Assembly: GCF_028368935.1 (NCBI RefSeq)
Contig: NZ_JAQNDK010000002.1
Span: 1,240,001-1,304,000, forward strand
Direction of reading: 5' to 3'
Length of the DNA stretch: 64,000 nt
Source: Sorangium aterium
GTDB taxonomy: Bacteria > Myxococcota_A > Polyangia > Polyangiales > Polyangiaceae
Shown: positions 1-64,000 of the stretch, one piece after another
How positions within the stretch are numbered: position 1 is the stretch's first letter
Layout: every line of letters starts with the position of its first letter
Translations under genes and position numbers: made by a program
The notes under the pieces: model-generated
The model's input: the letters and a program-made list of their open reading frames with translations, nothing else
Databases searched by the model: none
What the model was told of the DNA's origin: nothing

Positions 1-1434
1 CTCCGGCGTGTCCTGGCGACGGGCGAGGCGTTCACCGCCGAGGTGACGGGGACGACGCGCGCGTCGGAGCGACCGCGCTCCTGGCTGGTCAATTACGCGC
101 CTGTGCGGGCGAAGGACGGGCGCGTCATGGGTGTGGGGACGATCGTCCTCGACATCACCGAGCGCAAGCAGACGGAGGACAGGCTCCAGGAAGAAGGGGA
201 GACGCTCGAGCTGCTCAATCGCGCCGGCAAGCAGCTCGCCGCCGAGCTGGATCTGGAGAAGCTCGTGCAGGCGGTGACCGACGCGGCCACCCGGCTGAGC
301 GGCGCCCAGTTCGGCGCGTTCTTTTACAATGTCACGAACGCCGAGGGGAAGAGCTACATGCTCTACACCATCTCTGGCGTGCCACGAGAGCACTTCTCCG
401 GGTTCCCGATGCCGCGCAACACCGACGTGTTCGCGCCGACCTTCAACGGAGAGGGCGTGGTGCGGCTCGACGACGTCACGAAGGACCCGCGCTACGGGAA
501 CAGCCCCCCTTACCACGGGATGCCGAAGGGCCACTTGCCTGTCGTCAGCTACCTTGCTGTGCCGGTGGTCTCCCGTTCTGGGCATGTCATCGGCGGGCTG
601 TTCTTCGGGCACTCCGCGCGGGGCGTCTTCACCGAGCGGGCGGAGAAGCTGGTGGTCGGCCTCGCGGCCCAGGCCGCCATTGCGATGGATAACGCGCACC
701 TGTTCCGGAAGGCGCAGCAGCTCATCCAGGCGCTCGAGCGGAGCAACAAGGAGCTCGACCGCTTCGCCTACGTGGCGAGCCACGACCTGAAGGCGCCGCT
801 CCGCGCCATCGCGAACCTCTCGCAGTGGATCGAGGACGATCTCGTGGACAAGGCGACGCCGGAGACGCGCCAGTACATGGATCTCCTCCGCTCGCGCGTG
901 GTCCGGCTGGAGGCGCTCATCGACGGGATCCTGCGCTACTCGCGCGCTGGACGGCTCCGCGACAGGCCCGAGATCGTGGACGTCCAGAAGCTCCTCGAGG
1001 ACGTCCTCGCGCTGCTCACGCTCCCTGCGAGCGCGTCGATCGATATCGCGGCGGGCATGCCGACGCTCCTCGCCGAGCGGGTCCCGCTGGAGCAGGTCTT
1101 CCTGAACCTGATCGGCAATGCGCTGAAGTATGCCGAACGCCCCGACGCGCGCGTCGAGGTGCGGGGGCGGGCGCTGGGCGATCTCTGGGAGTTCTCGGTG
1201 AAGGACAACGGGCCCGGGATCGACCCGCGATACCACGGGAAGGTATGGGAGATCTTCCAGACCCTGAACGCGCGCGACAACATCGAGGGGACGGGCATCG
1301 GGCTCGCGATCGTCCAGAAGATCGTGCTCAGCAAGGGGGGGCGTGTGTGGGTCGAGTCCGAGCAGGGCGCCGGCGCCACGTTCTTCTTCACCTGGCCTCG
1401 GATGGAGACGGACGGCGGGCTCGGCATGCGCTGA
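1..1434 (+). CDS. Sensor histidine kinase (PAS/PAC-GAF-HisKA-HATPase), 5' end outside window
   Basis: The frame is open from base 1, so the N-terminus lies upstream; 477 codons are visible. In order I see the end of a PAS domain with its PAC motif (ending DITERKQTEDRL), a GAF domain (about window residues 75-230), a HisKA dimerisation helix with the phosphoacceptor in ASHDLKAPLR (His codon at 781-783) and a HATPase_c domain with the N box NLIGNALKYAE, G1 KDNGPGID and G2 GTGIGLAIV. No receiver domain follows, so it is a classical rather than hybrid kinase, probably soluble in the visible part. No response regulator lies adjacent, which is common in myxobacteria, so the partner is unknown. The GAF domain suggests small-molecule or light sensing, but the ligand cannot be read from sequence. 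Confidence 0.93.
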   Translation, partial: LRRVLATGEAFTAEVTGTTRASERPRSWLVNYAPVRAKDGRVMGVGTIVLDITERKQTEDRLQEEGETLELLNRAGKQLAAELDLEKLVQAVTDAATRLSGAQFGAFFYNVTNAEGKSYMLYTISGVPREHFSGFPMPRNTDVFAPTFNGEGVVRLDDVTKDPRYGNSPPYHGMPKGHLPVVSYLAVPVVSRSGHVIGGLFFGHSARGVFTERAEKLVVGLAAQAAIAMDNAHLFRKAQQLIQALERSNKELDRFAYVASHDLKAPLRAIANLSQWIEDDLVDKATPETRQYMDLLRSRVVRLEALIDGILRYSRAGRLRDRPEIVDVQKLLEDVLALLTLPASASIDIAAGMPTLLAERVPLEQVFLNLIGNALKYAERPDARVEVRGRALGDLWEFSVKDNGPGIDPRYHGKVWEIFQTLNARDNIEGTGIGLAIVQKIVLSKGGRVWVESEQGAGATFFFTWPRMETDGGLGMR

Positions 1435-1598
1435 GGAGCGGCTGTGGCGCTGCGCGAGGCGAGCGTGGCAATCCGCCACGCCCCGCGCCGCGTGGCGGAG
1501 CCGGAGCGCCGCGGCCGCTCGCCGCGGGGCGGTGGCGCGCGATCTGCTTCTCGCTGTCGGGTGGGCATGGGCCCTTGCCCCATGCCGGGAGCGCGACG

Positions 1599-2564
1599 GT
1601 GAAGCATCGATCCATGGCGGTCCTCCTGAACTGCTCCTCCCGATCGAACCGAGCGGCGGCGCAGCGCGCGCGGCTCGGGGAGCTCCTGAGAGAGAGCGGC
1701 CTCGCCGCGGAGGTGCTGTGCGCCGAGAAGGGGCAGCAGCTCGGGGAGCTCGCCCGCCGTGTGGCGCGGGGGCCTTGCGACCTCGTCGTGGCCGGCGGCG
1801 GCGACGGGACGGTGAACACCGTCGCTGCCGCGATCGCTGGGACGGACAAGACGATGGGCGTCCTTCCGCTCGGCACGGTGAACCATTTTGCCAAGCACCT
1901 CGGCGTTCCGCTGACCCTTGAGGGCGCCGTGCGCACGCTCGTCGAGGGGCGGCGCGTCCGGGTCGATGTCGGCGAGGTCAACGGCCGGGTCTTCGTGAAC
2001 AACTCGACGCTGGGCATCTACCCCGGCATCGTGCGCGGCCGCGAGGCGCTCCGGAAGCGGCATGGGCTCAACAAGTGGATAGCCCTGGCGCTGTCGACCG
2101 TCTCGGGGATCCGGCGGCACGAGCGCGTCCGTCTCCGGCTCGTCCTGGATGGGCAGGAGGTCGAGCTGGAGACGCCGTTCGTGTTCGTCGCGAACAACGA
2201 CTTCAAGCTTGGCGACGTGGACATCGGCCGCCAGCGCCCGCCGTGCTCGGGCGAGCTCGGCGTGTGCGTGGCGCACGCCGAGAGCCGCCTCGCCACGCTC
2301 AAGCTCATCGCCAGCGCGGTCGTCGGGCGCGTTCATCGATCGAACGATTTCAGTATCCTACGAACGACGGAGCTCCGGGTGGAGGCGCCCCACCGCCGCC
2401 TCCACGTGGCCGCGGACGGCGAGGTCCTCCGGATGGCGCCGCCGCTCTGCTATCGCGTGCGGCCTGCAGCGCTGCGCGTCATCGTGCCGCTGTCGTCCGA
2501 GCTCCGCGCGGGCCCGCGGCGGCAGGAGGACCCATCTCGCCCGGTCGCGGCGCTGGGGGGATGA
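1599..2564 (+). CDS. Diacylglycerol/lipid kinase family protein (DAGK catalytic domain)
   Basis: 321-residue protein of the YegS/BmrU/DAGK_cat family, which phosphorylates lipid hydroxyls such as diacylglycerol using ATP. The nucleotide-binding GGGDGT motif sits at about residues 66-71, followed by PLGTVNHFA, the family's second conserved block. The C-terminal beta-sandwich holds the usual late DGE-like element (AADGEVL). I chose GTG 1599 because a GGGAG Shine-Dalgarno lies 8 bases upstream; ATG 1614 is an alternative. The frame stays open far upstream, but that part lacks any domain. The stop is 6 bases before the next gene, so the two are probably co-transcribed. The substrate is unknown. 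Confidence 0.88.
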   Translation: MKHRSMAVLLNCSSRSNRAAAQRARLGELLRESGLAAEVLCAEKGQQLGELARRVARGPCDLVVAGGGDGTVNTVAAAIAGTDKTMGVLPLGTVNHFAKHLGVPLTLEGAVRTLVEGRRVRVDVGEVNGRVFVNNSTLGIYPGIVRGREALRKRHGLNKWIALALSTVSGIRRHERVRLRLVLDGQEVELETPFVFVANNDFKLGDVDIGRQRPPCSGELGVCVAHAESRLATLKLIASAVVGRVHRSNDFSILRTTELRVEAPHRRLHVAADGEVLRMAPPLCYRVRPAALRVIVPLSSELRAGPRRQEDPSRPVAALGG

Positions 2565-2570
2565 GGCGCC

Positions 2571-3380
2571 GTGCGCACGCTCGTGCACCTGTCGGATCTG
2601 CACTTCGGCCGCGTCGACAAGGCCATCCTCCGCCCGCTGATCGACCGGATAGGGGGGCTCGAGCCGCACATGGTCGTGATCTCCGGCGATCTGACGCAGC
2701 GGGCGCGCGACGCCGAGTTCGCCGAGGCGCGCGCCTTCCTCGACGCGCTGCCCTCGCCGCAGATCGTGGTCCCTGGCAACCACGATGTCCCGCTCTACAA
2801 CCTGTTCGACCGGTTCTTTCGCCCGCTGGACAGGTACCGGAGTCACATCACGGATGACCTCTCGCCGTTCCACCGCGACGCGGAGATCGCCGTCCTGGGC
2901 ATCAACACTGCGCGCTCGCTGACCATCAAGGATGGGCGCATCAACGCGCGGCAGATCCGGGGGATCAAGGCGAGGATGTGCGAGCTCGGGCCCGAGATCA
3001 CGAAGATCGTGGTCACGCACCATCCGTTCGATCTCCCGGAGAACTCGCCCCATGCGATCGTCGGGCGCGCGAGGCAGGCGATGGCGGCGATCGCGGGCTG
3101 CGGCGTCGACGTCATCCTGTCAGGCCACCTGCACATGAGCCACACGGGTCACTCCGCGGAGCGCTTCGACGCAGGCGGCCACTCCTCGCTCATCATCCAG
3201 GCCGGCACGGCCACCTCGACGCGGGGGCGCGGGGAGCGGAACGCGTTCAACGTGATCCGGATAAGCGGGCACAAGATCGACATCGAGCGGAATTTCTGGG
3301 AGCCGGACAGCAGCGTGTTCAGGATCGCGGGCGCGGAGCATTTCGAGGAGACGGCGCGGGGGTGGGTGCGGGCGGCGTAG
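2571..3380 (+). CDS. Calcineurin-like metallophosphoesterase
   Basis: 269 residues with the complete dinuclear-metal phosphoesterase signature: DLHFG near residue 10, GDLTQ, GNHD, HH (VVTHHPF) and GHLHMSH. The arrangement matches the CpdA/Icc-like group, some of which hydrolyse cyclic nucleotides, though the family also includes phospholipid and nucleotide phosphatases. The start is GTG, 6 bases after the lipid kinase stop. The pairing suggests a lipid or nucleotide phosphorylation/dephosphorylation couple, but this is inference from position only. No signal peptide is visible, so it is probably cytoplasmic. Confidence 0.9.
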   Translation: MRTLVHLSDLHFGRVDKAILRPLIDRIGGLEPHMVVISGDLTQRARDAEFAEARAFLDALPSPQIVVPGNHDVPLYNLFDRFFRPLDRYRSHITDDLSPFHRDAEIAVLGINTARSLTIKDGRINARQIRGIKARMCELGPEITKIVVTHHPFDLPENSPHAIVGRARQAMAAIAGCGVDVILSGHLHMSHTGHSAERFDAGGHSSLIIQAGTATSTRGRGERNAFNVIRISGHKIDIERNFWEPDSSVFRIAGAEHFEETARGWVRAA

Positions 3381-3514
3381 GGGCGGCGCGCACGACTCCT
3401 CCGCTGGAGCGAGCAGCCCGAGCTCGTGGAGTGATGTCGGCGATCTCTCGAAGACTCGTGCTGTTTTGCTCTCCATCAGAGGGGCGAAGGTGAGCTTTCA
3501 TGCGGACACGTGAG

Positions 3515-4825
3515 CTACCATCCCGACGGCGATAGATTCCATAGGAGTACGTGTTCCTCCCCTGGGGGACGATGTAGGCATCGCAGATCGCCATCCTGGG
3601 AACAAAGGAAGGCTATCCCGCCAGGAAAGAGCTTGGCGAAGGTGGCCGCGGCACGGTGTCGTGAACCGTGTCGTCGCAGCGGGAAGCGTCTGCCTCGTTT
3701 GCCTTCTAGCGTCACTGCTTCGTAAACGGCGAGGGCCGCTTTACTCACCTTGATCGGATACCCGGCGCAGAGGATCTCGAGATCCGGGCCTAGGAGGAGA
3801 GCGTTGTCAACGGTAGATAGCTGACCGATGTTGTCGATGAGCGCGTCGAGCGCGTCCTCAGTTCTCCGCTCGTCATCCTCTGCGACCATGCGCTCGAATC
3901 GATCGTCGTCCGTTATCGGAGCTGTGGACCCGTCAAGCCGCCCGCGGAGGTCCTGGAGGTGCGCACGGCGCAGCGCGAGCTCTGCGGTCTTTGCGGCCAG
4001 CGCGCGACGATGGGCCGGTGGTAGCCGATATTTCCCGAGCGCTGCCTGTCGATCCATCTCTGGGGATTCGGGGAGAAAGGTGATCAGGCCGCCGTGGTTC
4101 CCTGCGGACATCCTCTCGACGAGACCGGCGACGACACGATAGACGGTTGCGTATTGATGTTCTCGGTGGAATGGGTATGGTCGAGGTGACCGATTCACGA
4201 TGCCGGCACAGAGGCGTCGAAGCGCCGACGCGATGATGCTCTCCTGCTCCGACAGGATTCTGAATAGACTGGGTTTGCTGGACAGGTCGACAGCTCCGCC
4301 GCTCTCGTATCGAAACCGCTCTACCCCGTGACGCCATAGCGCCACGTGGCCCGGCCTGCATGAACGCAGTACGATGGATGCTGTTTCTCCTTCCGCAGGG
4401 AGGTGCGTATGCTCGACGCGTCTCGCGAGGCCCTGGATCACGAGCCGGCCGTTGCTCAGACCGACAACGATGGCAGTTCGCGGAAGATCTGCCGCAGGGG
4501 CCACCTTGGCGAGCGTCTTGACGTTGAGCTCGGTGACTCCTGAGCCATGTTCGAACGGAAGGATCTGCCAGGCAGGCATGCGTCCATGACCAACGCCGAC
4601 GAACCGATGTTCGAGCACGTGCTCCAGTCCTTCGATGCCCTGCTCATGGTAGACGACACTCACACGCGTGGCGCTTCCCTCTTCTTTCTCCAAGCTGGCA
4701 AAAAAGACGGTGTCGATCAGCTTGCCGAGAAGACGCACGTTCTTTTCGTCGTTCTGCGCTTCCGGGATTGATCGCAGCCACGCCTTGAGGGCTTCGCGTG
4801 GGTACTGCAGGCGTGCGTCGCTCAT
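3515..4825 (-). CDS. Protein with divergent diadenylate cyclase (DAC/DisA_N-like) C-terminal domain
   Basis: 436 residues, no signal peptide or membrane segment. The last 100 residues resemble the DAC fold that condenses two ATP into c-di-AMP. TVDNALLLGPDLEI (about 338-351) corresponds to the DGA block and HGSRHRAAATFA (about 386-397) to the GTRHRAA block, followed by a strand and SQDGD where DisA-type proteins have the SEETG segment. Asn replaces Gly in DGA and Ser replaces Thr in GTRHR, but the Asp and the RHR core are kept. The N-terminal 330 residues are not recognised by me; they could be a sensor region of the DACNV/DACNG kind described for stand-alone DAC-like proteins. ATG 4825 is preceded by GAGG. 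Convergent with the phosphoesterase. Activity is inferred, not shown. Confidence 0.6.
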   Translation of the reverse strand: MSDARLQYPREALKAWLRSIPEAQNDEKNVRLLGKLIDTVFFASLEKEEGSATRVSVVYHEQGIEGLEHVLEHRFVGVGHGRMPAWQILPFEHGSGVTELNVKTLAKVAPAADLPRTAIVVGLSNGRLVIQGLARRVEHTHLPAEGETASIVLRSCRPGHVALWRHGVERFRYESGGAVDLSSKPSLFRILSEQESIIASALRRLCAGIVNRSPRPYPFHREHQYATVYRVVAGLVERMSAGNHGGLITFLPESPEMDRQAALGKYRLPPAHRRALAAKTAELALRRAHLQDLRGRLDGSTAPITDDDRFERMVAEDDERRTEDALDALIDNIGQLSTVDNALLLGPDLEILCAGYPIKVSKAALAVYEAVTLEGKRGRRFPLRRHGSRHRAAATFAKLFPGGIAFLCSQDGDLRCLHRPPGEEHVLLWNLSPSGW

Positions 4826-4870
4826 AGGACAGCCTACCTCGATCTCGTCCCAGGCTCCGCGCCCACGATA

Positions 4871-4919
4871 GGCGCCCAGCGCGGGGGCCCTCCGCGCGGG
4901 GTGGGGGATGGGCCGATGT
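4871..4919. repeat. 49-bp direct repeat, copy 1
   Basis: Copy 1 of a 49-bp sequence starting GGCGCCC and ending GGCCGATGT. Copy 2 lies at 4955-5003 with several mismatches in the first half and an identical second half (TCCGCGCGGGGTGGGG onward). Confidence 0.75.
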
Positions 4920-4954
4920 CTGTCTGGTCTGTTGGCTTAGTCAAGTGAGCGGTA

Positions 4955-5106
4955 GGCGCCCGGAGAGGGGGTTCTCCGCGCGGGGTGGGGGATGGGCCGA
5001 TGTTTGAGCCTGAGTCATCCCTCCTCCGGCGGAGCCGGAGGAGGGATGACTCAGGCGAGTTCGGCGGGGCCCCCACCCCGCGCGGAGAACCCCCTCTCCG
5101 GGCGCC
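4955..5106. repeat. Nested inverted repeat (37-bp outer arms, 22-bp inner hairpin)
   Basis: The outer arms 4955-4991 and 5070-5106 are perfect reverse complements over 37 bp. Inside them 5009-5030 and 5034-5055 form a second, perfect 22-bp stem with a 3-base loop. The left outer arm is also part of the direct repeat at 4871-4919. The element fills the 356-bp gap between the ends of two minus-strand genes, xylB (upstream) and the DAC-like gene (downstream). It may be a transcription terminator for xylB, a small non-autonomous mobile element, or a REP-like repeat. No ORF or transposase is present. Confidence 0.8.
5009..5055 (-). terminator. Possible terminator hairpin downstream of xylB
   Basis: Perfect 22-bp GC-rich stem (arms 5009-5030 and 5034-5055) with a 3-base loop, 127 bases after the xylB stop in its direction of transcription. 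No T-tract follows, so function as an intrinsic terminator is uncertain. Confidence 0.4.
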
Positions 5107-5181
5107 GGGCGACCCGTCAAGACCTCACGCCCGCCGGGACAACGACCGCGTTACCGTAGCCGCCCGGATCCTGTCACCCCA

Positions 5182-6738
5182 TCACGCCAGCTTCCCGAGC
5201 TCCCGGAACCGCCCGCGCAGGTCGTTGTAGAGCCCCCGGTACACCGCATGGATCTCCCGGTACCGCGCCGAGCGCGCCGCGTCCGGCGCGACCCGGGACA
5301 CGACATGAACGAACGCGTCCGCCGCCTCCTCGACCGACGAGAACAGCCCCGCGCCCGCCGCGCCGAGCAGCGCCGCGCCGTAGGCCGGGCCCTCGGTCGA
5401 CGTCGTGATCGCCACCGGCGCCTCGAAGACGTCGGCCATCAGCTGGCGCCAGAACGGGCTCCGCGCCCCGCCGCCGGTCAGGCGGATCTCGTCGATCGAG
5501 ACCGCCGCCGCGCCGTTCGTCTGCCCCACGCCGCGCATCAGGTCCAGCGAGTCCGCGAGCCCGAACGTGATGCCCTCCAGCACCGCGCGCGAGAGATCGG
5601 CCTTCGTCGTCCGGGCGCTCAGCCCCACGAACGCGCCGCGCGCCGCCGCGTCGTTGTGCGGCGTGCGCTCGCCCATCAGGTACGGCAGGAAGACGACGCC
5701 GCCCGCGCCCGGGCGCGCCGTCGACGCCGTGTCCGAGATGATCTCGTACGGATCGACCTTGCGGAGCTCGGCCGCCAGGCGCTCCCCGTCGCCGAGCACG
5801 TCGCGGTACCAGCGGAGCGCGCCGCCGGCGGCGAGCATCACCCCCATCAGATAGAAGCGGCCCGGGACCGCGTGGCAGAAGCTGTGGAGCCGCATCTCGG
5901 GCTCAACGATCCACGAGTCGGTGTGCGCCAGGATCACGCCGCTCGTGCCGACCGACGCCATCGCCCGGCCGGGGCGCACGATGCCGAGCCCCACAGCGCC
6001 CGCCGCGTTGTCCGCTGCGCCCCGCACGACGGGGATGCCCGCCGGCAGCCCCGTCGCGGCCGCGACCTCGGCCGTCAGCTGACCGAGCGGCGCGTTCGAG
6101 GGCGCAGACCGCGGGAACACCGCGCGCGGGACGCCGACCGCCGAGAGGAGCTCGGCGCTGAAGGAGCGATCCCCGGGCGAGAACGCCAGCGTGCCGCTCG
6201 CGTCGCTGTCGTCCGTCCCGAGCTCGCCCGTCAGCCGCAAGCCCACGAAATCCTTCGGCATGAGCACCGCGCGGACGCGGGCGAACGCCTCGGGCTCGTT
6301 CGCCCGCAGCCAGAGCAGCTTCGGCAGCGTGAACCCCTCGAGCGCGCGGTTGCCGACCAGGCGCGCGAGCCCCGCGTCGCCGACCTTCGGGTTCGCGCGG
6401 ATGGCCTCGCACTCGGCCGTGGTGCGCGTGTCACACCACAGGATCGCAGGCCGGATGACCGCCTGCGCCTCGTCCAGCAAGACCGCCGAGTGCATCTGCC
6501 CCGTCAGCCCGATCGCGCGCACGTCGTCGCGGCGCGGGCCGAGGGCGCGGGCGAGCTCGCCGAGGGCGCTCAGCGCCGCCGCGGCGAAGTCCTCGGGATC
6601 CTGCTCGGCCCACCCGGCGTGCGGCGTGGAGAGCGGGTATTCGCGGTGCGCCGACGCGACCGCCGCGCCGCGCTCCGTTTCGACTGCGATGGCCTTGAGG
6701 CCGCTGGTCCCGACGTCGATTCCGATCACGATGGCCAT
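5182..6738 (-). CDS. xylB: Xylulokinase (FGGY carbohydrate kinase)
   Basis: 518 residues, the usual length for xylulokinase, which phosphorylates D-xylulose to xylulose 5-phosphate for the pentose phosphate pathway. The N-terminal FGGY half starts with the phosphate-binding IGIDVGTSGLKA and contains GWAEQDPEDF and the substrate-site block GLTGQMHSAVLLD. The C-terminal half has LTGGGARSPFWRQ, the adenosine-binding region. ATG 6738 has AAGGA 8 bases upstream. It lies 102 bases downstream of, and on the same strand as, a zinc polyol dehydrogenase. The dehydrogenase could oxidise xylitol or another polyol to the ketose that this enzyme then phosphorylates. Other FGGY substrates such as ribulose cannot be fully excluded. 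Confidence 0.9.
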   Translation of the reverse strand: MAIVIGIDVGTSGLKAIAVETERGAAVASAHREYPLSTPHAGWAEQDPEDFAAAALSALGELARALGPRRDDVRAIGLTGQMHSAVLLDEAQAVIRPAILWCDTRTTAECEAIRANPKVGDAGLARLVGNRALEGFTLPKLLWLRANEPEAFARVRAVLMPKDFVGLRLTGELGTDDSDASGTLAFSPGDRSFSAELLSAVGVPRAVFPRSAPSNAPLGQLTAEVAAATGLPAGIPVVRGAADNAAGAVGLGIVRPGRAMASVGTSGVILAHTDSWIVEPEMRLHSFCHAVPGRFYLMGVMLAAGGALRWYRDVLGDGERLAAELRKVDPYEIISDTASTARPGAGGVVFLPYLMGERTPHNDAAARGAFVGLSARTTKADLSRAVLEGITFGLADSLDLMRGVGQTNGAAAVSIDEIRLTGGGARSPFWRQLMADVFEAPVAITTSTEGPAYGAALLGAAGAGLFSSVEEAADAFVHVVSRVAPDAARSARYREIHAVYRGLYNDLRGRFRELGKLA

Positions 6739-6840
6739 GGAAAGCGTCCTTTTTGCAGTTTCGTCTACTTCGGTGATCTTCGTAACGACTCTTAACTAAA
6801 CGAGAAAATCGTAAGCTTTGTAAGCGCGCAGGCCGCGCGG

Positions 6841-7851
6841 CTAGAACACGACCTGGAGCTTCATGGGCGCGGTGCCCTTCTTCATCATCTCGAGGCCGCG
6901 CGGGAGCTCCTCGACCGGCATCGCCTCGGAGAGGAGCTTCCTCACGTCGATCGCGCCGCGCTCCATCAGCTTGAATGCCCGGTCGTATGTCCGCCTGATC
7001 GCGAAGCTGCCGATGATCTCGAGATCGCGCCGGTAGATCTCGAACGGCGAGATCTCGACTTTGTCCTGCGGCCCACACACGCCGAACACGAGGTACCGGC
7101 CGCCGTTCTTGACGTACTGGATCGAGTCGCCGAGCACCCGGGCGATGCCCGTCGCGTCGATCACGACGTCGAAGCCGTAGGGCGCGATCTTCTTGAGCTT
7201 CGCCTGGAGCGCGTTGTCGGCGAGCACCACCTCGGCGGCGCCGTGCTGGCGGGCGAGGTCGAGCTTCGACTCGACGACGTCGACGACGGTGACCGCGGCG
7301 GCGCCGTTCGCGAGGCTCGCCTGGAGGTGGAGCTGGCCGATCGGGCCGGCGCCGAGGACCAGGACCTCCGAGCCGATCTCGATGCGCGCGCGATCCTGCC
7401 CGAAGACGACGCACGCGAGCGGCTCGCAGAAGGCGGCCTCGCTGAACGAGACGCGCTCGAAGCGATAACAGTTCTTCGCTGGGACCCGGACGAGCTCGGC
7501 GAACCCGCCGTCGCGCGTCACGCCGACCGCGTTCCACTTCAGGCAGTGATTTTGCCGGTTGATCATGCAGAAGTGGCACTCTTCGCAGGTCACCGTCGGG
7601 TCGACCATCACCCGATCGCCGGGGCGGAGGCCCTCGACCTCGTCGCCCACGGCCGCCACCTCGCCGGCGAGCTCGTGCCCGGGGATCAGCGGGAAGGTCG
7701 GGAAGAAGTCGCCCTCCCAGATGTGCACGTCGGTCCCGCAGATGCCGCACGCCTTCGCGCGGACGAGGACGTCGCGCGGGCCGATCTGCGGCGGGGCGAC
7801 GTCGTGGCGAACGGCGATCTTCTTCACGGCTTCGAGCACGGCAGCCTTCAT
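6841..7851 (-). CDS. Zinc-dependent medium-chain alcohol/polyol dehydrogenase
   Basis: 336-residue MDR-family dehydrogenase. GICGTDVH carries the catalytic zinc Cys and GHE the catalytic His-Glu. CEECHFCMINRQNHC holds the four Cys of the structural zinc site. VLGAGPIGQLHLQ is the Rossmann nucleotide-binding loop, so NAD(P) is expected. The family includes sorbitol, xylitol, threonine and butanediol dehydrogenases. The neighbouring xylulokinase favours xylitol or a related polyol, but that is context only. The start is fixed by a textbook AAGGAGG 7 bases before ATG 7851; an upstream in-frame extension lacks domain homology. Probably the first gene of a two-gene operon with xylB. Confidence 0.88.
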   Translation of the reverse strand: MKAAVLEAVKKIAVRHDVAPPQIGPRDVLVRAKACGICGTDVHIWEGDFFPTFPLIPGHELAGEVAAVGDEVEGLRPGDRVMVDPTVTCEECHFCMINRQNHCLKWNAVGVTRDGGFAELVRVPAKNCYRFERVSFSEAAFCEPLACVVFGQDRARIEIGSEVLVLGAGPIGQLHLQASLANGAAAVTVVDVVESKLDLARQHGAAEVVLADNALQAKLKKIAPYGFDVVIDATGIARVLGDSIQYVKNGGRYLVFGVCGPQDKVEISPFEIYRRDLEIIGSFAIRRTYDRAFKLMERGAIDVRKLLSEAMPVEELPRGLEMMKKGTAPMKLQVVF

Positions 7852-7962
7852 GCGAGACCCTCCTTGGGAAGGTCGCATAGGCGGGCCAGGGCCGCGCGTC
7901 GAGGGTCGAGGGCCGCCGGCTGCGCCCACGCCGCGTCGCGCAGCGCCGGGGACCGCCGGGGA

Positions 7963-8000
7963 CCGCCCCGCGCAGCGTCGCACGACGTCGCGCAGGGCGG
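7963..8000 (-). terminator. Possible terminator hairpin after the DUF3553-like gene
   Basis: Imperfect GC-rich inverted repeat (18-base arms 7963-7980 and 7983-8000, 15 of 18 pairing) 14 bases downstream of the stop of the minus-strand gene ending at 8015. No T-run. Confidence 0.35.
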
Positions 8001-8014
8001 CCTGACGCGGGATG

Positions 8015-9013
8015 TCAGGACTTCGTGGCCGGCTTGGACGGGGAGATCGTGCGCCAGAGGAACGCGTAGACGTCCATCAGATCGCGCGGGGCGAGGCCGC
8101 GCTCGCGCAGGCGCCGCTCGAGCTCGCGCGCCAGCGCTTGCATCCGGGCATACCCCTCGGCGCTCGGCGCGCGATCGTAGGCGAGGTTGAAGCCGAGCAC
8201 GGCGGCCTGCTTCTCGAAGAAGGAGGGCTTCACGAAGACGTGCTCGCCCGGGTAGACGAGCGCGCCGAGGATCGTGACGAGCGGCCACGTGACGACCTTG
8301 GCCGCGGCGAGCACGCCGGCCAGCCGGTCGAAGCGCGCGGCGTAGTCGCCCGCGCCATAGAGGAGATCCACGACCGCCTCGGCGTAGGCGCGGTGGTGCT
8401 CGGCCGGCATCTTGTTGAAGGGGATGAGATCGCCGAGGGGGTGCAGGAGGCCGGTCGCGGCCTTGTGGACCTTGGTGATCCTCTCCATGAAATCGGTCAG
8501 GTTGCCCGCCGCCAGCAGCGCCTCGAGCTCGCCCTTGGCGAGGAGCGCGCGCGCGGTCTCGATGGCGCCCTGCTTGAAGGCCTTGCTCTTCTTCTTCGCG
8601 CCGCTCGCCGGGCCCTCGGCCCCCTCGCCCCCGGCGGCGCCGCGCTCCTCGGCGATGAACTGCGGACCCCCGAACCCACCCTCGAACTGCGTCTCGAAGC
8701 TCGCGACCTGCTCGTCGAAGCTCGTGACCGGCGGCGCGACGACGCGGGCGCGCTGCTTCTTGGCGGCGGCCGACGGCCGGTCACGGAGACCGCGGATCCT
8801 GGCCTCGAGCGCGCTCGCCTCGTCGTCACCGAGCTGCACCGGCTCGAGCTTCGACCAGAAAGCCTTGGCGATGGAGTGATTGAGGCCATCCTCGAAATCG
8901 TAGAAGCGCTTTTCATCGCGCTCCTCGACGAGGTATCCGAGTCCCCACTGGGGACACCCCGGGTGCTTGACGATGATCGGGGCCGAGGGTTCCGTTGAAC
9001 GAGAGGTCGCCAT
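8015..9013 (-). CDS. DUF3553-like domain protein of unknown function
   Basis: 332 residues, no signal peptide or TM segment. The N-terminal 60 residues (VKHPGCPQWGLGYLVEE, then YDFEDG) resemble DUF3553, a small beta-rich module starting with a His-Pro and Trp-Gly-x-Gly block. A charged Lys/Arg and Gly-rich linker (about 75-150) follows, then an alpha-helical C-terminal half (about 150-325) with YPGEHVFVKPSFFEK and DLMDVYAFLW. That C-terminal region recalls helical regions found next to McrB-like or other nucleic-acid proteins, but I cannot assign a function. Its neighbours are the polyol dehydrogenase (downstream) and the LON-domain gene (upstream), all on the minus strand. Confidence 0.65.
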   Translation of the reverse strand: MATSRSTEPSAPIIVKHPGCPQWGLGYLVEERDEKRFYDFEDGLNHSIAKAFWSKLEPVQLGDDEASALEARIRGLRDRPSAAAKKQRARVVAPPVTSFDEQVASFETQFEGGFGGPQFIAEERGAAGGEGAEGPASGAKKKSKAFKQGAIETARALLAKGELEALLAAGNLTDFMERITKVHKAATGLLHPLGDLIPFNKMPAEHHRAYAEAVVDLLYGAGDYAARFDRLAGVLAAAKVVTWPLVTILGALVYPGEHVFVKPSFFEKQAAVLGFNLAYDRAPSAEGYARMQALARELERRLRERGLAPRDLMDVYAFLWRTISPSKPATKS

Positions 9014-9126
9014 AGGCGGCGCAGCCTACTCGATCTTGGGGCGACCGCACCCGCCCCGGAGCCCCTTCTGGACCCGTGTTCAGGTGCGCCGCGCCGGCCC
9101 GTGCGGGCAGGCCGGCGCTAGAGGTC

Positions 9127-9792
9127 TCAGTTGACGTCGCGCGCCGCCGAGGCGAGCGCGAGCTGCTGGAGCGCGAGCGCCTCGGTCACGCGGCGCACCC
9201 GCGCGACGACGTCGAGCGTCTCCAGCACCGTCTGCCGCTCCCGCGCGTCGAGGATGAGGTGGTGGGCGCAGAGATCCGCGACGAGCGACGTGGCCGCGTC
9301 GCGCGGCAGCCGAAACTCGAAATTGCTGTCCCGATCCCGGACGAGCGCCGCGAACGAGGCCGCGGTGGAGATGAGCGCGGCGTGATCCTGGGCCGAGACC
9401 TCCCCGGGCTCGTCCTCGAGGACCGTCGCCGCGGCCGTGCGGTACGGCGGCACGAACGGCCGCTCCGCCAGGCGGACGCGGGCGCGGCCCCGGAGCAGGA
9501 TGTTGTAGCGGCCCCCGGGCAGCTCGGCGTGATCGATGATCTCGCCGGCGCCGGCCACCCCCGCGATGGCCGGGTGGCCGTGCGCGTCGATCGCCCGGGG
9601 GTCCGTGATGAGGACGACCGAGAGGATGCGGTGCGTCTCGAGGGCGTCGCGCACGAGCGCCCGGTAGCGCGGCTCGAAGATGTGGAGCGGCAGCAGGGCG
9701 CCGGGGAAGAGCACCGTCTGCGGCAGCGGGAACAGCGGCAGCTCTGGCAATGCCGCACTGAGGTCGCCCGGGCGCGGAGGCGTCGTATCCAC
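9127..9792 (-). CDS. LON substrate-binding domain protein (Lon N-terminal-like, PF02190)
   Basis: 221 residues beginning close to LPELPLFPLPQTVLFPGA, the hallmark opening of the Lon N-terminal domain, followed by PLHIFEPRYRALVRDAL. Neither an AAA+ ATPase nor a protease domain follows, so it is a stand-alone LON-domain protein, as is common in proteobacteria and myxobacteria; such proteins are thought to bind unfolded peptides, but their role is poorly defined. GTG 9792 is preferred because the domain begins a few residues later. A longer start near 9879 would run into a short direct repeat and adds no conserved sequence. Confidence 0.82.
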   Translation of the reverse strand: MDTTPPRPGDLSAALPELPLFPLPQTVLFPGALLPLHIFEPRYRALVRDALETHRILSVVLITDPRAIDAHGHPAIAGVAGAGEIIDHAELPGGRYNILLRGRARVRLAERPFVPPYRTAAATVLEDEPGEVSAQDHAALISTAASFAALVRDRDSNFEFRLPRDAATSLVADLCAHHLILDARERQTVLETLDVVARVRRVTEALALQQLALASAARDVN

Positions 9793-9839
9793 GGGCCGCA
9801 GGGTAGCACGCGGGGGGTCGGGTGTGGCGGCGCCACGTA

Positions 9840-9896
9840 CATGCGCATCGAGCTCGGCGGTCCGCACGTCCATGCGCATCGGGCTCGGCGGTCCGC
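9840..9896. repeat. Two 26-bp direct repeats
   Basis: CATGCGCATCG... at 9840-9865 and 9871-9896, differing at one base, spaced 31 bp start to start. They lie in the 144-bp gap upstream of the LON-domain gene and may be regulatory or incidental. Confidence 0.6.
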
Positions 9897-9936
9897 CGTC
9901 AAGCGCGCGTCCTGCGAGGGCGAGGACGGCGGGCCG

Positions 9937-10623
9937 TCAGCCGAACATCTCGATCGCCGAGCCGGTGACGGCGTCGGGGGCGTCGAGCGCGGCGTACACG
10001 ATGAGCCGCGCCACGTCGTCGGCGCTCATCTGCGGGGGGAACCCGCTCCCGACGAGCATGTCGGTGTCGACCGAGCCGGGGAGCACGGCGATGGACTGGA
10101 GCCCCGTCCCGCGCAGCTCTTCGGCCAGGCTCTTCGAGAAGCCGACGAGTCCCCACTTGGACGCCGCGTACGACGCGTTGCCGGGGGACGCGATGGTCGA
10201 GGAGATGCTGCCGACGTGGACGAGGCGGCCGTGCCGCTGCTTCAGCATGGCCGGGAGGAACGCGCGCGAGATGAGGAAGGGGCCGCGGAGGTTGACGGCC
10301 ATCACCTCGTCCCAGGCGGCGGGCGCGCTCTCGTGGACCTTCGCGCCGCGGCGCACGATGCCGGCGTTGTTCACGACGACGCGGGGCGCGCCGAGCCACG
10401 CCACCACCTCGGCGGAGGCGCGCGCCACCTGCTCCTCGGAGGCGACGTCGCAGGGGACCGGGAGCGCGGCGACGTCGAGGCGGCGGACCTCGTCGGTGAC
10501 GTCGTCGAGGCGCGGGCTCGGAGGGCCGAGCAGCGCGATGGAGAGGCCGCGGCGCGCGAGCGCGAGCGCCGTCGCCCGGCCGATCCCGCGGCTCGGTCCG
10601 GTGACGACCGCGACGTCGGTCAC
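9937..10623 (-). CDS. Short-chain dehydrogenase/reductase (SDR)
   Basis: 228-residue classical SDR. Cofactor loop VTGPSRGIGRA at the N-terminus, VVNNAGIV, then the catalytic Ser (VGSISS), Tyr and Lys (YAASK), and a PGSVDTDM segment after the active site. The GTG start at 10623 overlaps the folE stop in a GTGA arrangement with GGAGG just upstream, so translation is coupled to folE. Coupling to GTP cyclohydrolase suggests a pterin-type substrate (sepiapterin-reductase-like or dihydropterin reductase) but the sequence alone only supports a generic NAD(P)-dependent carbonyl reductase. Confidence 0.88.
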   Translation of the reverse strand: MTDVAVVTGPSRGIGRATALALARRGLSIALLGPPSPRLDDVTDEVRRLDVAALPVPCDVASEEQVARASAEVVAWLGAPRVVVNNAGIVRRGAKVHESAPAAWDEVMAVNLRGPFLISRAFLPAMLKQRHGRLVHVGSISSTIASPGNASYAASKWGLVGFSKSLAEELRGTGLQSIAVLPGSVDTDMLVGSGFPPQMSADDVARLIVYAALDAPDAVTGSAIEMFG

Positions 10624-11195
10624 GCCCTCCCCCCGGAGAGCGCGGCCAGGGCGAGATCGCGCTCGGGGCCTGGCTCGGCGAACACGCCGGCGACGGCGAC
10701 GGTCTCGATGAGGGCGCCCGCTTTGCGCTCGCCGCGGGCGATGAGGCACGTGTGCGTCAGCGTGAGCTTGCACAGCGCGCCGCGCGCGCCGAGCTCGCGG
10801 ACGAGGAGCTCGACGAGCTGCCCGCCGATGCGCTCCTGCAGGGTCAGCCGCCGCGCGAGCGCGTCGAGGACGTGCGCGAGCGTGCCGATGCCGGCGACCC
10901 GCGCGCCCGGCAGGTAGACGATGGTGCCGGCGCCGTGCCCCGGCAGCAGGTGGTGCGGGCACATCGTCGTCACGGCGAGCTCGCGCGCGACGACGAGGCC
11001 GCGCTCGAAGGGGCCTGTCTCCATGGCGCCCTCGCGGAGCACCGCGGCCGCGTCGATGGCCTCGCCTTCGATCAGGTCGTCGGCCCACGCGTCGGCGACC
11101 CGCTCGCCCGTGCCCGCGAGGTCCCCCTCGACGTCGCGCCCGAGGGCGCGGAGGAACTCCTCGATCGCCCACGCCGCTCTCTTCCGATCGATCAC
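10620..11195 (-). CDS. folE: GTP cyclohydrolase I
   Basis: 191 residues. Converts GTP to 7,8-dihydroneopterin triphosphate, the first step of folate, biopterin and some modified-nucleoside pathways. Zinc ligands are visible in TTMCPHHLLP (Cys and His-His) and in THTCLIARG (second Cys), with the substrate-site stretch VAGIGTLAHVLDALARRL between. The CPHH and CLIARGERKAG variants differ from the commonest CEHH and CMxxRGV forms. GTG 11195 is chosen because GAGG lies just upstream and the family start fits. It is 11 bases from the DUF2203 gene and overlaps the SDR by 4 bases, giving a three-gene operon. It could serve tetrahydrofolate or a dedicated biopterin-type branch. Confidence 0.85.
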   Translation of the reverse strand: MIDRKRAAWAIEEFLRALGRDVEGDLAGTGERVADAWADDLIEGEAIDAAAVLREGAMETGPFERGLVVARELAVTTMCPHHLLPGHGAGTIVYLPGARVAGIGTLAHVLDALARRLTLQERIGGQLVELLVRELGARGALCKLTLTHTCLIARGERKAGALIETVAVAGVFAEPGPERDLALAALSGGRA

Positions 11196-11206
11196 TGGGG
11201 GCCTCG

Positions 11207-11656
11207 TCAGTTGAGCAGCTGCCGGCGCCTCTCGGCGGTGATCGGTTTGCGCCCGGCGTAGCCGGCCTCGAGCCCGTGGTAGTGCTCCACGGCCGGCTCC
11301 CCGTAGCGCCAGCAGAGCCAGACGAGGGCGCCGTCGAGGCGCCCGTAGAAGTCGCAGAGGCCGATCCGCTGGTCCTTCACGACGACCCCGAGCTCTTCGA
11401 CCTCCTGCCACCCGGACTCGTACGAGGCGATCTTCTCGGAGAGCTCGCGCTCGCGGGCCCGCGCCTGCTCGCTGCCGCTGCGCGCCAGCTCGATGAGCTG
11501 ATCGGGCGTCGCCGCCGGGCTCTGCACGGCCTGCACGAGCTCCTGCCAGCAGCGCTCGATATCGGTCGCCAGGGCGAGCTGCCGGCCGATCATCGACGAG
11601 AGCCGCGGGACGAGCGCGTTCGCTTCTTCGATGGTCCAGATGCGGGAAGTGCTCAC
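11207..11656 (-). CDS. DUF2203 family protein
   Basis: 149 residues. TIEEANALVPRL at the N-terminus and GVVVKDQRIGLCDF...VWLCWRYGEP...YAGRKPI at the C-terminus are the conserved blocks of DUF2203. The middle is a charged helical, probably coiled-coil segment. Soluble, function unknown for the family. First gene of the probable DUF2203-folE-SDR operon, 11 bases before folE. Confidence 0.87.
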   Translation of the reverse strand: MSTSRIWTIEEANALVPRLSSMIGRQLALATDIERCWQELVQAVQSPAATPDQLIELARSGSEQARARERELSEKIASYESGWQEVEELGVVVKDQRIGLCDFYGRLDGALVWLCWRYGEPAVEHYHGLEAGYAGRKPITAERRRQLLN

Positions 11657-12000
11657 GGGACCTCACCTGAAGGGCGGCGCGACGACCCGGTCATGCAGGG
11701 CCGGTAAGCGGAGGAGAGTGCGGTGTCAAGGGCTTCTACGGAAGGAGCCGTCGCGCGCTGCATGCGGTGGGCGCGGCGGGCGCGAGCCGCGCGCACGGCG
11801 AGGGCGCGGTCGGCACGGGCGTGCGTGAGGTGGGCGCGTGCGGGCGTGCGGTCGGTGCAGGCGCCTCCTCGCGAACAACAGCCAGGGTGGCCGCGATCAC
11901 CTGCGTCGTGCCCTTCCTCTCCGCCCGGCAATGTGTTGCAAGCGGCGTTCTGCAAGCGATAAGCTCGCGCGGCGATCCTGTCGGGTTGCGAGACCGCCGC
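11657..12000. other. Divergent intergenic region between the DUF2203 and pot operons
   Basis: 344 bp without a gene. It should hold promoters for both divergent operons. The left half is extremely GC-rich with GTGCGGGCG-type near-repeats; the right part contains a possible promoter for potC (separate entry). No conserved RNA element recognised. Confidence 0.6.
11936..11963 (+). promoter_or_regulatory. Possible promoter of the pot operon
   Basis: TTGCAA (11936-11941), a 16-base spacer and GATAAG (11958-11963), 38 bases before the potC ATG. It resembles a sigma-70-type promoter and is one of the few less GC-rich spots in the gap. Prediction by eye only. Confidence 0.3.
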
Positions 12001-12846
12001 ATGCGACTCCGGACGATATCGGGCATCAAGCTGTCGAATTTGCTCCTTGGCGGCTGGAGCGGGCTCGTCCTCCTCTACCTGTATCTGCCGATCCTGCTCC
12101 TCATCGCCTACTCCTTCAACGACTCGCGGATGAGCGTGGTGTGGGAGGGGTTCACCTTCAAATGGTATCGGCAGCTCTTCGATGAGCTCGTCGCCCACCT
12201 GGGCGACGAGCGGCGGTCGCCGCTCATCGAGTCGCTGAGCAACAGCGTGATCATCGCCGCGATCACGACGGCGTTCTCGGTCGCCCTCGGCACGGCGGGC
12301 GCCTTCCTGCTCTACCGGTACAGGTTCCCCGCGCTCCGGTCGATCACGACGCTGATCTTCATTCCCATGATCATCCCGGAGATCATCATGGGGATCAGCC
12401 TGCTCATCTTCTTCAAGACGGTGGAGCTCGATCTCGGCTTCACGACCGTCATCGTCTCGCACGTCACCTTCTGTTTCCCGTTCGTGCTGATCGCCGTCCA
12501 GGCGCGGCTCGCGGGGCTCGATCCGTCGCTCGAGGAGGCTGCCCTGGACCTCGGGGCGACGCCGCTCAAGGCGTTCTTCCTGATCATGGTGCCTTACCTT
12601 CTGCCCGCGATCATCTCCGGTGCGCTGATGTCGTTCACGCTGTCGATGGACGAGCTCATCGTCACCTACTTCACCCGCGGGCCCAAGTCCGAGACCCTGC
12701 CGATCAAGGTGTTTGGCATGGCGAAGGTGGGTCTGAACCCGATGCTGAACACGATCTCGACGGTGTTCATCGTAGCGACTGCGATGCTCGTCGTGGTCGC
12801 CGAGTCGCTGAAGGGCACCGCGAAGCGGCTCCCCGACGAGGGCTGA
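12001..12846 (+). CDS. potC: Polyamine ABC transporter permease (PotC-like)
   Basis: 281 residues with about six hydrophobic segments typical of the spermidine/putrescine permease subunit. The EAA loop (EEAALDLGATPLKAF) that docks on the ATPase sits between the later membrane segments, and FTLSMDELIVTYFT near the C-terminus is characteristic of PotC/YdcV/PotI. The ATG at 12001 starts directly before a basic N-terminus and the first membrane helix; the frame continues upstream but without homology. First gene of potC-potD-potB-potA, an order unlike the enterobacterial potABCD. Confidence 0.9.
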   Translation: MRLRTISGIKLSNLLLGGWSGLVLLYLYLPILLLIAYSFNDSRMSVVWEGFTFKWYRQLFDELVAHLGDERRSPLIESLSNSVIIAAITTAFSVALGTAGAFLLYRYRFPALRSITTLIFIPMIIPEIIMGISLLIFFKTVELDLGFTTVIVSHVTFCFPFVLIAVQARLAGLDPSLEEAALDLGATPLKAFFLIMVPYLLPAIISGALMSFTLSMDELIVTYFTRGPKSETLPIKVFGMAKVGLNPMLNTISTVFIVATAMLVVVAESLKGTAKRLPDEG

Positions 12847-12912
12847 AGGGGAGCGGCGCGCGGCGCGAACGCGGGCGCCTGCGCCGGCGCAGGCGAGACA
12901 AGGAAAAGGCCA

Positions 12913-14007
12913 ATGAAACGCATCTCAGCGCTCTTGATACTGATGTTCGTCCCGCTCCTCTGCCTCCTCGGCTGCGGGAAGAAGGAGAGCCCGGCGCCGC
13001 AGCAGGCGGCCGCCTCGGGGAGCGCCCCGGCGACCGAGCCGAAGCCCGGCAACGAGCTCAACCTCTTCGGGTGGTCCGAGTACGTCCCCCAGGAGGTCCT
13101 GGACGGCTTCACGAAGGAGACGGGGATCAAGGTCAACTACGAGACCTTCGCCTCGAACGAGGAGATGCTGTCGAAGCTCCTCGCGGGGGGCACCCGGTAC
13201 GACCTCATCCAGCCCTCGGAGTACGCGGTCGAGGCGCTCATCAGGCAGAAGAAGCTGCAGCTGCTCGATCAATCGCGCATCCCGAACCTGAAGAACATCG
13301 CGCCCGCGTTCAGGAACCAGCCGCACGACCCGGAGCTCAAGTACTCGGTCCCGTGGATGGCCACGGTCGTGGGCATCGTCGTCAACACCCAGAAGGTGAA
13401 GGAGCCCGTGAAGGGCTTCAAGGACGTGTTCCAGCCGAAGTACAAGGGGCGCATCGTGGCCCTGAACGACAACCGCGAGATGGTCTCGTGGGTCATGGTG
13501 ACGATGGGGATGAACGCCAACGACGTGACGCCGGAGAACCTCGCGAAGGTCAAGCCGACCCTCGCGGAGTGGATCAAGCTCGTGAAGGTGTTCGATTCCG
13601 ACAGCCCGAAGACGGCGCTGCTCAACGGCGACGTCGACATCGGCGTCGTCTGGAGCGGGGAGGCGGCCCTGCTCTACCAGGAGAACAAGGACAAGTTCCA
13701 GTTCGTCCTGCCGCAGGAGGGGACGCACAAGGCGATCGACAGCCTGGTGATCCCCGACAGCGCCCAGAACAAGATCGGCGCGGAGATGTTCATGAACTAC
13801 ATCCTCCGCCCCGAGGTCAGCAAGCTCATCTCGGACAAGTTCCCTTACACGAACCCGAACGCGGAGGCGCGCAAGCTGCTCACGCCGGAGCAGCTCGCGA
13901 ACCCGGCGAGCTACCCGCCCATCGCGGGGCTGGAGACCTTCCACGACATCGGCAAGGCGGCCGCGGACGTGGACAAGCTCGTGACCGACCTCAAGGCGTC
14001 GGAGTGA
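12913..14007 (+). CDS. potD: Polyamine-binding periplasmic lipoprotein (PotD-like)
   Basis: 364 residues. Lipoprotein signal peptide ending LCLLGC with Cys21 as the lipidation site. ELNLFGWSEYVPQEVLDGF is the usual start of the mature PotD/PotF fold, followed by KVNYETFASNEEMLSKL and VVWSGEAALLYQEN. Family 1 extracellular solute-binding protein for spermidine or putrescine. It sits between the two permease genes. Lipid anchoring in a Gram-negative is less common for PotD but frequent in myxobacteria. Which polyamine is bound cannot be decided here. Confidence 0.92.
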   Translation: MKRISALLILMFVPLLCLLGCGKKESPAPQQAAASGSAPATEPKPGNELNLFGWSEYVPQEVLDGFTKETGIKVNYETFASNEEMLSKLLAGGTRYDLIQPSEYAVEALIRQKKLQLLDQSRIPNLKNIAPAFRNQPHDPELKYSVPWMATVVGIVVNTQKVKEPVKGFKDVFQPKYKGRIVALNDNREMVSWVMVTMGMNANDVTPENLAKVKPTLAEWIKLVKVFDSDSPKTALLNGDVDIGVVWSGEAALLYQENKDKFQFVLPQEGTHKAIDSLVIPDSAQNKIGAEMFMNYILRPEVSKLISDKFPYTNPNAEARKLLTPEQLANPASYPPIAGLETFHDIGKAAADVDKLVTDLKASE

Positions 14008-14020
14008 GCGGCGGGGCGTC

Positions 14021-14899
14021 ATGAACACGGCCACCGGGCAGGTCGTCGAGTTCCAGGGCGCCCGGCGGAGGCCGGGCGTCCGCGGGTGGCTGCTGCTCGC
14101 CCCGCTCTTGATCTGGCTCTTCGCCTTCGTCGTGGCGCCCACCGCGATCATGTTCGTCTACAGCTTCTGCGAGCGGGACGAGCTCGGGCAGGTGGTCTTC
14201 GAGCTCTCGCTGTCGAGCTACTCTCGGGTCTTCGACCCGACCTACGTCAAGATCCTGCTGAGCTCGATCAAGTACGCCGCTATCACCACGGTGATCTGCC
14301 TCATCGCAGGTTATCCGGTGGCGTACTTCATCGGGCGGGCCAGGGAGGGCGTCAGGAACCGGCTGCTCATGCTGGTGATGGTGCCGTTCTGGACGAGCTT
14401 TCTCATCCGGACGTATGCCTGGATGTCGATCCTCAAGTCGGAGGGGCTCCTCAACGGGCTGCTCCTCTACCTGCGGATCATCTCGACCCCCCTCGACATC
14501 ATGTACACGCCGACGGCGGTGGTCATCGGCCTCGTCTACTCGTATTTGCCGTTCATGATCCTGCCCATCTACGGGAGCGTCGAGAAGCTCGACAACGCCC
14601 TGATCGAGGCGGCGTTCGATCTCGGCGCGGGGCCCGTGTCGGCGTTCTCTCACGTCATCGTCCCGCTCACCCGGCCGGGCATCCTCGCGGGCGTCCTGCT
14701 CGTGTTCATCCCGGCGCTCGGGATGTTCGCGATCACCGATCTCATGGGGGGATCGCGCGTGCCGATGATCGGCAACGTCATCCAGAACCAGTTCGGCCAG
14801 GCGCGCGACTGGCCCTTCGGCGCCGCGCTCGGCATGACGCTCCTGCTCCTGTTCTCGCTCTTCTTCCTGCTCGGCCTGCGCAAGGAGCCAGAGGCCTGA
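14021..14899 (+). CDS. potB: Polyamine ABC transporter permease (PotB-like)
   Basis: 292 residues with six predicted membrane segments. TSFLIRTYAWMSIL and the EAA loop IEAAFDLGAGPVSAF are diagnostic for PotB/PotH. MGGSRVPMIGNVIQNQF lies in the last periplasmic loop. Starts 13 bases after potD and is followed by potA after 100 bases. With PotC it forms the transmembrane channel of the importer. Confidence 0.92.
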   Translation: MNTATGQVVEFQGARRRPGVRGWLLLAPLLIWLFAFVVAPTAIMFVYSFCERDELGQVVFELSLSSYSRVFDPTYVKILLSSIKYAAITTVICLIAGYPVAYFIGRAREGVRNRLLMLVMVPFWTSFLIRTYAWMSILKSEGLLNGLLLYLRIISTPLDIMYTPTAVVIGLVYSYLPFMILPIYGSVEKLDNALIEAAFDLGAGPVSAFSHVIVPLTRPGILAGVLLVFIPALGMFAITDLMGGSRVPMIGNVIQNQFGQARDWPFGAALGMTLLLLFSLFFLLGLRKEPEA

Positions 14900-14999
14900 T
14901 GCGGCGCCTTCCCGCGAGGCGCACCGCCGCGCCTCTCCGCCTCTCCGGCGCTCCTTACCGGCCCTCTCCCGCCCTTGGCCGGCTCTCCGAGGTGAATCG

Positions 15000-16088
15000 A
15001 TGGATGTGATGGTCGAGCTCCGCGCGGTCACCAAGCGATTCGGCGCCTTCCACGCCGTGAGCGAGGTCGATCTCCAGATCAGGGCGGGCGAGTTCATCAC
15101 CCTCCTCGGGCCCTCGGGGTGCGGCAAGACGACGCTGCTCCGGATGATCTCGGGCTTCGAGACGCCGTCGAGCGGCACGGTCCTCCTCGAGGGGAAGGAC
15201 GTCACGCACGAGCCTCCCTACCGCCGGGACGTGAACCAGGTGTTCCAGAGCTACGCGCTGTTCCCTCACATGACCGTGCAGGAGAACATCGGCTTCGGGC
15301 TGCGGATGAAGAAGGTGCCCCGGGCGGAGATCGCCGAGCGGGTCCGGGCCGCGGTCGCGATGGTGTCGCTCGGAGGCATGGAGCAGCGCAAGCCGTCGCA
15401 GCTGTCCGGCGGGCAGCGGCAGCGGGTCGCGCTCGCGCGGGCCATCGTGTGCCGCCCGAAGGTCCTGCTGCTCGACGAGCCCCTCTCCGCGCTGGACGCG
15501 AAGCTCCGGCACGCCATGCAGGTGGAGCTCAAGGAGCTGCAAAAGCAGCTCGGGATCACCTTCGTGTTCGTGACCCACGACCAGGAAGAGGCGCTCACCA
15601 TGAGCGACCGCATCGCCGTGATCAACAAGGGCCGGATCGAGCAGCTCGGCGACGCGTCGCAGATCTATCACCGCCCCAAGACGACGTTCGTCGCGAATTT
15701 CATCGGCCAGGCCAACATCCTCCGCGCGACCGTCCTCTCGCGGAGCGGCGATCACGCCCGGGTCCGGCTCGTCGACGGGGGGCTCGAGCTCCTCGTCAAC
15801 GCCGAGCACCTGGCGGGCGGGGCCGGGAGCACCCTTGTCTCCATCCGGCCGGAGAAGATCGCGCTCCGCAAGGAGCCGCAGGGCGCGCCGGAGAACCGCT
15901 TCGAGGCGCGCGTGGAGGACGAGCTGTTCAAGGGCGCCACCGACCAGCTGCGCCTCCGGACCGACGCCGGCCTCGTGCTCACGGCGGTGGTCGCCAACGA
16001 GAGCTCCGGCCAGGCGGCGCTGCACGCCGGAGACCGGGTGTTCTGCCACCTCCACCCCGACGACATCGTGATCGTCCACGAGGAGTGA
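15000..16088 (+). CDS. potA: Polyamine ABC transporter ATP-binding protein (PotA)
   Basis: 362 residues. Walker A GPSGCGKTT (37-45), Q-loop region VFQSYALFPH, signature LSGGQRQRVALARA, Walker B LLLDEPLSALD, H-loop VFVTHDQEEAL. A TOBE regulatory domain fills the C-terminal third. ATG 15000 follows GAGGTGA. Last gene of the pot operon. Energises polyamine import. Confidence 0.93.
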   Translation: MDVMVELRAVTKRFGAFHAVSEVDLQIRAGEFITLLGPSGCGKTTLLRMISGFETPSSGTVLLEGKDVTHEPPYRRDVNQVFQSYALFPHMTVQENIGFGLRMKKVPRAEIAERVRAAVAMVSLGGMEQRKPSQLSGGQRQRVALARAIVCRPKVLLLDEPLSALDAKLRHAMQVELKELQKQLGITFVFVTHDQEEALTMSDRIAVINKGRIEQLGDASQIYHRPKTTFVANFIGQANILRATVLSRSGDHARVRLVDGGLELLVNAEHLAGGAGSTLVSIRPEKIALRKEPQGAPENRFEARVEDELFKGATDQLRLRTDAGLVLTAVVANESSGQAALHAGDRVFCHLHPDDIVIVHEE

Positions 16089-16201
16089 TCCTCGCGGATC
16101 GGCCGTCGCGCCCGTGTGGCGCCGGGGCGTCGTGAACCGCCGTTCTCAGCCGGACGCGGCCGTGTGGAAGTTGGCCTCGAACACGGCGTACGCTGGAGGG
16201 C

Positions 16202-18117
16202 ATGCTGCTTGCCAATCGGCCTCGCATGCCCCGACGGTCGCTTGCGGTCGCTCTTTCTTCATCGGTCCTTCTCTCGCTCTCCGGCGACGCCCTCGCCACG
16301 GGGGCATGGCTGCCCGGCGCCGGACAGGCGTCGGTCGAGCAGCGCGTCGCCGTCGCGGCCGGCCCGGAGCGCACGACGCTCTGGACGAGCCTGCGGTTCC
16401 AGGGCGCGAGCGGGCCCGTGGCCCTCGTCGTGCCGGTGCCGCCGCTCGCCGCGCTCGACACGAGCTCGGACGCGTGGTTCGAGGCGCTCGAGGCGGCGAC
16501 GGCGCCCCGGGTGCTCCCGCCCCAGGGCGTCGACCCGTACTGCCCCGGGGAGGCGGGCGCGCCGGGCCCCTTCGAGACGGTCGGGCGGCTCGCCCACGAG
16601 GCGACGCTCGAGCCGATCGAGGTGACGGTGCTCGAGGACGCCGACGCGGTCGCGCGCTGGGCGGCGTCGGCCGGCTCGCGCTGTCTTCCGAGACGGCCGC
16701 GCAGCTCGGGAGTCTGCAAGGGATGCGGTTCGCGGCGGCCCGCTTCGACGCTCCCGGCGGCGCGGCGGTCACGAGGACGCTGCGCGTCGCCATGGGGGGC
16801 GGTGAGCCGATCCTGCCGCTGTCGCTGGCCGCGGCGGGCGCGGGCGACGTGCAGGTGACGGCGTGGCTGCTCGGCGACGGCCGGGGCGCGCTCTCGGGCG
16901 CGGCGCCGGTGACGCTCCCGCCGGCCTCGCTGAGCTGGGACGCGAGCGCGCAGCGCAGCGATTACGCGGAGCTCCGCGCCGGGGCCCTCGGCCAGGCGGG
17001 GCTCCGCGGGGCGCTCGTCGAGGGCGCGGGCCACGAGGCGCTGAGCCGCCGCATCTCCCTCGGCAGCGACAGCGTGGACAGCGTGATCGAGGCCTATTTC
17101 GCGCGCGCGAGCGCGTACGGCGACATCGGCGATGCGCCGGGGACGTGCGCCGCGGTCGCCGCGGCCGCGCTGGAGTCGACCCTCAAGGTCGCCGCGAGCT
17201 GCCCGCGCGCCGCCCACGGCGTTGTCGATGGCGCGCTGGACTGCGCGGAGTCGCCCCGGAGGGACGAGACCGATCCCGATCTCCTGCGCTGCGGTCCGGC
17301 CGCCGACGATCTCGCGGTCGGGCTCTCCGGGCTCGCGCCGTCGTCGGTGTGGCTGACCCGCGTCTCGCTCCGGCTCGCGGCCGGGCAGCCCGGCGCGGAC
17401 TGGCCGCTGACCTTCGGGGAGGGCGCCGCGATCTCGCCGGTCGTGAGGGCCGCGAGCGTCCGTGTGGACGAGTGCTCCGGCGAGGCCGGCGCCGGCGGCG
17501 CGGGCGGCTCGTCGGGCGTGGGCGGGCCCGACGGCCTGGGCGGCGGGCCCGACGGTCTGGGCGGCGGGCCGGGCAGCGGCGGATCTGGCCCGGCCAGCGG
17601 CTCGTCCGGCGCCGGGAACCCGCCGATTGACGATTACTACGACGAGCCGGCCGCCGACGTGGGCTGCGGCTGCTCCGGCACCGCCGAGACGGTGGTCGTG
17701 GACGACGTCGAACCGCAGGACGTCGACGACGACGAGTACTACGCGGAGGACGACGGCTGCAGCGGCGACACGAGCGAGCCGGCGCCCGAGGACGAGTACT
17801 ACGCGGAGGACGACGGCTGCAGCGGCGACACGAGCGAGTCCGAGGACGAGTACTACGCGGAGGACGACGGCTGCAGCGGCGACACGAGCGAGTCCGAGGA
17901 CGAGTACTACGCGGAGGACGACGGCTGCAGCGGCGACACGAGCGAGTCCGAGGACGCCGAGTCGGAGGACTGCTCGATCGCGCGCGAGCGGCAGCCGAGC
18001 GCCCGGAAGAAGCGCGGGCCGAAGCTGTCGGTGATGGCGCTCGGGATGTTCGCGATGATCGCGCCCCTCCGGCGCGCGAGCCGGCCGCGGAAGGGCGGCG
18101 AGAACGGCGGGCGGTAG
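16202..18117 (+). CDS. DUF2330-like secreted repeat protein, interrupted by an apparent frameshift
   Basis: The first part (from ATG 16202, or 16226) encodes a signal peptide ending GDALA and a DUF2330-like start (VEQRVAVAAG, VALVVPVPPLAAL). Near 16671-16675 the reading frame must change: before it the text reads ARWAASAG, after it LALSSETAAQLGSLQGM continues in another frame to 18117, as if one base (probably a C) were missing. Downstream come the rest of the domain, a Gly/Ser linker, an acidic Cys-containing tandem repeat (17731-17952) and a C-terminal hydrophobic segment followed by Arg/Lys, like a cell-envelope sorting tail. The long intact second part argues for a sequencing error, a recent mutation or frameshifting rather than an old pseudogene. 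DUF2330 function is unknown. Confidence 0.65.
17731..17952 (+). repeat. Tandem coding repeat (DEYYAEDDGCSGDTSE units)
   Basis: Four in-frame units beginning at 17731, 17791, 17845 and 17899 (60, 54, 54 and 54 bp), each encoding DEYYAEDDGCSGDTSE or a close variant; the last diverges at its end. Near-identity at DNA level suggests recent expansion. Confidence 0.9.
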
Positions 18118-18194
18118 GCCGCGCGGCGGCGCTCCGGGAGGGGGGCGCACCGGAGGGGCGGTTCCCGTGGCATACTCCCGGGCGAGGTCATGAC

Positions 18195-18779
18195 GTGAAC
18201 GCGCCCGCCCGCCGGCTCTCCTTCACTTACGCCGACTACCTCGAGCAGGAGCGGGCGAGCCCGACGAAGCACGAGTTCCTCGGCGGCGAGATCTTCGACA
18301 TGGCCGGCGGCACGCCGGAGCACGCGCGGCTCGCGGCGCGGGTGACCGTGGCGCTCGGCGCGCAGCTCGGCCGGCGCCCGTGCGAGGTGTTCTCGTCCGA
18401 CCTCCGCGTGCGCGTGCGCGCGACCGGCCTCGCCACCTACCCCGACGTGAGCGTCGTCTGCGGCCAGATCGCGCGCGATCCCGAGGACAAGGACGCGGTG
18501 GTCAACCCGCTGGTGCTGGTCGAGGTGCTGTCGGACTCCTCGGAGGCGTACGACCGGGGAGAGAAGTTCGCGCACTACCGCCGGATCCCCTCGCTGAGGG
18601 AGTACGTCCTGGTCTCCCAGGCGCACCGGCGGATCGAGGTCTTCCGGCGCAACGAGGACGGCTCGTGGACGCTCTACGAGGCCGGGCCCGGCGAGCGCGC
18701 GCGGCTCGCGTCGATCGACGCCCTGCTCGAGGTGGACGAGGTGTACCGGGGCGCGCTCGAGGCCTCCGCGGCGGTCTGA
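18195..18779 (+). CDS. Uma2 family endonuclease-like protein (DUF820)
   Basis: 194 residues with the Uma2/DUF820 pattern: FTYADYLEQE at the start, KHEFLGGEIFDMAG, then a PD-(D/E)xK-type core with YPDVSVVC, LVEVLSDSSEAYDRGEKFAHYR and LREYVLVS. These proteins have a restriction-endonuclease fold and occur in many paralogues in cyanobacteria and myxobacteria; their substrate is not known. The start is GTG 18195, since an ATG just upstream is immediately followed by a stop. MoeA follows 25 bases later; functional linkage is doubtful. Confidence 0.9.
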   Translation: MNAPARRLSFTYADYLEQERASPTKHEFLGGEIFDMAGGTPEHARLAARVTVALGAQLGRRPCEVFSSDLRVRVRATGLATYPDVSVVCGQIARDPEDKDAVVNPLVLVEVLSDSSEAYDRGEKFAHYRRIPSLREYVLVSQAHRRIEVFRRNEDGSWTLYEAGPGERARLASIDALLEVDEVYRGALEASAAV

Positions 18780-18804
18780 GCGGCCGTCGTTCCACGGAGA
18801 GCCG

Positions 18805-20049
18805 ATGCGCGACGTCCGGATGCGGGGTTTTCGCGAGCAAACGGCGGTCGAGCGCGCGCTCGAGGTCCTGGAGCGGCGGATCCAGCGGCTCGGTGACGAG
18901 CTGGCCCCGATCGGCGAGGCGGCCGGGCGGGTGGCGGCGGAGCCCGTGCGCGCGCGGGTCAGCGTGCCGCACTTCGTCCGAGCGGCGATGGACGGCTATG
19001 CGCTGCTCGGCGAGGCGACCGCCGGCGCGGCTGCGTTCGCGCCGGTGGAGCTCGCGCTCGTGGGCGCGTCGTTCCCCGGGCGCCCGCACGCCGGCGCGAT
19101 CCGCCGGGGCGAGGCCGTGCGGATCACGACCGGCGCGCCGGTGCCGGAGGGGGCGGACGCGGTGCTGGTGGCGGAGCGCGCGGAGGAGGGCGCGGGCCGC
19201 GACGGGGCCGCGGTCGTGCGGGCGCGCGAGCCGGTGCCGTCCGGCAAGCACGTCGCGGCGATCGGCGAGGACGTGCTGGAGGGCGCGGAGGTCGTGCCGG
19301 CGGGGCGCCGGCTGCGCCCGCAGGACGTCGGCGTGCTCGCCTCGACCGGGGTCGCCGAGGTGCGCGTGGTGCGCAGGCCGTCGGTGCGGATCCTGATCAC
19401 GGGCGACGAGCTCCTGCCGCCGGGGAGCACGCCGAGCGGGGCGTGCATCGTCGACACGAACAGCCTTGTGCTCTCGGCGCTCGCGCGCCGTGACGGCGCG
19501 GAGGACATCGCCGTCGCGTACGTCCCCGACCGGCGCGAGGCGGTGCGGGCCGCCCTCGAGGGGGCGAGCGGGGACGTGGTGCTGGTCTCCGGCGGGTCGT
19601 CGGTCGGCTCGGAGGACCATGCGCCGCTCGTCCTCGCGGAGCTGGGTGAGGTGGTGGTCCACGGCGTCGCGATGCGCCCGGCGAAGCCGGCCGGGTTCGG
19701 CTTCTTGCACGGCGGGCGGCCGGTGTTCCTGCTGCCGGGCAACCCGGTGTCGTGCCTCTGCGCCTACGAGTTCTTCGCCGGCCCGTCGATCCGCGCCCTC
19801 GGCGGCCTGCCTCGCGCGTGGCCGCACCGGCGGCGGCGGTGCGTTGTGGCGAGCGAGATCGTCTCCCAGCCCGGGCGCGTCGATTACGTGAGGGTGCGCG
19901 TCGAGGGAGATCGGGTGTTTCCGATCGCGACGAGCGGCGCGTCCATCCTGTCGTCGACGACGCGCGCGGACGGCGTGGTCGTCGTGCAGGCCGAGGAAGC
20001 GGTGATCGGCGAGGGCGCCGAGGTCGAGGTGCTGCTCTACGACGCCTGA
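18805..20049 (+). CDS. moeA: Molybdopterin molybdotransferase MoeA
   Basis: 414 residues, the normal MoeA length. Inserts molybdate into adenylylated molybdopterin. Domain order: N-terminal MoeA_N with RVAAEPVRARVSVPHFVRAAMDGYAL (cited in parts: MDGYAL is the family hallmark), VRITTGAPVPEGADAV, then the MogA-like domain with SGGSSVGSEDH and LPGNPVSCLCAYEFF, and a C-terminal beta domain. ATG 18805 follows GGAGAGCC. No other molybdenum cofactor gene is next to it, but mobA lies at 40355-41014 in the same window. Confidence 0.93.
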   Translation: MRDVRMRGFREQTAVERALEVLERRIQRLGDELAPIGEAAGRVAAEPVRARVSVPHFVRAAMDGYALLGEATAGAAAFAPVELALVGASFPGRPHAGAIRRGEAVRITTGAPVPEGADAVLVAERAEEGAGRDGAAVVRAREPVPSGKHVAAIGEDVLEGAEVVPAGRRLRPQDVGVLASTGVAEVRVVRRPSVRILITGDELLPPGSTPSGACIVDTNSLVLSALARRDGAEDIAVAYVPDRREAVRAALEGASGDVVLVSGGSSVGSEDHAPLVLAELGEVVVHGVAMRPAKPAGFGFLHGGRPVFLLPGNPVSCLCAYEFFAGPSIRALGGLPRAWPHRRRRCVVASEIVSQPGRVDYVRVRVEGDRVFPIATSGASILSSTTRADGVVVVQAEEAVIGEGAEVEVLLYDA

Positions 20050-20403
20050 GGCGAGGGGCAGCGGGATCTGCCGCCGGGCGGAGCCGTGTACACGTGTTGC
20101 CCGCGCGGCGCGTCCGTTTCAAATTTCCGAGGTCCGGGACCATGAAACCGCTTCGTTTCGAGAGGGCCGGTCCGCGCTTGAGGGGCAGGGGGAACGAACG
20201 CCGCCGACGATGAAAGAATCCATCAACCGCGGTCTCCTCCGCGCGCGCTCCCGGGCCGAATCCTGGATGCCAGGCGCCCGAGATGCGATAGGTTAGGCCT
20301 CGGCGCTGAGCTCTTTGCGGGCGAGGTTCGTCCTGTCGGCACCGCACTGCCGGCCCCCCAATTCCGCTCTTCTGTTCTGATCGCGACCGGGCGCGACGAG
20401 GTA
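20050..20403. other. Intergenic region upstream of the esterase lipoprotein
   Basis: 354 bp with no convincing gene. It includes a short AT-richer spot (TTTCAAATTTCC around 20117-20128) that could be part of a promoter for the lipoprotein at 20404. No RNA or repeat recognised. Confidence 0.5.
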
Positions 20404-21438
20404 ATGACCATGACTCAGATGAACCGCACACTCCGAGGCACTGCCAGATTCCTGCTCCTCCCACTCCTCGCCATGCTCGCTGCGTCGGGTTGTGGCGAGT
20501 CCTCTTCGCCTGGCGCGACCGGTGAGGTCGACAACACCGGAGGGGCCGGTCCGGGGACCGGAGGCGGTGCCACAGCCAGCACGACCGCGGGAACCGGGGG
20601 CGGCGCCACAGGCAGCACGACCGCGGGAACCGGGGGCGGCGCCACAGGCAGCACGACCGCTGGCACTGGAGGCGGTGCCACGGTGGGGACCGGATCGGAT
20701 AGCAGCGGGGCGAGCACCAGCAGCGGGTCGAGCTCGGGTCCGACGTTCCACATCTTCATGCTCATGGGCCAGTCGAACATGGCTGGCGTCGCGGACAAAC
20801 AGGCCAGTGACCAGAATTCTGACGACCGGCTCAAGGTCCTCGGCGGATGCAATCAGCCGGCCGGACAGTGGAACGTGGCCAATCCGCCGCTCAACGACTG
20901 CCCTGGTGAAAAGGGATGGAACCTGTCGACCTCCGTCGACCCGGGCATCTGGTTCGGCAAGACCCTCCTCGGAAAGCTGCCTGAGGGGGACACGATCGGG
21001 CTGGTCGGCACGGCCGAGAGCGGTGAATCGATCAACACGTTCATCTCTGGCGGCACGCATCACCAGATGATCTTGAACAAGATCGCCAAGGCGAAGACGG
21101 CCGAGAATGCGCGCTTCGCGGGCATCATCTTCCACCAGGGGGAGTCCGACAGCGGCCAGAGCTCATGGCCCGGCAAGGTCGTTCAGCTCTATAACGAGGT
21201 GAAAGAGGCCTGGGGTGTCGACTACGACGTTCCCTTCATCCTTGGAGAGCTCCCCGCGGGCGGGTGCTGCAGCGGCCACAACAACCTCGTGCACCAAGCG
21301 GCCGATATGTTGCCTGACGGATACTGGGTCTCTCAGGATGGGACCAAGGTCATGGATGAGTACCACTTCGATCATGCGTCCGTTGTTCTCATGGGCACGC
21401 GTTATGGTGAGAAGATGATCGACGCTTTGGGGTGGTGA
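20404..21438 (+). CDS. SGNH-type carbohydrate acetylesterase lipoprotein (CE6/sialate O-acetylesterase-like)
   Basis: 344 residues. Lipoprotein signal with lipobox ASGC (Cys30), then a Gly/Thr/Ser-rich linker built from three 36-bp repeats (20569-20676), then the catalytic domain from about residue 115. FHIFMLMGQSNMAG carries the nucleophilic Ser block, FHQGESDS a second block and DEYHFDHAS the Asp/His pair, the order of CE6 acetylxylan esterases and sialate esterases (DUF303). It probably removes acetyl groups from a polysaccharide at the cell surface. ATG 20404 or 20410 could be the start; GAGGTA precedes. Its neighbours include other surface carbohydrate-type genes. Confidence 0.82.
   Translation: MTMTQMNRTLRGTARFLLLPLLAMLAASGCGESSSPGATGEVDNTGGAGPGTGGGATASTTAGTGGGATGSTTAGTGGGATGSTTAGTGGGATVGTGSDSSGASTSSGSSSGPTFHIFMLMGQSNMAGVADKQASDQNSDDRLKVLGGCNQPAGQWNVANPPLNDCPGEKGWNLSTSVDPGIWFGKTLLGKLPEGDTIGLVGTAESGESINTFISGGTHHQMILNKIAKAKTAENARFAGIIFHQGESDSGQSSWPGKVVQLYNEVKEAWGVDYDVPFILGELPAGGCCSGHNNLVHQAADMLPDGYWVSQDGTKVMDEYHFDHASVVLMGTRYGEKMIDALGW
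20569..20676 (+). repeat. 36-bp tandem coding repeat (linker)
   Basis: Three 12-codon units (starting 20569, 20605 and 20641) encoding an AT(A/G)STTAGTGGG-type linker inside the esterase lipoprotein gene; a decayed fourth begins at 20677. Confidence 0.85.
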
Positions 21439-21578
21439 CCTGAGGCGTCCCCGCATTTTTCCCTCGCCGAGGAGGACCGCGGTAACTGCGCCTGCTGCGG
21501 TCAGTCGACCATGAAGCATCCCCTCGAAATTAAGGGGAAAATCCGCGGCACCAGGGCGCGCGTGGTAAGGTGCGCCGC

Positions 21579-21956
21579 ATGCTGATCGCTTCTCAGATCG
21601 TCGTCGCGTTGATCGGAGCCCTTCACATCTACATCCTCGTCCTGGAGATGTTCTTGTGGCGCTCCGAACGAGCGTACAAGGCGTTCGGTACGACCCCCGA
21701 GGTCGCCGCGATCACCGCGCCGCTGGCGGCCAACCAGGGGCTCTACAACGGATTCCTCGCCGCGGGCCTGCTCTGGGGCGTCATCCATCCGAACAGGGCC
21801 TTTGCATGGCAAATCCAGGCCTTCTTCCTCCTCTGCGTGGCCGTCGCCGGTGTCTACGGCGCCGCGACGGCAAAGCGATCCATCCTGTTCGTGCAGACCG
21901 TCCCGTCGGCCATCGGCCTCGCCTTGGTCCTGCTCGCCAATCGGGCGGGTGGCTGA
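21579..21956 (+). CDS. DUF1304 family small membrane protein
   Basis: 125 residues with about four hydrophobic segments. Begins MLIASQIVVALIGALHIYILVLEM (cited in part) and contains WRSERAYKAFGT and ANQGLYNGFLAAGL, the conserved blocks of DUF1304. Inner-membrane protein of unknown function. ATG 21579 is chosen because AAGG lies 8 bases upstream; GTG 21570 would add three residues. No clear operon partner. Confidence 0.88.
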   Translation: MLIASQIVVALIGALHIYILVLEMFLWRSERAYKAFGTTPEVAAITAPLAANQGLYNGFLAAGLLWGVIHPNRAFAWQIQAFFLLCVAVAGVYGAATAKRSILFVQTVPSAIGLALVLLANRAGG

Positions 21957-22049
21957 AGCGAAGCGGCTCGGCCGACGGCGGCCGCGCGGCAGAGCAGCTC
22001 GTCTCTTACGTCCCTCGCTGGTGGCGTCTGGGGTCGTGCCTTCGGGGCG

Positions 22050-24491
22050 TCAGAACCCGCCCTCCAGGCCGAAGTTCGGGACGGTGACAGGCCCGAACGT
22101 CGTCGGCTCGCACGGCGAGAACGCATCGCACCTCCCCGGCAGGGTCTCCTTCGACAGCGTGGCGTTGAGCACGTCGAGGACGACCGCCAGCCAGCCCGAC
22201 TTCCCGATCGACCAGCGCTTCTCCAGGCGGACATCGAGGCGGAAGAACGGCGGCAGCCGCTCCCACCGCGGCGCTCCGCCGGCGAGGGATCCGGAGCCTC
22301 CGGGGACGCCGCCGATCGGCGGGAGCGTCGCGCCGCCGATCCTCTGGGGGAGCCCGGAGTAGAACACGAACCGCCCGCCAGCCCTGTACCCGCGGCCGAG
22401 GTCGTAGGTCAGCGCGACGTTCGCCACGTGGGTCCGATCGAACGAGCTCAGTTGCCGGCTTCGGCCGATGCTCCTCGTGGAGCGCGACAGCGTGTACGAC
22501 GCGAACCCGCCGACGCGCCGCGTGAGCCGCCGGTGGGCCGACAGCTCCACGCCGGTCGCGGCGCCGAGCGCGCGGAGCGTGAAGGCGTCCTCGACCGAAT
22601 CGAGGCCGAGCGAGCCGAGCGCGTCGGTCATGTCGAAGAACGCGTTGTGGAACACCGAGACCGTGGCCGTGATGTCCTCCGGCAGCGCGAGCTCGAGGCC
22701 GGCGCTCGACTGGAAGCTCCGCTGGAGGCCGTCCTCGAGGCGCGGGCGGAAGCCGGGGATCGGGACGACGAAGCTCGGCAGCTGGGAGGCGATGCCGTGC
22801 GCCTGCACGAACGTCACGCCGCGCCCGAGGGAGAGCCGCGCCGAGAGCCGCGGATCGACGGCGAGCGCGACCGTGCCGTCCGAGTGGTAGAGATCGAGCC
22901 GGAGCCCCGGGGTGATGCGCAGGCGCGGGGTGATCGCGATGTCGGACTCGATGTAGCCGCCCACCGTGAGGTCGACGCGGCTCAAGAGGAGATCGTCGAC
23001 GGGGACGTCGTCGTCATCGTCCGGCGCGACGCCGCCCGGAGGGGCGCCGGCGTCGGTCCCGAGATCGATCTCGTTGTCGTCGATCACGGCGTCGATGCCG
23101 GCGCGGATCGTGGTCTCGTCGCGCAGCCGGTGAGCGAGCGAGAGGCGCGCGCCGAGGCTCCGAGTCAACGCTTTCTGGTCGTCCCCGATCCCCGTCTCGT
23201 CGTGGCCGAGCGTCAGCGCGCCGCGCAGCGCGCTGCCCTGGCCATAGGCCTGGTCGTACCGGAGATCGAGCCGGTGAAACGTCGTGTCGAAGAGGGTCGT
23301 CCTCTCGCCGTCTTCGTCGCTCGCGAGGAAGTCGTGGGCGCCGAACGCGAAGAGGCTCACCCGGCCTTCCGGGACGACCTCGTAGGACAGCCGAGCCTGG
23401 TAATCCCAGTAATCGAGCGCGACCTCGGGGGCGGCGAGCGAGAGGAGCAACGCCGTGTACGAGTAGCGGCCGCCCACGAGCGCGACCCCGCGGCCGCCGG
23501 CGAAGGGCCCCTCGACGAGCCCGCCCACGTCGACGAGCCGGAGCATGCCCTCACCGTGCCAGTACGGGAGCGGCGGCGTCGTCTCGCCCGCGACGATGCC
23601 GCCGGCGTACCGACCGTGACGCGCGGGGTAGCCGCCCGGGTAGAGGTCGACGCGATCGACGATGCCGGGATGGACCACGGAGGGCCCGAGTCCCAGGTGA
23701 TAGAGGTAGGGGACGCGGATGCCGTCGAGGAAATAGCCGACGTTGCCCGGCGGTGAGCCGCGAACGTAGAAGAACGGCAGCCCCGAGACGATGGGGGTCA
23801 CCCCGGGGAGCACCTCGAGGGCGCGGAAGGGGTCGCCGAACGCGCCGGGGACGATCCTGACCTCGCCGCGGCTCAAGCTGGAGACGCCGGGCGCCGGCTG
23901 CTCGCCGCGCACGGTGACCTCGATCGCGCGCGGCGCGCTCGGCGCCGGCCCGGCTTCCGTGGCCGGGCGCTCCGGCGCGGGCGTGGAGGCGCCGGGCGGC
24001 GCGGCTGCGGAGGCGTCGGGCGGCGCGGGCGATGCGGCTTCGGTGAAGCGGACCTCGACGCGGATCCTGGCGGCGGTCGGCGCGCCGTTCCTTGTGGCCG
24101 GCGCAAAGCGGAACGACGTTGCGGCGGCCACGGCGGCCGATGCGAACGGCTCCGCGCCATCCTCGGCGACCGCGGAGCGGACGGTCCCGTCGGCGTTGAC
24201 CGTGAGGACGAGGCGGACCGTCGCGTCACCATGCGCCCCAGCAGGGTAGTCGGCGCCGAGCGGCGTGAGCGGCGTTGGTGGGACGAGCGCTGCTGGCGCC
24301 GCATCGGGGGGCGGCGCCGCCGGCGGCGTATCGGAGGGCGGCGCCGCCGGTGCCGGCGGCGCATCACCGGACGGCTCCGCGGGCGGCTTTGCATGGGGCA
24401 GCGGCGTGTCGGGCGCGGCGGCGGCGACGCACGGCGCGAGCGTGATCGCGAGCAGCGCTGCGGCTGCCGTCGATCGCCGGAGGAAGCGCAT
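22050..24491 (-). CDS. TonB-dependent receptor with an N-terminal TonB C-terminal domain
   Basis: 813 residues. Signal peptide from MRFLRRST to AAAA, then an Ala/Pro-rich linker, then a TonB_C-like module at about residues 80-165 (ADYPAGAHGDATVRLVL, then FRFAP), which normally belongs to the energy transducer. A receptor plug (SRGEVRIVPGAFGDPFRAL, VRGSPPGNVGYFLDGI) and a beta-barrel region with alternating aromatic strands follow. So transducer-like and receptor parts sit in one chain; this arrangement occurs in Deltaproteobacteria. ATG 24491 is chosen because it starts the signal peptide; a longer frame upstream has no signal. Divergent from the propeller lipoprotein, which suggests a common carbohydrate substrate. 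Confidence 0.83.
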   Translation of the reverse strand: MRFLRRSTAAAALLAITLAPCVAAAAPDTPLPHAKPPAEPSGDAPPAPAAPPSDTPPAAPPPDAAPAALVPPTPLTPLGADYPAGAHGDATVRLVLTVNADGTVRSAVAEDGAEPFASAAVAAATSFRFAPATRNGAPTAARIRVEVRFTEAASPAPPDASAAAPPGASTPAPERPATEAGPAPSAPRAIEVTVRGEQPAPGVSSLSRGEVRIVPGAFGDPFRALEVLPGVTPIVSGLPFFYVRGSPPGNVGYFLDGIRVPYLYHLGLGPSVVHPGIVDRVDLYPGGYPARHGRYAGGIVAGETTPPLPYWHGEGMLRLVDVGGLVEGPFAGGRGVALVGGRYSYTALLLSLAAPEVALDYWDYQARLSYEVVPEGRVSLFAFGAHDFLASDEDGERTTLFDTTFHRLDLRYDQAYGQGSALRGALTLGHDETGIGDDQKALTRSLGARLSLAHRLRDETTIRAGIDAVIDDNEIDLGTDAGAPPGGVAPDDDDDVPVDDLLLSRVDLTVGGYIESDIAITPRLRITPGLRLDLYHSDGTVALAVDPRLSARLSLGRGVTFVQAHGIASQLPSFVVPIPGFRPRLEDGLQRSFQSSAGLELALPEDITATVSVFHNAFFDMTDALGSLGLDSVEDAFTLRALGAATGVELSAHRRLTRRVGGFASYTLSRSTRSIGRSRQLSSFDRTHVANVALTYDLGRGYRAGGRFVFYSGLPQRIGGATLPPIGGVPGGSGSLAGGAPRWERLPPFFRLDVRLEKRWSIGKSGWLAVVLDVLNATLSKETLPGRCDAFSPCEPTTFGPVTVPNFGLEGGF

Positions 24492-24914
24492 CGCCGCGCC
24501 GCGGAGAGGCGGCTCAGCGAGGAGCAGAGCGGGGCGCTGGGTCGAGCAGCGTGGCGGCCAAGTGGTCGAAACCATGGATGTTTTCATGTGAGCGGCGCTC
24601 GCGCCGGCGGCCTGATGGGCTTCCTGGGGACCGGTCGCATCGGATCGCTCTCGTCGCATGGCGGTGTCCCGGGGGGACGACCGCCAGCTTCTGCCATGAT
24701 CTACGCCGAACGACCGCCCACTTCCCCCTCACCGGCTCGAACACCGCGTTGCGCTGCCAGGTCTTCGTGTGGAGCGTCCTCTCCGGACCGCGCCGGTCGG
24801 TGGGCGATGACGGCGCAATGCGATTGCTGGAAAGCTGTTTGCCGCGATTGTTCAAGGAGCACCGCTTGCCTCGCTTGGTACCGCTGCGGTACGGCAGTAT
24901 CCTCGGGCAAACGC
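24492..24914. other. Divergent intergenic region (receptor / propeller lipoprotein)
   Basis: 423 bp, probably holding both promoters. A 15-bp perfect palindrome is annotated separately. No further element recognised. Confidence 0.5.
24878..24892. promoter_or_regulatory. Palindrome GTACCGCTGCGGTAC, possible operator
   Basis: Perfect 7-bp arms around a central T, 22 bases before the ATG at 24915. It could bind a dimeric regulator or form a small hairpin at the ribosome-binding site. Position is the only support. Confidence 0.25.
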
Positions 24915-26474
24915 ATGACCCTCCGACTTATCTTCTCCATTCTGCCCGTCCTTGCGCCGGTCGCCTGGCTGACGGGCTGCAGCGATGGCGAGCGCCCCTC
25001 GACGCCCGAGTCGTCGACCTCCTCAGGTTCAGGCGGCGCGAACCCAGGCAGCGGCGGCGCGGCGGCGACGACCTCCGAAGCCACCGGCGCGGGGGGCGGC
25101 GCGACGACCAGCGGCGCGACGAGCGGCGGCACGACCGTCGGCAGCACGACGACTGGCGGCGGCGGGGCAGAGCCCGTCGCGCCGGGGATCGTCAAGCTCG
25201 GCGAGGGAAAGCTCGCGGAGTCGGGGCTCACCGTGGTGTCCTACGGCGGCTACCTGAACGGCGAGTCGTTCCAGCAGGACGCGATGGTGTCGTTCGGCGG
25301 CTTCCAGTACACCGCCTTCTGGAACACCAACCGCAACGTCGTCCTCGCGCGACGGCGGCTGTCGACGAGCCCCGGCGGAGCGGCAGGCGGCTGGGAGAAG
25401 TTCGACTTCAAGGACTATCGGCTGAGCGCCGACGACGCCCACAACACGATCTCTCTCGGGATCGCGCCAGGCGACGGCACGCTGCACCTCGCGTTCGATC
25501 ACCACGGCAGCGACCTGCACTACCGCCGCTCGGTCACGGGCCTCCTGACGGACCCGGAAGGCGCGGCCTGGGCCGCCTCGAGCTTCGGCGCCGTCGCGAG
25601 CGCGCTCGTCGGATCGAGCCGGGTCTCCCTCGTGACCTATCCGCGGTTCGTCACCGAGCCTGGCGGGGACAGGATGCTCCTGAGCGCACGGATCGGCGAG
25701 AGCGGCAGCGGCGACGAGCACCTGTGGGAGTACGACGCGACGACGCACGCCTGGACCGCGCTCGGCGAGTACATCGAGGGCACCGACGCCAGCATGAACG
25801 CCTATCTTCACGGGCTGTCGTACACGCGCGGCGGCTCGCGCCTGCACGCGGCGTGGTGCTGGCGGGACACGCCCGACGCGACGACCAACCACGATCTCCT
25901 GTATGTCTACAGCGACGATCACGGGCGCACCTGGAAGAACAACGCGGGCGCCACGGTCGCGACGACCGGCGCCTCCTTCGTGACACGGAGCACGACGGGC
26001 CTCTCCGTGTGGCCCATCGGCCAGAACCGAGGGCTCATCAACCAGGAACACATGACGGTGGACGCGAGCGGCCGCGTCCATGTGCTGCTCTCGCACCTCC
26101 CCGACGCCGAGGCCGACAATTCGAACTTCACGAGCGCGCGAACGCGCAGCGAGTTCTTCCATTATCTCCGCGACACCGACGGGACCTGGGCGCGCCACGG
26201 CATCGGCCTGAAGGTGGTCCAGAACTTCCGGGGCAAGCTCGCGATCTCTTCCACCGAGAACGTCTATGCGATCCTCCCCGATCTCCGCATCGCCGGCGCC
26301 TCCCCGAGCGATGGCTACGCGACCTGGACGCTCCTCGACGCCGCCGACTCGGGCCGGTTCTTCTCCGATCCTCTGATCGACGCCGCCCGACTCGAGGCCT
26401 CGGACGAGCTCACCGTGTACTACCCAGCGCGGAGCTCCGTGGACATCTGGGGCCTGGAGTACGCGCTCCGCTGA
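24915..26474 (+). CDS. BNR_4-type beta-propeller lipoprotein, possible polysaccharide lyase
   Basis: 519 residues. Signal with lipobox LTGC (Cys22), a Ser/Gly/Thr-rich linker to about residue 90, then a propeller domain. DAHNTISLGIAPGDGTLHLAFDHHGSDLHYR (key parts: DAHNTIS, FDHHGSDLHY), YSDDHGRTWKNNAG and GLINQEHMTV match the BNR_4 family. That family includes seven-bladed ulvan-type lyases (PL24/PL25-like), where an invariant His in such blocks takes part in catalysis. Lyase activity is inferred from resemblance only; binding or sialidase-like roles remain possible. Start chosen at the ATG before the signal peptide. Divergent from the TonB-type receptor. Confidence 0.75.
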   Translation: MTLRLIFSILPVLAPVAWLTGCSDGERPSTPESSTSSGSGGANPGSGGAAATTSEATGAGGGATTSGATSGGTTVGSTTTGGGGAEPVAPGIVKLGEGKLAESGLTVVSYGGYLNGESFQQDAMVSFGGFQYTAFWNTNRNVVLARRRLSTSPGGAAGGWEKFDFKDYRLSADDAHNTISLGIAPGDGTLHLAFDHHGSDLHYRRSVTGLLTDPEGAAWAASSFGAVASALVGSSRVSLVTYPRFVTEPGGDRMLLSARIGESGSGDEHLWEYDATTHAWTALGEYIEGTDASMNAYLHGLSYTRGGSRLHAAWCWRDTPDATTNHDLLYVYSDDHGRTWKNNAGATVATTGASFVTRSTTGLSVWPIGQNRGLINQEHMTVDASGRVHVLLSHLPDAEADNSNFTSARTRSEFFHYLRDTDGTWARHGIGLKVVQNFRGKLAISSTENVYAILPDLRIAGASPSDGYATWTLLDAADSGRFFSDPLIDAARLEASDELTVYYPARSSVDIWGLEYALR

Positions 26475-26878
26475 GCCGCGCGAAGGACGCTCGTCGGTCC
26501 CCGAGCGCGCCCTTCCTCGCCCCATCCCCCCGGGCGAGCGCGCGAGCTCGCTCGTGGCGCCGTCCCCGTTACCCGCCAGCTCTGCCCTGATCGACGGATC
26601 TTCCGGTTGTTCCACCGGACGACGCACCTGATGCTCGCGGGGCGCGCTCCGCGTCCGTATCGGACAAGCGTCAATCGTCGCTGAGCGGTCCAATCAGAGC
26701 GGCAATCCCTGCCACATGGGGACGCGCGTCGCGTTCGGCGCCGCGCAGGCACGCTCGGTGCTCGTCCCGAGGCGCGGTCTTGCCGGTGGCGAGGGCGTGC
26801 ACTGCCGCGAACGCCGCGGCGGCAAGGGACACTCGCGCAGCGAGCCCCGGCGCGCTCCGGCCAGGAGGAGCGTTACCC
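26475..26878. other. Intergenic region before gspC
   Basis: 404 bp without a convincing gene. A small inverted repeat TCCGG/CCGGA is present around 26601-26620. Ends with a strong AGGAGG at the gspC start. Confidence 0.5.
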
Positions 26879-27847
26879 ATGAACCCGGACGCGTTCGTCA
26901 AGCGCCGATTCGCATTCATCCTGGGAGGAATGGTCGCGGTCTCCGCGTATTTTCAGGCCTCCGGGGTATCTCATCTCATCGCCCACCAGATCACGCGGGA
27001 CGGCGAGACCTCCGCCCCCCCGGTCGCAGATCCTGTCGAGGCGCCGCTCTCCGAGGATCCCCCGCCGAGCGCGGCGCCGATCCTGGAGCGCAATCCGTTC
27101 GACTCGACGACAGGGCCGCTCGTACCCCCGCCGAGCGCCGCGCCCGCCGTCCCGGCGGATCTCTCGCAGCTCGACCCCTACCTCGCTCCACCCTGCGATA
27201 CGGGCCGCGTCGTGCTGATCGCCATGTCCGAGGACCCCGAATGGTCGTTCGCCGCCTTCGAGAGCGATGGTGGACACACGGCGCTCGGGCGGCGAGGCGG
27301 GGAGATCGGCGGCCGGAAGGTCCAGGACATCGCCTGGGATCGGGTGTGGATGACCTCGACCTCGGGGGGCGCTCGCTGCCAGATGCAGCTCGGAAAGAAG
27401 GGCGGAGAAGGCGGGAAGAAGGAGCCCGAGCCGCAGGCGGCACCGCCGGCTCCGTCCCGCGCGACGTACCGCCCGAGCAGCAGGAGCGATGTCCCGCCCG
27501 AGATCGCCTCGCGGATGCAGCGGGTGAGCGACACGGAGATCGACATCGACCGCTCGGCGGCCGAGAAGATCTTCGCGCAGCCCGAGCTCGTGACGCAGAC
27601 TTCGGCGGCGGTCCCGGAGATGCGGGACGACAAGGTGGTCGGGCTGAAGATGATGATCAAGCCCGGCTCGGTGCTCGAGTCGTTCGGGCTGCAGAGCGGC
27701 GATCTCGTGAAGTCGGTCAACGGCATCGACCTGACCGACCCACAGAAGGCCATGCTGGCCTACTCGCGCATGCGCTCCGACAAGAGCCTGTCCGTCGTCG
27801 TCGAGCGCGACGGCCGCCCGACGAGGCTCAGGGTCAACATCCGCTGA
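26879..27847 (+). CDS. gspC: Type II secretion system protein GspC-like
   Basis: 322 residues. Short cytoplasmic tail, one TM segment (about 12-28), a Pro-rich spacer, a GspC homology-region-like beta domain starting at NPFD (about 70-180; VLIAMSEDPEWSFAAF, GGEIGGRKVQDI) and a C-terminal PDZ-like domain (about 240-322: GSVLESFGLQSGDLVKSVNG). This is the architecture of the inner-membrane clamp that contacts the secretin. The ATG at 26879 follows AGGAGGAG. No other gsp gene is nearby, so it is an orphan copy or the operon is dispersed. Confidence 0.82.
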   Translation: MNPDAFVKRRFAFILGGMVAVSAYFQASGVSHLIAHQITRDGETSAPPVADPVEAPLSEDPPPSAAPILERNPFDSTTGPLVPPPSAAPAVPADLSQLDPYLAPPCDTGRVVLIAMSEDPEWSFAAFESDGGHTALGRRGGEIGGRKVQDIAWDRVWMTSTSGGARCQMQLGKKGGEGGKKEPEPQAAPPAPSRATYRPSSRSDVPPEIASRMQRVSDTEIDIDRSAAEKIFAQPELVTQTSAAVPEMRDDKVVGLKMMIKPGSVLESFGLQSGDLVKSVNGIDLTDPQKAMLAYSRMRSDKSLSVVVERDGRPTRLRVNIR

Positions 27848-28119
27848 GGCGGGGAGGCGGGCCGGGCCGGCAGCCGCGCTCCGTGCAGGAGCGACGCCGA
27901 GCGCCTCCGGGCTTGTCGCACACGCAGGCGGCGGCCGGGCACGCGGAGGTCGAATGCCGGCGCACGGACGACTCCTGCCGAACAATGTGCGATCGCCGCT
28001 GTCTCTGGCTGGAGCGCCCGGCGGCGGCCGAGGCCGTCGCTCGGGAGCGGTGCGACAGAACAGATGCGGCGCTCACCCGTCAGACCGAGCACCCGCTCTG
28101 TCCGCGGGAGGGGAAGACC

Positions 28120-29970
28120 ATGAACGAACTCGGAATCGCGTGGGTGAAGCGAGCGCTCCTCGGCGGCGCGCTCGTGCTGGGGCTCTCGGGGGCGGGGATC
28201 GCGTGCAGCACGAAGGAAGCCCCGATGACGTCGGCGCCTTCGGAAGCGTCCCCGGCATCGATGCCGCTGGGGAACGCCGCCGAGGCGAAGAGCGAGGCCG
28301 TGGGGTCGGCCGCCGCACCCCTGGCGGCGCGTGAGCCCGCCGCCCCCACTCTCGACATGGCGGGCGGGAAGGGGCGCGCGGGCGTCGACGGCCTGGTGGT
28401 CCCCGCCCCGTCGGCCACCGGAGCGCCGGGCGAGGGCGCGGCCCGCGCCGCGGCGCCCGAGGCCGCGGGCCTCGACCCGAACGGCCGCTTCGCCACCACG
28501 TACCGCCCCGGCGGCGGCCACCTCGCCGCGTTCGAGTCCGCGGTCGCGCGCGGCATCGTCCCACCCGAAGGGCGCGAGCTCGTCAGCGACGTCGGCGCCC
28601 GCTACGCCCCGTCGATCGACGTCCCGAAGGGCTCGGCGCTCGCCCTGCGCACGGACCTCGAGCGCACGCGGGTCCCGCCCGGCGGCGGCCCCGTGCACGT
28701 GCGCGTCGCGCTCCGCTCGACGGCGCAGGCGCCCGCGGCGCGGCCGCACCTGTCGGTGCACCTCGTGCTCGACGTGAGCGGATCCATGCAGGGTGAGCCC
28801 ATGGCGCGGGCGCGCGACGCGGCCCGGGCGCTCGTCGACAAGCTCGACGCGAACGACGACTTCTCCCTTGTCACCTTCTCGAGCGGCGCCGACGTCAGGA
28901 TCGACGATGGGCCCGTCGGGCCGCGGCGAGCGGAGATCAAGGCCACGATCGACGGCATCCGCGAGGGCGGCGGCACCAACATCGGCCAGGGCCTCGCGCT
29001 CGGCTACGCGCAGGCCGGCCGGCCGGGCATCCCGGAGGGCGCGGTGAAGGTCGTGCTGCTGCTCTCCGACGGGCGCGCGAACTCCGGGATCACGAGCTCG
29101 GAGCGGCTCTCGAGGCTCGCGCTCGACGCCTTCCAGGGCGGCGTCCAGACGAGCACGTTCGGGCTCGGCGCCGACTACGACGGCGCGCTGATGAGCTCCA
29201 TCGCGAGCGACGGCGCGGGCGGGTACTACTACCTGCGCGATCCCGATCAGATCGCCCCGGCCCTCGCGACGGAGCTCGACAGGCGGCTCGATCCTGTCGC
29301 GACCGCGGTCGAGCTGCGGGTGCGGCTGAAGCCGGACGTGAAGCTGCTCCAGGTCTACGGGTCGCGCCGGCTGAACGAGGTGGAGGCGGCGCGCGTGCGG
29401 ACGATCGAGGTCGCGGCGGACGCGCAGTCCGCGCGGCGCGACGGCATCGAGCGGGACCGGCAGGACGACGCCGAGGGCGGGATGCGGTTCTTCATCCCGG
29501 CGTTCTCGCGCGACGACAGCCACGCGATGCTCTTCAAGCTGGGCCTCCCGGCGGGCGCGGACACGCGGGCCATCGCGGCGATCGAGCTCAAGTTCAAGGA
29601 CCGCGTCGCCAAGAAGAACGTCGTGGACGAGGCGCCGCTCCGGGTCGCGTACGCGACCGGCGACGCGGACAGCGCGGCGAGCGTCGACCCGTCGGTCGCC
29701 CGCACGATCCAGGGCTTCGCCGCCGGCGAGACGCTGGCCGAGGCCGCCCGTCAGATCGCGCTCGGCGATCGCGACCGCGCCGCCGCGCTGCTCTCCGAGC
29801 GGGAGGGGATCCTGCATGCCGCGGCCGAGGCGCTCGGGGAGCCGCTCTTCCTCAAGGATGCGGCCCGCCTCGCGCGCCTCCGCGGCCACGCGGGGGCCGC
29901 GGGCGGCCTGGGCGATCCGCTCGTGCTGGCGATGCTGCTCGAGACGGCGTCGCGGACGCACCTTCACTGA
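28120..29970 (+). CDS. VWA-domain lipoprotein (YfbK-like)
   Basis: 616 residues. Signal peptide ending GAGIAC (Cys29), an Ala/Pro-rich low-complexity stretch, an N-terminal region like that of YfbK-type proteins (RGIVPPEGRELVSDVG), then a von Willebrand A domain with an intact MIDAS start DVSGSM (about residue 218) and ILLSDGRANSG-like VLLLSDGRANSGIT, and a C-terminal region with AIELKFKDRVAKK. Metal-dependent binding is expected; the partner is unknown. ATG 28120 is preceded by GGGAGGGG. The single-TM protein at 30031 follows after 60 bases and may be its partner. Confidence 0.85.
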   Translation: MNELGIAWVKRALLGGALVLGLSGAGIACSTKEAPMTSAPSEASPASMPLGNAAEAKSEAVGSAAAPLAAREPAAPTLDMAGGKGRAGVDGLVVPAPSATGAPGEGAARAAAPEAAGLDPNGRFATTYRPGGGHLAAFESAVARGIVPPEGRELVSDVGARYAPSIDVPKGSALALRTDLERTRVPPGGGPVHVRVALRSTAQAPAARPHLSVHLVLDVSGSMQGEPMARARDAARALVDKLDANDDFSLVTFSSGADVRIDDGPVGPRRAEIKATIDGIREGGGTNIGQGLALGYAQAGRPGIPEGAVKVVLLLSDGRANSGITSSERLSRLALDAFQGGVQTSTFGLGADYDGALMSSIASDGAGGYYYLRDPDQIAPALATELDRRLDPVATAVELRVRLKPDVKLLQVYGSRRLNEVEAARVRTIEVAADAQSARRDGIERDRQDDAEGGMRFFIPAFSRDDSHAMLFKLGLPAGADTRAIAAIELKFKDRVAKKNVVDEAPLRVAYATGDADSAASVDPSVARTIQGFAAGETLAEAARQIALGDRDRAAALLSEREGILHAAAEALGEPLFLKDAARLARLRGHAGAAGGLGDPLVLAMLLETASRTHLH

Positions 29971-30030
29971 GGGCGGGGCTCGGGGCACGATGGCGCGAGG
30001 GCGATCCACGGGCGGAGCCGAGGGGCGGAC

Positions 30031-30873
30031 ATGACCCAGACATTCACACTCCGGCGCGATGTGGCGGCGCAGCACGTCGACGTCGCGCCGGGCGGCGAGA
30101 TCGTCCTTCGCGGCAAGCTGGTCTGCTCGACCGACGCCTCGGTCATCGACGCGGCGACGACGACCTGGCCCGCGGGCGCGCCGGGCGGCGCGTCGGTCGA
30201 CAGCGGCGGGCTCGTCGACCTCGAGCAGGGCGGCTTCCACATGACGAGCCGCGACCCCGCGACCCACGAGGTCCACGCCATCGCGACCGGGGATCCAGCC
30301 CCCGCGTGCGCGCTCGCGGGCGTGGAGGCCCCGTGCCTTCCGCTCCGGCTCCTGCCGCTCGCGCGCTCGCGGCTCCAGACGGCGCAGGAGCTGGGCAGCT
30401 GCCTTCGCGGGGGCATCACGGTCGAGGTGCCGGACGCCGTGCTCCCGCCCGTCGCGCCCGCGGCCGTTCCTTATGTGCAGGGCGCGGCCGTGCTGCTCGG
30501 CGCCTCCGTGCTCGCGTCGATCGGGTGGGTCGTGCAGCGCCGGCGCGCCCGATCGCCGCGCGGCCGCCTGCTCGATCTTGCGAAGCGCACCCGGGCCAAG
30601 CTGAGGGCCGCTGACGCGGTCGTGGCCGCGCCGCTCGTGCCGGCCGTGGAGGCCGCGCTGGGCGCGCTGAAGCGGCGGCGTGTGGACGCCGCCTCGACGG
30701 AGGGCAAGCGGGTCGCTGAGGTGCTGCGGCGGGTGGAGCTGCGCCTCGACGCGTCGGCCGTGGAGGCGCGCGCCGACAGGGAGCAGCAGGCGGCGGACGA
30801 GCTCGTCCGTGAGATCGAGAGCGCGCTCGAGGCGGTCGACGAGGTGGACGGCGCGCGGCGCGGGCGGGCCTGA
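30031..30873 (+). CDS. Hypothetical single-pass membrane protein with C-terminal coiled coil
   Basis: 280 residues, family not recognised. The N-terminal 145 residues look like a beta-rich domain (VLRGKLVCSTDASVIDA, MTSRDPATHEVHAI), followed by one TM segment (about 149-170, AVPYVQGAAVLLGASVLASI in part), a basic stop-transfer cluster QRRRARSPRGR and an Ala/Arg/Glu-rich helical tail of about 90 residues. The start is ATG 30031. Follows the VWA lipoprotein on the same strand; its stop is directly followed by a transposase fragment. Confidence 0.65.
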   Translation: MTQTFTLRRDVAAQHVDVAPGGEIVLRGKLVCSTDASVIDAATTTWPAGAPGGASVDSGGLVDLEQGGFHMTSRDPATHEVHAIATGDPAPACALAGVEAPCLPLRLLPLARSRLQTAQELGSCLRGGITVEVPDAVLPPVAPAAVPYVQGAAVLLGASVLASIGWVVQRRRARSPRGRLLDLAKRTRAKLRAADAVVAAPLVPAVEAALGALKRRRVDAASTEGKRVAEVLRRVELRLDASAVEARADREQQAADELVREIESALEAVDEVDGARRGRA

Positions 30874-30885
30874 GGTCGACCAGCC

Positions 30886-31188
30886 CCGCCGGAGGTCTGC
30901 GCGACGCTGCTGTCGCGCGGCGTCCATCTCGCCTCCATCCGCGCGATGTACCGGCTGCTCGCCGCCTCCGGCGAGCGCGGCGAGCGGCGCGCCCAGCGTG
31001 CGCCGATGAAGCACGCCAAGCCGACGCTCACCGCTACGGCCCCCAACCAGATCTGGACGTGGGACATCACCGGGCTGCGCGGGCCGCTGCCTGGGGTCTT
31101 CTACTGCCTGTACGTCGTCCTCGACCTGCTCAGTCGCATGACCGTCGGCTGGAGCCGGAACGCGCCTCTCTGCGCGATCCACTCATAG
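30886..31188 (+). pseudogene. Truncated IS3-type transposase (rve/DDE integrase fragment)
   Basis: About 90 residues of a transposase orfB: PEVCATLLSRGVHLASIRAMYRL, then PNQIWTWDITGLRGP with the first catalytic Asp in the TWDIT motif, then YVVLDLLSRMTVGW. The N-terminal helix-turn-helix part and the remaining DDE residues are missing, and after VGW the frame runs into unrelated sequence. No terminal repeats are visible. It borders the lower-GC xylanase locus, so it marks a past insertion. Confidence 0.8.
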
Positions 31189-31513
31189 GATTCTCGTCCG
31201 GCCTGTCTCAGTCCTGTTGGCATTTTCCGCTCCCTCTGTGCCAATGTTGGATGAGAAACACGAGCAATGAAACCGCGCAAAATGGCGTTGTGTCGCGGTC
31301 GCTTCATGGCGTATAAATCTAGTCGAAGGACCACATGATCTTCCAGGGAGAGCATGGGTGTCCGGATAAGGTTTCGGACTCTGCGAATGGCACTACGTGA
31401 TCCTGTGTGATCAGTTGCGAATGTCGTTGTCTCCCCTGGTCTCAATGCGCGACAGAGAGTCCCTGACAGGCGAGTCGCTTCGTGTGCATCTTCGGGAAAC
31501 ATTGGAAACATCT
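31189..31513. other. Lower-GC leader region of the xylanase gene
   Basis: 325 bp clearly richer in A/T than the rest of the window (for example GCGTATAAATCTAG near 31308-31321). A TTGGCA...TGCCAA inverted repeat is at about 31217-31244 and TGATC occurs twice near 31400. Probably brought in with the xylanase gene; holds its promoter. Confidence 0.5.
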
Positions 31514-32959
31514 ATGAAAAATTCAAAGCAGAATCAGTTCTCTCGTTGGTTCATACTGGCGTTCGCGTCAGTCGCGCTGGCAGCCTGTGGCGGTGATGAC
31601 GATACCACAGGGCCCTCGAGCAGCTCATCGTCTTCTAGCAGCTCTTCATCCTCCAGCTCTAGCTCGTCTTCTAGCAGCTCTAGCTCGTCTTCTAGCAGCT
31701 CTAGCTCGTCTTCGAGCAGCTCCAGCTCGTCTTCTAGCAGCTCCAGCTCATCTTCGAGCAGCTCCAGCTCGTCTGGCGGCGATCTCGCATTGGTGGTCGC
31801 CATTGACTCCGGTAGTAGTTCGAGTTCAATGGTTGATGGCGTAGAGTACCAGGCGGACAAATACTCTGGCGGTGGTTCGACCAACAGCACGCAAGACTCT
31901 GTCGTTGGTGGGCAGCTTTATCAAACAGAGCGGTATGGTTCGTTCAAGTATGAAGTCCCGGTTACTGCCAATGGCAAATACACCGTGAAGTTGCATTTTG
32001 CGGAAATCGATAAAACCAGCGCTGGTTCGCGCAAGTTTAGCGTTGCGGTTGAAGGCAACACGGTTGTCAATGATCTGGATATTTATGCCGAGGTTGGTCA
32101 TGACGTGGGCTACACGGAGACCTTCGCGGATATTGCGGTGAATGACGGCAGCGTCACGATTGAGCTGATTAAGGGTGTGGAGAGCCCGACCATCGCAGGA
32201 TTTGCTATTTTCTCCAACGATGGAGAGTTGGATACGACGGTCACGCCCGACCCCCTCCCCGATTTCTCCAAGTACTCAGCCTACACTCAGCAATACACTG
32301 AGAAGACCGTGATCAATTCGAATCACGCGACGGGCCACGTCGGTGAGTTCTTCTTCACTCACTGGAAAGACGGCGGCTCTACGTCTTTGACCGTGGACCC
32401 GAATGGCGAATTCAGCGTGACCTGGCAGGGCGGCGGCTATAACTATGTCGGTGGTCCAGGATGGCATTACGGAGATGAGAAGAGGGTGATCGGCTACCGC
32501 CTCAATAACGATAGCGGCGCGAGCTATATCGCTTTGTACGGCTGGGGGTACGACAAGACCATGCCCACTTCCAACGCGGCACACCTGGTGGAGTATTACA
32601 TCCTGCAGCGATGGAGTTATGATCCCAGCCAGGGCGCTACCGCTGGCAAGACCTTCACGAGCGATGGAGTTCAGTATTCCACGTACCGCTCGACGCGGCA
32701 GCAGCAGCCCTCTATCAATGGTCGCTCCACCTTCTACCAATACTGGAGCAAGCCTGCTCAGCCGCAGGCTCTCGGGCAGGATCACAAGATCGTATTCGCC
32801 GATCACGTGAAGGCATGGGCCGACAACGGCTGGATCCTTCCGAACACGAACAACCTGGACGCGAGCGACGATCCCACCTATCAGGTCCTGGCCGTCGAGG
32901 TGTTCAACCCCGGTAGCAATGGAACTGCGTCTGGTCGCGTCTGGAACGCGACGCCCTGA
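31514..32959 (+). CDS. Secreted lipoprotein: poly-Ser linker, malectin-like domain, GH11 endo-1,4-beta-xylanase
   Basis: 481 residues. Lipobox LAAC (Cys25); 53 consecutive serines (35-87); a malectin/CBM57-like domain (about 95-230: QLYQTERYGSFKYEVPV, VKLHFAEI, VEGNTVVNDLDI); and a GH11 jelly-roll from about 255 to the end (GEFFFTHWKDGGS, WQGGGYNYVGGPGW, YIALYGWGYD). The two catalytic glutamates are recognisable as E360 (LVEYYI) and E462 (QVLAVEVF). Hydrolyses xylan outside the cell. Poly-Ser linkers are typical of plant-cell-wall-degrading gammaproteobacteria such as Cellvibrio. Codon use is far less GC-rich than in flanking genes and a transposase stub lies upstream, so transfer is likely. 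Weak GGAA ribosome-binding site. Confidence 0.9.
   Translation: MKNSKQNQFSRWFILAFASVALAACGGDDDTTGPSSSSSSSSSSSSSSSSSSSSSSSSSSSSSSSSSSSSSSSSSSSSSSSSSSSSSGGDLALVVAIDSGSSSSSMVDGVEYQADKYSGGGSTNSTQDSVVGGQLYQTERYGSFKYEVPVTANGKYTVKLHFAEIDKTSAGSRKFSVAVEGNTVVNDLDIYAEVGHDVGYTETFADIAVNDGSVTIELIKGVESPTIAGFAIFSNDGELDTTVTPDPLPDFSKYSAYTQQYTEKTVINSNHATGHVGEFFFTHWKDGGSTSLTVDPNGEFSVTWQGGGYNYVGGPGWHYGDEKRVIGYRLNNDSGASYIALYGWGYDKTMPTSNAAHLVEYYILQRWSYDPSQGATAGKTFTSDGVQYSTYRSTRQQQPSINGRSTFYQYWSKPAQPQALGQDHKIVFADHVKAWADNGWILPNTNNLDASDDPTYQVLAVEVFNPGSNGTASGRVWNATP
31616..31774 (+). repeat. Poly-serine tract with 21-bp periodicity
   Basis: 53 serine codons in a row, mixing AGC, TCG, TCT, TCC and TCA. From about 31673 a 7-codon unit (AGC AGC TCT AGC TCG TCT TCT) repeats with small changes. 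Linker between lipid anchor and carbohydrate-active domains. Confidence 0.95.
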
Positions 32960-32965
32960 TCCAAT

Positions 32966-32999
32966 GCCTCGATGGCGCCGTGCTCGACGCCATCGAGGC
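32966..32999 (+). terminator. Hairpin after the xylanase gene
   Basis: Perfect 12-bp stem (32966-32977 with 32988-32999) and a 10-base loop, beginning 7 bases after the xylanase stop and lying between two convergent genes. No T-tract. Confidence 0.5.
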
Positions 33000-33123
33000 T
33001 CTCCGCTTCGCTCCGACCCGCTTCGCGGGCGCCCTTTCGGGCGGCCTCCGCCCAACAGCCGGCGCCGACCGACGGTGCCGAGCGATTCGCGCGCGTGCCC
33101 GCCGCAAGGCCGCGACGCGTCGC

Positions 33124-34443
33124 TCAGCGGATCGGGCCGGCGATCTCCGGGTGCGGCGCCGGGGCCGCCTTCGCCGCGGGCTCGAGCGGCGCGCAGCCGT
33201 CGGCGGCGAAGGGGCCGATCGCCGGATCGCCCTTGACGAACGCCGAGACGCGGCGCATCCGCTTGGCGAACGCAGCCTCGGTCTCGGCGCGCCGGGGGTC
33301 GGCCGCGAGCGGGACGGTCCCGAGGCCCTCGCTGCGCACGGGGCAGATCTCCGCGAGGGGCGGCGCGCCCCGCCGCAGGCGCAGGCGCGCAAGCATCGCG
33401 AGCTCGACCGCGGGGCCGGTCCTCTTCACCTTCATGAGGAAGTTGCCGAGGCTGTAGAAGATGGGCCGGCCGCGGCGGAGCTCGATGCCCTGGAGCACGT
33501 GCGGGTGGTGGCCGACGAAGGCGTCGGCGCCCGCGTCGATGGCGGCGCCGGCGAGCGCGCGCGCCTGAGGGAGCGGGGTGTCCAGGTACTCGGTGCCGCC
33601 GTGGTAGCTCACGACGACAGCGTCCACGCCGGGCTGCTTGCGCGCGGCGCGCACCGCGGCGGCGAGCCCGTCCCGCTCCGCGCCCGCGACGAACTCCCGC
33701 GCCGGGTGCTGCCAGAGCGAGCCCTGGTTCCAGATGCCGGTCACGGCGAGCAGCGCCACGCGGAAGCCGCGGCGCTCGATGATGGCCGGCGTGTACGCCT
33801 GGAGCCGCGTCCGGCCGGCGCCCACGTAGGCGACGCCCGCGCGCTCCAGATGGCCGAGCGTCTCGAGGAACGCGCCCTTGCCGTAGTCCCACATGTGGTT
33901 GTTCGCGAGCGACACGACGCCGATGCCGGCGCGCGCGAGCGCGTCTGCGCCGGCCGGAGGGCCCGTGAACACGAGCGGATGGCGCGCGTGCTGGGTCTCT
34001 CCGCCCTGGTCGCTGAGCTGGTTCTCGAGGTTGACGAAGCGCACGTCGGCGGACGCGAACAGGGCCGCGACGGAGGCGAACGGATCGTACGCCGGATCGC
34101 GGAGCAGCTCCTGGCCGAGCGCCTTGCCGAGGCAGACGTCGCCGCCGGCGAGGAACGTGATCGCGGCGGTGGCGTCTGCCGGCGCGGCGGTGGCGGCCGG
34201 CGCGGCGGTGGCGTCTGCCGGCGCGGCGGTGGCGGCCGGCGCGGCGATGGCGTCTGCCGGCGCGGCGCGGGCCTCCCGGGTCGCTTCCGCGACGTCGCGG
34301 GGCGCGGCCGGCGCGACGATGGGCGGAGGCGCGAGCCCGGCGCCCACGTTGGCAGGCCGCTCGCAGCCGATCTGCGCGGCCGCTGCGCACATCGCGAGGA
34401 AGAAAGGGGCAGGGCGCATCGCGAGCGGCGTCTCTGCGCGCAT
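33124..34443 (-). CDS. CapA/PgsA-family lipoprotein (poly-gamma-glutamate capsule-type metallophosphatase fold)
   Basis: 439 residues. Lipobox near QIGC following a signal peptide; Ala/Pro-rich linker with a 39-bp coding repeat (about 34168-34265); then the PGA_cap domain: FLAGGDVCLG, NLENQLSD, SLANNHMWDYG, YHGGTEYL, GHHPHVLQGIE, FYSLGNFLMK. This calcineurin-related family is linked to poly-gamma-glutamate export and wall or capsule metabolism, but many members have no known substrate. ATG 34443 or 34419 could be the start. No capB/capC genes are nearby, so a capsule role is doubtful. Confidence 0.87.
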   Translation of the reverse strand: MRAETPLAMRPAPFFLAMCAAAAQIGCERPANVGAGLAPPPIVAPAAPRDVAEATREARAAPADAIAAPAATAAPADATAAPAATAAPADATAAITFLAGGDVCLGKALGQELLRDPAYDPFASVAALFASADVRFVNLENQLSDQGGETQHARHPLVFTGPPAGADALARAGIGVVSLANNHMWDYGKGAFLETLGHLERAGVAYVGAGRTRLQAYTPAIIERRGFRVALLAVTGIWNQGSLWQHPAREFVAGAERDGLAAAVRAARKQPGVDAVVVSYHGGTEYLDTPLPQARALAGAAIDAGADAFVGHHPHVLQGIELRRGRPIFYSLGNFLMKVKRTGPAVELAMLARLRLRRGAPPLAEICPVRSEGLGTVPLAADPRRAETEAAFAKRMRRVSAFVKGDPAIGPFAADGCAPLEPAAKAAPAPHPEIAGPIR

Positions 34444-34651
34444 TATCCACGGGCCCGCGGCCACGCCCAAGTATCCGGTGGTACGCCCGCAGACGTTCGT
34501 GCCACCATCGCCGCGCGTTGAGCAGGCCCAGAGGAGCCGCGGCGTCGATCGGCGGCCGCGCTCCCTCGATGGATGTCCGGCCCGCTCCAGCGCGATCTAC
34601 GCCGGATTGGACGCGCGCTCGTGCGCGGGTTGCTTGGAAGGTCTTATCTCC

Positions 34652-36538
34652 ATGGTGAATCGAAGACGTGAGACTCCCTCGGGCTCGACGCTGCTCTCCT
34701 CGCGCGGCGCGACGCCGTCGAGCACGCGCATCGTGCCGGGCCCCGCGGCGCGCGACGAGGCGCGCGACGAGGAGCGCAAGGACGGCTGGGGCTTTGCCGA
34801 CACCCGGTTCGTCGTCAAGCCGAGCGGCAGCGTCGTGCTCACCGGCACGCGGTACAGCATCAGCAACGTCGAGCTGCCGTCGCTGATCCCGTGGATGTCG
34901 GCCACGCTCGCCGCGCCGCTCTCCTACGAGAACCGCAACGAGCCGCATTACCCGCCTCAAATCCCCGACGCCAAGGTCGCGAGCGAGCTGCTCGCCGCGC
35001 TCCGCGGCTTCCTGGCGGACGATCAGATCTCGCAGGATCCGCTCGTGCGCCTCCGGCGCGGCCACGGCCACACCGGGGCCGAGATCTGGGCGATCCGCTA
35101 CGAGCGCCTCGAGCGCGTCCCGGATCTCGTCGTGTTCCCCGCGTCGCACGACGACGTCGTGCGCGTCACCGAGATCGCCAAGCAGCACGGCGCGTGCCTC
35201 GTCCCGTTCGGCGGCGGCACCAACGTCACGGACGCCCTGCGCCTGTCGATCCACGAGGAGCGGACCGTGATCGCGGTGGACATGCGGCGCATGAACAGGA
35301 TCCTCTGGCTCGATCCCGTGAACCGCATGGCCTGCATCGAGGCGGGCGCGACCGGGCGGCACATCGTCGCGGAGCTCGAGAAGCACGGGCTCACCATGGG
35401 GCACGAGCCCGACAGCCTCGAGTTCTCGACGCTCGGGGGCTGGATCGCGACGAACGCGAGCGGGATGAAGAAGAACCGTTATGGCAACATCGAGGATCTC
35501 GTCCTCGACATGCAAGTCGTGACCGCGCATGGCGTGGTCGAGCGGCCGCACGTGGCCCCGCGCGAGAGCGTCGGCGCCAACCCAAAGAACTGCATGTTCG
35601 GCAGCGAGGGCAACTATGGAATCGTCACCAGCGCTGTCGTCAAGCTGTTCCCCCTGCCCGAGGTCCAGCGCTACGGCAGCGTCATCTTCCCCGACCTCGC
35701 GCGCGGGCTCGCGTTCCTCTATGACCTGCAGGGCGCCGGCGCGCTGCCCGCGAGCGTGCGCGTCATGGACAACACGCAGTTCCACTTCGGTCAGGCGCTC
35801 AAGCCGAAGAAGTCCGGGGTGCTCGCCCGGGTGAAGAGCGAGGCGGAGAAGCTCGTTGTGACCCGGATCAAGGGCTTCGATCCGCACCAGCTCGCCGTCG
35901 CCACCCTCGTGTTCGAGGGGACGAAGGAGGAGGTCGACTTCCAGGAGAAGACGCTCTACCGCATCGCGGCGCAGCACGGCGGGATGAAGGCGGGCGCGGC
36001 GAACGGCGAGCGTGGTTATCAGCTCACCTTCGGCATCGCGTACATCCGCGATCTCACGTTCGAGCACTGGGCGATCGCGGAGAGCTTCGAGACGAGCGTC
36101 CCGTGGAGCCGCGCGCTCGAGCTCTACGACCGGGTGCGCCAGCGCGTCCTGCGCGAGCACGAGCAGCGGCGCCTGCCGGGCAAGCCGTTCTTCACCGGGC
36201 GCATCACCCAGGTCTACCCCACGGGGGTCTGCATCTATTTCTATCTCGGCTTCTACGCGAAGGGCGTCGACGACCCCGTGCGCCATTACGCCGAGATGGA
36301 GCACGCCGCGCGAGAGGAGATCCTCGCCGCCGGAGGGTCGCTCTCCCACCATCATGGAATCGGCAAGATCCGGCAGGATTTCGTGAAGGACATCTACTCC
36401 GACGGCGCGCGCGCCTTCATGCGGCAGGTGAAGCAGGCCGTCGATCCGGACAACGTGTTCGGCGCGGCGAACCACGGCGTGCTCGGCGAGGTCGCGCTGT
36501 CGAGCGCGGAGGAGCAGGGGCGAGCGCCCTCGCCTTGA
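34652..36538 (+). CDS. Alkylglycerone-phosphate synthase-like FAD enzyme (ether lipid synthesis)
   Basis: 628 residues, close to eukaryotic AGPS length. FAD-binding PCMH domain with PFGGGTNVTDAL and TLGGWIATNASGMKKNRYGNIED (key parts: GGWIATNASGMKK), then the AGPS-type C-terminal domain with PLPEVQRYGSVIFPDL, ASVRVMDNTQFHFGQALK and GGSLSHHHGIGKIR, whose His run and downstream VKQAVDPDNVFG are conserved in AGPS. The family exchanges the acyl chain of acyl-dihydroxyacetone phosphate for a fatty alcohol. Ether lipids are known in myxobacteria, where they influence fruiting body development. ATG 34652 with GGAAGG upstream; a longer upstream frame has no homology. Stands alone. Confidence 0.85.
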   Translation: MVNRRRETPSGSTLLSSRGATPSSTRIVPGPAARDEARDEERKDGWGFADTRFVVKPSGSVVLTGTRYSISNVELPSLIPWMSATLAAPLSYENRNEPHYPPQIPDAKVASELLAALRGFLADDQISQDPLVRLRRGHGHTGAEIWAIRYERLERVPDLVVFPASHDDVVRVTEIAKQHGACLVPFGGGTNVTDALRLSIHEERTVIAVDMRRMNRILWLDPVNRMACIEAGATGRHIVAELEKHGLTMGHEPDSLEFSTLGGWIATNASGMKKNRYGNIEDLVLDMQVVTAHGVVERPHVAPRESVGANPKNCMFGSEGNYGIVTSAVVKLFPLPEVQRYGSVIFPDLARGLAFLYDLQGAGALPASVRVMDNTQFHFGQALKPKKSGVLARVKSEAEKLVVTRIKGFDPHQLAVATLVFEGTKEEVDFQEKTLYRIAAQHGGMKAGAANGERGYQLTFGIAYIRDLTFEHWAIAESFETSVPWSRALELYDRVRQRVLREHEQRRLPGKPFFTGRITQVYPTGVCIYFYLGFYAKGVDDPVRHYAEMEHAAREEILAAGGSLSHHHGIGKIRQDFVKDIYSDGARAFMRQVKQAVDPDNVFGAANHGVLGEVALSSAEEQGRAPSP

Positions 36539-36662
36539 CCTGGGCGGCGCGGCCGCGTGTGTGCTTTGCTGGCCGCACGACGACCTACCGCGCGCGCTGT
36601 CCGTGCCGGCCAGCTTCGTGACGTTCCAGCCGAAGGCACACCTGGGCTAAGCTGTACCCCTC

Positions 36663-37553
36663 GTGACCAAGCCGTCGGACCTCGACTGGAATGACCTTCG
36701 CTACGCCCTCGCGGCCGTGAGGGCCAAAACGTTGGCTGGCGCGGCGCGCTCGCTGGGCGTCGAGCACTCGACGGTAGGCCGCAGGCTCGTGGCGCTCGAA
36801 GCTGCGCTGGGCGCCCCGCTGCTCACGCGCGGCCCCGAGGGGCTTTCGCTCACGGCGATAGGCCAGACGGTCGCGCCGCTGCTCGAGCAAATGGATCAGG
36901 CGGCGCTCGCGGTGCAAGCGGCCGTGCGGTCGCAAACGGTTCGGATCAAGCTGGCCACCCCCTCAGCCTTCGGCCGCTTGCTCGCCCCGCACATTGGCGC
37001 CTTCCAGGCCGCCCGCCCCGAAATCGTCTTGGAGATACTGAGCGGCAGCCGCCCGGCCGACCTCAGAAGGGGCGAGGCCGACGTCGCGCTGCGTTCGGGC
37101 ACGGTCGACGGCGACGATCTCATCGCCAAGAAGATCGGCGAGCTCGATTGGTCGCTGTATGCATCGGAAGCCTACCTGGCGCGGCACCCGGCTTCGGTCG
37201 GCTCGCGCGACCTTCGGGGGCACGACCTGTTGGGGTTCGAGGTCGGCATCAGCAACGCCCCTCTGGCCCGGTGGCTCGAAGAGCGCAGCGAAGGCGCCCG
37301 CGTGCTCATGCGGTACCGCGAGGTGAGCGACCTTCTGGCCGCCTGCGTCGCCGGCATGGGCATCACCATCTTGCCTTGCATTCTCGCTTCGCTCGAGCCT
37401 TCGCTCCGGCGGCTCACGGGCGAGAGCCTCGGCAAGAGCCGGCTCTCGATCGTATACCGCAAAGAGGCGTCCCTCGCCGAGCCGGTGAGGGCGGTCATCG
37501 AGCTCGTCACCGAGGCGTTGCGCGGGCACCTTGGGACCCCAGGGCGCCGCTGA
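36663..37553 (+). CDS. LysR-family transcriptional regulator
   Basis: 296 residues. N-terminal winged helix (LDWNDLRYALAAV, AGAARSLGVEHSTVGRRLVALE) and a LysR substrate-binding domain (about 95-290). The start is GTG 36663. Ligand unknown. Convergent with the M43 protease gene, with a shared terminator hairpin. It is not divergent from an obvious target; its own upstream gap (36539-36662) could be autoregulated. Confidence 0.92.
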   Translation: MTKPSDLDWNDLRYALAAVRAKTLAGAARSLGVEHSTVGRRLVALEAALGAPLLTRGPEGLSLTAIGQTVAPLLEQMDQAALAVQAAVRSQTVRIKLATPSAFGRLLAPHIGAFQAARPEIVLEILSGSRPADLRRGEADVALRSGTVDGDDLIAKKIGELDWSLYASEAYLARHPASVGSRDLRGHDLLGFEVGISNAPLARWLEERSEGARVLMRYREVSDLLAACVAGMGITILPCILASLEPSLRRLTGESLGKSRLSIVYRKEASLAEPVRAVIELVTEALRGHLGTPGRR

Positions 37554-37566
37554 TGAGCGGCGCCCT
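37541..37566. terminator. Bidirectional terminator hairpin between lysR-type and protease genes
   Basis: Perfect 11-bp stem AGGGCGCCGCT/AGCGGCGCCCT with GATG loop, overlapping the LysR stop codon and 20 bases past the protease stop. A second weaker CCCCG/CGGGG hairpin lies at about 37568-37585. Confidence 0.6.
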
Positions 37567-37585
37567 GCCCCGGGGCCATTCGGGG

Positions 37586-39898
37586 TTAAAGGTCCCGCGA
37601 ACGGTGCCAGAGGGTGCCGTCGGGGCCCACGACGAAGACGTCGAGCCTGCCCGGGGCCGAGCTCGCGAGGATGGGGTCGCCGCCGACGTCGACGGCGAGC
37701 GTCGCCCAGTCGGTCTGCCCGGGCCACCAGCTGCCCGCGCTCCACTCTTTGTAAAGCAATCGACCGTCAGTGCTCCGGGCGACGACCTCGAGGTGGCCGA
37801 CGTCCGACGAGACCACCGACGGGGGCCCCGCGAGGTCGCCGCCCATGTCATACCAGTCGGTCTGGCTGGGCGACCAACCCGACGCCTCCCAAGCCTTGTT
37901 GTACGCGCGGCCGTCGGCGCCGCGGCCGACGATGTCGAGGTGGCCGGCGCCCCACGAATCGACGACCGGGGTTTCGGCGAACTGCTTGCCGCCGAGGCCC
38001 TGCCAGCCCGTCTGCGAGGGCCACCAGCCGGCCGACGCGTTATAGACCTTGTTGTACGCCCGCTTGCTGGCGTCGAGCGCGATGACGTCGATATGGCCGG
38101 CGCCCCACGAGGCGGCCGTCGGCGCGGAGCCCATCGTGCCAAGGTCGTTCCAGCCAGATGGAGAGGGCGACCACTGGCCCGTCAAGGTCGACCACGACTT
38201 GTGCAAGACCTTGCCCGACGCGCTCAGCGTGAATACGTCGAGCGAGTCGGGGTCGGGCGAGACGGCGACCGGCGGTGCCGAAGCGGGTCCCCCGAGAGAG
38301 TCCCACGTGGTTTGCGAGGGCCACCAGCCGGCGAGGATAGGGTCCCACACTTTGTGGTAAACCGAGCTGTCATTGCCGAGCATGAAGGCGCTCAGGTGGT
38401 CGCCCCGCCTGACGAGCGCCGGCGCTTTGCTCGACGAGCCGCCGAGGCCCGCCAGGCCGAGCTGCGACGGCCACCATGAGGGGGTCGAGCCGGGGTTTTG
38501 CACCTTGCTGCCGAAGGTGGCGTCGGCGTTTCTAACGACGAGATCGAGCTGGCCCGACGGCTTGGTCGCGGCGGCCGGAAGCCCCCTTACCCCGGCGCCG
38601 ACGGGCTCCCAGTCGCTCCAGCCTTTGCCGATGCCGAGCGCGGGCCTCTTGCCTCTGGCGCCGGCGAACCACGATGAGTCGACGTCGTGGGTCAGAACGC
38701 GCTTCACCTGCTCGACCTGCGAGTCGCTGAGCGACCAGCGGTCGCCGGTGTAGCCCGGATCGTAGTTATAACTCATGAGGTTGGCGCCGAGGTTCGGCGC
38801 CGACGGCGTGTGGCCGGGCAGCGTGAGGCCGAGGCCCTTCAATCCGTCGTCGCCCGTATAAAGAATGTCGCAGGCCGAAGGGAAGCTGACGCAAAGGCAC
38901 GTTTGGCTGTAACCGGGGTCGGCCTGGTTGCAGTCGGCGTACTCGAAGCCCGTGCGCGGCACGGCCAAGCGCAACGTGCGGTCGGGCTCGGCCGGGGGAC
39001 AGTTGTTGAGCGAGCCGAAGCAGGCGAAGCCGAGCGGGTTCTGCGCCCAGCCGCTGTTGCCTTGAATGGGTCGCAGCGACGATTCGGGGTAGCCCGCCGC
39101 CTGCACTCGGCTCGAGAAGTAGACGTTGGTCGTGGTCGCCGGGGGCAGGTCGGCGGGTTTGTACACGAGGTCCCAGAAGTCGGCGAGCTTGGCGGGGGCG
39201 CCGGTCGCGGGGTTCTTGAGGTTGGGGTTCGACAGATCGTAGCCGAGGCCCGCGCCGCGGAACGAGTGCGAGAGGCCCAAGTAGTGCCCCAGCTCGTGGG
39301 CGAAGGTGCGGTTGCCCGCGCCCATGTTGTAGCGTTGCACGATGATGCCGTTGCCCTCCCAGGGGTAGGCGCCCCAGGCTTGGCTGCTCGAGCGCACGGT
39401 AAAGACGACGATCTCGTTCTCGTTGCCGCAGAGCGAGGCGGCGCGAAAGAGGGCCATCTCTTCCGACTCGGTGCCGCTCAGCCCGGGGGCCGCGCAGCCG
39501 GGGTTGAAAGCGACGGGGGGCGCCGACGAAGGGGGCGAGGGCCAGGCGTAGCTGCCGCCGATGTTGGTGAAGGTCGGGCTCGTGACGACGACCGATGCGG
39601 CCAGCGAGAAGCGAATGCCCGCCTTGACGAAGGCGGCGTTCGCGCCGGCAATCTGCTCGTTCAGGGCGGTCCGGCCGAGCGAGTCGTTGGTTCCGTCGAC
39701 GAACTGAACGAACCGAATCGGAATCTCTCGATTGATGACGGTCGTCGAAGACGATAGCGCGGCCGACACCTCGGCCGCAGGGGCGCCGTCGGGTGCGGGT
39801 TCGAGATCGACGCCGGGGGTGCCGCAAGCTGTATACAAAAGAATGGACGCCGGAAGGGCGCGTGCCACGAAAGACAGGTGAGTCGGCCGAAGTGTCAT
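37586..39898 (-). CDS. M43-type zinc metalloprotease lipoprotein with C-terminal PLL-like beta-propeller
   Basis: 770 residues. Lipobox YTAC (Cys25). The protease part has HELGHYLGLSH (His201, Glu202, His205, Gly208, His211), the extended metzincin zinc motif of pappalysin-like M43 proteases, with a Met-turn candidate in NLMSYNYD. From about residue 440 there are about seven repeats of a Trp-rich motif (GWWPSQT.W..LGG, GAGHIDVIALDASKRAYNK) typical of PLL/tectonin-like sugar-binding propellers. Secreted surface protease probably targeted by glycan binding. ATG 39898 has AAGGA just upstream; an open frame continues upstream but is not part of this protein. Confidence 0.85.
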   Translation of the reverse strand: MTLRPTHLSFVARALPASILLYTACGTPGVDLEPAPDGAPAAEVSAALSSSTTVINREIPIRFVQFVDGTNDSLGRTALNEQIAGANAAFVKAGIRFSLAASVVVTSPTFTNIGGSYAWPSPPSSAPPVAFNPGCAAPGLSGTESEEMALFRAASLCGNENEIVVFTVRSSSQAWGAYPWEGNGIIVQRYNMGAGNRTFAHELGHYLGLSHSFRGAGLGYDLSNPNLKNPATGAPAKLADFWDLVYKPADLPPATTTNVYFSSRVQAAGYPESSLRPIQGNSGWAQNPLGFACFGSLNNCPPAEPDRTLRLAVPRTGFEYADCNQADPGYSQTCLCVSFPSACDILYTGDDGLKGLGLTLPGHTPSAPNLGANLMSYNYDPGYTGDRWSLSDSQVEQVKRVLTHDVDSSWFAGARGKRPALGIGKGWSDWEPVGAGVRGLPAAATKPSGQLDLVVRNADATFGSKVQNPGSTPSWWPSQLGLAGLGGSSSKAPALVRRGDHLSAFMLGNDSSVYHKVWDPILAGWWPSQTTWDSLGGPASAPPVAVSPDPDSLDVFTLSASGKVLHKSWSTLTGQWSPSPSGWNDLGTMGSAPTAASWGAGHIDVIALDASKRAYNKVYNASAGWWPSQTGWQGLGGKQFAETPVVDSWGAGHLDIVGRGADGRAYNKAWEASGWSPSQTDWYDMGGDLAGPPSVVSSDVGHLEVVARSTDGRLLYKEWSAGSWWPGQTDWATLAVDVGGDPILASSAPGRLDVFVVGPDGTLWHRSRDL

Positions 39899-40354
39899 TG
39901 GGGTTCCTTGGTGCGTGGGATGACGGCGCCCTGAACGGGTCGGGGCGGCGCGCACCCCCGCGAAGGGGCGGGCGGCGCGAGGCCCGCCCTGCCGTCGTTG
40001 TAAGGCTTTGGTACCCGCCGGCGGACGAACCGTCGATTCGCAATGCGCGCCCAGGCCGGTGCAAAAATGCACGCACCGCCTCGGGACACTCACCCAACCG
40101 AGCAGGTGCCCTTCCTCGAGGTTGGCGCCGGTGCACGAGATGATGTCCACCTTTCCCTGGCGGATCATCTCGGCGAGGGAGACCCCCAGCTCGGCCGTGC
40201 TCATCGCGCCGGCGAGCGACACCAGCATCTTGCCCCCGTCCGCGAGGTGACGCAGTGTCTGTGCCGTGGCACGGGGGCATCGGCGGCAGCGCTCGGCGCG
40301 CGCAGCGAGCGCATGTTCCGAGGCGGGGTGGTATGCAGGGCGGCGGTGCAGCTC
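39899..40354. other. Divergent intergenic region (protease / mobA) containing a gene remnant
   Basis: 456 bp. Contains the deoxyhypusine-synthase-like fragment annotated separately and the start regions of the two divergent genes. Otherwise nothing recognised. Confidence 0.6.
40109..40290 (-). pseudogene. Deoxyhypusine synthase-like gene remnant
   Basis: On the minus strand a stretch of about 50 residues reads LADGGKMLVSLAGAMSTAEL, then GVSLAEMIRQGKVDIISCTGANLEE. This matches the N-terminal part of deoxyhypusine-synthase-family proteins, where the GAMS and TGANLEE blocks bind NAD. Homology stops abruptly at about 40112, where a true family member would continue for roughly 250 more residues, and no start codon with homology is seen upstream. 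I read it as a deletion or insertion scar, with the protease/LysR segment now lying where the rest of the gene should be. Confidence 0.65.
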
Positions 40355-41014
40355 ATGACAGCGCCCTCGGAGGACGGCGACGGCGCGGGCCGCGTGGCCG
40401 GGCTCGCGGGCGTCGTGCTGTGCGGCGGGCAGAGCAGCCGGATGGGGCGCCCCAAGGCATGGCTGCCGTTCGGGGGCGAGGCGCTGCTCCAGCGGGTGGT
40501 GCGGCGCCTCGGCGAGGCGGCCTGGCCGATCGTTGTGGTCGCGGCGCCGGGACAGGAGCTGCCGCCGTTGCCGGACGGGGTGCTGCTCGCGCGCGATCCG
40601 GTGGAGGGCCGCGGGCCGCTGCAGGGCATCGCGGCCGGGCTCGATGCGATCGCGCCGCTCGCCGAGCGGGCCTACGTCTCCTCGACCGACTCGCCCTTCC
40701 TGCACCCCGCCTTCGTGCGGCGCCTCGCGGATCTCCAGGCGGGCGGCCACGCCATCGCGGTGCCGCGGGCGGAGGGGCACCATCACCCGCTCGCCGCGGT
40801 GTACGCGTGCTCGGTGCGCGGCGAGGTGGCGGCCTTGCTCGCCGAGGGCAGGCTGCGGCTCTCCACGCTGTTCGAGCGGGCGCGCACCCTGGTCGCGGAT
40901 CCGGAGCTCCTGCTCTCGGATCCTCGGCTCCGCGCTGCGGATCCGGCGTTGCGATCGCTGCGCAACCTGAACACGCCCGAGGACTACGCGGCGGCGCTGC
41001 GCGAGCTCGACTGA
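40355..41014 (+). CDS. mobA: Molybdenum cofactor guanylyltransferase (MobA-like)
   Basis: 219 residues. The nucleotidyltransferase motif LAGVVLCGGQSSRMGRPKAW (GG.S.RMG.pK) is at the N-terminus, followed by PLQGIAAGLDAI and YVSSTDSPFLHP, which carries the metal-binding Asp. The C-terminus ends NLNTPEDY, typical of MobA. Transfers GMP to molybdopterin. Start at ATG 40355; GTG 40346 and ATG 40313 are possible. Convergent with the metallo-beta-lactamase gene, with only 4 bases between stops. Confidence 0.87.
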   Translation: MTAPSEDGDGAGRVAGLAGVVLCGGQSSRMGRPKAWLPFGGEALLQRVVRRLGEAAWPIVVVAAPGQELPPLPDGVLLARDPVEGRGPLQGIAAGLDAIAPLAERAYVSSTDSPFLHPAFVRRLADLQAGGHAIAVPRAEGHHHPLAAVYACSVRGEVAALLAEGRLRLSTLFERARTLVADPELLLSDPRLRAADPALRSLRNLNTPEDYAAALRELD

Positions 41015-41018
41015 CCCG

Positions 41019-42017
41019 TTATTGGCCGCGCGCCGCCGCGCTCGCCGCCGCCGCGCCCCCGGGCTCGCCCCTCGCGATGAGGACCCGCTGCTCGCCGTGC
41101 CTGGGCAGGAACACCCGATCCGGCCCCAGCCCGCGCGCGGCCATGACGCGCCGGAGCTCGCGGGGCGCCTCTCCGAACGTATCGGTGCTGTTGATGAAGG
41201 TGTCGAAATGGATGGCCATCATCCGCCGCGCCCCGAGGTCGAGGAAGGCCTGCACCGCCTCCGCCGGATCGACGTGCTTGCTCTCCATGAACTCGCGCGG
41301 CCCCACCGGCGCGATCGGCAAGAGGGCCAGATCGATCGAGGGGAATCGCGCGCGCGTCTTCACGAAGTCGTCGCGGTCGTAGGCGGTGTCGCCGCCGAAG
41401 TAGACCGCGATCCCATGGTACTCGACGACATAGCCCGTGAAGCTCTCCGTCATCCAGTCCCGGTCCAGCCCGTAGCGATAGCCGGAGTGCCGCACCGGGA
41501 CGGCCGTGACCTTCAGATCACCCTGCCGCCATGTCGTCCAGGTCGGGACCTCGAACGACGCGAAGCTATAGTTGGGCACGTAGACGAGCCCGCCCCGAGG
41601 CGCGAGCAGCGCGCGGACCTTCGGCTCGATCAGGGACAGCGAGCCGAGCGACAGGTGGTCGAGGTGCATGTGCGAGATCAGCACGGCGTCGATGGGCGGC
41701 AGATCCTCCGGAGCGAGCCCCGGCTCGACGAGCCGCTTCACCATGAGGCCCACCGTCGACGTGAAGACGGGGTCGGTCAGGATCCATCGATCGTCGATCT
41801 GCACGAGCACGGTCGCGTGCCCGACCCACAGCGCGGCGAGCCGCGCCTCGGGGCGGTACGGCGCGCGCACCTTGTCCGGCACGGGCAGCGGGCTCGCGAA
41901 CAGCCTCGCCACGTTGCTCTCCAGGATGCGCGCGGGCACGCTGCACGACAGGCCCGTGAGCGCGAGGAGCGCCGCGGCGAAGAGGCGAGCTGGCGACGAG
42001 GAGGGGCGCGTGGCCAT
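41019..42017 (-). CDS. Metallo-beta-lactamase-fold lipoprotein (NAPE-PLD/UlaG-like)
   Basis: 332 residues. Lipobox LSCS region after a short signal (ALLALTGLSC, Cys25). Metal site HMHLDHLS (HxHxDH), GGDTAYD and IHFDTF. The long loops and WVGHATVLVQID start resemble the NAPE-phospholipase D-like group of MBL hydrolases, which cleave phosphodiesters, including phospholipids. Predicted outer-membrane lipoprotein. Third gene of a tight operon: kinase 42684-43787, barrel-like protein 42026-42676 and this gene are separated by 7-8 bases. Confidence 0.87.
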   Translation of the reverse strand: MATRPSSSPARLFAAALLALTGLSCSVPARILESNVARLFASPLPVPDKVRAPYRPEARLAALWVGHATVLVQIDDRWILTDPVFTSTVGLMVKRLVEPGLAPEDLPPIDAVLISHMHLDHLSLGSLSLIEPKVRALLAPRGGLVYVPNYSFASFEVPTWTTWRQGDLKVTAVPVRHSGYRYGLDRDWMTESFTGYVVEYHGIAVYFGGDTAYDRDDFVKTRARFPSIDLALLPIAPVGPREFMESKHVDPAEAVQAFLDLGARRMMAIHFDTFINSTDTFGEAPRELRRVMAARGLGPDRVFLPRHGEQRVLIARGEPGGAAAASAAARGQ

Positions 42018-42025
42018 GCGCGGCG

Positions 42026-42676
42026 TCAGAAGTAGCGGATGCTGAGCGTGAACGTGGTCGATCGCAAGGCGGCGGTCGGCGTGGTCGCCACCTGCGCGCC
42101 CAGGGCGCCGAACAGGGTATAGACCCCCGCCTCGTACGAGGCCGCCACGTGCCCTCGAGCAAAGAGCGCGGATCCGCCGAGCGAGCAGGACAGGTAGTCG
42201 CCTCCATCGAGGAGCGGGAAATAAGCGCGGACGCCGCCCCGGATCAGCCAGCGATCGGCGAACGCGCCCGGACGGGCGACGTACCCGGGCGAGCCGAAGA
42301 GCTCGATCGAGCCGGAGTGGCGCGTGAGCGGCTCCGCGATGAAGGCGCGCCACGGCGAGAGCTTGCGGTTGATCCCGAACGAGTAGAGCAGCGGCGTCAC
42401 CTGCCACCGGAACCCGAAGTGCGCCTCGCCCGGCTCGAGCCACAGCTCGGGGCTCGGCACGAGCTGGACGAGGAGCCACGCCAGCGTGGGGCGGATGTCG
42501 GGCTCCGTGGCGGCGGCCGCCGGCGCCGCCTGCAGCGGCTCCTCGGGCGACGCGCCCGCGACGAGCGGCCAGAGCAGCCAGCCGAGGGCGGCGGCGCAAG
42601 GGGCCAGCGCGGGAGCGCGGCGTCGCGCGAGGGAGCGCGCACCGGTGCGTCGCGTGAGGGAGCGCGCTCCGGGCAT
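42026..42676 (-). CDS. Small outer-membrane beta-barrel-like protein
   Basis: 216 residues. Basic N-terminus and hydrophobic signal segment (ALGWLLWPLVAGA), then alternating hydrophobic/aromatic strands and a C-terminal aromatic residue (SIRYF), the pattern of outer-membrane barrels. No named family recognised. The start is ATG 42676. Lies between the Ser/Thr kinase and the MBL lipoprotein in one operon. Confidence 0.65.
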   Translation of the reverse strand: MPGARSLTRRTGARSLARRRAPALAPCAAALGWLLWPLVAGASPEEPLQAAPAAAATEPDIRPTLAWLLVQLVPSPELWLEPGEAHFGFRWQVTPLLYSFGINRKLSPWRAFIAEPLTRHSGSIELFGSPGYVARPGAFADRWLIRGGVRAYFPLLDGGDYLSCSLGGSALFARGHVAASYEAGVYTLFGALGAQVATTPTAALRSTTFTLSIRYF

Positions 42677-42683
42677 GCCGCGG

Positions 42684-43787
42684 CTACGGCGCTGCGCCGT
42701 ACACCCTTCCGAGCTGCTTGTAGAGGAACCGCGCCGCGTGCTCGCCATAGGGCGTCTGCGCCGCGTACACGTCGGGCGAGGCGATCGGCGCGTGCGCCGC
42801 CAGCGCGCCTGGCCGCCCGAGCCGGGCGAGATCCTCGCAGAGCGCCTCCATCGAGGCATACCGGTTCTCCGGCCGCTTGCGCAGGCACTTCGCGATCACC
42901 GCCTCGAGCGCGCGGGACGCCGGGCTCTCACCCAGGTTGGGCGGCGGGGGCGGCGTGACGAGCTGATTGGCCAGGACCACGGCCTCGTCCATGGCGGGCG
43001 CCAGGGCGGGGGAGGAGCTCCGCGTGACGCTGAAGGGGAGCCGGCCGGTGAACATCCGGTACATGAGCATGCCGAAGCCGTAGACGTCCGTGCGCCCGTC
43101 GGGCGGGTCGCTGACGGTCTGCTCCGGCGCCATGTACTCCAGCGTGCCGACGGTCACCCCGGCCTGCGTGAGCCCCGAGTGCTCGTACAGCTTCGCGAAC
43201 CCGAAATCGACGACCTTGGCCGCCCAGGCGTCGCCCTTCTCCCCGACGAGGAACACGTTGGCGGGCTTCACGTCGCGGTGGACGATCCCCGCGCGGTGGG
43301 CCGCGCCGAGCCCGGCCGCGGCCTGCAGGAGGAAGGGGACGCCGGCCTCCGGGGACAGCCGCTTCTCGCGCAGGAGCAGCGAGCTCAGCGACTCGCCGAA
43401 GAGGAACTCCAGCACGAGGTAGGGCGACCCTTCATGGAGGCCGATATCGAGGACCTCGACGATGTTCGGGTGAACGACCGTGGCCGCGGCCTTGGCCTCC
43501 AGGAGGAACCGCGCCTTCACCTTGGGCTCGCGGCGGAACCTCTGCTCCAGGAGCTTCAGCGCGACGGGCGCGCCGCTCTTCGTGTCCTCCGCCAGGAACA
43601 CCTGCGCCATGGCGCCGCTGCCGATCAGGCCCCGCACCCGGTAGCGCTCGGCGACGATCGTGCCCACATGCTCGGTGGGCTGGGACCGGATCCGCCGGAT
43701 GTCGTGGCTCGCGACCAGCTTCTCTCCGTCGTGCGGGCAGAAGCGGTGGTCATCCGCGTACCGCCGATGGCAACGAGGGCACAGCAT
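42684..43787 (-). CDS. Serine/threonine protein kinase with N-terminal zinc ribbon
   Basis: 367 residues. N-terminal CPRCHRRY...FCPHDG is a four-Cys zinc-ribbon-like element. A Hanks-type kinase domain follows: glycine loop GSGAMAQVF, VALK (Lys78), HRDVKPANVF, DFGFAK, GTLEYMAPEQ. No TM segment, so it is cytoplasmic. ATG 43787 fits the zinc ribbon start; GTG 43862 is an alternative 25 residues upstream. First gene of the kinase-barrel-MBL operon. A run of 8-bp repeats lies upstream. Confidence 0.9.
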   Translation of the reverse strand: MLCPRCHRRYADDHRFCPHDGEKLVASHDIRRIRSQPTEHVGTIVAERYRVRGLIGSGAMAQVFLAEDTKSGAPVALKLLEQRFRREPKVKARFLLEAKAAATVVHPNIVEVLDIGLHEGSPYLVLEFLFGESLSSLLLREKRLSPEAGVPFLLQAAAGLGAAHRAGIVHRDVKPANVFLVGEKGDAWAAKVVDFGFAKLYEHSGLTQAGVTVGTLEYMAPEQTVSDPPDGRTDVYGFGMLMYRMFTGRLPFSVTRSSSPALAPAMDEAVVLANQLVTPPPPPNLGESPASRALEAVIAKCLRKRPENRYASMEALCEDLARLGRPGALAAHAPIASPDVYAAQTPYGEHAARFLYKQLGRVYGAAP

Positions 43788-43892
43788 GAAGTCCCATTCC
43801 GGGCATAGCCCCTCCAAGGCCCTCTTTGCAAGGCCCGTGTCCCCGCCGGTCGGCGCGGTCACGCTGGTTCGTCGGCTCGCTGGTTCGTCGGC

Positions 43893-43934
43893 TCGCTGGG
43901 TCGCTGGGTCGCTGGGTCGCTGGGTCGCTGGGTC
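43893..43934. repeat. 8-bp tandem repeat (TCGCTGGG, five units)
   Basis: Five exact copies of TCGCTGGG from 43893 to 43932 plus two bases, preceded by two copies of a related GGTTCGTCGGCTCGCT unit. Located in the 159-bp gap between the 797-residue protein gene and the zinc-ribbon kinase; may vary in copy number. Confidence 0.85.
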
Positions 43935-43946
43935 AACATAGCGTCG

Positions 43947-46340
43947 TCACACGGCGCCGGCGTCGAGCTCGGCGAGCCTGCCGACGAGCGGGTCGTCGGC
44001 GCCGAGCTGCTCGAAGGCGACGGGGTCGCTCTTCTCGAGCGCCGCCAGCAGCTGCCCCAGCCCGCGGCGCGATCCGTAGTAGTTCGACAGCTCGTGGTCC
44101 TCCTCGGTGATGCAGGCGCGCACCGCGCTGCGGGAGACCTCCGGGAGCCGCAGCGCCCTGAGCGCCATCGACCACAGGCCGTCGATGCGGTTCTGGTCCG
44201 CCGGGAACTCCAGCAGACCGGCCATCGTGAGGAGCATGGCGCAGCGCTGCCCTCGCGGCGTCGACAGCGCCTCCTCGCCCGCGAGGTGGCCGAGATCGAA
44301 GGCGCGGCGCATGGCGTCGGCCGCGCAGAGCAGGCGCTTCAGCTCCTTTGCCGCGTGGCTCAGGTGGCTGTGGAACATGACCTCGACCGAGAGGCCGCCG
44401 AGCGCCTCCTTGCTCTGCTGAAAGCGGGTGACGGCCGGGAGCCGCCCGAGATCCTGCTGGACGGCGTCGCCCGTGGGCACGTCGAGCGGCGGCTCGCGGT
44501 GGCTGAAGAAGCCCCCCGACTGGAAGGCATAGTAGAGCTCGCTCTGGCCCGTGAGCCCCGCCCAGATGTCCGAGTACTGCGCCACGCGATTGAGGCTGCC
44601 CGCCGCCCAGTCGAGGCCCGCTGCGCCGTCGCCGCCGATCTGCGACGCGCTCACCCCCGGGTCGCGCGGCGTCATCGAGGCCTCGATGTCCTCGGCGATG
44701 TCCGTGAGCTGGAAGTCGAGGAAGCCGTCGTAGTAATCCGCGCGCCCGTCCCGGTTCACGTCGGAGTAGCGGGCGACGACGAGCGGGTGCGAGGGCCCGA
44801 CGAACTGCGAGAACCCGGGGACCCGCGCCTGCGGGTGGGGCCACTGCGCCTTCCGGAGGCGCGCGTCGAGCTCGGCGTGCGACGCGCGCTCGCTCATCCC
44901 GCGCAGCGCGGCGACGAAGCAGTCGACCCCCTCGGAGGAGGTGACCACCCCGTCCGATCCGGTCCTGAAATACGTCGAGCCCCACGAAGAGTAGATGTCC
45001 GCGTCGGGGAACATCTGGGAGATGGCAAAGCGCGTGGTGAGCCCCGCGCACTGCGAGTTCATCATCAGCTTGTACCCTTCCTGCTTCACCTGCACCGCGG
45101 CCGCGCGGAGGTCGAAGGCGCCGAGCTGGGCGTGCCGGTTGATGAGCAGCCCGATGAAGAACGCCATCCCCATCTCCAGGTTCTCGTCGCGCGGGGCGGC
45201 GGCGCGGGCGAAGACGCGGATGGGCTCGCCGGCCGGCGTCTTGAAGGGGGCCTCGAAGGCGCGGTAAGGGCTCCAGCCGTTCGGCGACGGGGGCGCCTCG
45301 GGCGGGAGGGCGATCTCCTTGAAGCCGTGGGTCGACACGAGGATGTTGCACTCGCCCTCGTGGAACTCCGAGGCGCCGCACATCGCGAGGTTCCACGGTC
45401 CCGTGAGCTCGTCGTACGGCGGCGCCTCCCGGAGCAGCCCGCGGACGAGCGCCCGCGCTCGCTCCTGCTGGGCCGACGTGAGCCCCGGGGCGCGCAGCTG
45501 GAGCAGGTGGATCGCGTGCGCGCGCAGCGCCGGCCGGGCCGTCTCGTCGCCCGCCTCCCTGTCGATGAGCGCGAGGATCTCCTCGGCGGCGCGCTCGGCG
45601 ACCGGCGCGAAGCCGCGGTCGTCCAGCGACGTCGCGATGAGGTGCGAGAGGATGGTCGTCGCCGCCGAGCGGAGGGTCGCAGCGGCGGTCGGATCGCGCC
45701 TCGCCTCGTCGCCGCCCACGGCCGCGATCTCGAGCGCCGCGCGCGCCTGATCCAGCAGCGCCGCGCCCCGGCGCGCCGAGAGCCGCTCCTTGCGCACCGG
45801 CTCCTCGGGGTGGAACGCGCTCGGCGGGAAGAGCTGCGTGAGCGTGCTCGTCCGGCGCGACGAGATCCACCGGGCCGCGGTGACGAGGGCATCCCGGGCG
45901 GCGGGCCCGTCGGGACCGAGGGTCGGGCTCGCGCTGAACACCCCGGCGGGCAGGAGCCAGAGCGGCGCGGCGCCCTCGCGCCCCGCGTTCAGGTCGAGCG
46001 GCGCCGCCTGCGACGCCACGCCCGGATCCGGTACGACCTCGACGTTGGAGACGGCGACGGCGCAGAGCCGCCTGCGCACGGGCGAGTGGCCGGGAAACAC
46101 GATGAGCAGCGCCCTGCCCTCGCGCTCCCGGAGCGCCGCGAGGCTCTCCCCGGGGACCGGCGCCGAGAGCGAGATGGCATAAGCGCTGTCGCTCACCGCG
46201 TCCGCGAGCAGGTGAATGCCTGGCGCGGACTTTCGCTCTTCGAAGGCGGAGGACGCGGCTGGCCCGACGGCATCCACGGTGCCAGGCAGGTCGACGAACC
46301 CTCGGGGCGAACGGATCCGGACGGTGACATCGCTGGGCAT
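43947..46340 (-). CDS. Large protein of unknown function with possible caspase/CHAT-like His-Cys site
   Basis: 797 residues, no signal peptide. The N-terminal region has beta-rich segments (about 1-110) and a long helical middle (about 150-305). The block CNILVSTHGF (His338-Gly339) followed by YKLMMNSQCAGL (Cys431) resembles the His-Gly and Cys strands of clan CD peptidases (caspase, CHAT), with 93 residues between. SDVNRDGRADYYDGF (about 526-540) looks like a calcium-binding DxNxDGxxD loop. The rest is unrecognised. ATG 46340 is fixed by CAGGAGA upstream. Flanked by two Ser/Thr kinase genes on the same strand. Peptidase assignment is tentative. Confidence 0.6.
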   Translation of the reverse strand: MPSDVTVRIRSPRGFVDLPGTVDAVGPAASSAFEERKSAPGIHLLADAVSDSAYAISLSAPVPGESLAALREREGRALLIVFPGHSPVRRRLCAVAVSNVEVVPDPGVASQAAPLDLNAGREGAAPLWLLPAGVFSASPTLGPDGPAARDALVTAARWISSRRTSTLTQLFPPSAFHPEEPVRKERLSARRGAALLDQARAALEIAAVGGDEARRDPTAAATLRSAATTILSHLIATSLDDRGFAPVAERAAEEILALIDREAGDETARPALRAHAIHLLQLRAPGLTSAQQERARALVRGLLREAPPYDELTGPWNLAMCGASEFHEGECNILVSTHGFKEIALPPEAPPSPNGWSPYRAFEAPFKTPAGEPIRVFARAAAPRDENLEMGMAFFIGLLINRHAQLGAFDLRAAAVQVKQEGYKLMMNSQCAGLTTRFAISQMFPDADIYSSWGSTYFRTGSDGVVTSSEGVDCFVAALRGMSERASHAELDARLRKAQWPHPQARVPGFSQFVGPSHPLVVARYSDVNRDGRADYYDGFLDFQLTDIAEDIEASMTPRDPGVSASQIGGDGAAGLDWAAGSLNRVAQYSDIWAGLTGQSELYYAFQSGGFFSHREPPLDVPTGDAVQQDLGRLPAVTRFQQSKEALGGLSVEVMFHSHLSHAAKELKRLLCAADAMRRAFDLGHLAGEEALSTPRGQRCAMLLTMAGLLEFPADQNRIDGLWSMALRALRLPEVSRSAVRACITEEDHELSNYYGSRRGLGQLLAALEKSDPVAFEQLGADDPLVGRLAELDAGAV

Positions 46341-46512
46341 GAAGCTCTCCTGAGGTAAGAGAGCGTGGCCGCGTTCAAGATCCCGGCGCAACAGGAATCC
46401 GACCGGGCAGAACGCGGTCGTACCGCGTCACAACCGGATTTTGGCGAGCTCGACACTGGCTCGTTCAGGCGGCTCCCTCAAGGGCTCTCCGGCAGATCCG
46501 GAGTTGCCCCGA

Positions 46513-48015
46513 TCACTCATCGTTCGATGGAGCGTGCGTCTGTGGCGCGATGACGCGGTGGTGGGGCGACTCCTGCGCTGACGAGGCGGAGCAGCGGAGC
46601 AGCGAGAAGCCTGCTCCGGCGGCGATGAGCACGCCGGCGGCGACGAGCTTGAGCCCTGCGCGCTTCGCGCGGCGCGCCGCTGCCGACGGAGCGATCGCTC
46701 CCTCTTCGGCGAGGGCGGCGGCGTCGTCGGCCGCCTCCGGCGTGGAGAGCGCCGCGGCGTCGGGCGGCGCCTCCAGGGAGGCCGCTCCGGCGCTGCGCGC
46801 GCGCAGCCGGTTGCTCGAGGGGGGCGCTGGCAGGAGGCTGCCTGCGCGCAGCGTCGCGATCGACGCCTCCCCGTCCAGATCGGCGGTGCTGGCCGGGAAC
46901 GCGTCGCTGGTGCGGGCGTCGGGCGCGAGCGAGCCGCTGAGGCGGGCGCTGTGCACGAGCGGGTCGCTGGCGCGGGCGCTGGGTACGAGCGAGTCGCTCT
47001 CCGGCTCCCTGGGCGCCGCCGGGGGACCGAAGGGGCGGAGGGCGACGGCCGCGTAGCGCTCGAGGAGCGCGCCGACCTCGCGGAGATCGGCGGGGCGCTG
47101 CGCGCGATCCGGGCTGAGCATGCGATCGATCATGGCCGCGACGTCGGCGGGCAGCGTGGGCGCGCTCTCCCCGATCGGCTGGATCGAGCCGGTCAGGACG
47201 CGCTTCATCACCTTGCCCATGTTCTCGGCCTCGGTGGGCCGCACGGAGGTGAGGCACTCGTAGAGGATGACGCCGAGCGACCAGATGTCGGCGCGGTGAT
47301 CCACGTCGTGCTCGCCGAGGATCTGCTCCGGCGACATGTAGTACGGGGTCCCGAGCATCTCGCCGGTCCCGGTGCGCCCCCACGACCAGCTGCTCTCGCC
47401 GTGGGCCGCGGTGACCTTGGCGATGCCGAAGTCGAGGACCCGGACGCGGGCGTCGTGCTGCGCGGCCGCCGGCGAATCCGCGGAGCCCGGCGCCGCCGCG
47501 CCGCTCGGGTGCTCCTCGGCGGCGGCGTCCGCTGCGCCGGGCGAGCCGCGTGGCGCGGCCGCGTCGGGCGTGAGCAGGAAGATGTTGTCGGGCTTCAGGT
47601 CGCGGTGGACGATGCCCAGCGCGTGCGCGGTGCCGACGGCCGAGATGACCGGCAGCAGGATGCGCGACAGCTCGGGGAGGGGGATCTGCGCCTCGCGCAG
47701 CAGCTTGTCGCGGAGCGACTCCCCCTCGAGCAGATCCATGACGAGGAACGGCGTCCCGTTGTCGAGCTCGAGCACGTCGTGGATGGATGGCACGTTCGGG
47801 TGATCGACCGCCGCCGCCGCGCGCGCTTCCCGGACGAGGCGCCGCCGAGTCGACGCGTCATCCGCCGTGCCGGGGCGCAGCAGCTTCAGCGCCACACGTT
47901 CGCCGTTCGCGAGGTGGGTGGCGGCCCAGATGACCCCCATGCCTCCCTCGGCCAGCTGGCGATCGACCCGATAGCGACTCGCCACCAGGGCGCCTGGCAT
48001 CAGCGGATTGCTCAC
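46513..48015 (-). CDS. Transmembrane serine/threonine protein kinase
   Basis: 500 residues. Kinase domain at about 12-330: EGGMGVIW, VALK (Lys44), HRDLKPDNIFLL, DFGIAK, GTPYYMSPEQ. An Ala/Pro/Gly-rich insertion of about 40 residues separates the catalytic loop from DFG. A low-complexity juxtamembrane region follows, then one TM helix (LVAAGVLIAAGAGFSLL, about 455-475) and a short outer tail. GTG 48015 is preferred; ATG 48000 is possible, and an upstream TTG would precede any homology. Probably senses or relays an envelope signal; no extracellular sensor domain is present. Confidence 0.9.
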   Translation of the reverse strand: MSNPLMPGALVASRYRVDRQLAEGGMGVIWAATHLANGERVALKLLRPGTADDASTRRRLVREARAAAAVDHPNVPSIHDVLELDNGTPFLVMDLLEGESLRDKLLREAQIPLPELSRILLPVISAVGTAHALGIVHRDLKPDNIFLLTPDAAAPRGSPGAADAAAEEHPSGAAAPGSADSPAAAQHDARVRVLDFGIAKVTAAHGESSWSWGRTGTGEMLGTPYYMSPEQILGEHDVDHRADIWSLGVILYECLTSVRPTEAENMGKVMKRVLTGSIQPIGESAPTLPADVAAMIDRMLSPDRAQRPADLREVGALLERYAAVALRPFGPPAAPREPESDSLVPSARASDPLVHSARLSGSLAPDARTSDAFPASTADLDGEASIATLRAGSLLPAPPSSNRLRARSAGAASLEAPPDAAALSTPEAADDAAALAEEGAIAPSAAARRAKRAGLKLVAAGVLIAAGAGFSLLRCSASSAQESPHHRVIAPQTHAPSNDE

Positions 48016-48553
48016 GCAAAGCTCAGGATACCACGCGCCGTCCTCCTGACCTTCTCCGCGCGCCTCAAACGCCCCGACACCGCTCCGGTCGGACAATTAC
48101 GAGTTCGACGCAGCACCGCCGCCCCGCCGCTCCATACGACATGGGTATTCGCGTGTACGTCCCTGTCGCCGCAGAACCGCAGTGATTTTTCAACACGGAT
48201 GTTCGATTGCCCACCGCGATCCCGGGAGCCACATAACATCACCGGTCAACTGTACGTCCGTGTCACCGCGGAAGCGTCGATATCTTCTCGATACCGAATA
48301 TCACCGGTCATGAAACACACCTTGCCAACCCGCGTCACCACCGCTCGTTCATCGTGGCGCGCCCCCACCAGGCTCATCTGTAGTGACTCGCCGCCGCCGA
48401 GCTCATCCGCCCCGGAACGCGCCCCGCCGAGCGGCGCGCGCCCGCACAGGAGACGGGCCCAGATCGGCGTTTTCGGCGCGCAGGCGTACTCTCCCGTACG
48501 CCGAGCACCGAAAACGTCGAGATGGGCCCGTATCCGCAGCGGGCGCGTGCCGC
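48016..48553. other. Intergenic region between kinase and TPR genes
   Basis: 538 bp with no gene. Contains two imperfect 24-bp direct repeats (GTGTACGTCCCTGTCGCCGC at about 48151 and CTGTACGTCCGTGTCACCGC at about 48249), ATCACCGGTCA twice (48238 and 48299) and the hairpin at 48453-48531. The repeats lie upstream of the kinase start and could be regulator sites. Confidence 0.6.
48453..48531 (-). terminator. Long imperfect hairpin downstream of the TPR gene
   Basis: Arms 48453-48489 and 48496-48531 are near-perfect reverse complements (ACGGGCCCA outer, GTTTTCGG and GGCGTAC inner blocks), loop about 6 bases, starting 22 bases past the TPR stop. May terminate the TPR transcript. Confidence 0.5.
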
Positions 48554-51500
48554 TCAGACGGCGGGCCAGATGGAGCCGGCGCGTCGGCGCTCGGTGTAAG
48601 CCTCGGCCGAGAGCGCGTAGCGCAGCAGCTCGTTCGACACCGGGTGTTGAAGGAGCAGGCGGGGCTCCTCGGTCGAGCGGGCCATGTCGCGATCGTACCG
48701 GCGGAGGTAGTCGATCGCGGCGAGCGCGTCGCCGCAGAGCAGGTAGCCGATGCGGTGCTCGCTCCGGCGCAGGCCGAGGACGAAGGCGCGCGCGTCGTAC
48801 GACACCGCGACGGTCGACGCGAGCTCCTCGAGCATCTTGCGCTGGCGGCGCCCGATCGCCCGCTGCACGCCGGGGAGCATCTGCTGCGCGGCGTGCTCGC
48901 GCGGGGGCGAGATCGCGCCCGACCCGAAGCCGGGATCGATCGTGCGGATCGACGCCAGCAGCAGGCCGTCGGTGGCCTCGGCCGGGATCTCGTCGAGGAA
49001 CGTGAAGCCGACCGCGATGCGCGCGAAGAGGCGGGCGAGCGCGAACGTCTGCTCGAGCTCCGGGAGCTCCATGAACGACGTCGGCGCGACGAGGGCAGGG
49101 GGATCACCCGGGAAGACGCGGGCGGCCCCTTGCCACGAGGGGACGAGGTAGAGCTCGAACGCCTCGATGCCGAGCGCGCGGCCCACGCGCTCGGCGAGAT
49201 GCCGCGTCGGGTGGTTGTCGCGCGGGCCGATCCGCTCGCGCGAGCTGATGCCGAAGTTGCTCAGCTCGAAGCGGATCGCCTTGGCCGCGATCGGCGCGAT
49301 CGCCAGCGCCACGTCGATCCAGGGGCTCCGGGCCTCCGGGAGGAGCAGCCGGCCCATCTCGGGGCCCGCGAAGGCCCCGGCGTACGGCGCCTCCGACGGG
49401 ACGCGCCGGCTCCTGAGCCGGGCCATGCGGTCCAGCGACACCTCGCCGAGGCAGGCGCGGACCTCCTCCACGGTGATCCGCTCCTCCGCGCGCCCGTCCT
49501 TGGCGAGCGCGGCCTCGAGCGCGGCGAGCGCCGGGCCGAGGTCCGGGAGCCGGGTGAAGACCTCCGGATCGGGCGTCAGCACGTCCCGCAGCACCTGGAC
49601 CGCCTCCGCGTTGCGCCCCGCGGCCTCGAGGCCGCGGCCGAGCGCGGTGCGCGACTCGGGCGGCGCGCCCGGGAGCGCGACGGCCTGCTGGAGGCGCGCG
49701 AGCCCGTCGCGAGGCCGCACGAGCAGGGTCGACTCGAGCAGGCCGAGCGTGGTCAGCCAGCGCGGATCGGCCGGGATGCGGCGCGACTCGGCGACCTCGA
49801 GCAGCTGCGCGAGCGCCTTGGCGTAGGCCGTCGCGCCCTCGCTCGTGTCGACGCGGTACAGGCGGGCGAGCGCCACCCACCCGCGCGTGTCGCCGCCGGG
49901 CGCGCTCACGATCGCGTCGCACAGCGTGCGGACCATGCCGGCCGTGTCGCCGGCGTCGCGGTAGGCGTCCGCGAGGCGCAGGGCGGCCTCGACGCGGGAG
50001 CCCGGGTCGGGCGACAGCTCGACGAGGCGCCCCAGCGCGCGCAGCGCGAGCGCGTGGTCGCCGCGCGTGACGCCGAGCTTGTGCAGCCGCTCGAGCGCGG
50101 GCCGGTTCTGCGCGTCGAGCGACAGGACCGCCTGGAGCGCGTCCTGGGCGAGCGCCGGGTTCGCGAGCGGCCCCTCGTACAGATCGGCGATGAGGAACTG
50201 CGCCGCGATCTTGGTCTCGGCGTCCGTCGCGGCGGCCACGGCGCGCTTCAGGGCGTCGCGGGCCTCGAGCCAGACGCGCTGCGCGGTGAGCAGCCGCGCG
50301 AGCAGGAGCAGCGCCGCCGCGTCGTTCGGGAGCGCCTCGATCACCCGCCGGACGGCCGCGATGCCCACGCCGGCGTCGATCGCGCCCGGGCGCCCGTGGT
50401 GCTGCAGCACCGACCGGGCGATCTCCGTGCCGAGCAGCGAGATCGCCTCGCGGCTCGCGGCCTTGCCGAGCGCCTCGCCCAGCCGGTCGGTGAGCCGCTG
50501 GGGCTCGCCCGCGAGCTCCCTGGCGAGCGCGCGCGCAGCGGCCACGCAGCTCGGATCCGCGCGGAGCGCGCTCTCGTACAGCTCGAGCGCGCGCGCGCGG
50601 CCCTCGGGGGACGCGTCCTCGGCGGTGAGCTCCGCCGCGCGCACGAGGTGCGTCGCGCGCGCGGGCGCTCCGAGGACGAGGTCGGCGAGCGCCAGCTGGG
50701 CCGCGATCACGCTCGCGCGGTCGCCGAGGCGCTGCGCGAGCCGATCGAGCCCGCGCGCCGCGATGAGGCTCTCGGGCCACAGCCCGAGGGCGTTGCGGAA
50801 GCCGGCGAGCGCCGCGCGGGCGGCGGCGGGGTCCGCGTCGGCCTGCGCCTCCGCGAGGAGCGCCTCCTCGACGCTGTAGAGGGCGCGCGCGATGGGATCG
50901 GGCGTCAGCTCCCGGCTGTCGCGGATGGCGCCGGCGAAGAGGGCCTGCGCCCGCGGCGCGATCGGATCGGCGGGGCTCGCCTTGGCGGCGATGCGGAGGA
51001 TCGCCAGGTGGGCGGCCGCGTCGTCGGGCGCCTCCTTCACGATGCGCGCGAGCGCCTCGAGCGCGGCGCTCGGGCCGAGCTGCTCCTCGAGCGAGGCGAT
51101 CTCCCAGAGGGCGCCGCCGCGCGCGGTGGAGGAAGTGAACACGTCGGCCTCCGCGCGCAGGACGGTCGCGAGCGACGTCGGCGCCTCGAGGTGCCGGTAG
51201 AGTTGCTCCAGCATGCGGAGCGCCGGGATGTGGTTCGGCACCACCCCGACGAGCCCCTCCAGGATCTCGACGGCCTGGCGCGGGCTGCTGTCCGCGAGGA
51301 CCAGCGCAAGGGAGATCCGGAGCGCGTGATCGACGAGCGCCGGCGGCTTGCGCTCGAGCCAGCGCGCATACAGCCCCGCGAGCTCGCTCGCGATCATGGA
51401 GGCGGACATCCCCGGCAGGCTGGACGCGCGGGCGCCGGTCGCGGGCCGCTGCGCGACGGGCGCGCCGAGGCCGACGCCGACGCCTGCGCCGCCGGCGCGG

Positions 51501-54500
51501 ACGTAGATTCGCTCCATCGCGTCGAGGATCGCCGGATCGTGCTGGCCCGAGGCGAGCGCCGCGTCGGCGCGGGCGAGGAGGCGGAGGGCGTCCTGATCGC
51601 GCCCGAGGGCGAGCTCCTGCACCTCGGCCGCCTGGAAGAGCAGCCGCGCGTGGTCGTCGGGCCGCTGCGCCTCGTCGGCGAGCGAGCTGAGGACCTCGAC
51701 GAGCTTCTCGTAGTTGCCTGTCTCGCGGAGGAGCCGCGCGATCTCGATCCGGGGCAGCGGGTGAGCGGGCTTCTTCCGCGCCGCCTCGCGGTACGACTCC
51801 ACGGCGCTGTGCGGCCGCTTGAGGCGCCGCTCGTCGAGCCCCGCGACCTCGATCCAGAGGCTGAACGCCGCGTCCCCCGCGGGGTCGCGCTGGATGAGCT
51901 TGAGCAGCGCGCGCCGCGCCTCCTCGTACCGGCCGGCGCGCTCGTCGAGGCGGACGCGCGCGCGCAGCGCGTCGGGGTCGGTCGGATCGATCGCGAGCGC
52001 GCGGTCGACCAGCGACGAGGCCCGGTCGCGGTCGCCGAGCCTGAGCTCGGTGACGTCGGCGGCGCGCAGGAGGAGCCTGCGCTGCTCGCGCGGGCTGCTC
52101 GTGAGCTCGGCCTCGGCGCAGAGCGCGCGCGCGAGCCGCTGCGCGTCCCCCGCGCGCGCGGCGTTGCGCTGGAGCGCGAGGATCGCGGCGCGCCGCTCCG
52201 GGTCGATCTCGAGGATCTTCTCGATCTCCTCCACGGCGCGGGCGGGCTGGGCGAGCTCGTCCTCCCAGATGGAGACGAGCTTCTCGAGCAGCCCGATCTT
52301 GCGCGTCGGGTCCTCCGTCGCGCTCGCGGCCTGCGTGTAGAGGTCGAGCCGCGCCTGCACGCCGCGCGGATCTTCCTCGACGGCCAGGGCGTCCGGCGTG
52401 AGCAGGGCGGAGAGCGCGTCGAAGACCGAGCTGTTGCCCGGCTCGATCGCCCACGCGGCGCGCAGGATGGCGAGCGCCTCGTCGCGCCGCTTCAGGTGGC
52501 GCTCGGAGATGTCCGCGGCGCGGAGGAGCGCCGCCACCCGGACGGGCGCGGGCCGGTCCGCGTTGGCGACGGCGGTCCACACCTCCACGCGCTCGGCGTG
52601 GTGGCCGAGGCGCTGGAGGGCGCGGTCGAGCCGCTCCCGCGTCGAGCTGTCCTCGGGATCGAGCTCGAGCGCGCGCGTCGCGTGGAGCGCGGCCTGCTCT
52701 GCGTCCCCGAGGGTGTCGTAGATCTCCGCGAGGCGGACGTGCTCGTGGATGATCGCCTCTTTGTCGGTGAGGAGCGCGAGCTCCTTCTGGCGCACGTTGG
52801 CGGCGAGCTCGAGCATGCCGCTCGCCTCGAGCAGGCGGATCAGCTCGCCCACCACGCGCCGCGCGGTCGGCGAGCCGGCCGGCGCCCGCGTCGACGCGCG
52901 CCGGAGGAGGGGCACCGCGTCCGCCGGGGACCGGATCTTGTCGATGAGCAGCCGCGCCGCCGTGTAGAGCAGCCGCGCCGCGCGGTCGTCGTCGCTCTCG
53001 TGATCGGCCTCCAGGGACAGCGCGCTGACGAGGCCGACGATGCCGTCGTGGTGCACGAGGTGGCGGCGGAGCGCCTCCCGCACGGGTCCGGGCCCTGGAT
53101 CGAACGCGATCGCGCCCTCGAGGGACGCGAGGGCGAGCTCCGGCTTGTAGAGCTTCCGATCGAGCACGGCGGCGCGCTCGACGTGGATCCAGGCGGTGAG
53201 CTGGCCGTCGCCGTCCGGCCGCCCGCGCCCCGGGGCGTAGGCGGCGGAGAGCCGGTCGAGGTGCGCGGCGAGGTCCTTGGCCGCCTGCTCGGCACCGCGG
53301 GCGCTCTCGCGCCGGAGGGCGATCTCGAGCCCGCGCAGCGACGCGGCGTGGAGCGGGACGAGCCGCAGCGCCTCGGTGAACGCCTCGCAGCTCTCGGGCG
53401 TCCGCCCGAGCGCCTGGAGCAGGCGCGCCCGCTCGGCGAGGAGGTCGGCCCGGAGGGCGTCGGTCTCGGCGACGCGGAGCTTGTCCTCGACGACCTCGAG
53501 CGCGAGGGCGAGCTCGGTGCGCGCGTCGAGCACGCGGTGGACCCGCGAGAGCGCCGGCTCGAGCGTGCGGGACAGCTGTCGCGCGCGCTCGTACGAGCGG
53601 CGCGCGGCGGCGGGGTTCTTGAGCGCCCGCTCTTCGTGGATGCCGAGCTCGACGAGGGCGCGCGCCGCGCCGACCGGATCGCTGCCCTTGAGCCGATCGG
53701 CGCGCTGCTGGAGCTCGGTGGCGAGGTCCGGAGCGGCGAGCTGCGGGCTCTGCGCGGGCGCCTCGGGCGCGTTCGGCTGCGAGCGCGGGGCCGGAGGCGG
53801 CTGGGCGGGCGAGGCGGGCGCGTGCGTGACGCTCGGCGCGGGCGCAGGAGCGGCGCTCGGCGCGTGCAGCACGGTCGCCGCATGCGCGGCGTTCGGCGCG
53901 TGCAGCACGGTCGCCGCATGCGCGGCGCTCTGCGCGGGCGCCGCGGGCGTGACACCCGGCGCATGCGCGGCGTTCGGCGTGACGCCCGGTATCGGCGCGC
54001 GTGGCGCGCCTGGCGCGGGCGCGCCGCCCGGCAAAGGCGTGCGCGTGGCGCCCGGCGCGGGCGCGCCGCCTGGCAAAGGCGTGCGCGTGGCGCCCGGCGC
54101 GGGCGCGCCGCCTGGCAAAGGCGTGCGCGTGGCGCTCGGTGCGGGCGCTGGCGCGGCGCTCGGTGCGGGCGCAGCGCTCGGTGCAGGCGCAGCGCTCGGT
54201 GCGGGCGCCGGCGCGGCGCTCGGTGCAGGCGCAGCGCTCGGTGCGGGCGCAGCGCTCGGTGCGGGCGCCGGCGCAGCGCTCTGCGCCGGCGCGGCGCTTC
54301 GCGTGGATGCCGGCGCGGCGCTCTGCGCGAGCGCCGGCTCGATCGACTCGACCGAGATGGGCGTCGGCGACGAGCTCGGCTCGACCGAGATGGGCAGCGG
54401 CGTCGCCGTCGGGTCGACCGAGATGGGCAGCGGCGTCGCCGTCGGCTCGACCGAGATGGGCATCGGCGTCGTGCTTGCGTCGAAGGCGGCGATCGCCTGG

Positions 54501-55180
54501 GCAGGGGCGCCCGGCTGGGAGCCAGGCGCCGGCTTCCCCGCGCTCGCGGCGGAGCCTGGAGCGGGCTGCGTTGCGGCGCGGTTCGGGCTCGGCGGGCGCT
54601 GGCCTGGGCCGCGCGCCGGAGGGCGGGCCGGGCTGGCTCCAGGGGGCGCCGCCGTCGTCTTGGACGCGCCTCCCGGAGGCATCGGCGGCGGTGGCCTCGA
54701 CGGCGGCGCAAGCGATGGCGGCGCCGGCGGCGGCGCGCTCGCGACGCTGCCGTCCTTGCGGCGGATCAGCGGCGGTGGCCTGCTCGGAACTGGCGGCGGT
54801 ACGCTCGGTGCCGGCGTCTTGTTCGGCCCTGGCGGCGGCGCGCTCGGCAGCGGCGGTGGGCTCGAGGTGAGCGGCGCGCTCGGCAGCGGCGGCGGGTTCG
54901 GCGGCGGCAGCGGGTTCGGCGGCGGCAGCGGGCTTGAGGTAGCCGGCAGCGGTTCGCCGCCTGCCGGCGCGCTCGCAGCCGCCGGCAGCGGTTCGCCGTC
55001 CGTCGGCGCGCTCGCAGCCGCCGGCAGCGGTTCGCCGTCCGTCGGCGCGCTCGCAGCCGCCGGCAGCGGTTCGCCGTCCGTCGGCGCGCTCGCGCTCGAC
55101 GGCGCGTCGAGCCTCGACGTGCTCGTGCCGACGAGCAGCGTCTTCGCGCCGGGCTGAGGTTGCGCGCTCGCGCGCGTCAT
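48554..55180 (-). CDS. Giant TPR-repeat protein with Pro/Ala-rich repetitive N-terminus
   Basis: 2,208 residues. The first 500 or so are extremely rich in Pro, Ala and Ser, with several tandem repeats (SAPTDGEPLPAAA, TATPLPISVDP, TRTPLPGGAPAPGA, SAAPAP) and a poly-Pro stretch. From about 510 to 2000 there are many TPR-like helix pairs (GDAEQAALHATRALELDPED, ARRSYERARQLSRTL), with SRS-like spacing of 34-40 residues. The C-terminal 250 residues lack TPRs and contain a compact conserved-looking segment. No signal peptide or TM. ATG 55180 precedes the repeats. A scaffold role is likely, partners unknown. Its codon bias leaves a spurious 6.5-kb open frame on the other strand. Confidence 0.88.
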   Translation of the reverse strand: MTRASAQPQPGAKTLLVGTSTSRLDAPSSASAPTDGEPLPAAASAPTDGEPLPAAASAPTDGEPLPAAASAPAGGEPLPATSSPLPPPNPLPPPNPPPLPSAPLTSSPPPLPSAPPPGPNKTPAPSVPPPVPSRPPPLIRRKDGSVASAPPPAPPSLAPPSRPPPPMPPGGASKTTAAPPGASPARPPARGPGQRPPSPNRAATQPAPGSAASAGKPAPGSQPGAPAQAIAAFDASTTPMPISVEPTATPLPISVDPTATPLPISVEPSSSPTPISVESIEPALAQSAAPASTRSAAPAQSAAPAPAPSAAPAPSAAPAPSAAPAPAPSAAPAPSAAPAPSAAPAPAPSATRTPLPGGAPAPGATRTPLPGGAPAPGATRTPLPGGAPAPGAPRAPIPGVTPNAAHAPGVTPAAPAQSAAHAATVLHAPNAAHAATVLHAPSAAPAPAPSVTHAPASPAQPPPAPRSQPNAPEAPAQSPQLAAPDLATELQQRADRLKGSDPVGAARALVELGIHEERALKNPAAARRSYERARQLSRTLEPALSRVHRVLDARTELALALEVVEDKLRVAETDALRADLLAERARLLQALGRTPESCEAFTEALRLVPLHAASLRGLEIALRRESARGAEQAAKDLAAHLDRLSAAYAPGRGRPDGDGQLTAWIHVERAAVLDRKLYKPELALASLEGAIAFDPGPGPVREALRRHLVHHDGIVGLVSALSLEADHESDDDRAARLLYTAARLLIDKIRSPADAVPLLRRASTRAPAGSPTARRVVGELIRLLEASGMLELAANVRQKELALLTDKEAIIHEHVRLAEIYDTLGDAEQAALHATRALELDPEDSSTRERLDRALQRLGHHAERVEVWTAVANADRPAPVRVAALLRAADISERHLKRRDEALAILRAAWAIEPGNSSVFDALSALLTPDALAVEEDPRGVQARLDLYTQAASATEDPTRKIGLLEKLVSIWEDELAQPARAVEEIEKILEIDPERRAAILALQRNAARAGDAQRLARALCAEAELTSSPREQRRLLLRAADVTELRLGDRDRASSLVDRALAIDPTDPDALRARVRLDERAGRYEEARRALLKLIQRDPAGDAAFSLWIEVAGLDERRLKRPHSAVESYREAARKKPAHPLPRIEIARLLRETGNYEKLVEVLSSLADEAQRPDDHARLLFQAAEVQELALGRDQDALRLLARADAALASGQHDPAILDAMERIYVRAGGAGVGVGLGAPVAQRPATGARASSLPGMSASMIASELAGLYARWLERKPPALVDHALRISLALVLADSSPRQAVEILEGLVGVVPNHIPALRMLEQLYRHLEAPTSLATVLRAEADVFTSSTARGGALWEIASLEEQLGPSAALEALARIVKEAPDDAAAHLAILRIAAKASPADPIAPRAQALFAGAIRDSRELTPDPIARALYSVEEALLAEAQADADPAAARAALAGFRNALGLWPESLIAARGLDRLAQRLGDRASVIAAQLALADLVLGAPARATHLVRAAELTAEDASPEGRARALELYESALRADPSCVAAARALARELAGEPQRLTDRLGEALGKAASREAISLLGTEIARSVLQHHGRPGAIDAGVGIAAVRRVIEALPNDAAALLLLARLLTAQRVWLEARDALKRAVAAATDAETKIAAQFLIADLYEGPLANPALAQDALQAVLSLDAQNRPALERLHKLGVTRGDHALALRALGRLVELSPDPGSRVEAALRLADAYRDAGDTAGMVRTLCDAIVSAPGGDTRGWVALARLYRVDTSEGATAYAKALAQLLEVAESRRIPADPRWLTTLGLLESTLLVRPRDGLARLQQAVALPGAPPESRTALGRGLEAAGRNAEAVQVLRDVLTPDPEVFTRLPDLGPALAALEAALAKDGRAEERITVEEVRACLGEVSLDRMARLRSRRVPSEAPYAGAFAGPEMGRLLLPEARSPWIDVALAIAPIAAKAIRFELSNFGISSRERIGPRDNHPTRHLAERVGRALGIEAFELYLVPSWQGAARVFPGDPPALVAPTSFMELPELEQTFALARLFARIAVGFTFLDEIPAEATDGLLLASIRTIDPGFGSGAISPPREHAAQQMLPGVQRAIGRRQRKMLEELASTVAVSYDARAFVLGLRRSEHRIGYLLCGDALAAIDYLRRYDRDMARSTEEPRLLLQHPVSNELLRYALSAEAYTERRRAGSIWPAV
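54012..54137 (-). repeat. 42-bp tandem coding repeat in the TPR gene
   Basis: Three near-identical 14-codon units at 54012, 54054 and 54096 encoding ATRTPLPGGAPAPG on the minus strand. Confidence 0.85.
54942..55097 (-). repeat. 39-bp tandem coding repeat in the TPR gene
   Basis: Four 13-codon units with period 39 (54942, 54981, 55020, 55059), encoding SAPTDGEPLPAAA on the minus strand; one unit has Ala-Gly instead of Thr-Asp. Confidence 0.88.
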
Positions 55181-55380
55181 TTGAGCGTTGTCGGCATTGG
55201 CTTCCCAGCCAGCTTCGTCCGGCGATCCGGACAAGCTCGGCAAACCAGGCCGGCGCGACGCTTCGTGTTGCGGATCGTCCCCGTGGGCCACCGCCGCGGA
55301 TGCTACACATCCACGCGCCCTCAATCTACAGTCGATGCGCCTGCTCGCTGGCGTCGCGCGCTTACCGATACAGGGGCGAC

Positions 55381-56946
55381 CTACTTGTTGAACGGTGCTG
55401 TCGACGCGCAGCGCAGCAAGGCGAGCTTCATCGCTTTTCCGGCCGGCTGCGCCACGAGCAGCGCCTCTGCGGAGGCGGCGATCGGCTCGCCGCGCCCGAG
55501 GGCCGGCTCGGCGCGCAGCCCGCCTTCGAGCTCGCCTCTCGCGGTGAGCGCCGCGAGCTGCGTCGGGCCGGACGCGTTCGCGATCGCCAGCCATGCCGCG
55601 GCTGCGGCCTTCGCCGGGTCCTGCCCGCCCGTGCCTCGAGCGCCGGGGAGGAGCGCCGGCACCCCGGCGCCCAGGCCCAGCGCGGCCTCGGGCGGGGCGT
55701 CCTGGTCGCGATCGCCGCCGACGAGCACGCGCGGCTCGCTGGCGCCGCTGAGCCGCACCAGCACGGCGCTGATGCGCCCTCCGATCGAGCCGCTCGGGGT
55801 GTCGTCGTCCCGGAAGGCGAGGATGAGCCCGTCGTCCTCGCCGAGCGTCAGGTCGTACGCGAGCACGTGTCCGTTCTTGGGGGTGACCGCGCGGGGCGTC
55901 GCGGTGAGCGCGCCCGTCTCGTCGAGGGGGACCACCTCGATCCACTGGTGGGCGATCGTCTCGCCCGCCGCGGCCGTGTCCTCGTCGCCGTCGTCCTTCT
56001 TTGCCGCGGCCTTTCGCGCCGGCTCCTCGGCGCGCGCGATGTACGCGAGCCAGTAGCCGCCCGGCCGGCCGATCACGCGCGGCGTCTCGGCGTCGGTGCT
56101 CGGCTGGGAGACCGGGCGGGCCGACGTCACGGAGCGCAGCGTGCCCACGTCGGCGGAGGCGAGCATGATCCGCGAGCGCTTGCCGTCGCGGGTCACGTCG
56201 TCCCAGACGATGACCGCGCGCTCGCCGGACGCGGCGATGTCGAGCGCGAGCGACTCGTCGCGCCCCTCGGCGAGCTCGGCCCCCCACGTGACGTGGTCCC
56301 CTTCGACCCTGGCGACCTTGATCGCGCGCCCGCCCGCGTTCGGCTCGAGCATCGCGGCGAGGATGGCGCCCCCGGCGCCTGCGACGACCGGAGGATCCAT
56401 GTCCCCGCGCGATCGCGCGAGCCGGACGAGCTTCCCCTGGGCGCCGTCGGCCGAGAGCGTGGCCACCATCGCGACGGTCCCGCCCTCGGCTTCTCGCTGG
56501 GCGCCCACGGCGAACCCGCCGGAGAACGTCGTCCCGCGGCCGACCTCGACGGCGAACGGCGCGATGTCTTCAACGCTGTCCGCGCCGCCGCCCCCCGCGC
56601 CTTCCTCGGCCCCGCGCGCGGCCGGCGGCGCGTCGCCGATGACGAACGGCGGCGGGCTCGCGGGCGTGCAGCGCGGGGGCGGCGGCTCCTGCGCCGCGCC
56701 GGCATCGTCGGTGTCGCTCGGCGCGGACGCCGCGGGGCTCTCGCTGGGCGGCGCGGGCGTGTCGCTCGCGGCGCCTCCCGGTGTGGAGCAGGCGCGCCAC
56801 ACAACGAGGCCACCGACGACGAGGGCGACGGCCAGCGCGCCCTTCCAGGCGACGCCCTCGGGCTCCTCCGCCGGCGGCGGCTGTCGATCTGCGCCCGTGC
56901 TCCCCTGGCTGGTGTTCCGCTGGGTGGCGCGCTGCTCGGGATCCAT
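55381..56946 (-). CDS. Membrane-anchored hypothetical protein (propeller-like)
   Basis: 521 residues. Cytoplasmic N-terminus rich in Pro/Glu/Gln, one TM segment (about 36-50, ALAVALVVGGLVVW), a Pro/Ala/Ser-rich linker, then a long beta-rich extracytoplasmic domain with repeated patterns such as RVIGRPGGYWLAYIA, LILAFRDDD and AAWLAIAN, suggesting a beta-propeller. No family recognised. ATG 56946. Upstream of the TPR gene on the same strand with 200 bases between. Confidence 0.65.
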   Translation of the reverse strand: MDPEQRATQRNTSQGSTGADRQPPPAEEPEGVAWKGALAVALVVGGLVVWRACSTPGGAASDTPAPPSESPAASAPSDTDDAGAAQEPPPPRCTPASPPPFVIGDAPPAARGAEEGAGGGGADSVEDIAPFAVEVGRGTTFSGGFAVGAQREAEGGTVAMVATLSADGAQGKLVRLARSRGDMDPPVVAGAGGAILAAMLEPNAGGRAIKVARVEGDHVTWGAELAEGRDESLALDIAASGERAVIVWDDVTRDGKRSRIMLASADVGTLRSVTSARPVSQPSTDAETPRVIGRPGGYWLAYIARAEEPARKAAAKKDDGDEDTAAAGETIAHQWIEVVPLDETGALTATPRAVTPKNGHVLAYDLTLGEDDGLILAFRDDDTPSGSIGGRISAVLVRLSGASEPRVLVGGDRDQDAPPEAALGLGAGVPALLPGARGTGGQDPAKAAAAAWLAIANASGPTQLAALTARGELEGGLRAEPALGRGEPIAASAEALLVAQPAGKAMKLALLRCASTAPFNK

Positions 56947-57526
56947 GGCGCGAGGGTGTTAGCGCTGATCGCTCCGCGAGGGCAGGGGGAGCGTAAGCCG
57001 CGCGGCGCCGCGAGCGTGGCCGCTGCGCGCGAGCTCGCGATGGGACGCGACCTCGTCTGGTGGAATCGCCAGATCCGTGTGGCAGTTTGGCCGCCTGTGC
57101 GTGGCCCGACGCGACGCCGGTTCGCACGCGCTGAGTCGTGCGGATATCCATCGATGCTCGATATCGACCGTCGAGAGACCACTTCGGGACGCAGGACCCT
57201 GCGATATCACCTCCGCCAGGAGGACGAGCGATCACCGAAACAGCCATGTTGTTCCCGAGCCCGGTGTGCGTTTGAACCAGGCCGATCTGCCCCACGACGG
57301 GCCTCTATGGATGATCAACGACCTGAACAACCACGGGGAGCGGACGCGCGCAGGCGAGCTCATCTGCCTCGCCGGCTGGACCCACGATCGCGGTGCGCGC
57401 CGCGCTTCGGGCACCCCGGTGAGCCGAGAACTTCCCCTCCGCCGCCCGCGCGGCTAACGAGCGGCTGTCAGTGTCAGCTTCGTCCGTCCGGTGCCTGGCG
57501 CCGCGGCCCTCCTCTCTTTCGTCGTG
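56947..57526. other. Divergent intergenic region
   Basis: 580 bp between the minus-strand propeller-like gene and the plus-strand endopeptidase. A short AT-richer segment with GATATC/CGATATCG palindromic elements is at 57140-57175. Short frames here have no recognisable domain or ribosome-binding site and I do not call them. Confidence 0.5.
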
Positions 57527-58435
57527 ATGCCCAGCCGTCCTCTCCTCGCCACCTTCCTCCTCGGGCTCGTCGCGCTCTGCTGCGCGGCCTGCGTCGGCTC
57601 CTCGCCCACGCCGCTCGCCCCTTCGCTCCGCGGCTCGATCGGCGTCCCGCACCACGGCGTCATCACCGACGCCGTCGAGCTCCCGAAGCAGGGCCCAGGC
57701 TACCGGCTGCTCCGCAGCAACGGCATCCGGTGGGGGACGGCGGGGCTGGTCGCCGCGGTCCAGCGCGCCGCGGCGGAGGTGGCGCTGGCGCGGCCGGGTG
57801 GCGAGCCGCTCGTCGTCGGCGACCTCTCCGCGCGCTACGGCGGCGCCACGCGGGGGCACCGGTCCCACCGCACCGGGCGCGACGCCGACCTCTTGCTCTA
57901 CGCGCTGACCCCGGACGGCCGCCCTGTGCGCTCGCCGGGCTTCGTCGCCTTCGGGCCGGACGGGCTCGCGCGGATCAGCGATGGCGCCGAGGAGCCCGCG
58001 TCGCCGCGCGCGGGCGCGCCGCAGTACGTCCGCTTCGACGTCGAGCGGGAGTGGCTGCTCGTGAAGTCGCTCGTCCGCTCGCCCGACGCGCACGTCCAGT
58101 GGCTCTTCGTGGCCCGCTGGCTCGAGGCGCTGCTCATCGAGTACGCCCGCGCGCTCGGCGAGGACCCGGAGCTCATCTGGTATGCCGAGAGCGTGCTGCT
58201 CCAGCCGGGCGACAGCACGGCGCACGCCGATCACATCCACCTCCGCGTCGCGTGCACGCCCGACGAAGCCCTCTCGGGCTGCCTCGGCGGCGGCCCGCAG
58301 TGGCCATGGCTGCCGGCCGTGCCGCAGCTCATCGCGCCGTCGGACGGCGACCTCGCCGCCGCGTTGCTCGACGACCTCCTGCCTGGAAGCGCCGCCGCGG
58401 GCTCTCGCGTGGCGGCTCCGGACAGCGCCCTGTGA
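57527..58435 (+). CDS. Penicillin-insensitive murein endopeptidase-like lipoprotein (M74/MepA-like)
   Basis: 302 residues. Lipobox LCCAAC (Cys near residue 22). GGATRGHRSHRTGRDADL (key: HRSHRTGRDAD) matches the first zinc-ligand motif of MepA (H..H..G.D.D), and TAHADHIHLRVAC the second (H.DH.H.R). MepA cleaves D-Ala-mDAP cross-links in peptidoglycan. Outer-membrane anchored, facing the wall. ATG 57527 starts the signal peptide. The stop overlaps the start of the DNA methyltransferase gene by GTGA, so the two are translationally coupled although functionally unrelated as far as known. Confidence 0.85.
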   Translation: MPSRPLLATFLLGLVALCCAACVGSSPTPLAPSLRGSIGVPHHGVITDAVELPKQGPGYRLLRSNGIRWGTAGLVAAVQRAAAEVALARPGGEPLVVGDLSARYGGATRGHRSHRTGRDADLLLYALTPDGRPVRSPGFVAFGPDGLARISDGAEEPASPRAGAPQYVRFDVEREWLLVKSLVRSPDAHVQWLFVARWLEALLIEYARALGEDPELIWYAESVLLQPGDSTAHADHIHLRVACTPDEALSGCLGGGPQWPWLPAVPQLIAPSDGDLAAALLDDLLPGSAAAGSRVAAPDSAL

Positions 58436-59370
58436 GCCACCTCCTGGCGCATGGCGACGCGGCCGACGTCTGCGCGGCGCTCCCCGCGGACGTGCGGTTC
58501 GATCTCGTCTACCTCGATCCTCCCTTCGGCGTCGGGACGACGATGACCGCGCGGGCGGCGCGCGGCCAGGCGCGCGGGCGGCGCCGGCCGGAGAGCGGGC
58601 CCGACGCGTACGACGATCGCGCGAGCGCCGACGCGCTCGTCGCGATGCTCGAGCCGCGCCTCGCGGCCATCCGCGATCGCATGACCGAGGGCGCGACGCT
58701 GTACCTGCACCTCGATCACCGCGCGGTCCACGACGCGAAGGTCGCGTGTGATCGCCTGTTCGGCCGCGGCGCCTTCCTCGGCGAGATCATCTGGGCGCCC
58801 GGCAACGGCGGCCGGGGCGCGCGCGGCTTCTCCGTCACGCACCAGACGATCCTCCTTTACGCGCGCGCCGCGGGCGAGCGCGGCCAGGTGGTCTACAACG
58901 TCGCGGATCCGATGCTCCGCGAGCCGTACGCCGAGACCAGCCTCGCGATGCATTTCAAGCACCGCGACGAGGAAGGCCGCCTGTACCGCGAGCGGATCCT
59001 CGGCGGCAAAGCGTACCGGTACTACGCCGACGAGGGCCGCCGGCTCGGGAGCGTGTGGAGCGACATTCCCGGGATGGTCGCCAACACCCCGCTGCGCCGC
59101 GAGGCCACCGGCTACCCCACGCAGAAGCCGGAGCGGCTGCTGGAGCGCATCGTCCGCGCGTCCTCCGCGCCCGGCGCGACCGTCGCCGATCTCATGTGCG
59201 GCAGCGGCACCACGCTCGTCGCGGCCGCGCGCCTCGGCCGCCGCTTCGTCGGCGGCGACAGGAGCCCGCTCGCCTTCGCGACGGCGCGGGAGCGGCTCGA
59301 CCGCGAGGGGATCGTGTACACGGCGTACGAGTCCGTTCCAGCCGCGGACGGCGAGCCGGAACGTCCCTGA
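58432..59370 (+). CDS. Site-specific DNA methyltransferase (beta-class, N6-adenine or N4-cytosine)
   Basis: 312 residues. Catalytic DPPF (29-32) at the N-terminus and SAM-binding LMCGSGTT (about 254-262) near the C-terminus, the motif order of beta-class enzymes such as type III Mod and CcrM relatives. TGYPTQKPERLLERIV precedes the SAM site. DPPF suits both N6-adenine and N4-cytosine methylation. No restriction gene is adjacent, so it is solitary; a regulatory or phage-derived role is possible. GTG start overlaps the endopeptidase stop. Target recognition cannot be inferred. Confidence 0.88.
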   Translation: MSHLLAHGDAADVCAALPADVRFDLVYLDPPFGVGTTMTARAARGQARGRRRPESGPDAYDDRASADALVAMLEPRLAAIRDRMTEGATLYLHLDHRAVHDAKVACDRLFGRGAFLGEIIWAPGNGGRGARGFSVTHQTILLYARAAGERGQVVYNVADPMLREPYAETSLAMHFKHRDEEGRLYRERILGGKAYRYYADEGRRLGSVWSDIPGMVANTPLRREATGYPTQKPERLLERIVRASSAPGATVADLMCGSGTTLVAAARLGRRFVGGDRSPLAFATARERLDREGIVYTAYESVPAADGEPERP

Positions 59371-59439
59371 CTGGGCTCTACGAGCTCCCTCTCCTCGGGC
59401 CGGGCGGCTCGGATGCCCCTCTCTCCCTCTCGCCCTGGC

Positions 59440-60045
59440 TCAGACGAGATCGTCCGTCGGCCCCGCGCCCTGCCGGACGATCTGCACATCGCCCTGGCTC
59501 AGATCGATCACGGTCGTGGGCACGGCCCCGCCGGTCCCTGCGTCGAGGACGAGCGCGAGCCCCGGGAACCGATCGTCGATCTCCCCCGGATCGATGATCG
59601 GATCCTCCCCAGGAGGCGCCGCGGTCGTGCTGATGAGCGGCCGCCCGAGCGCTCGGACCAGCGCGAGCGCGACCGGGTGGTTCGGCACGCGGATGCCGAC
59701 CGTCTTCTGCTTGAGGTGCACGTACTTCGGCACCTCGCGCGTGGCGGGGAGGATGAAGGTGTACGGCCCGGGCAGGAAGCGCTTCAGGATGCGGTACGCC
59801 TGGTTCTCGACGATCGCGTAGCGCGCGATGTCGCTCAGATCCGGGCAGATGAACGCCAGGTTCTTGTTCTGGCGCATCCCCTTGATCTGATACACCCGCT
59901 CGATAGCGGCCTTGTTCATCAGGTCGCACCCGAACCCGTACACGGTATCGGTCGGGTAGCCGATGACCTCCCCCTTCTGAATGAGATCGATCGCTCGCGC
60001 GATCTTGCGGGGTTCCGGGTGATCGGGGTTGATGGGCTGGAGCAC
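59440..60045 (-). CDS. Threonylcarbamoyl-AMP synthase family protein (YrdC/Sua5/YciO)
   Basis: 201 residues. VIGYPTDTVYGFGCD, the KGMRQNKNLAFIC block (KxR...K pattern for ATP/bicarbonate/Thr site) and PGPYTFIL define the YrdC fold. The length and the RNKP-like variant are closer to YciO/YrdC than to full Sua5, which has an extra C-terminal domain. The family makes the threonylcarbamoyl-AMP used for tRNA t6A37, but YciO members may differ. ATG 60045. Downstream of atpG on the same strand after 202 bases. Confidence 0.87.
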   Translation of the reverse strand: MLQPINPDHPEPRKIARAIDLIQKGEVIGYPTDTVYGFGCDLMNKAAIERVYQIKGMRQNKNLAFICPDLSDIARYAIVENQAYRILKRFLPGPYTFILPATREVPKYVHLKQKTVGIRVPNHPVALALVRALGRPLISTTAAPPGEDPIIDPGEIDDRFPGLALVLDAGTGGAVPTTVIDLSQGDVQIVRQGAGPTDDLV

Positions 60046-60247
60046 GGGAACGCAACCATGGGGCCGCCCGGTCAGCTCCGCCAGTGCTGGCTGCTCGGAT
60101 GTTTGCCCAGCGCCGGGCAGCCGGGGGCGGGCGCTGCGGGTGATTCGAGTGAAGAGAGGCGGGGCGAAGCCCCCGAAACGCGAGCCGGTAGCGCGCGCGA
60201 CCGGCCCCGAGGCGGAGATCGAAGATCCCGGCGTGCAGCGCGGCTCG

Positions 60248-61219
60248 CTACTCCTTGAGCGCCTCGCTGCCGCCGATGATCTCCATGAGCTCCTTGGTGA
60301 TCGCCGCCTGACGCGCCTTGTTGTACTCGAGCGTCAGGTTGTCGATCACTTCCTTGGCGTTCTTGTTCGCGGCGTCCATCGCCGTGAGCTTCGCGCCGAG
60401 CTCGCTCGCCATCGACTCGTAGAGCGCGCGCAGGATCGAGATGTCCACGTACATCGGCACGAGCCGCTCCAGGAGCGCGCCCTTGTCCGGCTCGTAGAGG
60501 AACTCCGACGCCGCGGAAGGCGCGCCGTGGCCGCCCTCGTCTCCCTGCTCCTGCTCCTTCGCCGGACCGCCGGCGGGCGGCAGGAGCCGCTCGACGACGA
60601 CCGTCTGCGTGATCGCGCTCTTGAACTCGTTGTAGACGAGGTAGATCGCGTCGACCTCGCCCTTGTTGAACGGGGCGAGGAGCTTCGCGCCGACGGCCTG
60701 GGCCGTCTCGAGGTTGAGCTTGTCCCAGACCCCGGCCAGGTACTCGAGGATCGGCGCGCCGCGGCGGTTGAAGTAGTCCCGGCCCTTGCGGCCGATGAGC
60801 GCGAGCTGGACCTCCTGTCCCGCCTCCGTCCGGCTCTTCCACTCGCGCTCGGCGCGCTTGTTGATGTTGGTGTTGAAGCCGCCGCAGAGCCCGCGGTCGC
60901 TCGTGAGCACCAGGAGCAGCACGCGCCGCTCCGGGCGGGTCACGAGCAGCGGGTGCAGCGCCTTCTCGCCACCGGCGAGCGCGCCCGCCTCCCCCTCAAC
61001 CCCGTGCCCCTCCGCCGCGAGCGCCTCGGCCGCGGGAGCCGCGTCGCGCGTGATCGCCGAGAGCACCTCCTGCACCTTCACGGCGTAGGGCCGCAGCTCG
61101 GTGATGCGCTGCTGCGCCTTGTTGAGCTTGGCGCCCGCGACCATCTTCATGGCGCGGGTGATCTTCTGCGTCGATTTGACGCTGGAGATCCGCTTGCGAA
61201 TGGACTTGAGGCTGGGCAC
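60248..61219 (-). CDS. atpG: ATP synthase gamma subunit
   Basis: 323 residues, about 30 longer than usual. The N-terminal helix MPSLKSIRKRISSVKSTQKI and the C-terminal YNKARQAAITKELMEIIGG that rotate inside the alpha3beta3 ring are well conserved. DRGLCGGFN is the family hallmark. Extra sequence is inserted at about 63-90 (EALAAEGHGVEGEAGALAGG-like) and near 210-230 (a Glu/Gly-rich loop). Only 6 bases separate it from atpA. The next gene is the YrdC homologue, not atpD. Confidence 0.93.
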   Translation of the reverse strand: MPSLKSIRKRISSVKSTQKITRAMKMVAGAKLNKAQQRITELRPYAVKVQEVLSAITRDAAPAAEALAAEGHGVEGEAGALAGGEKALHPLLVTRPERRVLLLVLTSDRGLCGGFNTNINKRAEREWKSRTEAGQEVQLALIGRKGRDYFNRRGAPILEYLAGVWDKLNLETAQAVGAKLLAPFNKGEVDAIYLVYNEFKSAITQTVVVERLLPPAGGPAKEQEQGDEGGHGAPSAASEFLYEPDKGALLERLVPMYVDISILRALYESMASELGAKLTAMDAANKNAKEVIDNLTLEYNKARQAAITKELMEIIGGSEALKE

Positions 61220-61225
61220 GGCTGC

Positions 61226-63773
<2,548 letters not shown>

Positions 63774-63777
<4 letters not shown>

Positions 63778-64000
63778 GTCGCTGCTCCGGTGGTCTGGGC
63801 TCCGCGGGGGGCGCCGGCGGAGACGGCCGCGGGGATGGCCTTCAGGTACTCTTCGTTGACCCGGTCGAGGTCCTGCTGGCCGATGCGCTGCCGGAGCAGC
63901 TCCTCGGCCGCGGCGACGGCGTTCTGCACCGCCTCCTGGAGGAGCATGGCGCGCGCCGCCTTGAGCTCCTGCTCGGCGCGGAACTCGGCGTCGCGCCGCA
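63774..64000 (-). CDS. atpF: ATP synthase b subunit, C-terminal part (gene continues past window)
   Basis: On the minus strand an open frame reads from base 64000 to a TGA at 63774-63776: [18 protein letters not shown], then [20 protein letters not shown], ending [14 protein letters not shown]. The Ala/Glu-rich helix and position directly before atpH fit the C-terminal half of the b subunit. About 75 residues are visible; the N-terminal membrane part is outside. Confidence 0.85.

Follow-up and report, generated by a model that had tools for sequence, protein, structure and literature searches.

The genome of Sorangium aterium carries a xylanase gene that departs from its surroundings in base composition and adjoins the stub of a transposase, which raises the question of where this gene came from, when it arrived and how it reached its present place. 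An earlier note on this DNA had proposed a recent transfer of a plant-cell-wall enzyme from a gammaproteobacterium. We analyzed a window of 64,000 nt from the 13.47-Mb genome (G000), with five congeneric Sorangium genomes (G001-G005) for comparison, including those of Sorangium cellulosum So0157-2 (G001; xylanase locus L010) and So0008-312 (G004; locus L009). Taken together, the data make it probable that the locus records an old import of an exo-type GH11 gene, which was kept within Sorangium and has changed sites there beside IS debris.

Results

The xylanase gene and its surroundings

The gene and its neighbors comprise the following features, given in window coordinates:

30031-30873, + strand: native left neighbor gene, with an ortholog in G001-G004
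30875-31152, + strand: remnant of an IS3-type element, element positions 733-1011 (orfB rve fragment), starting within 2 bp of the left gene's stop
31153-31230, + strand: right end of this IS3-type element, element positions 1629-1707; an internal deletion has removed about 617 bp between it and the preceding fragment
31232-31256, + strand: remaining left end of another copy of the element, arranged head to tail with the first and separated from its right end by one T
31294-31357, + strand: leader piece conserved with the G002 and G004 copies (sequence comparison)
31353-31498, + strand: putative end of another IS in place of most of the leader (84% identity to G002 C1:10813325-10813471)
31514-32959, + strand: xylanase gene, 481 aa (ORF translation and profile search)
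31514-31588, + strand: putative lipoprotein signal peptide with a lipobox-like motif ending at Cys25 (by-eye reading of the translation)
31616-31774, + strand: 53-residue poly-Ser linker, residues 35-87, a 21-bp tandem repeat
31793-32173, + strand: malectin domain PF11721, residues 94-220 (E 2.7e-30)
32345-32929, + strand: GH11 catalytic domain PF00457, residues 278-472 (E 2.6e-40)
32966-32999, + strand: hairpin directly 3′ of the stop codon, 15-nt arms, 93% complementary
33124-34470, - strand: native right neighbor, PGA_cap, with an ortholog in G001-G005

The malectin profile scored 105.9 bits (cut-off 23) and the GH11 profile 138.4 bits (cut-off 27), and the Ser run is encoded by 5.8 tandem copies of the 21-bp repeat with 94% matches; the poly-Ser malectin-GH11 architecture described in the earlier note is thus present in full. 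The product would be a surface lipoprotein, with the Ser linker holding the malectin and GH11 domains away from the cell. The hairpin after the stop codon is a possible terminator, and a terminator scan returned no terminator-like site at that position. The PGA_cap protein on the right (33124-34470, - strand) has a sub-threshold match to the lasso peptide Trp epimerase MslH (94 bits, cut-off 700).

The A/T-rich character ascribed to this stretch was borne out, as was its deviant codon usage. In 500-base windows, GC content was 0.53-0.60 across 31000-32999, compared with 0.67-0.82 in the remaining windows of 26-38 kb and 0.70-0.78 in the nearest ones on both sides. The GC3 of the xylanase gene is 0.674, vs. 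a mean of 0.911 (sd 0.065) in 37 other ORFs of the window, which were picked by length and GC3 bias so that host GC3 is somewhat favored. Within the gene, the malectin part has the lowest GC3 (0.589) and the GH11 part reaches 0.741. TCT accounts for 28% of Ser codons in the poly-Ser run and 17% in the rest of the gene, vs. 4% in the host ORFs. One of these 37 ORFs (3518-4825, - strand), with a DACNV sensor domain, has a similarly low GC3 of 0.665 and is perhaps foreign too.

The leader of the gene has been altered in the window. A stretch just before the ATG is common to G001-G004. In the window, other sequence (31353-31498) has taken the place of most of this leader and ends about 15 bp short of the ATG, with GGAAA still present ahead of the start codon. 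In G002, the counterpart of this sequence lies at the left border of a DDE_Tnp_1 transposase ORF and extends into its start, and we read it as the putative left end of that IS.

Enzyme type

Among the best 60 of 127 PDB matches, three exo-beta-1,4-xylanases (7l1w, 7l1z, and 5vqj) scored 388-406 bits, the next match scored 102 bits and the remaining ones no more than that. Residues 250-481 of the xylanase align with 7l1w without gaps. Glu360 and Glu462, which are invariant in all 12 aligned rows, correspond in the alignment, by an offset of 262, to Glu98 and Glu200 of 5VQJ, reported as nucleophile and proton donor, respectively (PMC5667448). For this enzyme, compost21_GH11, xylobiose is reported as the sole product, and two extra loops are described, EL1 and EL2, of which EL2 blocks subsite -3 (PMC5667448). 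At the level of sequence, the ungapped 7l1w alignment and the branch of the exo group in the GH11 tree (100/100) support the presence of both loops in the window enzyme; an AlphaFold2 model built from the 12-row alignment was too poor to show their shape (mean pLDDT 45.2). At the position of Phe186, a residue of 5VQJ packed in EL2, the window enzyme has Leu448; G001, G002, and G004 also have Leu, and G003 has Met. Judging from these alignments, exo-xylanase activity is likely, and the GH11 domain would clip xylobiose off the non-reducing ends of xylan and xylooligosaccharides.

Relatives and phylogeny

Scanning for exact matches to short stretches of the xylanase protein, an approach that reaches close relatives only, yielded 11 of them: two from Sorangium, eight from Gammaproteobacteria and one from Saprospirales. 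The eight gammaproteobacterial GH11s are 62-75% identical. All nine non-Sorangium relatives possess a GH11 domain and lack both malectin and the Ser run (by their translations, with Pfam on two of the nine), and a search of their nine genomes for the malectin domain gave no match at E 1e-5. When 289 genomes of the class Polyangia were sampled, the exo type occurred in three, all of them Sorangium (G000, G001, and G003; G002 and G004 were not among the matches of this sample), and other hits were at most 49% identical. The best match to the malectin domain within the class outside the genus was also 49%, and no malectin donor was found in the class sample or in the genomes of the nine GH11 relatives.

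In an unrooted tree of 50 rows, from which L079-L081 (repeats of Sorangium exo sequences) were left out and in which some other genes stand twice, the five Sorangium copies grouped with nine others and 7l1w (100/100), far from the 34 ordinary GH11 rows of the class. The nearest row outside this group is L091, another GH11 of So0157-2. Inside it, the five Sorangium rows are paraphyletic to the other exo rows with weak support (93/90 and 90/57), and a tree holding them together was not rejected by the AU test (p = 0.487). Uniting the five exo rows in one clade with the genus's other GH11s (nine rows, seven distinct genes), a group named after the tree had been seen, was rejected by the same test (p = 4e-7). 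In G002, a second GH11 gene (L041, a relative of L091) lies about 3.5 kb upstream of the exo-xylanase, in a native block.

Composition, tree and distribution, with the exo type confined to the genus among the 289 class genomes, all support a foreign source for the GH11 domain, as had been proposed. The unrooted tree does not fix the direction of transfer, and composition favors import. A gammaproteobacterial source can apply at most to the GH11 domain, eight of its nine outside relatives being gammaproteobacterial, and is not supported for the whole enzyme. Since poly-Ser and malectin are absent from all nine, the Ser linker, previously taken as one sign of a Cellvibrio-like donor, is no evidence for these relatives as donors.

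Age and distribution within the genus

The xylanase is present in five of the six Sorangium genomes, and none was seen in G005, which is 89% complete. GC3 ranges from 0.58 to 0.69 across the five copies. Pairwise dS between copies is 0.17-0.36 for GH11, and the native flanking genes give 0.22-0.37 (left gene) and 0.12-0.25 (PGA_cap), values that strong codon bias possibly depresses, in which case the xylanase would look older than it is. The malectin domain, with a dS of 0.28-0.57 among four copies, lies above the native range; it is absent from the So0157-2 copy (L010:6001-6972), which has kept the poly-Ser linker. Since xylanase dS is near that of the native genes, the gene would date back to roughly the time when these species separated, and a GH11 dN/dS of about 0.10-0.26 points to purifying selection. 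The order of pairs by dS differs from that of the flanking genes, with G000-G001 as the highest GH11 pair, which leaves room for exchange within the genus. The gene is thus not confined to a few strains, and its supposed recent acquisition is contradicted both by the five carriers among six genomes and by the comparison with two native genes. Massive horizontal transfer has been described in So0157-2, in a paper whose main text contains no word starting with xylan (PMC3696898).

Remnants of an IS3-type element

The truncated IS3 transposase at the border of the stretch is real. Positions 30886-31188 constitute an rve (IS3 orfB) fragment at 32.5 bits, just below the cut-off of 32.6, and share 94% identity with a portion of the 1707-bp element found intact in a congener (L049 in G003). 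The orfA (HTH_Tnp_1) and orfB (rve) of this intact element both exceed the Pfam cut-off. Three full-length copies from G003 and one from G002 were compared. What is new here is that the xylanase follows remnants of this same element in all five genomes: they lie 50-290 bp upstream of the gene, in the same orientation and differently decayed in each, and long remnants occur on that side only. A junction of right end, one T and left end is seen in three of the five copies (G000, G003, and G004). The promoter scan found no junction promoter of the IS2 kind; it returned one promoter-like site, inside the gene, against a chance expectation of 0.7.

Downstream of the gene, the sole match to the element is weak, 36 bp long and 6.4 kb away in G002, and because of this the locus as it stands is no composite transposon. 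That candidate was rejected with the IS on one side only in all five copies, traceless loss of a second IS still being conceivable. A search of G000 with element positions 1-379, 515-1011, and 1363-1707 found one other long copy (L002), which is cut at element position 1289 and runs into an IS91/ISCR-like stretch. The chimeric ORF at this place (L002:739-1980, - strand) reads from IS3 orfB into an IS91/ISCR-like C-terminus, with Y2_Tnp over its cut-off and NCBIfam scores of 154.1 bits for IS3 (cut-off 160) and 93 bits for ISCR (cut-off 925). Only the G001 xylanase is preceded by a motif typical of the C-terminal part of IS91 transposases; an IS91/ISCR element was rejected as the vehicle, since one copy in five cannot explain all.

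Location in different genomes

Only 84 bp in G002 and 27 bp in G003 separate the two sequences that flank the window locus, and the site is empty in both. Conversely, the flanks of the So0157-2 xylanase are 16 bp apart in G000, and the insert between them in So0157-2 is 6.9 kb long and contains more than the xylanase. Since the window site is empty in two relatives and the So0157-2 site is empty in G000, the five copies occupy at least three neighborhoods. In G002, the gene comes immediately after a native block that G000, G001, G003, and G004 also possess. The distance to this block is 10 kb in G003, where the xylanase has the opposite relative orientation, and no xylanase occurs within the 20 kb surrounding the block that were read in G000 and G001. 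The left and right flanks of the G003 xylanase map to separate regions in other genomes, and G002 shares about 0.6 kb downstream of the gene with G004, whose assembly is in 1270 contigs. It is probable from these comparisons that G002 and G003 share one neighborhood, which may be the old one, and G002, G003, and G004 may all hold a single old, scrambled neighborhood.

Between the left gene and PGA_cap, the interval 30874-33123 resembles an insertion hot-spot. The interval is nearly empty in G002 and G003, it holds other insertions of 11 kb in G001 and 1.7 kb in G004, and other sequence precedes PGA_cap in G005.

Discussion

The history that we consider probable would begin before the sampled species separated, when Sorangium obtained an exo-type GH11 xylanase from a lineage of lower GC. 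In Sorangium or before, the xylanase would have come to possess the poly-Ser linker and the malectin domain, the latter being lost later or never gained in So0157-2. Its upstream side would have become joined to a head-to-tail pair of the IS3-type element, and the gene would since have been kept by selection. In at least two lineages, those of the window and of So0157-2, the xylanase and the decaying IS debris would then have come to lie at places where relatives have an empty site; in the window, this place is between the native left gene and the PGA_cap gene.

Other histories have to be weighed against this one. A recent donation of the complete gene by a Cellvibrio-like gammaproteobacterium would account for the low GC and GC3, the deviant Ser codons and the gammaproteobacterial GH11 relatives at 62-75% identity, and both Saccharophagus and Cellvibrio japonicus are known to have poly-Ser linkers (PMC2386152); such a donation is nevertheless very unlikely, given that five of six genomes of the genus carry the gene with a dS near that of native genes, that malectin and poly-Ser are absent in nine of nine non-Sorangium relatives and that the genomes of these relatives hold no malectin match at E 1e-5. 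The reverse course, with an exo gene ancestral to Sorangium or its relatives and passed on to Gammaproteobacteria, would agree with the weak paraphyly of the Sorangium rows and with a GH11 of the genus (L091) as the nearest outside row. We find it quite improbable, as GC3 is 0.58-0.69 in the five copies vs. a mean of 0.91 for window ORFs and the 289-genome sample of the class yielded the exo type nowhere else. Separate imports of a gene-plus-IS unit into individual Sorangium strains, mutual or from an unsampled source, would explain why the neighborhoods differ among G000, G001, and G002/G003 and why the pairwise dS order is unlike that of the flanking genes. Overall GH11 dS, however, falls within the native range, and the same end-to-end junction in three strains, decayed differently, suggests old common descent, so that such imports appear unlikely.

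A further alternative concerns the relocation step only and is compatible with the rest of the favored history of old import and retention. Chromosome segments may have been rearranged around the gene, for example by recombination between IS copies, which we regard as quite possible, if short of probable. It is in keeping with the flanks of the G003 copy mapping to different places in other genomes, with a shared native block that adjoins the G002 copy (0 kb) and lies 10 kb from the G003 copy, the relative orientation being opposite, and with the full-length IS copies compared in G003 (three) and G002 (one); the 84-, 27-, and 16-bp gaps at the empty sites, on the other hand, fit block insertion better in G000 and G001. 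It is also conceivable, though unlikely, that a reactive right-end/left-end junction captured the adjacent gene and moved it within the genus as a one-sided mobile unit, with no IS opposite. If this were true, an enzyme could be common to a genus and still be without a fixed address.

Under the favored history of an old import, low GC and a transposase stub need not signify recent transfer, for the gene would be old and selected, and it is still foreign in composition. The locus also offers an instance that can be counted: a presumably useful gene sits at different places in different species, and its broken IS neighbor stays with it. Judged by title, literature searches yielded no study concerning this Sorangium gene, and PMC4928363, as far as its available text goes, has nothing on the malectin-GH11 pair beyond a reference.

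Several known systems resemble parts of this locus. In the minicircle junction of IS2, a member of the IS3 family, the right and left ends are abutted with a 1-bp spacer (PMC3219604), as they are in the window; unlike that junction, the window version is a decayed chromosomal relic without a promoter-like site. Malectin-bearing GH11 proteins, with the same domain pair as the window protein, have already been noted in a paper whose main text lacks the terms exo, linker, and Sorangium (PMC7720462). The single-domain exo-GH11s of Cellvibrionaceae and Alteromonadaceae (L011-L017) share with the window protein the GH11 type, at 64-75% identity, and by eye a lipobox-like N-terminus, but have neither malectin nor poly-Ser. 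Compost21_GH11 exo-1,4-beta-xylanase (5VQJ) and 7L1W/7L1Z are likewise similar to the window GH11 in the catalytic Glu pair and in the ungapped fit to 7l1w. In contrast to these enzymes, the window protein has Leu448 where 5VQJ has Phe186 and carries a Ser linker and a malectin domain, adding a polySer-malectin form to the exo-GH11 group.
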